Of a DNA stretch of 40,248 nucleotides, positions 1-40,248 are shown in pieces. Position 1 is the stretch's first letter. Each line of letters opens with the position of its first letter. This DNA comes from Basidiobolus meristosporus CBS 931.73 (lineage: Eukaryota > Basidiobolomycota > Basidiobolomycetes > Basidiobolales > Basidiobolaceae), in the NCBI GenBank assembly GCA_002104905.1, contig MCFE01000743.1, forward strand, positions 1 through 40,248, in the 5' to 3' direction. The notes beneath the pieces are model-generated. The model searched no databases. It was not told the origin of the DNA and was given only the letters and a program-made list of their open reading frames with translations. Both the position numbers and the translations under genes were made by a program.

Positions 1-840
1 CTGCCACAGTCTCCACATCCTTCATTTTTGACAGAGTGGAGATCCCACTGACAGACAAAGTACCAATGTGAAGAACTCAAAGGTTATCACAAAGCCTTCA
101 GTGGAGTTTTGGAACATTAATAGGCACACCAAGAGGTTGTAACACTTGTTTAAAAGCAGTGCTCAAGAAAACACACTCAAATATTGCAAGGATTTATTGC
201 AAAGACTAGCAGATGAGGTGCCAGAACTTGCAGTGCCAGCAGAAGACCAGGATGTATGGGAACCAGTGAATGGACAATGGCATACAGCCATAGAGTTCTT
301 TCCAAAGTCATGGAAACAGAGCATTACAGCAGAAATACTTATTGAGTAGTAGATTTTAATGGAGTTACTTGTTGAGTGTGGGGTTGGGCTTAATGTTAGT
401 GTAGGGTATAGGGACTTGTATAGGTCAATATAATTGGCAATTGAGGTACAACTGAAGTTTCAACAGAAATAAATCAATTTGTATGCATGAAAAGTAAGAA
501 AAACAGTTGATTCAGGAAGTAAGGAGTGTGAAAAAGAGGCAATAGCTAATCAATGCACACAAGCTTAGGAGGTGATAGAGTGTCTGGCATCATAAAGTGA
601 GAAAAGTGGCTGAGAACCAATCAAAAGCCATTTCTGTATTGTTGTGATGAAAAATTTTGACCAAGTTTTTTGTGAAGTCTGCAGTGCAATTACTTTCTGA
701 TGGTCTTTGCATGGTGTCCTGACTGGATTGATACCTCTTAGTCACAGGACTTAGAATTTGTGATGACCTTTTGACAGGATCATCACAATTATTTCTCACA
801 GGGGCTATTGCAGTCAAATATAAGTTTTTGATTCATCAAA
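1..840. other. Left-edge stretch with no recognised gene
   Basis: This stretch is AT-leaning and shows only short open frames, the longest about 67 codons (146-349, +), none of which I recognise. It lies just upstream of a decayed Copia polymerase and is probably old repeat sequence. I see no RNA gene, telomeric repeat or clear LTR end here. Confidence 0.4.
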
Positions 841-1430
841 TGGATATAAAAGCTTCATTTTCAGGTGATGAACCTGATGTGGTTGTGTACATAGACCAGC
901 CTGATAGGTTTGTTGTCTAAGATAGCCCCTACTTGGTCTGCATGTTTGAAAAATCCTTATATGGTCTCAAATAATCACCAAAAGCCTGGAATTGTAAAAC
1001 ATATTCATATTAAGAATCTGTGAGTTTCCAAAGAAGTACTGCTGACTATAGAATGTACCATGAGTCAGATGGAGCAAATCCAGTTCTATTAGCTCTATAT
1101 GTGGATGATCTTATTATAGCTGCCAATAACTAAGAAACCTTGGAAGAGACTAAATCCTGCTTATCTAAAGAGTTCACAATGTCTGATCTAAGACAGCTCA
1201 GTTAAAACTTGGGCATAATGTTCTCCATAGACAGAAATACCCAGACTATCACCCTGAGCCAGTCCAAGTATATTCAAGATATATTTAAGAAGTATCAAAT
1301 GGAAGACTGTAAACCAGCAGCTACCCTAATGGAGACAAACCTTAACTTGATCAAAACTCAACCAAATCAAGAGAGCTTGGAGCCATCCAAAAGCCCAGAA
1401 TTCCCTTACCAATCTATAGTTGAACAAACA
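841..1430 (+). pseudogene. Decayed Copia reverse transcriptase (RVT_2) fragment
   Basis: Translated pieces match the Copia polymerase in order. First comes a 'LVCMFEKSLYGLK' block near 935-975, then the catalytic block 'LLALYVDDLIIAANN' near 1087-1130. From 1209 follows 'KYIQDIFKKYQMEDCKPA', the region just after the RT palm. YVDD is the usual Copia catalytic motif. The frame is broken by stops, for example after the YVDD block and after 'RQLS', and the RNase H part is missing: the reading stops making sense after about 1425. It is a dead remnant. Gag, protease and integrase were not found nearby. Confidence 0.85.
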
Positions 1431-1524
1431 GCTGCCAGCTGCCAAGATACCATCATTAGCACTTTAGATAGTTGGCAGAGGACCAGCAAGCATTGTCAGG
1501 CTTTTCACCATTGCATGCAACACA

Positions 1525-1760
1525 TGTTGCAAATTGTGATTCCACCTGCATATGGTATCCACTTGGCCACTTGGATACCAGCCAAAGAATCTTGGCATAT
1601 CTTGCTCAGGTTCTTTGTTGGGATTTGCTGTGGATATTTTACTAAAAATTCAGGTACCAAGGGAATGAAAATGGGATGAGCTGTCCAAATGCCCCTAAAA
1701 TTTTCACACATGCACTTGGGGCCTTCATGAACATTAGACTTGTTCCATCATTCCAGCTGA
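1525..1760 (+). repeat. Probable Copia LTR remnant
   Basis: The stretch begins TGTTGCAAATTGTGATTCCA and contains 'ttgttgggattt', 'caggtacc' and 'tgtccaaa' blocks. These occur in the same order as in the intact LTR at 33,975-34,323. It follows the decayed polymerase, as a 3' LTR would. The far end is too diverged to set. Similarity was judged by eye only. Confidence 0.55.
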
Positions 1761-1763
1761 TCA

Positions 1764-1845
1764 TAGTGCCCAATAGTGCCAGAGCATGCCAGATGGTGCC
1801 TGATCATGCCACAGAGTGCCAGATGGTGCCATAGAGTGCCAATTT
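1764..1845. repeat. Short degenerate tandem repeat (GTGCCAGA-type)
   Basis: Repeated 'agtgcca', 'atgcca' and 'ggtgcc' words recur about every 13-15 bases, for example 'agtgccagatggtgcc'. No coding frame is conserved across the copies. It lies within or next to the LTR remnant. Confidence 0.5.
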
Positions 1846-2516
1846 GGGATCAAAATTGACATGCATATGACCCTAAAATATCAAATTAATAACAAAATAT
1901 ACAGCACTTTCTGGCACAATGGAACAAGTCTATTTTATACATGTTTGCTTTGTGAGAGATTTGCATATCCAGGTGGTCAGTCACCCTCCCAACACCCAGT
2001 TGAGCACAGGACATCCCACTAACCTTGATATCTCTGATGAGTATCACTCATTCAAAGTTACTGTGGATAATAGCAATCCCCCCCCATGCCAATGTGATTG
2101 GTCAAGGACCCCCTCTCTGGCACGAGTTCCAGCTCATTCCCTGGTTGATTCAGATTCGAGGGGAAAAGGGGTCGATCACATGATGGTGGGGGAGGTCAAC
2201 CAATGACCCCGAATAGAACTGCGACCAACGGGCTAGGGAAATACGGGGGATGCGCACGTGAATGGAGGAAGGCTCGGGGACGCATTCTTCCACGGGATGG
2301 GGCGATCGACCGGTCACCCAGAGAGCAGGAAAATTCGATGCGGCTTCGGATCGGGGGAGGGGTGGCGATTTCTCGGGCAAGATACATGGTGCCGAACGAG
2401 TTGGCTCCGACGCCAACCCCTCTCCCCCCTTTACCCACCACCACCACCACCACCATCACCACCTCTCCACTCACCCTTCCCGGTTTCTGATAGACTGCAC
2501 CCCTGTCTCTTCGAGC
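1846..2516. other. Upstream region of the hydrolase gene, with a CACCAC microsatellite
   Basis: No gene is recognised here. Base composition changes near 2,080 from AT-rich repeat sequence to GC-rich sequence, marking the edge of the gene block. A CAC-type microsatellite lies at 2434-2463, about 55 bases before the start codon, so probably in the promoter or 5' leader. Open frames here that read as poly-His or poly-Thr come from this repeat. Confidence 0.5.
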
Positions 2517-3526
2517 ATGAGTAAATTAGCCACTTCACTGGTTGCGCTGCCCAAACTGAAGTTACTCACGAAGGCTTCGAAGTTCGAATCCGAAGTGACC
2601 GTTTATGTCAAAGGTAGGCCGGGGCTTCGAGTGGTGGCCTACCCCACCCACCCCAAGGGTTTAGCTCGACAACTGGCCAGGTCACTCACCGTAACGTAGG
2701 TTTTCTAGCCCAAGGGGAAGATCCGGAGGATTTCAACGCGTGGCTATACTCCCACCGATTGCTGTTACTCTCCCCACGGCACCACTGGGGTGGCCTCTCC
2801 TACGGGTATTTCTCTCCCCCCCCCCACGAACCAGGGGTAGGAAGCGGCTGTTTCGGGACGCTCGAGTGAACTGACCTTCCTATGTTTTCCAGGTACTCCT
2901 GGCCCTCAGGCACCATGAAAACCGCGCAGACCTTCCCGTTTCCCATAGCCACCCTGTCGGGGGCGGCCCTCCTGGTGTACCGGAGCGCGCTGAAGGTCAA
3001 GAACTTCCGGTTCCCCACCCCGGCCACCGTCGTGTCGGCGCTCGCGCTCGACGCGGGTTTGAACACCGCCCGGCTGGCGTACCAATATCACCTAGCCACC
3101 GAGGCGAGCCAGCTACGGGCGGACCTACTGGCGGAGAAGCTGGTTCAACTCCGACGGGAGCATACGCGGGTCCGAATTGTCGGGCACTCCCTTGGGTGTG
3201 GGCATTTACTGGCGGCGGTGCGCGAGTTGACCGAGTCTGACCGACCGGACGTCATCCACCTTTGCGCGCCCGCGGTCAAGGAGGAAACGGTCAAAGACAT
3301 CTTGGCCAGCTCCCCGGCCAAGGAGATGACCTACTGCTACTACACCGACCGAGACCTGACCTTGGCCGCCCTGTTCCGGGTCATGGCCCAGGGCAGCGCC
3401 ATGGGCGAAGTAGGCCTGTCTCAGGAATATCCGAACCTCAAGCCCGTAGACGTCAGCAATCGTTTCGGCATGGTGGTTCATACTAAGTACGCCAGAAAGT
3501 TCCACCACTTCGCCGAGCCTTTGTGA
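2517..3526 (+). CDS. Alpha/beta-hydrolase-fold protein with GHSLG nucleophile motif
   Basis: Three exons fit: 2517-2613, 2700-2805 and 2893-3526, giving about 278 aa. The N-terminal part 'VTVYVKGFLAQGEDPEDF' resembles the strand and oxyanion region of serine hydrolases that carry a '(H/K)GF' motif. The join between exons 2 and 3 then gives 'GYSWPSG', a motif seen in DUF726/DUF900-type hydrolases. Exon 3 holds 'VRIVGHSLGCG', the nucleophile elbow with the predicted catalytic Ser. An acid and a late His ('HTKYARKFHHF') could complete a triad. No signal peptide is evident. A second in-frame acceptor (TAG ending at 2708) would remove two or three residues next to the GF motif, so the first acceptor is preferred. 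The substrate is unknown. Confidence 0.75.
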
Positions 3527-3997
3527 CCAGCACCGTTTCTTCACATCTCCCACCCCCCCCACCCCCGTCCCCGTCCCCATTGTAGATAAAGATGAATTCT
3601 GGTCGCAGTATCGAGGCTTGTTCTTCACTTCGGAATATTGCTGTAGAGCATATGCATTGTTGTCAGACGTACAACGTAGAATACGGAACGCCCGCCGTGA
3701 ATCGGTTCAAGCCTAATCCAGGATCGAGGTTGGATTGGCGGGGCCCATTCCGGAATGAAGTGAACCGGGATCACGCAAAGGGGGGGGGGCCAGGTAGCAG
3801 GGATTGGATGAAAAAAAAGGATCCCAAGGGAAGGTCGAAAAAAGAACAAAAAACGAGTCCGGCCGAGGGAATTTTCGTAGAAAAAAGAAGGGTCGCCCGG
3901 AAATCAGGCCAGCTTCGTTAGACAGACTTCAGAGGTATATCCCTTGTTAGGTTGTGGCCAAGTACGGTTCCGGTGAATAGTTGAACAGCAATAAAGA
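3527..3997. other. Intergenic, hydrolase 3' region to TRM11 promoter
   Basis: The stretch contains C-rich runs (3549-3580), a nine-base G run near 3781 and A-rich runs. An open frame at 3592-3921 has low-complexity Lys/Gly/Arg content and no family features, so I treat it as non-coding. The sequence 'aataaag' just before the TRM11 start is not a promoter element I can assign. Confidence 0.5.
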
Positions 3998-6026
3998 ATG
4001 CCCCAGTACCTTATCCAGTTCGCTCAGGCCCACGACGAGTTTCGTCTGCCTGAGCTACACTCCCTGATGAAGCTTGAGAACGTCCACCTGGAATACGATC
4101 CCGTGAAGTACGACAGCTTAGTAAGTACCCTCCCCCACTCTAGCGTGTCGAGTGACCCGTCGTGGAGCTGACCAACCGTGTTTTCAACTCACCTAGTCCC
4201 CTTTCCTCGTCGTGAACCTCGCAAACGACGAAGAGGCCTACAAACTGGTGCAACGTGCCATTCTTATTAAGTAAGTGGTTATAGTATACGTGGCATGAGT
4301 CGGTCGTGGAACTGACAGTTGGAACGCGCAGAGGGATTTATGAGCTCTGGGCGGTAGGAGAGACCTATGAGGAGGTGCACGAGAAGCTCAAGGCGAGCCA
4401 AGAAAAGTGGGTTAGTCTGTTTGTGTACGTTGACCTGGAGGCAAAATTGGTACCTAACTGGCTTCGATCAGCCCGCATACAGCAACTGCTCGTTCAAGTT
4501 CACAGTGGACGCCTTCGGTGGCACCCGCTCTCTACAGGAGCAGATTGATATCATCAACACCTTCTCGTTCCTTGGATTCGAGGGTCCGATCGACCTCAAG
4601 AACCCACAAGCCCACTTCCGGATCATCGAGGACTATGGTTTGGACCCCAGCAGATTAACTCCCCCCACCAAACCCTACACAATCTACATGGGTCGACAGG
4701 TCCGTACCTTTTGTTTCTCTTGTCCCAGTGCGGCCACTGATCTCGACTGCTCCCATTTAGATCGCCCTCGGAAAGCGTGATTTGATCGATGTCTACAACC
4801 TGAAGAAGAGAAAGTTCATCGGAAACACTTCCATGGACGCCGAGCTCTCCCTTGTCATGGCCAACCAGGCACTCGCCACCAAGGGAAAGCTCGTCTACGA
4901 CCCATTTGTTGGGACTGGTGAGTGACCGGTGCTGATTTTGCTAAAACGGGTCTAGCTAACCCTTCCCTTCTCTTCTCTTCAAAAGGAAGTTTCCTTGTTA
5001 CCTGTGCCCACTTTGGAGCCCTGACCATGGGGTCCGATATCGACGGCCGACAAATCCGCGGCAAAGGTGAGCAACGTCCGAGGTTGGCGGGCCCCTGTTA
5101 CCCTTGTTGACCACTTCTCTCCAGGAAAAACCTCGATCCGGTCGAACGTGGAGCAATACGCGCTCTACGACCGCGTTCTTGACACCGCCGTTTTCGATAT
5201 CTGCCGCAACCCTTGGAGACAGCAGACCTTCTTCGATGCCATCGTCACAGGTTCGGCCCATCCCCTCTCTCCACTGCCTTACTTCCTGACTAACCCTGCT
5301 TCCCTGATTTCTAGATCGTAAGTACCTCTTATTGTTGTTGCGGGCGCCGGGATCTTAACCTGGCTTGTTGACATTCACTAGCACCCTACGGAGTCAGAGC
5401 CGGAGCCAAGAGACTGGGCCGAAAGAACGGCACCATCCCGGAGCTCGGGTTGAAGGAGATCGAGGGCGTGCCAAACCATCTGTCAGTAAATTTTCGGCTG
5501 AGCACCACCACCTAGACCCTACCTAATCCAAGAATTGCCTCGACAGACGTGAGGACTACTACCCACCCACCGTACCCTACGAGATGTCCGAGGTGCTGCA
5601 GGATCTGCTGGAGTTCGCGGCCCGCTTCCTAAACTTGGGCGGACGATTGGTGTACTGGCTACCGACAGTTGCCGAGGAGTAAGTAAACATTGGATGGCTG
5701 GTTTGAGGGAAATTTTGACTCAAGTGATTTCTCCCCTCCCCCGTAGATACTCCATCACAGACGTGCCTCAACACCCTTGCATGGAGTTGATCGCCAACAG
5801 CGAGCAACCTTTCGGAACATGGAGTCGTCGACTCATCACCATGGAGAAGGTCAAGGAATATTCTCCGGCCTCCCTCGACAAGGTCAACGTTGCCAGGGAC
5901 ACTGAAAGTGAACAGAGTGCCCCCTCCTCACCCAACCTTGGTCACTCCAACTTCCGTGAAAAGTACTTCACCCTAGGCGGACCCAAGAAAGCCACCAAAA
6001 AGGAGCACGAAGCCCCATCAGCTTAA
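3998..6026 (+). CDS. TRM11: tRNA (guanine(10)-N2)-methyltransferase catalytic subunit Trm11
   Basis: Trm11, with its partner Trm112, makes m2G at position 10 of tRNAs in the cytoplasm. Eleven exons fit: 3998-4120, 4197-4270, 4332-4410, 4472-4699, 4761-4917, 4986-5066, 5125-5250, 5315-5317, 5382-5481, 5547-5678 and 5747-6026. They give 460 aa, close to the usual Trm11 length. The N-terminal half ('CSFKFTVDAFGG') matches the THUMP-like region. The SAM site is 'VYDPFVGTGSFLVTCAHFG' and the catalytic motif IV is DPPYG, followed by 'VRAGAKRLGRK' as in Trm11. The C-terminal tail is Lys/Ser-rich. The DPPYG motif is complete only if a three-base exon is included; skipping it stays in frame but gives APYG. 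Identity is secure from motifs; the exon ends are inferred. Confidence 0.95.
5315..5317 (+). other. 3-nt microexon (ATC) of TRM11
   Basis: The microexon is preceded by a good acceptor ('tgatttctag') and followed by a strong donor (GTAAGTAC). It adds A-T-C between the G ending exon 7 at 5250 and the CA opening the next exon at 5382. This creates GAT-CCA-CCC-TAC, the catalytic DPPY. Reading through the donor instead meets a stop, and skipping the microexon gives GCA-CCC-TAC (APY). Confidence 0.75.
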
Positions 6027-6369
6027 GCGTAGGCTCCCTCCCCCCTCCCCCCCCCAGGACATTTCTTTTGTGTCCCTGACCAACCGCTTCCCCTCTTCCT
6101 TCCCTCACTCTCAACCCATTTCCTTACGCCTCGGCGATCACGATTTTGCTCCAGGGGATGCTTGTTTGGCTTCTTCATAGAGTTTGCAATAAATGAGTTC
6201 TATTGATTTATTTGGAATAGTATACCTACTACGGTTGCTCAAGTAATATATGAATCAACATACACATCCCGGTGATCACTGATCCGGAATACATGTGGTT
6301 GGAATAAGTACAGGTTTGTTACACCACAGTCTATCGCCCGTCAGCGATGGCTAATGGAACGGCGGACGT
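6027..6369. terminator. Shared 3' region between convergent TRM11 and CTF4
   Basis: Pyrimidine-rich sequence follows the TRM11 stop. A TRM11-sense polyadenylation signal (AATAAA) lies near 6189. The CTF4 message must end in the same interval on the other strand, so the 3' ends of the two transcripts probably overlap or abut. Confidence 0.55.
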
Positions 6370-9300
6370 TCAGTCCTCGTCGTCGTTGGTCGGCTTGAAC
6401 TTCTTCTCGATCCGGATGTTCTGCGACAACGCGGTTGGTTTAGAGTACTGGTTGAGGGTAAAGGTGGGGGTAGGAGTAGAAGTAGGGGTGAGGGAGGTCA
6501 CTTACCGAAGACGGCTTGAAGGCGAAGCCCGCTAGTGTCGACTGTGTCTTGCGCTTTCTGGACATTTGATCAAGGCCATCATCCTTGGTCATATTCTCCT
6601 GGGTCTCCTCAAAAAAGCTGTTAGTTCGGTCAATATCGTGGGACTGACGAGGGCTGACAACGGCAAACGGGTTACCCCCCTTGCCGCTGGGCTGAGCTTT
6701 CTTCGGGGTGTAAGCTGTGAGGCAAGTCGAAGTTAGCTCGACGATGGAAGAGCCGCTGAAATAATGAACATCCACCAACTTTTGGTGACAGGTCGTCTTG
6801 CGGACTTTGCCCGAGTGGGAGAACCGAAGTCTTGGAGCTGGGTGTCCTCGTTGGAGTCGGGTAGTGCGATATCCTCCTGTTGAAGTGTCTCGCTGGTGTT
6901 GGGGCGGCTCTCAATAAGTTGTGGTGAAGAGCTCACTTCGCGCTGTTGATGTCTGATGGATCTGATACTTGGGATCGCTGTCCTGCTCGGGTCTCGTTTC
7001 GAAACCTCCCGGGTGATCTCTCGCGGCTGATAATCGATACTACGCTCCTGTTTCTGCTGCTCTTCGATCAATCGAGCCTAAACAAGGATGTGCTTAGCCC
7101 TACAAGACAAATGTCGGTCATTCCATGGCCTGACTAACCTCCTTCACCAGGTTCATACGCTCCGCCAAGGCAGACAATCGATGGAAAACGGCAATCTTGA
7201 TGGCGGCGTCGATATGCTGTGGCAAATGGAGCAGGGTCACAAGCTCCAAGGCTTTCTGGATTCGGTCCGTCTTGCATGCGGTCTACCGAAGATCAGAGAA
7301 ATGGGTGAATCATCCGGTTTGCCCACATCAATCCGCCCACCCGCTTACCTGAATCAGCTGAAGGATGTATTTATCCATCTCGGTTCTTCTCTTCAAGAGT
7401 TGAATCTCGAGCTCTTCCTCGTCGGTGATGACTTGCTCCACCTGCTTGGCCATGATACTGCCTCTCATGACTCTTTCTTCCAATTCACCCATCTGAGAGT
7501 CCAGGTGGAGTAATGGGATCTGAAGGTTAAGCTCGCTGATGATTGGCTTGGGGAATTGTGGGTACTCCGTTTCTCCCTAGTGAATGCCTTTAGGATGGGC
7601 CGTACCGTGTGTTACGCTGACCAGGGGTACGAATGCTTACCTTGCAGACCACACACATGAATTGAGATTCCGTGACTCCAACCGCCCAGTAAGTCTCTTG
7701 CTTGTTCTGGCTAGTGGCCCAGGCTTGGGAGTCGAGAACCGGGACCCAGTTACCCGGGGTGCTGCCTTGATAATTTTCGAGAATTCTCAACACCCCCTCA
7801 TCGTCGTACGAGACCGGATGCTATACAGAGCAAACATCATTAGAATTCAGGCCATATGCCGACGTGACGGAGCTGTTACCCCAATATCCGAGAAATCAAG
7901 CCATGCCAGTTGTGCACTGCTTGAAAGCGGAAAGTCTCCCTGCTGAATGATCTTGTGGATCTCGACGTTGTAAAGAGTATATGTGAGTCGGGAGTAGTTG
8001 TCTAGATCAAGGTTGGTGAGAGATGGGTGGGAGACCATGGCGAGTCGGGCACACGACTTGGCTTACCATTCTGATTGCCGTGAGCAAGAAGAAGGTGCTG
8101 ATCGTAGGCAGCGATGGAAATTACTGGCAGAGTGGAGAATACCCAGGTCTGGATCCCGCTGTAGGAGAATAGACGCACATAATTCTTTGAAGTGACCACC
8201 ACGGCTCCTTTGCTGGTTAGCGCTATCACTTCAGCGGGGATTAATTTCACAGGCGTCGGGCTGAATGGGGGATTACTACTTACACTCAGCGTCTTCACCA
8301 GGAGGCAACTGGACTGTCCACTCACTTTTGGTGGCCCAGCTTTCGAAAGGCCGGTAAAACACGGTGCTGGCCACCTCATCATGCGACTTGACCGCAAACA
8401 AGGCGCCACGTTTGCCTGGCGAAATTGGAATCGGTAAGCAAATACACCAGGAGCATGTAGTCAAAAATTCGAACCAACCAAGATATGCATGAGAGTATTT
8501 GTAAGGATCGCTAAAGTGGAAGCCGCGATGAGTAGATTTGTCATGGAACTCGACGGTAACTGTGGCGTGATCCCCTTGATCAATCGAAATGATCACCCCG
8601 GTCATGTTGAATGCTAGGTTCCAACAGGGCAATGGTTAATAGCTATTTGCTACGCATGAATGGGATTCTGTCATGTTACCAAGGTATCGGTGGTTCGCTT
8701 GATAAGGAGTGTTTCCAGGCTGTAACGGGTAGATGTCCGCCGAAGCCATTGCTGTGGAAGAAAGCATTAGGCAATGCGCGCTGGAGCAAAGAAAGTGCGT
8801 TGGTTACTTGGAATTGGGTTAAACACTTGATGTCTTTTTTTCCCCATCTCCTCGTCGTCGATAAAGGAATCCATGTCGCTTTCGTCCAACACCACCAACT
8901 CTTCTGTAGTAGGCAACTGGTGAGTAGGAGGCGTCAATGTAATGAACTACAGTAGCATTGACCTTCTTCCTTTTCCTCTAGTTCCGCCACGACGTCGTCA
9001 TCAAACATCCCGTGCAGGTCGTTGCTCTTCTCCTTCTTCATAACCACGGGGTCAGGAAGGTTCTTATCAACAGATATCACATTGTCCCAGGTCATAAGCT
9101 GGCCCATAGTATCGACCTAAATAGCGAACCATGAGTACATTGGTGTTCAGCACGACTGAGTAGTGCTAATACATACATAGGATACAGTGTTTTTCCTAGG
9201 ATGCCAAGCAATGTCACTAACAGTGGCTGAATGCTTCTGACTAAGAAGTCACATGGTTAGGCTCTGATCGTCAAACATCAAATCCCCTATACATGTCACC

Positions 9301-10525
9301 TGGCAATGGTCACTTTTCTTTCCATCTCCCACACTAGCACCTGGCAATCGACAGCTGAAGAAATCAGGTACTTCCCATTCGGAGACCAGCGAAGGACAGA
9401 GACGTTCTGCAAAGAAATAGAGTTAGATGCGAGTTAACTCACCCGCGGGCAAATGTTGGCCACTGACCGAGGAATGTCCGTCGTTTAAGACGTGCGATGT
9501 GGTCCAGTTTTCGGTGCTCAGAATCAAGATATCTAGCGCTGAATGAATATATGCCGGCTTCGATGAAAAAGGCTAGGACGCTACCTTTGTTTTTTCCTGG
9601 TACAGCCAGATACTTTCCATCTGGGTGCCATTGCAGGCTCACTCGTTCGCCCGATCTACCAATATGTGGGTTAGTGAATGTTAGGGTGTGTTAAGTCCGA
9701 GATCCATGGGACTTACGGAGCGTCGGAACTGGTCGAGATCTTGGTCAGCGTCTTGACTAGAGGCTCTTCTTGACGATTTAGGTCCCAGATTTTGACCGTT
9801 CCATCACAGTCGAGCGAAGCCTGTAGAGAGTGGTAAGTGAGGGACGTTTAGTGAAATTTGTGCCTAGAACTTACCAGTAACCCGCCCTTGGGATGGAAAC
9901 TGACTGCTTGCAGCCCCTTCCCGTGGCCCTTTAAGATGCGGATGTCCGATATATTCATCAGGTTGACAATTTTGATGTTTTGCTCGCTTGAATAGAAAAG
10001 GTAAGAACTCGGCCATCTTGGCAGCAACATAGACGCCACCTACTCAGAAGCTACTGCCAGCTCGAGGCCGTTTGGATTGAACGAGACACTGCGAATAGGG
10101 AGTGTACAACGTGTAACCAAGGTCTCCATCTTCAACGAAGGGTGGCTAAACAGCCGCACAGCATTGTCCTCGCAACCAGTGGCAATTTGAGAGTTCTACA
10201 ATATCAAGGTGTGCTCAGGCACGATTCAAGCCTTTGGCACCAAACAAAGTGTATCCTTACGAGTGCGTCTATGCAAGTGACCGCTTCGGTGTGCCCGTCA
10301 ATAAGGGCTGCTTCAGAGTCTCTTTCTTCTGGAGAAGTTTTGAAAACGCGGCATAGGCTATCCGTGCCGCCAGTGATGATTTCGCTAGAAAAAAAAGTTT
10401 AGGCCATGGAGCGCGATAAAGGTATGGTATCCTGCTAGCACTCACTCTCCAGTCGTGCCATAAGCGACTACTGTACTTCCCTCCGAATGGGCGAAGCGAG
10501 GGTGAACTTTTGTGAAGGAGGGCAT
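6370..10525 (-). CDS. CTF4: Replisome adaptor Ctf4 / AND-1 (WDHD1, Mcl1)
   Basis: Ctf4 is the trimeric hub that links CMG helicase, polymerase alpha-primase and other clients at the replication fork. About 22 exons from ATG 10525-10523 to stop 6372-6370 join in frame to about 965 aa, near yeast length (927). The N-terminal WD40 propeller shows blades such as 'EIITGGTDSLCRVFK', 'ASLDCDGTVKIWDL', 'SVSFNPNGLELAVAS' and 'SVLRWSPNGKYLISS'. An acidic linker ('FIDDEEM') follows. The SepB beta-propeller carries the family signature 'YYRPFESWA-SEWTVQLP' as 'FYRPFESWATKSEWTVQL', then 'LWV/SYDDEGVLRIL'. The helical bundle is 'KPIISELNLQIPLLHLD' to 'AIKIAVFHRLSALAERMN'. A disordered tail ends 'KKFKPTNDDED'. 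No HMG box is present, as in other fungi. The exon 14/15 join near 8280-8260 is the least certain. Confidence 0.95.
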
Positions 10526-11009
10526 GGTCTAGAGTGTATACCGTGTTCTATTCCAAGGGGCTTTTATTTTTGGTTTGCAACCGAAAGGTAAAGAATACGA
10601 TATCAGATATCTGCTAGTTGAGGTTCTATGAAGCGTGAACCTTTTGTTCTTATCCAGATTTCTCCGGACTCACCACAGTGAAGGTGCTTTAATGTTTGGC
10701 TTTCATCCGAAATATAAACAAAACTTGATGATCCACCATTTCCACGATATGATTGGTCTGGACGCAATGTTTTTGAAAGCTGCGACCAGATCAAGCAATT
10801 CCAACATACTGACCAGCTAATCGGCTTGAATAAATGCGTCCTTTAGACTCTGACGAAAGTGGGATAGCCATGTTGATCCAATCTACTGCCAATCACCGAC
10901 AATGCCTGATCCTCAATTTACACCGTGACTACCATGCAGCAGTCCAAATGCTGCAGCATTCAACCAGGTAACAGGCGAGCCCGAAGACTGCTCAAGAGTA
11001 GACACATGA
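10526..11009. other. Intergenic, CTF4 promoter side
   Basis: No gene is recognised. Short open frames of 61-63 codons on both strands (10603-10794, 10635-10820) overlap each other and show no family features. The CTF4 promoter must lie directly right of 10525; no TATA box is obvious there. Confidence 0.4.
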
Positions 11010-11324
11010 AATTGTGGGCAAACAGGGATACTTTATTAAATCAAAGAGCTGAAGACAAATAACGTAGAAAACGGAGCGGTGCACCTCTGTACCACATTGG
11101 AATGAGCTAGGAGAGTGCAATTGAAACTGCGGTTAGTAAAAAGGACGACGACGATTGTTGGCAATTCAAGAAAATTCCATTATCAGTCAAAGAGGTTTCT
11201 ACACGAACTTAGTTCAGGTAATACATGCTATAATTTGATACATCATGTGGAGGAATTCTTCTTGAAAAGACAGGAGATTCTCACTTACCAGAGGGCTCGC
11301 GCGGTAAATAGCTAGAGTGGATGA
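11010..11324 (-). ncRNA. Small spliced non-coding transcript, probable snoRNA host
   Basis: The parts of an RNA polymerase II transcript are present on the minus strand. There is a TATA box (11354-11347), exon 1 ending at 11289 with a strong donor (GTAAGTGAG), and an intron of 162 nt. A perfect branch site (TACTAAC) sits five bases before the CGCAG acceptor, exon 2 starts at 11126, and an AATAAA signal lies near 11036. Exon 1 has no ATG and the spliced exons show no sensible reading frame, so the mature RNA looks non-coding. Transcription start and cleavage site are inferred from the signals. The intron contains the C/D snoRNA candidate listed next. Confidence 0.55.
11179..11250 (-). ncRNA. 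C/D box snoRNA candidate, predicted 18S rRNA 2'-O-methylation guide
   Basis: In RNA sense the element has box C AUGAUGU (11246-11240), an internal D' box CUGA (11217-11214) and a D box CUGA (11186-11183). A short terminal stem is possible (UCC/GGA flanks). Directly upstream of D' the 11 bases AGCAUGUAUUA are complementary to the conserved 18S rRNA segment UAAUACAUGCU. The fifth nucleotide upstream of D' pairs with the U in AAUAC, which corresponds to the methylated U172 position in human 18S (SNORD45 target). No target was recognised for the D-box guide. Box C departs from consensus at its last base. It lies inside an intron, as many snoRNAs do. Confidence 0.55.
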
Positions 11325-11346
11325 CTTCTTTAGTGTAATGGGCCTG

Positions 11347-11354
11347 TATTTATA
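11347..11354 (-). promoter_or_regulatory. TATA box (TATAAATA) for the small non-coding transcript
   Basis: A consensus TATA element on the minus strand sits about 60 bases upstream of the strong splice donor at 11288. A transcription start near 11,320 would be expected. Confidence 0.5.
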
Positions 11355-12664
11355 GCCACCACCATCCCCTCCCATCATGGGTTCGTCACCCGTTGGGGGC
11401 TTCAAGTCCCACAAGTGGAATGTGATTGGTAAGCGTGGGTGAGCATTTAATCTACGTGGCATTAGGTGGCAACTGCATAAGCCATCAGTTTTGTCCCCAC
11501 AATTCGATGTTCCAGTGATGAATTGACCGAAATGGTATTTCTTGCTTCCTTGTGCCATTGGATTGCCAGAAAGGGCTCAGAGAGACGTAGGTACAAAGCG
11601 ATAACCAGAGACGAGGAGCAGCAGCAGCAGCTGGGATTGCTAAGCTGGGGGATGGGGCCTGGATCGGCCCATATAGATCGCCTAAGACAAACGGGCCATG
11701 GCTCCAGGAAATTGGGGACATGGGGCAGTCCACCTCCTTCGGTCGAAGAGTAAGCCCGGCTTGCTCAAGCCCACGGTAAGCATTTGCGCATTGCCCTGGC
11801 GTCCATGGAGTCCATGGTCTCCTGCCATCCATCTCATTTTGCCTTAACGGGGATGTCTCTGATTTAAAGAGCACATCTCCCCAGACGCTAATTTGCATTC
11901 CTGCTATCGAGATATATAGATCGATGAGGGACTGCGATTAACTCCGAAGCATAAAATCGGCAGGCCAGCTTAAACAAACGATGACCCAGAGCCCTCCTTG
12001 GGAAATGCGCTACGTCAGGCTGTGTCAGGAAGAAAATCCGCACTAATCTTGGAATCTTCTTTTGTCCGATGCACATCGTGGATGTGTTTCCGCATGGGTG
12101 TTTGCCGCCTGCATCCCATGGTTGAGTGGTCTTGCCATCGTTGAGCTGTTTCGACTCACTGCACCCGACTGGATGAATCGGCTTCAATCGCAAGGGGACC
12201 GCGAACACAAGCATTAATTAAATGTCTGAAAGCTCTCCTTTGGTTTAGATTGTGGTGTTCCTTTTCTGGAAATTCAATTGATGCGCAACTTAGGGATTAA
12301 TGAGAGGCGGTTTGTTTTGACTCTATTGTGCGTTCAATAGGTTAAACTAAAACTGAATCCAATAATTGCGGCCTCCCTTTTCTCCTTTCAGAATCACCCC
12401 TTGTTCGCTCTCAGGTCGGCTAGTTTTCTATATTTTGCCAGCATCCGCCCGTTCAGCAGTCTGTTGCCTCCGCTTTATTGTTCTTGCGCTCCCGCCGTGG
12501 CTTCTTTTACCCAAGCTCTTGCCCTCTCTTGTTGACGAAAATCGGCCACCCACTCTTTTGGTTAGTCAACCCACCTCAGTGCTGCACACGTCCCTGGCAC
12601 AAACCACTTGGCCACCCACCTGAGACCTCTTGACTGCTCTACTTGTTTCATCTCCAACCACCCT
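11355..12664. other. Intergenic, includes G-gamma promoter
   Basis: There are no recognised genes in 1.3 kb. Open frames at 11485-11898 (-) and 11888-12214 (-) show no family features. A CAG-type trinucleotide run lies near 11617-11631. A TATA-like element (TATATTTT) occurs near 12428, in a pyrimidine-rich leader that runs to the G-gamma start. The leader may contain an unseen 5' UTR intron. Confidence 0.4.
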
Positions 12665-13030
12665 ATGCTCTCAGCCTCTGCCTCCGGAAATATACCTACG
12701 CCTGGTATGAACGTTATGTCCGAGCACAAGCTAAAAAAAATGATGGAGCTCAACACCCACTTGAAATGCCAACTCGATCAACAGCGAGTTCCAATCTCTC
12801 AGGCTAGCCATATGTAAGCAGTCCATCCCCTTGCCCATGTGCAATCCCTTTCAGTTGAAACTGGAATTACTCTTCCGCTTGCTGCAGGCTAACTTACTCT
12901 CTTGCCTTCCAGGCTCATCAAATACGTGACGACAACCCGGGATTACCTGGTGCCTTCTGTCTGGGGCTCTCCAAACACCAACGACCTGTTTGCGGCCAAA
13001 GGAGCCGGATGCGAATGTAACATTATGTAA
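12665..13030 (+). CDS. Heterotrimeric G-protein gamma subunit
   Basis: G-gamma forms an obligate dimer with G-beta and anchors it to the plasma membrane in pheromone or nutrient signalling. Two exons, 12665-12813 and 12913-13030, join in frame across a 99-nt intron. The protein is 88 aa from the first ATG, or 71 aa from the third (12716, 'MSEHKLKKMMELN'). The helix 'LKKMMELNTHLKCQLDQQR' corresponds to the coiled-coil half that pairs with G-beta. The stretch 'RVPISQASHMLIKYVTTTRD' and the motif 'YLVPSVWG' are hallmarks of fungal G-gamma. The protein ends C-N-I-M, a CaaX box predicted to be farnesylated, with a second Cys two residues upstream as a possible palmitoylation site. Which start codon is used is open. 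It was found through its two exons, each short on its own. Confidence 0.92.
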
Positions 13031-13546
13031 AAAGGGCGCGAGGACTGGCACTATTCTTGACACTTAGTTATTTAATTTAATATATATCTGTCCTTGGCCC
13101 CTATAGCACTATTTCACATGCACACCCGTTATTCATGTTCTCAGCCTGAGGACCACCTATGCTCAGGCCCGTTTTGTTCATCGGATTCCTTTCGTACAGT
13201 TTCAAGATCGCCCGTAAGGAGCGTCTCGTTACTACGCTGCCTTCCACTGCTGGGGCCAGGTGTGACTGAAGATATGTCTCCCGTCTCTATATGGCATCTT
13301 GTATGATTGATATGAAGATCGATTTATAAAATAGTAAATCTCGATCTGGCCCAAGGGTTGCTCAGTGTCCTGGTCCGGTGGGGTCCATGGAATTTATTAG
13401 CTTAGATAGAAGGGTCGTGGGCCAACCAGGTGGTTGGGGCGGGGTGTGGGTGTGTGTGTTGGGTAGACAGCGGCAATCATATGAGCCGACGGTGATTTGT
13501 GGGTGCTCTAGAGATTGCAAACTCCCAGCCAGAGGGCCTTTCGAGT
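13031..13546. other. Convergent intergenic between G-gamma and TBCE
   Basis: Both genes end into this interval. It holds AT-rich stretches just after the G-gamma stop (13060-13090) and a GT-rich run near 13441-13460. Open frames on both strands are short and overlapping. I see no RNA gene. Confidence 0.45.
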
Positions 13547-15928
13547 TCAAGCAGATAGAACAAGTATTTCCTCACCAGACTCCAGGCCATAGTAGTTGAT
13601 CTCCCTGAGGTCGTCGTCCATCGGATAGTCAAGCTAGAATGGGGCGGTTAGCTGGCGGAGTGGCCGGGATAAGCATCAGCACGTCACTTACAATCTGCGC
13701 TTGGCCTTCTGCTCCGTTCAGGTATCTTCGGTACAGCATTTGCTGGTTGGCGGGGACCTGAAGCAGCTTTTGTAGCAGGCTTTTGAGGCTGCGGATGGTC
13801 ATGGTGCCTAGCAAGAACAGACTGGGGAGTGAGCGCTCCGGGTCATTCCGTAATGAGCGTCAAGGTGGGACGGGATGAACTTTACCTAGCAGCTTCTTTT
13901 TGACGGTTTTGATGGGCTCAGCATCCTTATGCTCGCGCTTTGTGATGGTGATGGCTAGGAACATGGGCGATTTAGTCACGGTAGGCGGCTCCGAACCATC
14001 CCAGGCTATCGCTTACCTAAGAGGCGATCCTTCAATTTGTTGCTGTCATTTAAAGGGTTCTTCGCAGCCACGGGCGCGCCATGAACTACACGGGTGGGCT
14101 TGTTAGCATGCGGCCAGCAAACGGGGATTTCAATGGGCCTGCAAGTTCTTACGCTGGCACAGCTCCTGGTATCTGGGGTGCACAAGCTCGGGATTCTCCA
14201 GTGCCTCCTTGGCAATGGAGGACAAATAGAATCGCTCCAGGTCCGCTCGTTCGCTAGCTGTGATCTGGGTAGGGTGGGGGGTTAGTGGATCGTTGTTGGT
14301 CAGTATTCCCTGCATACGGGCTCGGCCACTTAGACGCCTTTTACCTGTGTTCCATTCAGGTTCGTCAGCTTCCCGAGTCGTCCGATCAACATGGCACGCG
14401 CATTGGCCTCGGAAGAGCCTGGAAAACGCCACACCACTGTTACTCACAAGATACAGCGCAAGGTCGTAGAAGGCACCTACCTGAAACCACCGGGTTGCCC
14501 CGCATGCGGAGCTCACGGAGGCGCGGGAAAAGATTGAGCTGATCTATCGACCCCCATTGCTCTATGTTGCAACTGGTGAGATTGAGTGATTCCAGCGCTT
14601 CGAAGCCTCCCAAATACTTCAGGCGGTTTAAGGCGTTAAAGGACAAATTGATTTCCCGCAATCTAGCAGACAGAGTCAACGTCGGCGGAACTCGAGTATT
14701 TTATAACATAAGTGCGTTACCTGGGAAGCTCCGAGAAGACCTGCACAGCATCCCAATCTTCGACTCTGTTGCTTTCTATGTCCAGAACCTCCAGATTCGC
14801 AAAGCCTTGGACTGCATGGCCCGGAGAAGTGAACATGGAGATCCCATTGAATCCAATATGAAGTTGGCGAAGCGCCTTCATGCATGGCGCCAAGCATTCA
14901 ACCTGAAGCATCAGACATGAGACATGGGTTAGCTGGGTCTTTACAATACAAAGCGGGTTGGGGCCACCTGTTCCCAAGTGATTCTTGTTTTGTTCGAGGA
15001 CAGGATCTCTAGCGCCATAAACGCGTTAGTACGCGAGAAGGGCGCGGTCAATGGCTCGAAGCGGTTTCGACTGATGGAAAACAGCGAGTTAAGTAATAGT
15101 TATCAATGCAGCGCTGAATCTTATGAACGCACTTAACACGCAGGATACTCAGCTCGCCCAGTTGCTCACAAATATCCGCCACTACCTCCCAGTTGGGAAG
15201 CAGGTTTTGGGAGAGGTTCAGGTCTCTTATCTCTAGAGTGGCCAACTAAATCAACCACGGATTTACAAGGAATAGGTCCCCAACATATACGTACTTGGAG
15301 CAACTTGTCGAATCTCACCCGGCACTCCCGCAGACGAGATTTCATAGTCATCTAGCCCCACCTCTACTATTTGGCCCAGGTTACTGGGTTCGCAAAATGA
15401 AGTCAATTAAGGTCGCTTTGCATGGAGGAGCTGTCGAAGGGGCCAGAAATACCTCTGGTGTTTGTGGATCTTTTCAAAACCAACCGCCTCCACCTCAATC
15501 TTTGGATTGGCCCCAAACTGGATTTTGTAAATATCTTGCGTCGAATCCTCCAGGTGGATGTCGTTTTGTTGAACGTATTTGCATCTCAAAGCGTCAAGAA
15601 ACGTGCCACCAAACTTAATTTTCGCCGAGGGCCGAACAAACGAGGCGCTGTTGGGCTTGCTATGGATAATGGTCAGACCAATCTCCGCGAACATGGGCTG
15701 CTTGCAGCTGGATTCTATCTCGTACCTGCATTGAAAGTATCTTCTCCCTTCGTGTTCGCCGGAATGTTTACCACGCTCCTGATCATCCCACTCTACACCA
15801 AACCAAACGCCTTTTGTCGGGGGAACCTCGCCGTAGAAACGAATGGTCGCAAAGTGATTATCGATCTTTACCCTGGCGCCAACCACTGCTCTTGCCTCAT
15901 AGGCCCTAGCATCTTCTGACTTGGACAT
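13547..15928 (-). CDS. Tubulin-specific chaperone E (tubulin cofactor E / Pac2)
   Basis: Cofactor E binds alpha-tubulin and works with cofactors C and D to assemble the alpha/beta-tubulin dimer in the cytosol. The first exon (from ATG 15928-15926) encodes a CAP-Gly domain: 'VPPTKGVWFGVEWDD', then 'GKHSGEHEGRRYFQC'. It is followed by the TBCE-specific 'ASFVRPSAKIKFGGTFLDAL'. Later exons give leucine-rich repeats: 'LATLEIRDLNLSQNLLPNW', 'LEVLDIESNRVEDWDAV' and 'LREINLSFNALNRLKYLGG'. A cap region 'LTNLNGTQ...ITASERADLERFYL' follows. The last exons encode a ubiquitin-like domain: 'TMTIRSLKSLLQKLLQV' to 'LREINYYGLESGEEILVL'. The order CAP-Gly, LRR, UBL is diagnostic. About 12 exons are needed and the stop is at 13549-13547. 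It shares a roughly 360-bp divergent promoter region with the GPALPP1-type gene. Confidence 0.93.
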
Positions 15929-16288
15929 ATTACCTACTGCTGAATGAAACCAAGCTTAGCCTGGAAACCGTAGCTACGTTCTGCCAAAATTAACACCTAG
16001 GATCGGGTGAAAATCCGTATAAACCAGGAACGATGGATTTATTTAAACCAGAATTTGACGAGCCTGGCATTGATCATTGAGGCTTGGTGAGGCAGCTACC
16101 AGGAGTAAGGATCGAATCGCTTGGAAGCTGCCAATCAACCCAATCATACTGGTAAACTCAAGGTGGGGATAAACACCAACATGGTGATTTGATCAAGTTA
16201 TGAAAACTCGATCTAGTCAACCTAAATACCATAAAAATTGGCCCTCAACTGTCAGTCACGACTACTTCCTCTTCACTACTCCAAGTCC
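15929..16288. promoter_or_regulatory. Divergent promoter region, TBCE and GPALPP1-type gene
   Basis: The two start codons lie 360 bp apart facing outward, so both promoters must fit here. A/T-rich sequence near 16225-16235 could act for the right-hand gene. No paired regulatory motif was recognised. Confidence 0.5.
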
Positions 16289-17568
16289 ATGTCATATATA
16301 GGACCCCAGTTACCGAAGGGCGAGGGGCCTGCCACCAGTTCTGGAGGCTCCGATCCGGAATCTCCTAGAGAGATCGGCCCCTCCCTACCTCCTACTGATC
16401 AAAGGAATATGGTGGGCCCCGTCCTACCCCCAGAACTGCAAAAAAAGCCCACAGAAAACGAGCAGGGCGAAGTTAAACCAAGTAATCAAGGCGCTGATGC
16501 GGCGTCCGAGGAGGAATCCTACGGGCCCTCACTTCCACCAGAGTTACTCGCTACAAGAGCTGCAACGGCAAAACCAAAAAGGGGGCCAATTGGACCCCAG
16601 CTTCCACCAGGTCTGGGGCAAAACTCGTCCGTCGATGAGGACATAGTAGGGCCCATGCTTCCAGATTCCAATACAGACGTATGTGCTATCGATTGTGCGT
16701 ATTTCGACCTGCCAGCTAACTTGGGGCGTGTTTTCAGACTACCAGCGATCTAAACTCCAAGATACGTGAGATTGAGGAACGTGCACAACGCACTAGAGAC
16801 TTGGAGAATGTACGTGGAATTCAGCAGGACATTTTCATGCAGTGTTTGAGCCAAGACGACTGACTTTTATCTAGGCGGCTGAAAAATCTCAGAAAGTAGA
16901 GCGTGGTGAATGGATGCTTGTCCCACCCACGTCAAAAACCCCAGGATCAGGTATGACCTCAGCTCGCCACTTGCCATTCGTTCTATTTACTTATGCAGGT
17001 CCTTAGACCCTCTGAACATCAAGGCCCGTCAGTTTGCGAAGAACTCTCGTGATTTAGATTTCGACTCATCTGGCTGGACAGACACACCGGCCGATCGTGA
17101 GAAGAAACTCCACCAAGAGAGGGTAATGTTCTTCTTGCAACAGGGCCCAGGATTTGGCTAACTGTTGTACTCCTTAGGACACCAAAGGAAAGCGAAAGAA
17201 AGAAATCAACGAGGACTTCGAAAACGCCAAGCTTCACGAGAAAGAAAGGAACATTGCCAAGGAAGTGAGCGAGTATAACGTACGTTTTGGCGAGACAGAG
17301 CGACCAGCTGCATGTACGAGTGCTAACTGTTTCCTCACACCAGATGACCCACAGACCCAAGTCGCTCATGGAGATGCATCTCGAGTCCAAAGCTAGCAAG
17401 AAGCGTGCACTCGGATATGATGAAGATGACCCAACCCAGAGAAGATTCGACCGAGACAAGGATCTCAGCATCAAAACGCTCGATCCCAAGAAGCAGAAGG
17501 AGCTGTTGGCCCGTGCCGGTAGTCTGGGTAACCGATTCTCTCGTGGAAATAAGGGATCTTTTCTTTGA
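16289..17568 (+). CDS. GPALPP motif-containing protein (DUF3752 family)
   Basis: Six exons join in frame to 326 aa: 16289-16678, 16738-16809, 16875-16950, 17007-17122, 17178-17279 and 17344-17568. The N-terminal half carries repeated GP-x-LPP motifs: 'IGPQLP', 'IGPSLPP', 'VGPVLPPEL', 'YGPSLPPELL', 'IGPQLPPGL' and 'VGPMLP'. This is the signature of human GPALPP1. The C-terminal half is the charged DUF3752 domain: 'WMLVPPTSKTPGSDPLNIK', 'RQFAKNS', then 'RPKSLMEMHLESKASKK' and 'FDRDKDLSI'. The fourth exon must use the TTAG acceptor ending at 17006; the CAG acceptor six bases upstream gives a stop. The family's function is poorly known; a nuclear, spliceosome-linked role has been suggested for related proteins. 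The start at 16289 is chosen because 'MSYIGPQLP' begins with the first GP-LP motif. Confidence 0.88.
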
Positions 17569-18036
17569 GGAAGGATCCCATCCGCCGCCTTGTTCGGTAT
17601 AGTCCTAATCCTTCACTGAAAACCAGGTGTCGATGAATCTGTCAATGCACTGACCCCCTTATCGCTTGATGCATCTATACTTGTCTAGCTTTTCTCGCTT
17701 GTTTGTCTTTTTACTTCTCTCCAACGCCACATGCTTGGATTACCAAGTGGTCAATAAAATAGATGGTTTCGTGCAAATACCACCCCATATCCGCCCACCA
17801 TAGCACAGAGGCTGTTGGTGTTGCTGCTTCAAGCCTGAGTTGCAGTACCTTGACCATCATTGGAGGTTGCCGGGTTACCGCAAAATCCGCTCTTTCCTTT
17901 GCCAAAAAGGAGGGGCGCGTTATGTTGCATGGTTTATTTGTCAACACGTCAAATCAAAGGAAGGGTTGCCTCGGTCCACTTTCAAAATAGAATTTACAGA
18001 GTACATGATGTTTTGCGAAGCTGGGGTAGAGATGGT
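17569..18036. other. Convergent intergenic between the GPALPP1-type gene and VPS37
   Basis: A polyadenylation-like 'caataaaat' near 17752 fits the end of the + strand gene. Overlapping open frames at 17711-18051 on both strands have no family features. No RNA gene was seen. Confidence 0.45.
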
Positions 18037-18619
18037 TCATTCCAGGTCTAGGATGGATGGATCGGTCAACAGCCTCTCTAGCCTGGCAGCGTATATGTGA
18101 TAGGTCTTTTTGGTCTCTCGAAAAGACTTTAGAAACACATCGAGCTCAAGCTGCCCAGATAAGTATTGATTGGCCAGGTCGTCCGCCTCATGGTCGATGG
18201 TGGCAACTTTGCTGCGAAGCTGGTTTAAGATATTATCTCTAGAGAAGCGCTTGATGGCCTCTGAACGTAGCTTGGTCTGCTCGTCAAACACCGTTTTCTT
18301 CTCTTTCCATTCAAGTTCGAAGTTGGTGATAGATTCACGCAATCGCTCAAGCTCAGGCTGCTTGCTCAGGCTGCTTCCTAAGTTGGCGAAGATGATGGAA
18401 GCGGTTAGTTGAAGATGTCGATGCAGATGTCCGACAGCGCAGACACAGAAAACCAAAGAAAAGGGGGGAAAGTGTGCCCTTCCACTTACTTGCCAGGCTC
18501 TCGTTTCCCTCTTTGAGCTCGCGATGCACTGTCTCGACGTTTAACACTTGCTCTAGTTGGCTGAAATATTTTTCAAACTCCTCCTCGTCAGACAGAAGTT
18601 TTTCCAGCTCCTCTGGGCT
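18037..18619 (-). CDS. VPS37: ESCRT-I subunit Vps37 (Mod(r) domain); N-terminus unresolved
   Basis: Vps37 is part of the ESCRT-I complex that sorts ubiquitinated cargo into endosomal vesicles. Two exons are clear: 18619-18490, encoding 'PEELEKLLSDEEEFEKYF', 'LEQVLNVETVHREL' and 'EGNESLA', and 18377-18037, encoding 'KQPELERLRESI', 'LRSKVATIDHEADDLANQYL' and 'GQLELDVFLKSFRETKKTYH'. Together these cover the Mod(r) domain, whose 'FL..F...R..YH.R..KLERL' end is typical. The gene ends 'LTDPSILDLE'. The first exon opens with a branch-like CTAAT, a T-run and AAG acceptor, so at least one more exon lies upstream. I could not find a convincing start codon between 18620 and about 19,100. Confidence 0.85.
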
Positions 18620-20073
18620 TAAAAAAGGTTGAATATTAGCCCATACAGTAAAACAGATGCATTATCAACAAAGGGCCCATTCAAAGCCTTGATCGAATCG
18701 ACCAACAGCACAATGGGAATCGCAGAACCAGGTGGATATAAACCTTTTATTAGCAATGGAGGGGAAGTCGTTAGGAAGCGAGCTTGAGCGGACAGGTTGG
18801 CCAGTTGCAGAATACATTGTTGCGTGGAGCCTACAAGGTAGGTTACGAGATATGGCAAAGAGTGAATTTCCACCAGCCTTATTCCATGGATAGCCATTCT
18901 ATTTCAATTATGGCAGTTTCATCATGGCTGACCCGAGATAAACAAGAACCTAACCATCTCTGCCGCAATTTGCGTAACTCTGCACAACCTGGTCCCGGAT
19001 GATTGCTGCTGGCAGGATGCCAAAGGAGCTTAATGAATATGACGTGTCGCAGCCTAAAACGGCCGAGCCCGAGTACCGCCACCCTTGTAAAATGGCAACA
19101 TGATCTGCGAGCCGGACAGCTTGGATAAGCTGCGACTGGCATGAGCCAGCATCGTCAGCGCTCAGAGGATCTGAAGCGAGCGCAGGGAGCCGGATTGCCA
19201 TCCACCAACTTATTTTGATCGGGTCGAAATCAGCTGGTCTCCATCACCCCTCCAGTGGACAGAGATCAACACACCTCGGATGCAATTTGGGCATTCATGA
19301 GGCAATCAGAGGTTCAGCCTGAATCCTGAAACGACAGCCAACCTCCTCGCATCACCATCGTGTTCCAGCAAAGCCCTGGCGAGCCTGTTTGCAGCCGGCA
19401 TGTCTGGAACGGCTCAACACCGCACGCGTTGATGATGCAACACCCACCCGACGCTCCCGCTGGTCAAGTCCATCGTCACTTACAAACGTGGCTGCCTGCG
19501 GCGTCCAATGCCGAAGGCGTCGACCGATGAGATCAAAACACTGGAGGTAGCTGCGGCCTTGTAATCCATCCAAATGCATGTAACACTGGCAGTGAGTCGC
19601 GGTGCAAAATCAAGGAATTGTGCTCGGCACTACGAATGCAGGATATGATGCAAGTCATATGGATTTGGCAGCCTTCTGATTGGCCATAGAGGCAAACGGT
19701 GCAGCTGATTGGCCGCTGGAAGACATGCCCAGCTATTAGTGATGGGCCACGGAAGTCAGTCACGGCGGGTAGTCAGGGGGATGTAGAGCAGAGTCCATGG
19801 CGATTCGATCACCCCTCGCAGTTTGTAAATCCTTGGTTTGGATCTGTTTAGCTGTGAATGGCCAGGTGAGACTGGAATCAGATGACATCCATTGTATTGA
19901 GACCCGGTGTCCATGATATATTATCTGGCCTGACAAATTCTTTTTCTTTGTTCTGCATGGATCCATTATTTTAATTTTGATAAGCAAGGCTGTTCCATTG
20001 AAACTAAGCGCATCAAGAACCAATCCGAACATGGCCTAATGCCGGACTTTTTGCAACTTGGGTTGGGCTGTCG
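18620..20073. other. Gene-empty stretch, probably holding the VPS37 5' exon
   Basis: An open minus frame at 18897-18619 ('YPPGSAIPIVLLVDSIKAL') touches the VPS37 exon but is in a different frame, so it joins only through an unidentified intron. The remaining 1.1 kb shows scattered short frames on both strands and no recognised gene or RNA. Confidence 0.4.
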
Positions 20074-20081
20074 TTTAAATA
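20074..20081 (+). promoter_or_regulatory. TATA-like element (TTTAAATA)
   Basis: The element lies only 14 bases before the ATG at 20095. A start site about 30 bases downstream of the TATA would skip that ATG and favour the in-frame ATG at 20179. Confidence 0.4.
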
Positions 20082-20094
20082 CAGCCTGAATGCC

Positions 20095-20933
20095 ATGGCA
20101 ATTTCATTCCTGTCCCTTACACCTGTCCACCGCTCTGCCCTTTCTCCTTTAGCCCACTTCCAGGCAAGAACCTTCGTCATGAGAAACTCGTTTAGTCCTA
20201 GCTTATCTGACAAGCTGAGTCCTCGTAAGCGTACTGCCAACGTGGAGTTGGAGCAGCCATCTTCGAAACGCTTCACCCCCGATATACGACGCTATTACGA
20301 AACCGGTCTTTCGCAACATCGCTCCACACGAGCCTCTCTTGTTCCTGGCGAGAAAAGGTATGTCTCAGGAGTGGACATTCATTCCTTGATTGCCAAGGTG
20401 AGCCGTACGGTGACTTTCGTATTTACTGCTGGCTAACCCCTTGAGAATCCCCAAAGTTTGATAACGGGCAGACCCCCAAGCGCTATCGTCGCTCTTCGCA
20501 CCAATCTCAGGACAGTAGACTTAGCTTGAGTGCGGGATCAACTCGCAGCTCCGTCGACATACCCCTAGACGTGCAACATATCGATGAAATTACGCCTGTG
20601 ATCCGCAATATCAAGGAAGAAGAGATTTTTGGTTCCAATAAATCCAAGAATCCGCTCCTACAGAGTGTGGACGAGCCAGACTTCCCCAAGCCGCCATGTG
20701 CTGACTCTATTCGCTCGCGCCATTCAGCCAACCTTCCAGAGTTCAGTATCCATCGCAAGCGGGGCAACGCACACTCACCCTTCACTAGTTCCAAGGAGGA
20801 TCCAGAAAAGGGCTTCCGATGCTCCATCTGCTGCCGGGTCATGGCCACTGACTCTAAGACCTTTGCTATTGTTGACGGACAGTACTATTGTCCAGCACAC
20901 TTCTCGCTTACCATCCCAGTGTCGTTGCTATGA
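20095..20933 (+). CDS. Unknown protein with a C-terminal half-LIM zinc finger
   Basis: Two exons, 20095-20397 and 20457-20933, join in phase across a 59-nt intron: 259 aa from the first ATG, or 231 aa from the ATG at 20179. Most of the protein is Ser/Arg-rich and likely disordered ('LSPRKRTANVELEQPSSKR', 'PKRYRRSSHQ'). The C-terminus reads 'FRCSICCRVM', then 'TFAIVDGQYYCPAHF'. The spacing C-x2-C-x19-C-x2-H and the 'DGxYYCPxH' ending match the second zinc module of a LIM domain. The first module is absent. I do not recognise the family; a small regulatory or scaffold protein is plausible. The start at 20179 may be the real one given the TATA-like element. Confidence 0.65.
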
Positions 20934-22978
20934 TCCAAAAATGATGTTGATTTTCATTTTTGCAACATGTACCTTTGTCGATAATGTTAATTCCGTTTTC
21001 TCTGCCAGAATCATATATGCCTCAAAACGTGTGTAATCTTCAATAAAACATCCAACTTCCCTAGAGTTCCCAATTGCTGTTGCCCGTCCTGCACAACTTA
21101 CGGCCATTGTACCGCAGAGGTGTTGATATAAATAGAAATCCACGGTCAAAGGTACTGAACACACCATTTCCCTGATCTGGGTAACACACATACATGGCAG
21201 ATGGTGCAGATTGGAACCATCAGCTTAGGTGTGAATTGCTTTTGGTTTGCGCTCTCACAAAGATAATCAGCCATTGACATCACCATGACCTAATGTATCG
21301 ATGAAAGCTGGTTTGCAGATACTGGCGTTCCATATGGTCGTTGTATGACATCTGTTCCAAAGACCATCTGCACTCCACAATGGCCTTGCTAGTATGACTA
21401 GCCCCTTATCTATACACACCAACCCACCCGCGTCTTGCCAACTGTGCCTCTATGATTCATCGTTTGTGGCGAGAATAGGCCCAATGAAGTATGGGCTTGG
21501 ATCGGCTGCAAAGGAGCTCCTTTGTCTTGAGATAAGCAGTGTGATTCTGGGAACCCTCCCTTCAAGCATTGGCATGCCGTTGATGGGTATATACCCGTAG
21601 TGAGCCCATGGATCCCTCTCCTGTGGGGAGTCGGGTTGCCTTACTGGTTTATTCGATCCATAACGAACCTACTGAGCAAGGCTGCCTCGTCAGTATCCTA
21701 TGGTAGAATCCACAAAATACTGCACGGCATAGAACAAAAGAGATCGATCCCATGAACGGGAAACGCTGGTTGCAAGATTATCTCAGGCCCACCACTGAAG
21801 TTAGGGCCTGTATCGGCTATCAGACGGTGTGTGCCATGCCAGGCCATCAGGCGAGAGGCATCTGGCAAGCCGAGGCGATATCTACCTGGTGCCAATGACA
21901 TGATTAAAAGCACACCTCCTCGCTCCGCCAACTCAGTGTTCACATTGGCCTCATTTGTTCCCTATACATGATTTCAAGGCCAAACACGCAGCCTCATAGT
22001 GGCACACATTATGCTGTAGGATGATTTTGTTCATTTGTTCAACATTTGTCGAGAGTCAATTGATGTTAACCTGTGTACATAGGTGACACCAGACAGTAGT
22101 AAGCCCTCAAATCGAGGTTTGCAGCAAATCAGCTCTATGCAAACAAGTATTGGTGGTCGGGAGCAGGTTCGCATCACGATTCGGTGGCAGGAGCCAGTAC
22201 CATTGATCCCAATGGGGAAGAACGCTAGTTCAAAGCAGGATTACGGTGATCAAATTCCCAAGTAATGAACCCTCTACTGAGCTAAAGTGTGACTCCATTC
22301 AAGTAGCTGGTGCTCTGCATGCGCAAGGTGAATTTTACGAATGCTACTTCTGCATTCCCTACAAAAATCAACAGTAACCTACGTTTCGTGAGTAGCCTCA
22401 GTCGGACTAGGAAAAATCGTAGTCTGCATCAATTATCATCCGGCCGTCATCTAACAAGGGCTCCAAGTGGTATATTTGGCTGCAAGTGAAGGATAACGTA
22501 ATTGATGCAAGGATGGCTGGTTGTGCAGTGTATCGACAGCTTAACCGCTATTATCTATTACACTGCCTTTAATGTCAAGGAATTGTGATGGTTTATAATT
22601 GCGTCCTATTCATTCCTGCATGAAACACTACAATGATCAAACAGAATAGGCACCTGGATTTAACTTTGTTCCCGGCTTTATCCCGACCATCTGTGTGCTA
22701 CTTAATTCTCTTCGTGCCACTAAATACTGTTGCTCTCCTGCCACAAAAAAGATTCGTTCTTCCTCTTATATTATTTCAGTGCTCAACTGGATCCGAATCA
22801 TTTCCCCACTTGTTCGGCTTTCTGTCCCCTTTGTCACTAGACCATTAAATCTATAAATATTCTCCAAAGTACTCGTACACTCGTTTTCATCTAATTCCGC
22901 GCCCTCTCGCCGTAGTTAACAAGTTCTTGTAGAGCTGGCTCTATCATAATAATCCTTTCACCTTACGTGAAGCTCACT
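20934..22978. other. 2-kb gene-empty stretch before the TM-SH3 gene
   Basis: There is a polyadenylation-like 'caataaaac' near 21042 after the half-LIM gene. The rest has only short frames (for example 21394-21600 + and 21698-21943 -) without family features. The final 200 bases before 22979 are pyrimidine-rich and AT-rich and probably form the promoter and leader of the next gene. No tRNA or other RNA gene was recognised. Confidence 0.4.
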
Positions 22979-24614
22979 ATGAAATCTAGTTTTTTGATTG
23001 CTGGCATTTTTTGCCTTGTCTTCTGCCTTGTTTTTTCTTCCGCTGGGACGGCGGGTCGACGCTCTCAGTAAGTGACAATAGACATTGCCTAGAGATGAGT
23101 CCTTGGATCCCGGCTGACACACACATCCCTTTATAGATGTAACCAAGCTTCTTGCAGGTCAAATTTGATGCGTAGAGATGAAATCGACGACCAGAATTCC
23201 ACTGATACAGATGTATACCAGGAGGTAGCTACAGAGGGCGAGCCTCCGGTTCTTCCTACTCCTGAGGGCACCGAGGAAACCTCCTCAGAGTTCTCCCCAT
23301 ACACCATGCCTCCCGGTGAAGATGGTGTCCCAATTGCTACTCCTACTGCTACACCAACTACCCTTTGGGATGACGACGGAAATGCCTATGTGTTCCCTGT
23401 ACCTTCTGATGGTAATCCAGTGTTAAGTATGCCTACCCCTTTCACCACTTGGGATGATTACGGTAGCGCGACAGTTATTACTCCTACCCTGCCAGTGAAG
23501 ACTCTCTGGAATGATGATGGGAATGCCGTCATGTATACTCCGACATTTGATGCTGTGGCTAGTGTGCCTTCCGACGCATTACCTTCCGAAATCCCCACTC
23601 CCACCGATCAGGCGTTGGATCCCAACACCGAGATCCCAGTACCCACCGACCAACCATTGGATTCCAACACCGAGAACCCATCTCCAGTTCAGGTAGCTGC
23701 TGAAAATAGTGACCCAGCATCGGGGAATATTGAGGTTGGTAGCGAAGAACAAGTTGCATCGACTACCAACCAGCGTATGCCAGTCATAATTGGTGGTTCA
23801 GTCGGTGCTCTTGCCCTTGTGGTGGGTATTGGCGGATTCGTTGGCTACCGTGCGGTTAGAAACCGCCGTAAATCCCAATGGTTTAAACCCGAATACAAAG
23901 ATACCAAAGGTAAGCATGTGCTGGCGTAGACTCTTCTGACTGGGTTCTATGAGATTAACCTCGTTTTCAGGATTTTTCGACTTGAAGGAAGTGGCGGAAA
24001 TCGCCGCCCATTCGCCTGGTATGAACACTCCAATGCCGATGAAGAGCGCCTCAACCCCGGCTCCAGCCTCATTTCCCTCGATATCTCATCAACCCCTCGC
24101 CTCTAGCCCTAAATTACCTTCAGTTCCTCCACTTGTTCAAAGGAATAATACTTATAATGGTCTATTCGTGCCTTCTTTTGATCAGCCAACAAGAACCAGT
24201 TCCCAGAGTTCTGTAGGGATTAGAGAGTCGGCGTTGGAAGGTAACCAACCTAATTTACAAATTGATCAACCGTTTGCTAACAAGATATCTATTCTAGAAA
24301 CAATCATTGTCGGTTTTTCTGACTTCGAGGAGAATAACCGCCATAGAGACTCCACCAACTATCGTCTCTCAACCAGCCCTTCGGCTAACACTCACGACTC
24401 GAGCATTGTTATTGAGGAACCGTTGTTTGTGATGACTGCGCTTCTGCCGTATATGCCACAGCGACCAAATGAAATGCTTGTTCAATCTGGTGATGAGATT
24501 GTCATTACGGAAGAAGTTGGCGAGGAGTGGCTTGGCGGATATAACAAATCCCGCGATCCGGACACAAAGGGGTACTTCCCCAGAACATGCGTAACTGGAA
24601 GTTCGTATCTGTGA
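22979..24614 (+). CDS. Single-pass membrane protein with Ser/Thr/Pro ectodomain and C-terminal SH3 domain
   Basis: Three exons, 22979-23067, 23137-23909 and 23971-24614, give 501 aa. Residues 1 to about 26 form a signal peptide ('FLIAGIFCLVFCLVFSS'), followed by 'CNQASC'. The ectodomain is rich in Pro/Thr/Ser/Asp/Glu and has three related repeats (WDDDGNA, WDDYGSA, WNDDGNA) and a doubled 'PTDQ-LD-NTE' unit. A transmembrane helix ('IIGGSVGALALVVGIGGFVG') is followed by a basic stop-transfer 'RNRRK'. The cytosolic part is long, Ser/Pro-rich and disordered, and ends in an SH3 domain: 'ALLPYMPQRPNEMLVQ', 'GDEIVITEEVGEEWLGG', 'GYFPRTCV'. The layout recalls fungal surface sensors such as Fus1-type or Sho1-type proteins, but I cannot name an ortholog. 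Retaining intron 2 would add only 'KHVLA' and a stop. Confidence 0.8.
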
Positions 24615-25376
24615 ATCGCAATTGTAGAGCAGCAGTTTTGAAGTCGATTCATATCCCTTGCCACGGGTTCTAATTCTATATCATCAAATATCTTCTCTTT
24701 TTGTCAGATTTTGAATATCTTCTAATACTCTTTACGCTTTTGTTCGTTTATCTTTTGCTCAGACTGGCTACTGCTCGCATCAAGTGAGATGACTGTTAAA
24801 CGCTTCATATTGGATATATTTTCCATTTTCATTAACCGATCTAAGCATGTGATCTCGTAAATCTCTTGAACCAATATAGATGAAGTTATCATTCTATCCT
24901 ACTTTTAAGAATGGTGGAAGTGATCATGATACAGATTGAGAATAAACCACAAAAAAATCGCAAATATATTGCCTCGTAATACTCACCTGTTGCTCATTTG
25001 CTGTGGTTTGCTGTAATGTGCATGGTGTCAGTACTACTATTACGAAGTATACACAAATCCTATACTCCAGTCCGGATTTCTATGGGGCCAACTTAACGTA
25101 GCAATGCCTTTACATTGTGCAAAACTAGAAAATCTGAACATCGAATCGGTGTTCAGTTCACCCCTAGATAAGTCTGAGCGATTGATAATTCTAGAAGTGC
25201 AAATCCGAATTGGAATATGATGGCTTTTATCTCTTGCGATGCATTCATCTCTACTTCAGGTTTTGTCCGATATTAATCACAGATGTATGTCGTTCAAGAT
25301 TTTGTTGATGCCGTGAGGTTGTGGTGGTATATTTAATGTAGTCTATAAATTAGCATACTGTGAGTAATATAAACAG
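24615..25376. other. AT-rich convergent intergenic
   Basis: About 760 bp between two convergent genes with no open frame worth noting. Poly-A/T-rich sequence around 24660-24720 may hold the 3' end signal of the TM-SH3 gene. No RNA gene was seen. Confidence 0.45.
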
Positions 25377-28300
25377 TTAAGAACGTCTTCGACCAGTGGT
25401 TCGCCTTTTTGATATTACAAACTGATGACTAGAAGACTGGGTTAGTTTGGCTGATAATATTTGACGAGAACATCCACTTACTTGTCAAAATCCAGTTCCT
25501 GTCGTAACGCACCAATGCTTACAAATTCTGTCAAGTAGACGGGAAATCCTTCTTTCAGAATTCGAGTGCATTCTTTAGCGTCCTGCTCGGTGCCAATAAC
25601 AATGATACTGGGGGGATCTTGACTGCACGGGTGAGGAGGTAAGGTTGGAAGAAGCTAAAAAGAATGGGTGTGATTAACACAATGTCAACATGGAGGATGA
25701 ATAGTCTTACCTCGGCGCCAGCTACCTCCGCAATTTCGCAAATTCCAGAATTTACATTCTTGGTGGTAAATATTTTCAACCCTTTCATCAAAGGGGCATG
25801 TCTCGCACGCATCAGACTGTCGGACAATCGGAAGTTGTATTGTCTCTCTGCGTTCGTATCTAGAAGCTCAAAGCCGGTTTCATCTAGTGCCGTAAAAATC
25901 AGTATTTATACCATAAATGTATAAGGCGCTTTAAAAAAGCTATACCTACGAAACGCTTCTCAACCATAGATCTGTCAACCCATTCAGGAGACACAATGGG
26001 GATCCCAGAGCAAAGCCCGCAAAGAAACTTGCTGGTTCGCTTGATGTTCATAGCAACCACATGGGTAGCCGTTTGCCATGATTCCTCCATGGTCCCCCCT
26101 AGCTGCTCTACAAACTAAGGCAATTTTTGTTAAAAGCGCGATACATGAATATATACAAGACGCTTAGGCATTTACTTTAGCCTTTGAAGTATCCGTAAAT
26201 CCAGTGAATACCACTTTCGGGTTACTAACGGAACAAGGTGATAATGACCCTAGTCCAGTGTACATAGACTTCCTCTTACTACGCCCTGGGTACTTTCGAG
26301 ATCCAGTTTCGTCCTCGAATGATGATTCCAGGTTGGAATTTGATGTGCTAAGGCTTTCCCTAAATCTCTACATCAGTAATCGCATGGAATTTCTCAAATA
26401 TTCAACAAGCTAATGGCCTACCTTGATGGTTCCAACAAAGCTACGGGTGACTCTACAGTAGATTTGGTCTTCTTTAGCTCCGGTGACTTAGTTTGAGCAG
26501 ATTTCTTTACACGCGATTTGGTTTCCTTGGGCTTGGTCGCTTTTTTCTCCGATACCACCTTATTTTTAGCTGTTCGCTTAGCAGGTTGCTTCTTGGGGAT
26601 TGGTGTGTCAGCTACCAGATCGCCAGATCGTTCTGGTATATCAACTTGCACATCCGCTTCGAAGCCTCTTTGCTTCTTTGGCACACCTCCCTCATCTTCT
26701 TCATTCCCTCTTTTTCCATGTACAACCTCAATCGAAGCTGAAGGTAAGGTGTCCATTTCACTGACAGTTTCCGTATCAATATTCACGAGTGCGCTTTTAT
26801 GGACTGGAGATAATTTGCCACGGGGCTCCTCGGATTTCGGGCTTCCATTTTCATAAGTTTCCTCATTTTGCTTTGAAGCTTCAAGATCAGACTCGTCAGT
26901 AGACGAATCTTGCTCTACGTAATTTCTTGTAACACGAGTAGGGTTCCTTCTGGTAGTAGGCTTCGTTACTTTGGCAGAAACATTGTTTTGGATTGTTCGA
27001 CCATTATTTGTTACATTTAAAGGAGCGATACTGTCATCAGAAACTTGGGGAATCTTCGCTGTGGTCGTATCATCCGTAATCTGATTCGCCTCTAATTCAC
27101 CCAGGATTTTGTCCAGGCTTGGGAATGACTCTGAGGTGGAGTCAGATTCATTCTCTTCTTCTGAATCTATACAATACACCATGAGTTATCAAGGAGAACT
27201 TAAATTGATCATCGACCAGGAATGTGTATTAGGCGCCTAATTACCTTGGATTCGAGGAGGCGGTCGCTGCCTTCTGGATCTTGTGGCTTTAATAAGACTC
27301 TCGCTTGCTAGGTCAAAATGTTAGTTATGTTAAAGTTTCCACGCCAAACATTTGTACAGGGCTACGCACAACTCTTCTCGCTTTCCCCTAGATTTTCTGT
27401 GTTATTGTGATGAGCTTGGAATTACGATACAAATAGATGCCACCAACCGTCTTGAGACACATTTACCGGGAGGCCCATCGGCTGCTCATGGTTAGACTTC
27501 CAGTCATAATAGCAAGACATGCATTAGAAATACTTACTTGTGTTGGCGCTGTCTGGTGAGGCTCTTCTTCATAATCTATCGTTGTGTCGCTGGCATCCGG
27601 CTCATCAATTGGTAGCAGAGTGGACTCGATTTTGTTTTGCTTGAAGAACTCTGTATCGTTTACCGGTATCGTCGCAATAGTATTCTCAGCTTCCATATCC
27701 ATTGGTATGGTGTCAGATTTCGCTATTGATTAGGGATGAGCGTTTGCGACATCTAGGTGTTTAATCTTGGTATCTAATGAAAAGATATTTACAGGAAAAT
27801 GCTGATTTGATGGAATCGTCGTCCGAGTTCTCTTCATCGGAAGGTCGCAGAAAATTAACCGTGGCATGGGCCTGGTATGTATCGTATTAATCTAATAGTA
27901 TATACGAAAAAGTCTAAAATCTCTTACGTTGCTGAGTTCTATAGTCGTTTCAGTATGGATTTAGTATAATGTATAATACATGTATATATATTGAGCAGAC
28001 TTACGTTGTTCAGGAAGAGTAGTCAGGTGCTTTTCTTCCTTAAGCTGCTCCAATATTTCATATCTATAAACAAGTGGCCCTAATGTGATCTTACGACCAG
28101 TTAACAGCTGATATTCTCTCCCGGCACGCAAGCTTTTTTCTCCAAACTTAATTAAATCCTGCGCTGGGCTTGAAATAAAGTGTTCGCCAAATTCGATGTC
28201 TAACGTATATAATAGGCAAAGGTATATTAGTGCTCCGTTTTGTGTCTGCTAGTCTTTGTGACAGCTGCTCGCAAAACATAACCAGAAAGCTCCATACCGA

Positions 28301-28439
28301 AACGCGCATGTATGGGCGCTATCTCCGGAAGCTCGATTCTTACTGTGCATAATTCACTTCGTCCCAAGGTGGTTATTCCAGTGTACAATAGTATCTCTTT
28401 TGGCCCCAGCACTGAATCTGTTCGTAATTTAGCCAAAGG
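25377..28439 (-). CDS. MDC1/Mdb1-like DNA-damage mediator (FHA ... tandem BRCT)
   Basis: MDC1-family proteins bind phosphorylated H2A(X) at DNA breaks through tandem BRCTs. On the minus strand the first recognised exon (from 28439) encodes an FHA-like fold ('ILLYTGITTLGRSELCTV', 'IAPIHARF'), continued by 'GREYQLLTGRKITLGPLVY'. Acidic, Ser/Thr-rich exons follow, with 'SDTIPMD' and 'SDTTIDYEEE', then a large exon (27170-26440) rich in Lys/Ser/Pro. The C-terminal BRCT pair reads 'PKVVFTGFTDTSKAK', 'LGGTMEESWQTATHVVA', 'RTSKFLCGLCSGIPIVSPEW', 'YNFRLSDSLMRARHAPLMKG' and 'EGFPVYLTEFVSIGALRQE'. These match human MDC1 closely by eye. The protein ends in a basic tail; stop at 25379-25377. At least ten exons are needed, one of only 11 nt. 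The start codon was not found and must lie right of 28,440. Confidence 0.85.
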
Positions 28440-30844
28440 CTTCAAGAGATCGTATTAGTATTTGATAATTTCGGCATTTTGTAGGTTTGATGAGGGACCT
28501 TGTCGGACTTTTTCATCACGCACTTGAAGCAATTAAAAGGAAACTAGTAATGTTATGTTTAGTGCTACTGAACTGCTAGAGTTGGCTACTACTGAAGATA
28601 TCAAATACTTGAAATCAATCGTAGTTTTATTTACTTCTGCGTGAGTAGATTTATTAGTAGAATGTTGCTTATAGGCTCATGAATTCTGTATATTTTGATT
28701 TCAGATAAATTCCACGTCCTATCCATCTATTTCCACAAGATGTCTTCGAATAGCAATGTATCCAAGATCATGTCCCTCATTGAACCATGCTTTCTCAAAC
28801 CACTCTGTACTGAAGAGGAATCCAACGAGTACCTCTGGCACCATGACTAGCATTTAATTATAGGTTCACAGATCATGATGCTCTCATTGTAAGCACAAAC
28901 CACATGGACATCCACCATTACCGCAGTACTCACAGTATCAACTTGAAATAACCAACTCTGGCTAAAAAATACGTAGTTTGAAGACTTCAAGAGTTATTGC
29001 GGCTGTGTATACAATGTTTTGACTTCCAGGGACACGGAAATGCACTTGGACGCTGCTGGCCTAAGATTTTTTACCAGTGCTGAGCATTTATCACATAAGC
29101 CTATAATGCAGTTATGTTCGTAAGAATCCCACCAAGAGTGCAATACGCCCTTGATAGATGGAGTTTCTGAGTTCTGGAGGGCTGCATATTATGAGTCTGA
29201 TGCAGCGAATGCCCGACAAGGTTTCGAACACATTTTTTGACTCAAATAATGCCGCCGATCAAAATTCATTTGAGGATACTCCGACTTTTGATACTTGGTA
29301 GAAGAATTCGCCAATTTTCCATGTAATATGAATATAGCACATCATAAATGGTACAGAGTTGTAGAATGACCTCGAACAAATCGACTGCGCCTCTGGGTAC
29401 TTCCCAAGCACAACCTCCTCATTGTTTCTTTATATTGATCAATTTCGCATCATTTGAAGCCCCTCGCCGATAATTGCATTGATATTGTCAGTTGCCTTCT
29501 CTTGAAGAATGTCTGAGCATACTCTGAGGTAAATAACTTCAGCATTCCATAATCAAAAGTATGTTTCTCCGAGAAGAGACTTATTCGTTCGAGAGCTACG
29601 TGACACTAGCGATCAAAGTGCTTAAAGAGGTGGTGCGAATTCTCGGGGCATCCGTGTAATTTTAACATGTTCATCTTTGGGCATTCCGTTCGATAGGACG
29701 TTCTATTCTTTTATACTTACTGGAACTGAATCTCTATCAGTCTAATTCAATGGTCAACTGTAATAACTGAGTGGGTTGGTGCTAAACCCGCCAACGACGA
29801 CACTACTCTCCTGTAGTTGATTTCGTAGGATTGCTGGATATTTCTTTAGATATATTAATTACAAGCTGTTTTGTTTACAAAAGAAATTTAGGCTGCTAAC
29901 ACCACCACTTTCAAGAAAAAGGGAGCATCATCCAGGTAGTTGGGGCAAAATACCCCGAGCATTGGACATACTGGGAGCAGAAAGATGGGAAGTCCCTCAG
30001 AATCAACGTTGTCATGGCTGAAATCTTAATTGCAGTCGCCGACATGATGTCTTTATTACTGACTACTCGTCAATATTTGGATGCTATATATCTAGGGTTT
30101 GGGATATCCAACGTAATATGCTCATGAATAGTGTAGAGATCCAAGGTTATGCAGTCTGTTCAATTTATACTTTTATCTATGCTTAATTTTTTGAATGGGC
30201 TACAATAGAAAATAAAGGCTTACGTAGTGGTGCCAGTGCTTATTATGATAATCATTGGTCTCTACTGATACACAATAGCCTTCACAACCTCCACTCTAAT
30301 AAATCAAGCAGGATGTAATATTGATCCAAGCGCCCTAAGCCAATTAGCCATCTAGTATTCCTTCGTATCACTTCACAGATCACCAATATAGGCAATGACT
30401 TGTTTTGGTCTTGGGAGGGTCTTCCGCTCCTTTCTATTCGTGGAATTTCACACATGAAATCAGAAAACATTGGTGTATTGAGATAGGTTTTCATCAAAAC
30501 AAGAGAAAGGTACAGCATTCTATTGTAATCTATAGCATCCACAAAGTCATATTTACTCCTCAGGCGATATACAAATCATTATTCTGTACTCTGACTTTGG
30601 CCAGGATCATCCCTGTTGAGCACATGATCAGCAGCGGGGCATCAGAATACATAAAAAGAGTTCTCGTCAAATGCTAATGGAGTTGGACTGGCTTTCCCCA
30701 AAGACATCACGTTATCGTTTTGTTACTAACTCCACATCCCTTCCCTTTCCCCAGGTTCTTAACTATTCACATTCATCCCTTAAATCAAGACCGCATTCAC
30801 CGCACTAAACTTTCAACACCTGCACCCCCCCCTCTTTGACTAGC
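28440..30844. other. 2.4-kb AT-rich gene-empty stretch with possible coding relics
   Basis: There is no open frame above 60 codons from 28,446 to 30,281. A minus-strand open stretch at about 28851-28741 reads 'FLFSTEWFEKAWFNEGHDL' and 'GYIAIRRHLVEIDG' to a stop, and another near 29405-29290 reads 'AVDLFEVILQLCTIYDVL'. Both look protein-like but I cannot name them. They may be parts of a decayed or many-exon gene. The frame at 30282-30542 (-) has no recognised features. The MDC1-like 5' exon should lie near 28,450-28,600. Confidence 0.35.
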
Positions 30845-31657
30845 ATGGTTTCGCCAAGATCAGTTAGTTCTTCCTCTAATTCAACAACAGTCTCTAGAGA
30901 TACCTTCTCTATGCAATCTAGACGATCATCAGTATCATCCCACACGTCGTGCGCATCTTCCGGCTTTCGGAAATCTCCGGTTTTGTCTGAAAATACTCGG
31001 ACAATCCCAAGCCTTCTATTTGAAGAGGGTCAGCTTTCACACCGTCGCCGTCTTCGAACCAAAAGTGGGATAATCAGCAGTTCCAATTTCTCCGATAAGG
31101 AGAATATTCCCAACGCGTCTCCCACACCATTGCCAAGACAGACATCCAAATTACCAGAGGGTGTTTGGTATTGTCAGGTGCCGCCTCGTCCTGCCTTTTT
31201 CCCGTATCATAACAATTCAGTGTTTCTTCCTACCGGGAGAGGCCAGGAGTTGGCCCCACAGTTAAGCACTCTAGCATCTCAAGATAATTCAGAGAATTTT
31301 ACTTTTTCTGAAAAGCCTGCTAGAAAGATTCGCCGCCGATCATATTCGGGATCTCAACTCAAAAGCCCCGAGATACTCTCCAAAGCATCGCCATGCTCAT
31401 ATGTTTCATGCCACAGCAACGATAGTAGAACCTCTCTACCAGGGGCCTTGACACAGGACAAAGTCAACTTGTTAAGAAAGATTCGTCAGATAATTACCAA
31501 CAAGAAGAAATCCTCTTTGTCAAAGAAGAAGCCATTATCAAATGCCTTAGTTGCAGAGATTCAGATATCACCACATGTTTCACGAGGTAAGAAACGCCGC
31601 TCAATTGGTGAGCCACTTATTGCTGGCCCAGAGTACTCGAAGATAAATGCATGCTGA
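30845..31657 (+). CDS. Ser-rich basic protein with KEN box, function unknown
   Basis: A single uninterrupted frame of 270 aa starts at ATG 30845 and stops at 31655-31657. The N-terminus is almost pure Ser/Thr with Arg ('SVSSSSNSTTVSRDT', 'RRSSVSSHTSCAS'). A KEN box in good context ('SDKENIPNASPTPLP') sits near residue 85. It is followed by 'LPEGVWYCQVPPRPAFFP' and by basic patches ('RKIRRRSYSG', 'KKKSSLSKKKP', 'GKKRRSIGEP') that could be nuclear localisation signals or basophilic kinase sites. No catalytic domain is visible. The KEN-x2-P context suggests a substrate of APC/C, but this is inference. Pyrimidine-rich sequence directly precedes the start. Confidence 0.6.
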   Translation: MVSPRSVSSSSNSTTVSRDTFSMQSRRSSVSSHTSCASSGFRKSPVLSENTRTIPSLLFEEGQLSHRRRLRTKSGIISSSNFSDKENIPNASPTPLPRQTSKLPEGVWYCQVPPRPAFFPYHNNSVFLPTGRGQELAPQLSTLASQDNSENFTFSEKPARKIRRRSYSGSQLKSPEILSKASPCSYVSCHSNDSRTSLPGALTQDKVNLLRKIRQIITNKKKSSLSKKKPLSNALVAEIQISPHVSRGKKRRSIGEPLIAGPEYSKINAC

Positions 31658-32288
31658 TCGCGCTCGACTCGCATAATGGTATCTTGGCATGCTGGTCATG
31701 CTACACTATTATTAATATCACCAGTATATATATTCACCACACCGATTTTGAACATATAAGACCTCTACACAGATATTGCTCTATAGATATCCACAGCTAT
31801 CTTTACCCTTACAGCATCACTATTATCCCTATACTAAACAACAAAAAAAGCACTTAAACTGATGAAATAGCCATAGAAAACACCTATCTATTAGTTCCAC
31901 TATTGATATCATCCACCCTAAATTTATAAACAATGCCGACTCCATACCATTTTCCTATACCAATATATAATTGCGCAACTAAATATGCTTATCAGGAAAA
32001 GAATTACTGGGTAATTTGCATAAAAGCATTCTACTCAAATGCTTGGTTGGGCCAAAGCTCTTGCTATCACCGCATTGAATTAGAATCATCTCGGGTTAGG
32101 GGAAATGCAGGAAAGTAAGAGATCGTAAGTATTGTCGTGACAAAGGATTTGATAAAAAGATATATCAATACCGATCAATAGACTTGATCACCAGATGAAG
32201 TATGCTCAAAGCAATTGGTATATAACAATGGCATGATTATCTGGCAAAGATCACTCTATATACCAAAATGTAAGCTGTACAAAAGGTA
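31658..32288. other. AT-rich stretch between the last unique gene and the retroelement array
   Basis: The stretch is low in complexity and AT-rich. Frames at 31651-31857 and 31933-32118 are short and unremarkable. It separates the last single-copy gene from the subtelomeric elements. Confidence 0.4.
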
Positions 32289-32333
32289 GGGCTCCGGGGG
32301 GAATTGAACCCGCGACCTCTCGCACAAAAGGGA
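32289..32333 (-). pseudogene. 3' half of a tRNA gene (tRNA-Pro-like), broken at the anticodon loop
   Basis: On the minus strand the piece reads GTGCGAGAGGT, then a T-arm GCGGGTTCAATTCCCCCC and an acceptor end GGAGCCC. B-box and variable-loop spacing are tRNA-like and the anticodon-stem half matches tRNA-Pro. The 5' half (A box, D arm) is missing. The T-stem has one mismatch. To its right, exactly where the anticodon loop should continue, begins a retroelement tail. It cannot make a tRNA. Confidence 0.65.
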
Positions 32334-32528
32334 GTGAATGTGTCCACATTTGTGAAATTTGTATTTTTAAGCAATACTCAAAAAATTATTCCAAAAATAA
32401 GAAGCTAGCTAAGATACTAAAAATCTCTTCAGTAAATAATTTCACTTGCGCTTGACTTGCAATCTAATATTGGAGTGGAAAAATACAGTTCTTTTAGTGG
32501 AAACAGAAAGTTGGGTGACTTGGAGTCA
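32334..32528 (-). mobile_element. Diverged retroelement 3' end, attached to the tRNA half
   Basis: Read from the minus strand the 3' end has a 'TAGCTTCTTATTT' block, 'ATTTCAC', a small stem-loop (CAC-AAAT-GTG, 32354-32345) and 'GGACACATTCACTCCC'. These parts occur in the same order as the 3' module of the intact elements to the right. There is no open frame. The body is diverged and its right end meets the G-run at 32529. Confidence 0.5.
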
Positions 32529-32730
32529 GGGGGGGGGGTGATAATCATCAACTGTTGAAATCATTTTTTCAACAACCCAAAATATAGAAGCCAAGTGCTA
32601 CTTGGGTAGCTTTTTAACAAGTGAATAAAGGGAAGGGTCATTTTGTGAAAGCTTATCACAGAGGTAATGAGGTTCAGGAGGAGTCAAAGTAGAGCTAAGC
32701 AGCATTGGAGGGATAACTCAATGAAGTAAT
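32529..32730 (-). mobile_element. Diverged LINE 3' end
   Basis: A ten-base G run (32529-32538) is followed by a stem-loop (TCAA-CTG-TTGA, 32548-32558) and the 'GAAGCCAAG' tail block. Next to it, in minus sense, the sequence encodes 'LVKKLPK' and a stop, the counterpart of 'LVSKLQQ' and stop in the intact LINEs. Frameshifts upstream of that make it a dead copy of an older LINE subfamily. Confidence 0.6.
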
Positions 32731-32793
32731 TGTTATAAAAAATCTGTAATTGCACCTGAATATTCACCTAACTTAGTCACTCAGATCATAGAG
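32731..32793 (+). repeat. Severed Copia LTR fragment
   Basis: It begins TGTTATAAAAAATCTGTAAT and follows the start of the full LTR at 33,975 ('ATATTCACCTA-CTTAGTCA'). It stops after about 63 bases, directly at a TTAGGGTAGGG junction. Confidence 0.65.
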
Positions 32794-32804
32794 TTAGGGT
32801 AGGG
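32794..32804 (+). repeat. Telomere-like junction (TTAGGGTAGGG)
   Basis: Imperfect telomeric repeat between the cut LTR fragment and the tail of the next element. Confidence 0.7.
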
Positions 32805-33234
32805 TAGTCAAAGTTGCTAAGATAGGTGAAATTTATATTTGAATTCAGATAAGCCTAATTACAAATTGGTCAGAGACATTTTGAGAGAATTGTTTAGCAA
32901 TACTTTTGTCAAGTACTACCTCTAGAGTGTGATGGTTGATAAATCTCATGTTAACAATCTTGGATAAATTGTAATCTTGTTGCTTGAGATACATCCTATG
33001 CTCAGATATTGGAATAAACTCCACATTGGCAAAGTAGCAGACAGCCCAGTCTGTAGCAGGAGGTGAAACAGAAGTGGCAGGAAACTTTCTTTTAGTCTTG
33101 GGAGGAGCAGCCAGATATCTTGAGGAAGCAGGAACAGGCTTTTTGACAGCTTCAGAGTAGGAAGCGTGAGTAGGAGCAGATGATTCTTGGGGAGTCTTGT
33201 TGACAGGAAGAGTTGGCACAGGGACAATAGATTC
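32794..33234 (-). mobile_element. Gag-only non-LTR element fragment (ORF1-like), 5' truncated
   Basis: The minus-strand open frame 33234-32845 (about 130 codons, no start at its 5' end) reads 'SAPTHASYSEAVKKPVPAS', then 'WAVCYFANVEFIPISEHRMY', 'YNLSKIVNMRFINHHTLEV' and 'KQFSQNVSDQFVIRLI' with a stop. The 'PISExRxxLxxxxxNxxxIxxxxFI' pattern is that of the C-terminal part of ORF1 (gag) in fungal LINEs. The stop codon is followed after about 45 bases by the 3' tail and telomeric junction, with no ORF2 between. It is therefore a gag-only element or an internally deleted LINE. Its 5' end stops at the next telomeric junction. Confidence 0.7.
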
Positions 33235-33252
33235 TTAGGGTTAGGGGGGGGG
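33235..33252 (+). repeat. Telomeric junction (TTAGGG x2 plus G run)
   Basis: Two TTAGGG units continue into a G run, then the LINE tail 'GAGACAGTCACC'. Confidence 0.85.
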
Positions 33253-33974
33253 AGACAGTCACCAACAGGTGAAATCTTTATTTCAGTTGAAACCAAGAAG
33301 CCAGCACTACTGTTGTAGCTTTGATACAAGAGTGTGTAGCTGAGGGGAATTTGCTGGTAGGTTAACAAGAAGTGATGATATTTCTTCAGTGCTCAAGACA
33401 CTATTCAGTGGGAAGGGGGGTAGCAAGAGGGGCAAGAATGATTTGTGAGCAACATTAATGAGGGGAATATGATAAGGATTGATATTCATCATAAAGGGAG
33501 TGTGCTGCTTCAGATATTGCTGCCAAAGGTTTGTCAAGTACCTCAGGTAGGCCAGCTTGGGTTTTTCTAACTGCAGAATATATTGAGCAAACTTCTTGAC
33601 TTAAGGATCTCCAAGTATATTTCTCCAGCAGGAGCCAGGTGTAGTGTGGTGTGTTCTCTTCCATGCCCTAATCAGTGGGTTGTTGCAGTGGTGAAGTCTG
33701 AGATATAATCTGGTTCTAAGGTAGAGTAGTCTGGTCTTATAGGGCATAAACCCAAAAGCACCAAGATTAGCATGTCTATAGGGTCATTCAGGCAGATGAG
33801 GCACCAGGGATTTAATGCACCAGACTGCAAACTTGTCAAGCTTAGTGCAGTCTCTAGAAGTAAGAGAGAGAAGTGGTAAGCCAAATTCCAGGACAGGGAA
33901 GACAAATTGCTAGAGTAGAAGGAGGCAGCTGGGAGCTGAAGTTGTAGGAGGAGTAACAATCAGTAGCTTGTGGA
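33253..33974 (-). mobile_element. LINE copy A, 5'-truncated and frameshifted
   Basis: The 3' tail and last roughly 230 codons of the LINE reverse transcriptase are present on the minus strand ('NVAHKSFLPLLLPPFPLNS', 'LSTEEISSLLVNLP'). Compared with copies B and C they are broken by frameshifts and a premature stop. The stem-loop TCACC-AACA-GGTGA is at 33259-33272. The copy ends near 33974 ('cagtagcttgtgga'), where a Copia LTR begins. Confidence 0.85.
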
Positions 33975-34323
33975 TGTTGTAAAAATTTGTAATTCCAACT
34001 AAATATTCACCTAGCTTAGTCATTTAAATCATTACCCTCAAATTCTAGAGAATACTGACCAAATTCCTTGTTGGGATTTACTTGGAATATTTTCACCAAA
34101 ATACCAGGTACCCAGAACATGAAAATTCTCAAAGTTGTCCAAACAGCCCCAAACTTTGCACACATACTCTAGGGACCTTCCTTAACCTATTCTACGTGTT
34201 TGTTATGCCAAGACCAGGTAAAAGTATAATTACTACTTTTACCTTCAATAAATCATTAAGTGAAAACCACATAATCTACTTGTCCTCCCAATCACTTCCA
34301 ATATCTCCAAGACTCTTACAACA
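33975..34323 (+). repeat. Copia 5' LTR (349 bp)
   Basis: It begins TGTTGTAA and ends TTACAACA, perfect 8-bp inverted ends with the TG...CA boundary typical of LTRs. A primer binding site follows immediately, fixing the right end. It lies directly against the truncated 5' end of LINE copy A. No matching 3' LTR exists to the right, because the element is cut at 35,042. Confidence 0.85.
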
Positions 34324-34335
34324 GGTTATGAGCCC
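34324..34335 (+). promoter_or_regulatory. Primer binding site, initiator tRNA-Met anticodon half
   Basis: GGTTATGAGCCC is the exact complement of GGGCTCATAACC, the anticodon-arm segment of eukaryotic initiator tRNA-Met. Priming by a half-molecule of tRNA-iMet is known for Copia-type elements. Confidence 0.8.
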
Positions 34336-34354
34336 CAAACTGTCACTCTCTGCA

Positions 34355-35042
34355 ATGTCCACTACTGCTATTACTGGAATTTTTCCCTCTGCTGAAAAGT
34401 TGAATGGATCTAACTACCAAGTGTGAAAGGTGATAATGAAGATGCTGCTACAACAAAGAGGCCTTTAAGATATTGTCATGGGAGAAGAATGCCCTCCTAA
34501 AAACGTGGGAGAGGAAGCCTTGAAGTACCAGAAGAAAGAACAAAGTGCCTTTAACTGCATTTGCCTTAATGTCAAGGACAAATTGCTAATTCAATGCTCA
34601 AGAGTAAAAACGGCAAAGAATGCCTGGAAGGCATTAGAAGACACCTACCAGTCATGTTCAGCTGCCAAGAAAATGTATCTGAGAAGAAAATTCTTTACTA
34701 CAAAGATGCTGCCAGGAGAAGAAATGAAAAATCTAATTAACAGAATTACCCTGTTGGTAGATGAGATGGAATCTGTGGGCGTACCAACTACTGATGAGGA
34801 TGTGATAGTTACCATCCTGAATAGCCTGACAAACGAGTTTCAGGGCCTTGTATCAGCCCTAGAGTCCAGAACTGAAGATTTGACCTTAAATTACGTATAT
34901 GGAAGGCTCCTGGATGAAGAATTAAGAAAATCAAGCGCCAATAAGAAGGAAGAAGAAAATGCTTTAATAAGCAATGATAACCAACAAAGGAGGTACCCAA
35001 GACCCTACAGTGGCAACAGCAACCTGTTTTGCAACTACTGCG
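34355..35042 (+). pseudogene. Copia gag (UBN2 domain), interrupted and cut off
   Basis: The frame from ATG 34355 reads 'FPSAEKLNGSNYQV', then a TGA (34424-34426) where a Trp is usual, 'KVIMKMLLQQRGL', then TAA (34466-34468). After that comes a long open stretch: 'AKNAWKALEDTYQSCSAAKK', 'LRRKFFTTKMLPGEEM', 'VTILNSLTNEFQGLVSAL', typical of the UBN2 gag domain. It reaches the first two Cys of a zinc knuckle ('FCNYC') and then runs straight into TTAGGGGG at 35043. Protease, integrase and RT are absent. Two stops plus the truncation mean it is dead. Confidence 0.9.
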
Positions 35043-35050
35043 TTAGGGGG
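35043..35050 (+). repeat. Telomere-like junction inside Copia gag
   Basis: TTAGGGGG separates the cut gag zinc knuckle from the 3' tail of SINE copy 1. Confidence 0.8.
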
Positions 35051-35127
35051 AGGAAAGTCACCAAGTGGTGAAATCTTTATTTACTTATGACAAGTATCTA
35101 AAGAAGCCAAGTTAATCTGAAGTAATT

Positions 35128-35246
35128 CCTAGAAAGCTAGGTCTGAGAGATATCATCCTGGTAAGCCAGGTCTGAGAGTTGAGAAGCTGAGTGGTACTAT
35201 ATTTCCTAGTTAGCTAGGTCTGAGAGAGGTTTCCTGGAAAGCCAGG
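35128..35246 (-). repeat. Four-hairpin block in SINE copy 1
   Basis: Four 14-base hairpins lie at 35128-35141 (CCTAG/CTAGG), 35157-35170 (CCTGG/CCAGG), 35205-35218 (CCTAG/CTAGG) and 35233-35246 (CCTGG/CCAGG). Each is followed by a TCTGAGAG-like word. Hairpins 1-2 and 3-4 form a duplicated unit of about 77 bp. Stem changes are paired on both sides. Confidence 0.8.
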
Positions 35247-35497
35247 CCTGAGAAGTGAGAATCTGAATATATCTGAGCTGAGTTATACTGGTTTGCGGTA
35301 GCTGAATTGTGGCCGGAATGGCCAGTAGACTGGGGGAACTGAGATGAAATTCTGGGCAATCACTGGCCATATTTACTAGGCAAATCTGGCCAATTAGCAT
35401 TTCAAGGATTTCAGCCAATCAGAGCCTTTACTTTGCCCGATGGTTGATCAAGCCATCTCCCAATGAGCACACATCAATTTATTAATCAAATTTTGTT

Positions 35498-35565
35498 GGA
35501 TCCAGGATTTGAACCCACAACCATGGGTATGGAAGGGTTAGGGATAACCACAAGGCTAAGTGTTC
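35498..35565 (-). promoter_or_regulatory. tRNA-derived pol III promoter head of SINE copy 1
   Basis: The minus strand has an A box TAGCCTTGTGG (35558-35548) and a B box GGTTCAAATCC (35515-35505) at tRNA-like spacing, as in tRNA-derived SINEs. The acceptor ends do not pair well, so it is not a tRNA gene. It contains an internal CCCTAACCC (35543-35535). Confidence 0.75.
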
Positions 35566-35569
35566 TTGG

Positions 35570-35579
35570 TTAGGGGGGG
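35570..35579 (+). repeat. Telomere-like junction (TTAGGGGGGG)
   Basis: It joins the 5' end of SINE copy 1 to the 3' tail of LINE copy B. Confidence 0.85.
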
Positions 35580-37774
35580 AGACAGTCACCAACAGGTGAA
35601 ATCTTTATTTCAGTTGAAACAAAGAAGCCAGCGCTACTGTTGTAGCTTTGATACAAGAGTGTGTAGCTGAGGGGAATTTGTAGGTAAGTTAATAAGAAGT
35701 GATGATAGTTCTTCAGTGCTCAAGACACTGTTCAGTGGGAAGGGGGGTAGCAAGAGAGGTAAGAATGACTTGTGAACAACATTAATGAGGGGAATGTGAC
35801 AAGGATTGATATTCATCATAAAGGGAGTGTGCTGCTGCAGATATTGCTGCCAAAGGTCTGTCAAGTACTTCAGGTAGGCCAGCTTGGGTTTTTCTGACTG
35901 CAGAATATAGTGAGCAAACTTCTTGACTTCAGCATCTCCAAGTATAGTTCTCCAGCAGGAGCCAGGTGTTGTGTGGTGTGTTCTCTTCCAGGCCTTAATC
36001 AGTGGGTTGTTGCAGTTGTGAAGTCTGAGGTATAATCTGGTTCTAAGGTAGAGAAGTCTGATCTTATAGGGCATAAACCCAAAAGCACCAAGAATAGCAT
36101 GTCTGTAGGGGCATTCAGGCAAATGAGGCACCAAGGAGGTAATGCACCATACTGCAAACTTGTCAAGCTTAGTGCAGTCTCTAGAAGTAAGAGAGAGAAG
36201 TGGTAAGCCAAATTCCAGGACAGGGAAGACAAACTGCTTGAGTAGAAGGAGGCAGCTGGGAGCTGAAGTTGTAGGAGGAGTAACAGCCAACAGCTTGTGG
36301 AGTGCCTGTCTTGCAAGGATAATTCTCTTCTTCAGGTGTGATCCAGAGTCTAGTCCAGTAGGAAGGAAAGGAAAGCCAAGATATGTAGCAGAAACCTGAG
36401 CAGGTAGAGTGGAGTTCTCCAAGTTGATGGGAGAGCCCAAAGGTACTGTCTTTGCAATGGAAAGCTGGAGATTATTCTTCTGCAGATACTGGTGGATGGT
36501 CTGGGAGTCTTGTTGCACATTGGAGGAGGATATTCTGATGTCATCAGCAAAGAGAGTAACCAGGCAGTCAGCTGAGAGTCTTGGGAAATCATTCAGGAAG
36601 ATGGCAAGCAGTATAGGACCAAGCACAGAGCCTTGAACCACTCCATTAGGAACTGAGAACACAGCTGATTGCTCACTTGGGTGCAGAATTCTTGCTTGTG
36701 GATCCAGAAACAGAGACCTGACAAGGAGGGTGAGAGAGGTACTGGAGAAGCATTGCAACTTGGACCAAAGCAGATTTCTGTCAACTGAATCAAAGGCCTT
36801 GGTAATATCAAACAGAACAGAGGGATACTTGCACTGGAGAGAGTGATCTTCGCTAAGTATGACTGCATATTCCAAGGAGAGGCCAGGAACAAAGCCAAAC
36901 TGTGCAGGATGAAACTTGAGAGAGTCAGAGTAGAGCTCCTGAGCAAGCAGAAGCTCAAACACCTTTCTGCAGGTGGGCAGCAGAGATATTGGCCTGTAGG
37001 AGCTAGGATCCAGGTGCTTTCCTTTACCCTTGTACAGTGGCAGAACATTTGCAAAGGACCATTCCTCAGGAGTAGAAAGCTGGGCTGAGCATTGCTGAAA
37101 CAGTGGAAGCAGAAGTGCAGACATGGCCTTGGTACTAGTCTTCAGAAGCTCATAAGAGATTGTGTCCACACCTGGAGCAGTAGAGTTGGGAAGCCTCTTG
37201 AGCACATTATGGATTCTCCTTTGATCAAGTGCAAGTGGGATGGGCAGAGTCTTGAAGTCAGGATGAAAGCCAGGAGTTGAGTACTGCTTTGTAGAGAAGA
37301 AGATGTTAGCCAGCTGTTCTGTTGAAGGTAACTTCCTGGAAGAGGGCCTCATTGCCCTGTAGAGTCTTGATACTGTTCTTGTTATAGAGTTGGAAGATTG
37401 CAGAGGCAAGGAACTCATAATATGATCCCAGAGCTGAGTATGCAGAGTGTGGTGAATTGCCTTGGAGTGGTGTATTGCTGTCAGGAGGAGTTTCTCTGTT
37501 TTTGGGTTAGGGAAGCTCAGGTAGCTTTGTTGAAGGGCTGAAACAATGGATTCCCATTTTCTTGAGGTAACAGCAGTAGTCTTGCATGGCAGTGAGAGGG
37601 AGGCAGACACCAGAATCAGATGCTTCACAAAGAGCCAGGCAAAGTTGAGATCATCTGGCAGAGAAAGTAGCAAACTGGCAAGCTTCAAGTAGTTCCCAAA
37701 GTCTTTCTTCTGATTCTTGGTAGCTTTGTGGGTGAGCACAGTAAGTTTTGGCAGCTTCTTCTTCACAACTGGTT
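35580..37774 (-). mobile_element. LINE copy B, 5'-truncated non-LTR retrotransposon
   Basis: The 3' tail (stem-loop TCACC-AACA-GGTGA, 35586-35599) is followed in minus sense by a long intact reverse transcriptase frame. The copy stops near 37770 in the linker upstream of the RT domain and is joined there to GGGTTAGGGG. The 3' UTR between the stop codon and the tail end is only about 55 bases. No apurinic-type endonuclease or ORF1 is present in this copy; they may exist in full-length copies outside the window. Confidence 0.92.
35634..37766 (-). CDS. LINE reverse transcriptase, 5'-truncated (copy B)
   Basis: An open frame of 710 codons with no real ATG at its 5' end; it begins at the truncation. 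Residues about 160-460 hold the RT palm and fingers: 'LPLYKGKGKHLDPSSYRPIS' near 242-261, 'SVLFDITKAFDSVDRNLL' with the first catalytic Asp near 320, 'GVVQGSVLGPILLAIFLND' near 375, and the catalytic FADD at about 406-409 (Phe where YADD is commoner). The thumb-like 'ATYLGFPF' follows. The last 230 residues carry no CCHC knuckle or PD-(D/E)-type endonuclease motif that I can see, and no RNase H. The layout (RT followed by a short tail) fits an L1/Tad-like LINE ORF2 whose N-terminal endonuclease, if any, is lost by truncation. No stops or frameshifts occur, so the copy is young. Confidence 0.92.
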   Translation of the reverse strand: MKKKLPKLTVLTHKATKNQKKDFGNYLKLASLLLSLPDDLNFAWLFVKHLILVSASLSLPCKTTAVTSRKWESIVSALQQSYLSFPNPKTEKLLLTAIHHSKAIHHTLHTQLWDHIMSSLPLQSSNSITRTVSRLYRAMRPSSRKLPSTEQLANIFFSTKQYSTPGFHPDFKTLPIPLALDQRRIHNVLKRLPNSTAPGVDTISYELLKTSTKAMSALLLPLFQQCSAQLSTPEEWSFANVLPLYKGKGKHLDPSSYRPISLLPTCRKVFELLLAQELYSDSLKFHPAQFGFVPGLSLEYAVILSEDHSLQCKYPSVLFDITKAFDSVDRNLLWSKLQCFSSTSLTLLVRSLFLDPQARILHPSEQSAVFSVPNGVVQGSVLGPILLAIFLNDFPRLSADCLVTLFADDIRISSSNVQQDSQTIHQYLQKNNLQLSIAKTVPLGSPINLENSTLPAQVSATYLGFPFLPTGLDSGSHLKKRIILARQALHKLLAVTPPTTSAPSCLLLLKQFVFPVLEFGLPLLSLTSRDCTKLDKFAVWCITSLVPHLPECPYRHAILGAFGFMPYKIRLLYLRTRLYLRLHNCNNPLIKAWKRTHHTTPGSCWRTILGDAEVKKFAHYILQSEKPKLAYLKYLTDLWQQYLQQHTPFMMNINPCHIPLINVVHKSFLPLLLPPFPLNSVLSTEELSSLLINLPTNSPQLHTLVSKLQQ

Positions 37775-37784
37775 GGGTTAGGGG
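37775..37784 (+). repeat. Telomeric junction (GGGTTAGGGG)
   Basis: It joins the truncated 5' end of LINE copy B to the tail of SINE copy 2. Confidence 0.85.
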
Positions 37785-38303
37785 AGGACAGTCACCAAGT
37801 GGTGAAATCTTTATTTACTTATGACAAGTATCTAAAGAAGCCAAGTTATTCTGAAGTAATTCCTAGAAAGCTAGGTCTGAGAGATATCATCCTGGTAAGC
37901 CAGGTCTGAGAGTTGAGAAGCTGAGTGGTACTGTATTTCCTAGTTAGCTAGGTCTTAGAGAGGTTTCCTGGAAAGCCAGGCCTGAGAAGTGAGAATCTGA
38001 ATATATCTGAGCTAAGTTATACTGGTTTGCGGTAGCTGAATTGTGGCCGGAATGGCCAGTAGACTGGGGGAACTGAGATGAATTTCTGGGCGATCACTGG
38101 CCAAATTTACTAGGCAAATCTGGCCAATTAGCATTTCAAGGATTTCAGCCAATCAGAGCCTTTACTTTGCCCAATGGTTGATCAAGCCATCTCCCAATGA
38201 GCACACATCAATTTATTAATCAAATTTTGCTGGATCCAGGATTTGAACCCACAACCATGGGTATGGAAGGGTTAGGGATAACCACAAGGCTAAGTGTTCT
38301 TGG
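37785..38303 (-). mobile_element. SINE-like element, copy 2
   Basis: It is the same length and organisation as copy 1, differing at a handful of positions by eye. The tRNA-like head is at 38299-38232, the four hairpins are intact (37864-37982), and the stem-loop TCACCA-AG-TGGTGA is at 37792-37805. Its 5' end is at the same base as copy 1. Confidence 0.8.
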
Positions 38304-38312
38304 TTAGGGGGG
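38304..38312 (+). repeat. Telomere-like junction (TTAGGGGGG)
   Basis: It joins the 5' end of SINE copy 2 to a very short LINE tail. Confidence 0.85.
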
Positions 38313-38351
38313 AGACAGTCACCAACAGGTGAAATCTTTATTTCAGTTGAA
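38313..38351 (-). mobile_element. Minimal LINE insertion: 3' tail only
   Basis: Only about 39 bases of the LINE 3' end are present (stem-loop 38319-38332, then 'AAATCTTTATTTCAGTTGA'). The next telomeric repeat follows at once. It is an extreme 5' truncation. Confidence 0.85.
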
Positions 38352-38372
38352 GGGTTAGGGTTAGGGGGGGGG
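38352..38372 (+). repeat. Telomeric junction (two TTAGGG-type units plus G run)
   Basis: GGGTTAGGGTTAGGG followed by a G run. It is the longest telomeric tract in the window and lies between the minimal LINE tail and the next unit. Confidence 0.9.
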
Positions 38373-38559
38373 AGGGAAAGTCACCAAGTTGGTGAAATCT
38401 TTATTTGGGTTAAGAACTAATCTAAGTACAAATAAAGAAGCCAATTAAGAGGTCTAGAACCTCTCTAATAAGTAATCTAATTTATGTTTTGTTTCATCTC
38501 TAATGTTTGTTTCAATAAAGTAAAGCTCATCAGGGGTAAATATAAAATTCAGGGGTTTT
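38373..38559 (-). mobile_element. Third element type with the shared 3' module
   Basis: A 190-bp non-coding unit. In minus sense its 3' end has 'AATTGGCTTCTTT', 'AAATAAAGATTTCACC', the stem-loop TCACCAA-G-TTGGTGA (38381-38395) and 'CTTTCCCTCC'. The body is AT-rich and matches neither the LINE nor the SINE in this window. It is probably a 5'-truncated copy of another element or SINE subfamily. Confidence 0.7.
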
Positions 38560-38571
38560 GGGGTTAGGGGG
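38560..38571 (+). repeat. Telomere-like junction (GGGGTTAGGGGG)
   Basis: It joins the third element type to LINE copy C. Confidence 0.85.
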
Positions 38572-40248
38572 GAGACAGTCACCAACAGGTGAAATCTTTA
38601 TTTCAGTTGAAACAAAGAAGCCAGCGCTACTGTTGTAGCTTTGATACAAGAGTGTGTAGCTGAGGGGAATTTGTAGGTAAGTTAATAAGAAGTGATGATA
38701 GTTCTTCAGTGCTCAAGACACTGTTCAGTGGGAAGGGGGGTAGCAAGAGAGGTAAGAATGACTTGTGAACAACATTAATGAGGGGAATGTGATAAGGATT
38801 GATATTCATCATAAAGGGAGTGTGCTGCTGCAGATATTGCTGCCAAAGGTCTGTCAAGTACTTCAGGTAGGCCAGCTTGGGTTTTTCTGACTGCAGAATA
38901 TAGTGAGCAAACTTCTTGACTTCAGCATCTCCAAGTATAGTTCTCCAGCAGGAGCCAGGTGTTGTGTGGTGTGTTCTCTTCCAGGCCTTAATCAGTGGGT
39001 TGTTGCAGTTGTGAAGTCTGAGGTATAATCTGGTTCTAAGGTAGAGAAGTCTGATCTTATAGGGCATAAACCCAAAAGCACCAAGAATAGCATGTCTGTA
39101 GGGGCATTCAGGCAAATGAGGCACCAAGGAGGTAATGCACCATACTGCAAACTTGTCAAGCTTAGTGCAGTCTCTAGAAGTAAGAGAGAGAAGTGGTAAG
39201 CCAAATTCCAGGACAGGGAAGACAAACTGCTTGAGTAGAAGGAGGCAGCTGGGAGCTGAAGTTGTAGGAGGAGTAACAGCCAGTAGCTTGTGGAGTGCCT
39301 GTCTTGCCAGGATAATTCTCTTCTTCAGGTGTGCTCCAGAGTCTAGTCCAGTAGGAAGGAAAGGAAAGCCAAGATATGTAGCAGAAACCTGAGCAGGTAG
39401 AGTGGAGTTCTCCAAGTTGATGGGAGAGCCCAAAGGTACTGTCTTTGCAATGGAAAGCTGGAGATTATTCTTCTGCAGATACTGGTGGATGGTCTGGGAG
39501 TCTTGTTGCACATTGGAGGAGGATATTCTGATGTCATCAGCAAAGAGAGTAACCAGGCAGTCAGCTGAGAGTCTTGGGAAATCATTCAGGAAGATGGCAA
39601 GCAGTATAGGACCAAGCACAGAGCCTTGAACCACTCCATTAGGAACTGAGAACACAGCTGATTGCTCACTTGGGTGCAGAATTCTTGCTTGTGGATCCAG
39701 AAACAGAGACCTGACAAGGAGGGTGAGAGAGGTACTGGAGAAGCATTGCAACTTGGACCAAAGCAGATTTCTGTCAACTGAATCAAAGGCCTTAGTTATA
39801 TCAAACAGAACAGAGGGATACTTGCACTGGAGAGAGTGATCTTGGCTAAGTATGACTGCATATTCCAAGGAGAGGCCAGGAACAAAGCCAAACTGTGCAG
39901 GATGAAACTTGAGGGAGTCAGAGTAGAGCTCCTGAGCAAGCAGAAGCTCAAACACCTTTCTGCAGGTGGGCAGTAGAGATATTGGCCTGTAGGAGCTAGG
40001 ATCCAGGTGCTTTCCTTTACCCTTGTACAGTGGCAGAACATTTGCAAAGGACCATTCCTCAGGAGTAGAAGCTGGCTGAGCATTGCTGAAACAGTGGAAG
40101 CAGAGTGCAGACATGGCCTTGGTACTAGTCTTCAGAAGCTCATAGGAGATTGTGTCCACACCTGGAGCAGTAGAGTTGGGAAGCCTCTTGAGCACATTAT
40201 GGATTCTCCTTTGATCAAGTGCAAGTGGGATGGGCAGAGTCTTGAAGT
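38572..40248 (-). mobile_element. LINE copy C, running off the right edge
   Basis: Nearly identical to copy B by eye over its whole length, including the 3' tail and stem-loop (38579-38592). It continues past the window edge, so its 5' end and any endonuclease are not seen. Confidence 0.92.
38627..40248 (-). CDS. LINE reverse transcriptase (copy C), partial at right edge
   Basis: The frame is open from the stop at 38627 to the edge of the window. It carries the same RT motifs as copy B, including FADD and 'SYRPISLL'. Relative to copy B there are single-base deletions near 40068-40075 (two) and near 40102 (one). Together they shift and then restore the frame, so about ten residues differ ('SALCFHCFSNAQPAST' in place of 'SALLLPLFQQCSAQLST'). 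Either this copy is slightly damaged or the deletions are homopolymer sequencing errors. Confidence 0.88.
   Translation of the reverse strand, partial: FKTLPIPLALDQRRIHNVLKRLPNSTAPGVDTISYELLKTSTKAMSALCFHCFSNAQPASTPEEWSFANVLPLYKGKGKHLDPSSYRPISLLPTCRKVFELLLAQELYSDSLKFHPAQFGFVPGLSLEYAVILSQDHSLQCKYPSVLFDITKAFDSVDRNLLWSKLQCFSSTSLTLLVRSLFLDPQARILHPSEQSAVFSVPNGVVQGSVLGPILLAIFLNDFPRLSADCLVTLFADDIRISSSNVQQDSQTIHQYLQKNNLQLSIAKTVPLGSPINLENSTLPAQVSATYLGFPFLPTGLDSGAHLKKRIILARQALHKLLAVTPPTTSAPSCLLLLKQFVFPVLEFGLPLLSLTSRDCTKLDKFAVWCITSLVPHLPECPYRHAILGAFGFMPYKIRLLYLRTRLYLRLHNCNNPLIKAWKRTHHTTPGSCWRTILGDAEVKKFAHYILQSEKPKLAYLKYLTDLWQQYLQQHTPFMMNINPYHIPLINVVHKSFLPLLLPPFPLNSVLSTEELSSLLINLPTNSPQLHTLVSKLQQ

Follow-up and report, generated by a model that had tools for sequence, protein, structure and literature searches.

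Subtelomeres of the fungus Basidiobolus meristosporus appear to consist of telomere-attached, serially added arrays of an APE-type LINE and a tail-sharing SINE

How does the end of a chromosome come to be built of retroelement units that all point the same way and abut telomeric repeats with their 3' ends? The question is raised by a contig of Basidiobolus meristosporus CBS 931.73 (MCFE01000743.1); the window, i.e., the whole 40,248-nt stretch that we analysed, is this one contig and terminates within such an array. The original prediction had described nine telomere-like or G-rich starts (32529, 32794, 33235, 35043, 35570, 37775, 38304, 38352 and 38560), each followed by a conserved tail in one orientation, and we found a single conserved 3' tail, uniformly oriented, at all nine: eight belong to one direct-repeat family (D5) and the ninth, at 32794, to another (D7), with an alignment joining all nine. 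TTAGGG had been claimed at the joint of every unit, and is present at eight of the nine sites, the one at 32529 having a G-run only. LINE and SINE units are both present as proposed, but the inventory had to be corrected: it comprises two LINE families (LINE-A and a fragment of LINE-B, a name coined in the present analysis), one SINE family (SINE1), two decayed relics and, within the array, a Copia-type LTR element.

The last chromosome-unique DNA preceding the array (31900..32527) has a single full-length genome match and seven others of 55-57 nt; an array-free allele of this flank was sought in the assembly and none was found, the sole full-length match being the flank itself. All LINE, SINE and relic units lie on the minus strand. 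The innermost is a decayed relic (32529..32731; tail box 64% in D5, alignment), whose joint is a G-run without TTA and whose right boundary was set by eye. It is followed by a fragment of a Copia LTR start on the plus strand (32732..32791; 85% to 33981-34032, repeat D11), by a second decayed unit (32792..33234; joint TTAGGGTAGGG; D7 repeat, alignment), of which 32863-33111 has a 95% copy at locus L013, and by a 5'-truncated LINE-A with LINE coordinates 1-723 (33235..33974), joined to TTAGGGTTAGGGG. A truncated Copia-type LTR element also sits inside the array, on the plus strand, with its start and a partial gag in which it is cut (33975..35041; PF14223 in 34469-35071); a homologous copy (88%) occurs in L013. 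The joint between this cut gag and the ensuing full-length SINE1 (35042..35570) is GTTAGGGGG. Farther out are a 5'-truncated LINE-A with coordinates 1-2197 (35571..37775; stop-to-stop RT ORF 35634-37814, RVT_1 3e-24), a second full-length SINE1 (37776..38304), a LINE-A remnant consisting of the last 40 nt (38305..38351), a LINE-B 3' fragment (38352..38556; joint GGGTTAGGGTTAGGG), assigned on the match of residues 853-890 of protein P0007 to 38561-38448 (58%, E 1e-9), and a LINE-A that runs off the contig end (38557..40248; coordinates 1-1680). The right edge of the window is the interior of a LINE, and the telomere itself lies outside the window.

LINE-A is ~4.4 kb long and carries ORF1 and ORF2, the latter with an APE-type endonuclease plus a reverse transcriptase (RT). 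Its copies behave as expected of the predicted serial addition of variably 5'-truncated units: 50 of the 56 LINE-A fragments begin at the 3' terminus and have scattered 5' ends, five of the six that do not begin at the tail being divergent (76-84% identity), and 29 of 31 SINE1 fragments likewise begin at the 3' terminus. Truncated copies that precede a new unit never resume beyond it (0/35), as the single copy flagged as resuming proved to be the 3' start of a fresh unit (coordinate 1); in contrast, at locus L073 the LINE resumes beyond an ordinary insert, with an 8-nt duplication.

The tail core has 1496 exact matches in the genome (1377 forward and 119 reverse), and its reversed control pattern has none. 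Among the LINE-A matches listed on contigs of at least 60 kb (the first 100 matches per search, with contig sizes partly interpolated), 71 of 74 and 40 of 40 in two sets lie at most 20 kb from the end predicted by their orientation, the chance expectations being 8% and 5%; among the matches listed on long contigs, 7/7 for SINE1 and 35/37 for all tail families are near the predicted end. The 3' TTAGGG, the contig-end placement and the single orientation foreseen by the original prediction are upheld for the copies listed genome-wide. Many internal copies with duplications had been named as contrary evidence; on long contigs, the copies listed include a single clearly internal site, the C558 array, while C473, C979 (size interpolated) and two units on C1 are 21-27 kb from the end. 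A SNF2-like gene family is likewise scattered over contig ends.

At contig ends elsewhere, TTAGGG repeats also occur on the 5' side of the outer units. In a non-random sample of five ends, (TTAGGG)n directly follows the 5' side of a unit at four (C2, C21, C22 and C491), and at the fifth (C1) a short fragment of no assigned family separates the unit from the TTAGGG array. Perfect TTAGGG runs of at least 10 repeats number 322 in the genome (319 forward and 3 reverse), and the long terminal runs average ~25 repeats. Repeats do accumulate at contig ends, so one might suppose that these are ordinary dispersed LINEs and SINEs whose tail ends in CCCTAA by chance, seen at contig ends merely as repeats break assemblies. 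However, such an assembly-break artefact is disfavoured by the agreement of strand with contig end and by the capping telomere arrays, and the failure of every one of the 35 interrupted elements to resume also argues against ordinary elements, leaving this explanation very improbable. That the arrays are telomere-attached and serially added appears to us close to certain.

What, then, did the units attach to? Among 97 distinct junctions in the loci examined, 84 have at least 3 telomeric nucleotides, in phase, before the G-run, where ~1 in 64 would be expected; the buried TTAGGG stubs are at most 9 nt in 92 of the 97, mostly 0-2 repeats, and no tract among them exceeds ~3 repeats. Since these stubs are so short in comparison with terminal runs of ~25 repeats, the substrate was probably not an intact telomere tip. 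By analogy with Pyricularia, where tracts of at least 3 repeats break according to the excerpted text of PMC7367193, some short stubs may be survivors of longer tracts. The narrow limit on buried repeats is relevant both to the choice among intact telomeres, eroded ends and breaks as substrates and to the possible breakage of longer tracts once they are buried. Two stretches on C880 match the telomerase RNA-binding domain above the cut-off, one of them with an in-frame TAG that is perhaps intronic, and from these domain matches a working telomerase would be expected in Basidiobolus meristosporus.

The SINE1 B box is exact and its A box, at position 13, agrees at 10 of 11 positions (one copy examined). 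Neither ARAGORN nor Rfam detected a tRNA gene at the head of SINE1, and the head folds no better than shuffled sequences (z 0.10). SINE1, LINE-A and other units have a common 3' tail, consisting of hairpins and then a C-run; the tails of three families form hairpins (z -3.35, -2.04 and -4.50), and the stem letters are invariant among the intact families aligned, the two relics having decayed. The 5' end of SINE1 is common to 19 of 30 copies, and 8 of the 19 full-length copies have identical SINE1-LINE-A joints, some of which may be recombination copies. These joints, the presence of the SNF2-like gene family at contig ends too, and the documentation of such events in MoTeR arrays (PMC7367193, as excerpted) would all suit arrays that propagate chiefly through break-induced replication, one chromosome end recombining with another, with retrotransposition old and rare. 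We consider this improbable, as the left contexts of the tails and the LINE-A truncation points mostly differ between copies in the loci examined and the 3' ends are constant, which fits reverse transcription.

The full span of the LINE-A endonuclease is present in no single copy examined; a Pfam search with the ORF2 piece returned RVT_1 plus a weak Exo_endo_phos_2, the endonuclease score being below the curated cut-off. The closest solved structure to the RT is LINE-1 ORF2p, and a solved-structure search with the endonuclease piece alone gave no match. The motifs of a restriction-like endonuclease (REL; C..C/H/C, RHD/RHN and R/K-P/A-D) are absent by pattern from the 898-aa ORF2 piece. The N, GDxN and SDH positions are retained and a sixth position has no clear alignment, while the ET motif has Asp in place of Glu in all three sequences of the lineage, versus Glu in 18/18 other aligned elements; this replacement would suit reliance on free ends. 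SART1 and TRAS1 also have APE-type endonucleases.

The retained domain means that nicking may still be in use, and it raises the alternative of endonuclease-primed insertion at the telomere base in the manner of SART/TRAS or MoTeR, where the LINE-A protein would nick the G strand within the first 1-2 TTAGGG beside the subtelomere and the distal array would be kept 5' of the unit. All five ends in the sample have their long arrays beyond the outermost unit, which is in line with this, as is a new truncated MoTeR1 one repeat off the junction in the excerpted text of PMC7367193. Nevertheless, it needs the first ~2 of ~25 repeats as the site in 92 of 97 junctions, and the Asp in the ET motif also speaks against it; we regard it as possible, if unlikely.

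We instead favour, with moderate confidence, the account in which the subtelomere arises from serial, end-primed and telomerase-capped addition of non-LTR retrotransposons, with SINE1 sharing the enzyme and the array serving as a buffer. Priming would be by the chromosome 3' end: a broken or eroded end with 0-2 telomere repeats would anneal to the C-rich RNA tail, the LINE-A protein would reverse-transcribe from it, frequent early stops of synthesis would leave 5' truncations, and telomerase would then put TTAGGG on the 3' end of the cDNA. SINE1 would borrow the LINE-A enzyme via the common tail, and the array would act as a renewable buffer. A more specific version, which we offer as a doubtful conjecture, is that LINE-A performs chromosome-end repair limited to free 3' ends, its endonuclease being weakened by the Glu-to-Asp change in the ET motif, its substrates telomere-less or broken ends, its RNA tail templating the first 1-2 TTAGGG before a handover to telomerase; if true, an APE-type LINE would have turned into an end-healing enzyme alongside a working telomerase.

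Either way, the short list of telomere-attached retroelements gains a host among the early-diverging fungi and a LINE of the APE type whose tail is shared by a SINE, and the 1496 tail matches and 322 long telomere runs provide, in one assembly, junctions that record breakage, healing and element addition. We know of no previously described chromosome-end SINE. Title and abstract searches of open-licence PubMed Central articles found no description of telomeric SINEs, APE-type fungal telomeric LINEs or Basidiobolus elements.

The two fungal cases found in print, MoTeR and FoTeR, are both REL-type. MoTeR1 and MoTeR2 of Pyricularia (Magnaporthe) oryzae, as excerpted in PMC7367193, resemble the present elements in that the host is a fungus with TTAGGG repeats, 5' ends face the chromosome end, arrays are head-to-tail, 5'-truncated copies occur, and a non-autonomous partner has the common 3' end. 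The likeness to MoTeR first suggested therefore stands for behaviour and fails for endonuclease type, MoTeR1 having a putative restriction-like enzyme of the SLACS/CRE kind, whereas here it is APE-type with a separate ORF1. In addition, the partner here, SINE1, carries pol III boxes, and buried tracts reach at most ~3 repeats over 97 junctions, compared with TTAGGG spacers of half a repeat to >20 in MoTeR arrays. FoTeR of Fusarium oxysporum (PMC12857005, as excerpted) has the same orientation and TTAGGG joints and is telomere-only, but encodes an RT plus a C-terminal REL domain, is joined at its 3' end to ~3-8 telomere repeats, and has no SINE partner in the description available. SART1 and TRAS1 of Bombyx mori, in the excerpts of PMC4700185, similarly have two ORFs, ORF2 with endonuclease plus RT, a telomere target and coexisting repeats; yet the host repeat is TTAGG rather than TTAGGG, only full-length copies are described at telomeres, in contrast to the many truncated LINE copies here, and SART1 has a poly(A) tail and requires at least 3 repeats (PMC7265360, likewise in part), as opposed to a hairpin plus C-run and mostly 0-2 repeats. 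HeT-A, TART and TAHRE of Drosophila share the serial end addition in tandem arrays (PMC4700185, as excerpted), but the proposed likeness to HeT-A/TART breaks down on telomerase: Drosophila lacks both telomerase and canonical repeats, whereas Basidiobolus meristosporus has a piece of a telomerase gene and TTAGGG runs.

The assembly of Basidiobolus meristosporus CBS 931.73 comprises 89.0 Mb in 1311 contigs, and the window covers one of these (C1028) entirely. From position 32529 to the contig end, all units have the same orientation, and a G-run and conserved tail box mark the forward-strand start of each. The box is found at all nine sites listed in the original prediction; TTAGGG is found at eight of them and is missing from one. 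From the inner to the outer side, the array consists of two decayed relics, a 740-nt copy of the main LINE (LINE-A), a Copia-type fragment broken off within gag, a full-length copy of SINE1 (a SINE with a LINE-A-type 3' tail), a 2.2-kb LINE-A, another full-length SINE1, a LINE-A cut down to 40 nt, a fragment of a second LINE family (LINE-B), and an outermost LINE-A that continues past the contig end. Against the LINE-A reference piece, both long outer LINE-A copies are ~99% identical and the inner copy 94%. Within the window, this higher identity of the outer LINE-A copies and the decay of the innermost two units are what would be expected if the array grew by rightward addition.

LINE-A is ~4.4 kb long, LINE coordinate 4433 (counted from the 3' terminus) being reached in locus L078, and its 5' end is placed approximately: the 5' region at L077:1800-1990 contains TTAGGGTTAGGG near coordinate 4400, with other sequence beyond. 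The stop-to-stop ORF1 spans 523 codons, begins with a cysteine-rich part, and matches Pfam families only below cut-off, several of them coiled-coil families. In both 5' copies examined (L077:236 and L078:194), reading in frame past its TGA stop gives CTA and then the start of the ORF2 endonuclease. Stops in the TGA-CTA context are known to be leaky, and the shared frame, with only TGA CTA between the ORFs, suggests that ORF2 may be reached by stop read-through. ORF2 encodes an endonuclease of the APE type (PF14529, 3.6e-4 and 1e-3, under the Pfam cut-off) and a reverse transcriptase (RVT_1, 6e-25), and its best solved-structure match is LINE-1 ORF2p, over the reverse transcriptase part. When LINE-A is aligned with 20 other elements, the ...ET... 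motif has Asp instead of Glu, a residue that serves in metal binding, in LINE-A and in the proteins P0003 and P0005 (3/3), and Glu in the other 18 (18/18). The ORF2 protein search returned gene models of the same strain, among them P0002, which is 98% identical to the query across the third that matched. P0001, P0003, P0004, P0005 and P0007, on contigs of ~4-6 kb, are relatives with 49-80% identity, indicating that the lineage is wider than LINE-A. The gene models P0002 (K493DRAFT_353650) and P0006 (K493DRAFT_348252) appear chimeric, each combining several stacked LINE fragments, and part of P0006 resembles P0007. SINE1 is ~519 nt long, with a 5' end common to 19 of 30 copies; in the copy examined, an exact B box and an A box matching at 10/11 positions lie near the 5' end. 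LINE-A, SINE1 and LINE-B all have 3' tails that fold, by prediction, into hairpins ahead of the C-run.

In the whole assembly, the conserved tail core has 1377 forward and 119 reverse matches, and the reversed control pattern has none. Position was assessed for contigs 60 kb or longer, with lengths interpolated from 33 known ones through the alphabetical size-rank order of contig numbers, by counting matches at most 20 kb from the end predicted by unit orientation. This holds for 71 of the 74 such sites among the first 100 of 110 matches to the LINE-A tail with two full repeats (8% expected by chance), and for 40/40 among the first 100 of 653 matches to the LINE-A tail 24-mer (5% expected), the two lists overlapping at some sites; the 26 and 60 matches on shorter contigs, excluded from this count, are on the forward strand in 24 and 55 cases, respectively. 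Among the 30 SINE1-type tails in the matches listed, 29 are forward, and all seven on long contigs satisfy the 20-kb limit. The predicted placement of copies near contig ends in one orientation is thereby borne out for the copies listed. For all families pooled, 35 of the 37 long-contig sites among the first 100 tail-core matches lie within 20 kb of the predicted end, the two exceptions both being on C1, 21.8 and 22.2 kb from its end. The LINE-A exceptions are on C473 (21.6 kb from the end), on C979 (26.8 kb, with an uncertain interpolated length) and within C558. The last is a unit pair with TTAGGG joints (L024) at ~97.6-98.0 kb of a 218-kb contig, and may be an old chromosome end that became fused or internalised, or else a misassembly. 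A SNF2-domain, Kelch-like gene family also adjoins the arrays (L074:6156-7433 and further places); with 40 of 168 candidates scored and 26 listed matches of at least 140 nt, all 20 matches that fall on the long contigs (60 kb or more) are no further than 14 kb from the orientation-predicted end and point telomere-ward. The L074 copy diverges from most others at one point, followed by a ~45-nt scrap and then a LINE-A tail.

TTAGGG arrays terminate the right ends of C1, C2, C21 and C22 (4/4), which were picked for their telomere repeats, as well as the end of C491, which was chosen for its LINE 5' end. The array sits on a LINE-A truncated within the endonuclease region in C2, on a SINE1 5' end in C21, on a short unit in C22, and on a short unassigned fragment, itself after a truncated LINE-A, in C1. 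Across the assembly, 319 perfect runs of 10 or more repeats lie on the forward strand (5144 - 4825) and 3 on the reverse strand (56 - 53), with a mean long run of ~25 repeats by arithmetic from the pattern counts; the reversed control pattern matched 7 and 6 times, on one strand. That telomere-bearing contigs nearly all face one way is probably an assembly effect. For a fungus, the number of telomeric ends seems large. C880 encodes a telomerase RNA-binding domain, with two stretches above cut-off; one of them contains an in-frame TAG, perhaps the sign of an intron.

The variable 5' truncation inferred in the original prediction holds: among 56 distinct LINE-A fragments, each 60 nt or longer and with its inner boundary within the loci examined, 50 begin at coordinate 1-3, and 29 of 31 SINE1 fragments begin at the 3' terminus. 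Five of the remaining six LINE-A fragments are divergent (76-84%), and one, in L073, forms the right half of a LINE that another insert has split. The telomeric stub to the left of the G-run measures 1-9 nt at 92 of 97 distinct junctions in the loci examined, 12-13 nt at three, and 19 and 20 nt at one each; it is at least 3 nt at 84. Genome-wide, the LINE-A tail 24-mer has 653 matches (610 + 43), the tail with TAGGG at most 6 nt away 602 (558 + 44; a pattern not strictly nested in the 24-mer set), and the tail with two full repeats 110. Buried stubs are therefore far shorter than long TTAGGG runs. Priming on intact telomere tips would be expected to leave buried tracts of many repeats, and none that large occurs in the 97 junctions; intact tips are thus probably not the substrate. 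We prefer a model in which units would attach to broken or eroded chromosome ends carrying 0-2 repeats. The window Copia fragment stops in gag at TTAGGG and SINE1, and its L013 homologue is alignable up to the same region. Moreover, 35 truncated copies have a new unit starting no more than 70 nt further on, and none of them resumes beyond it, at least 600 nt being available for 29; one copy flagged by the script proved to be a new tail at coordinate 1. The test is able to see resumption, since it detected the split LINE in L073, which continues past its insert with an 8-nt duplication. Both the broken-off Copia fragment and the absence of resumption point to loss of ends ahead of unit addition. 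This fits attachment to breaks, but later use of an end healed by telomerase would leave the same picture. Two other readings remain beside the preferred attachment to broken ends, namely, nicking at the telomere base with the distal tract retained, and later loss of longer buried tracts. The latter has support in Pyricularia, where inter-element tracts of at most two repeats are stable and those of at least three break (PMC7367193).

We compared these elements with accounts of MoTeR (PMC7367193), FoTeR (PMC12857005), and SART/TRAS and the Drosophila elements (PMC4700185, PMC7265360), together with a list of telomeric retrotransposons (PMC10088271); PMC8381367 was also consulted. MoTeR and FoTeR behave in the same way as the Basidiobolus elements but differ in their endonuclease, whereas SART/TRAS share the two-ORF plan of LINE-A but have a tail and a full-length rule that LINE-A does not match. 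On these grounds, we regard the Basidiobolus elements as a new form of telomere-attached LINE, outside the MoTeR/FoTeR and SART/TRAS families.
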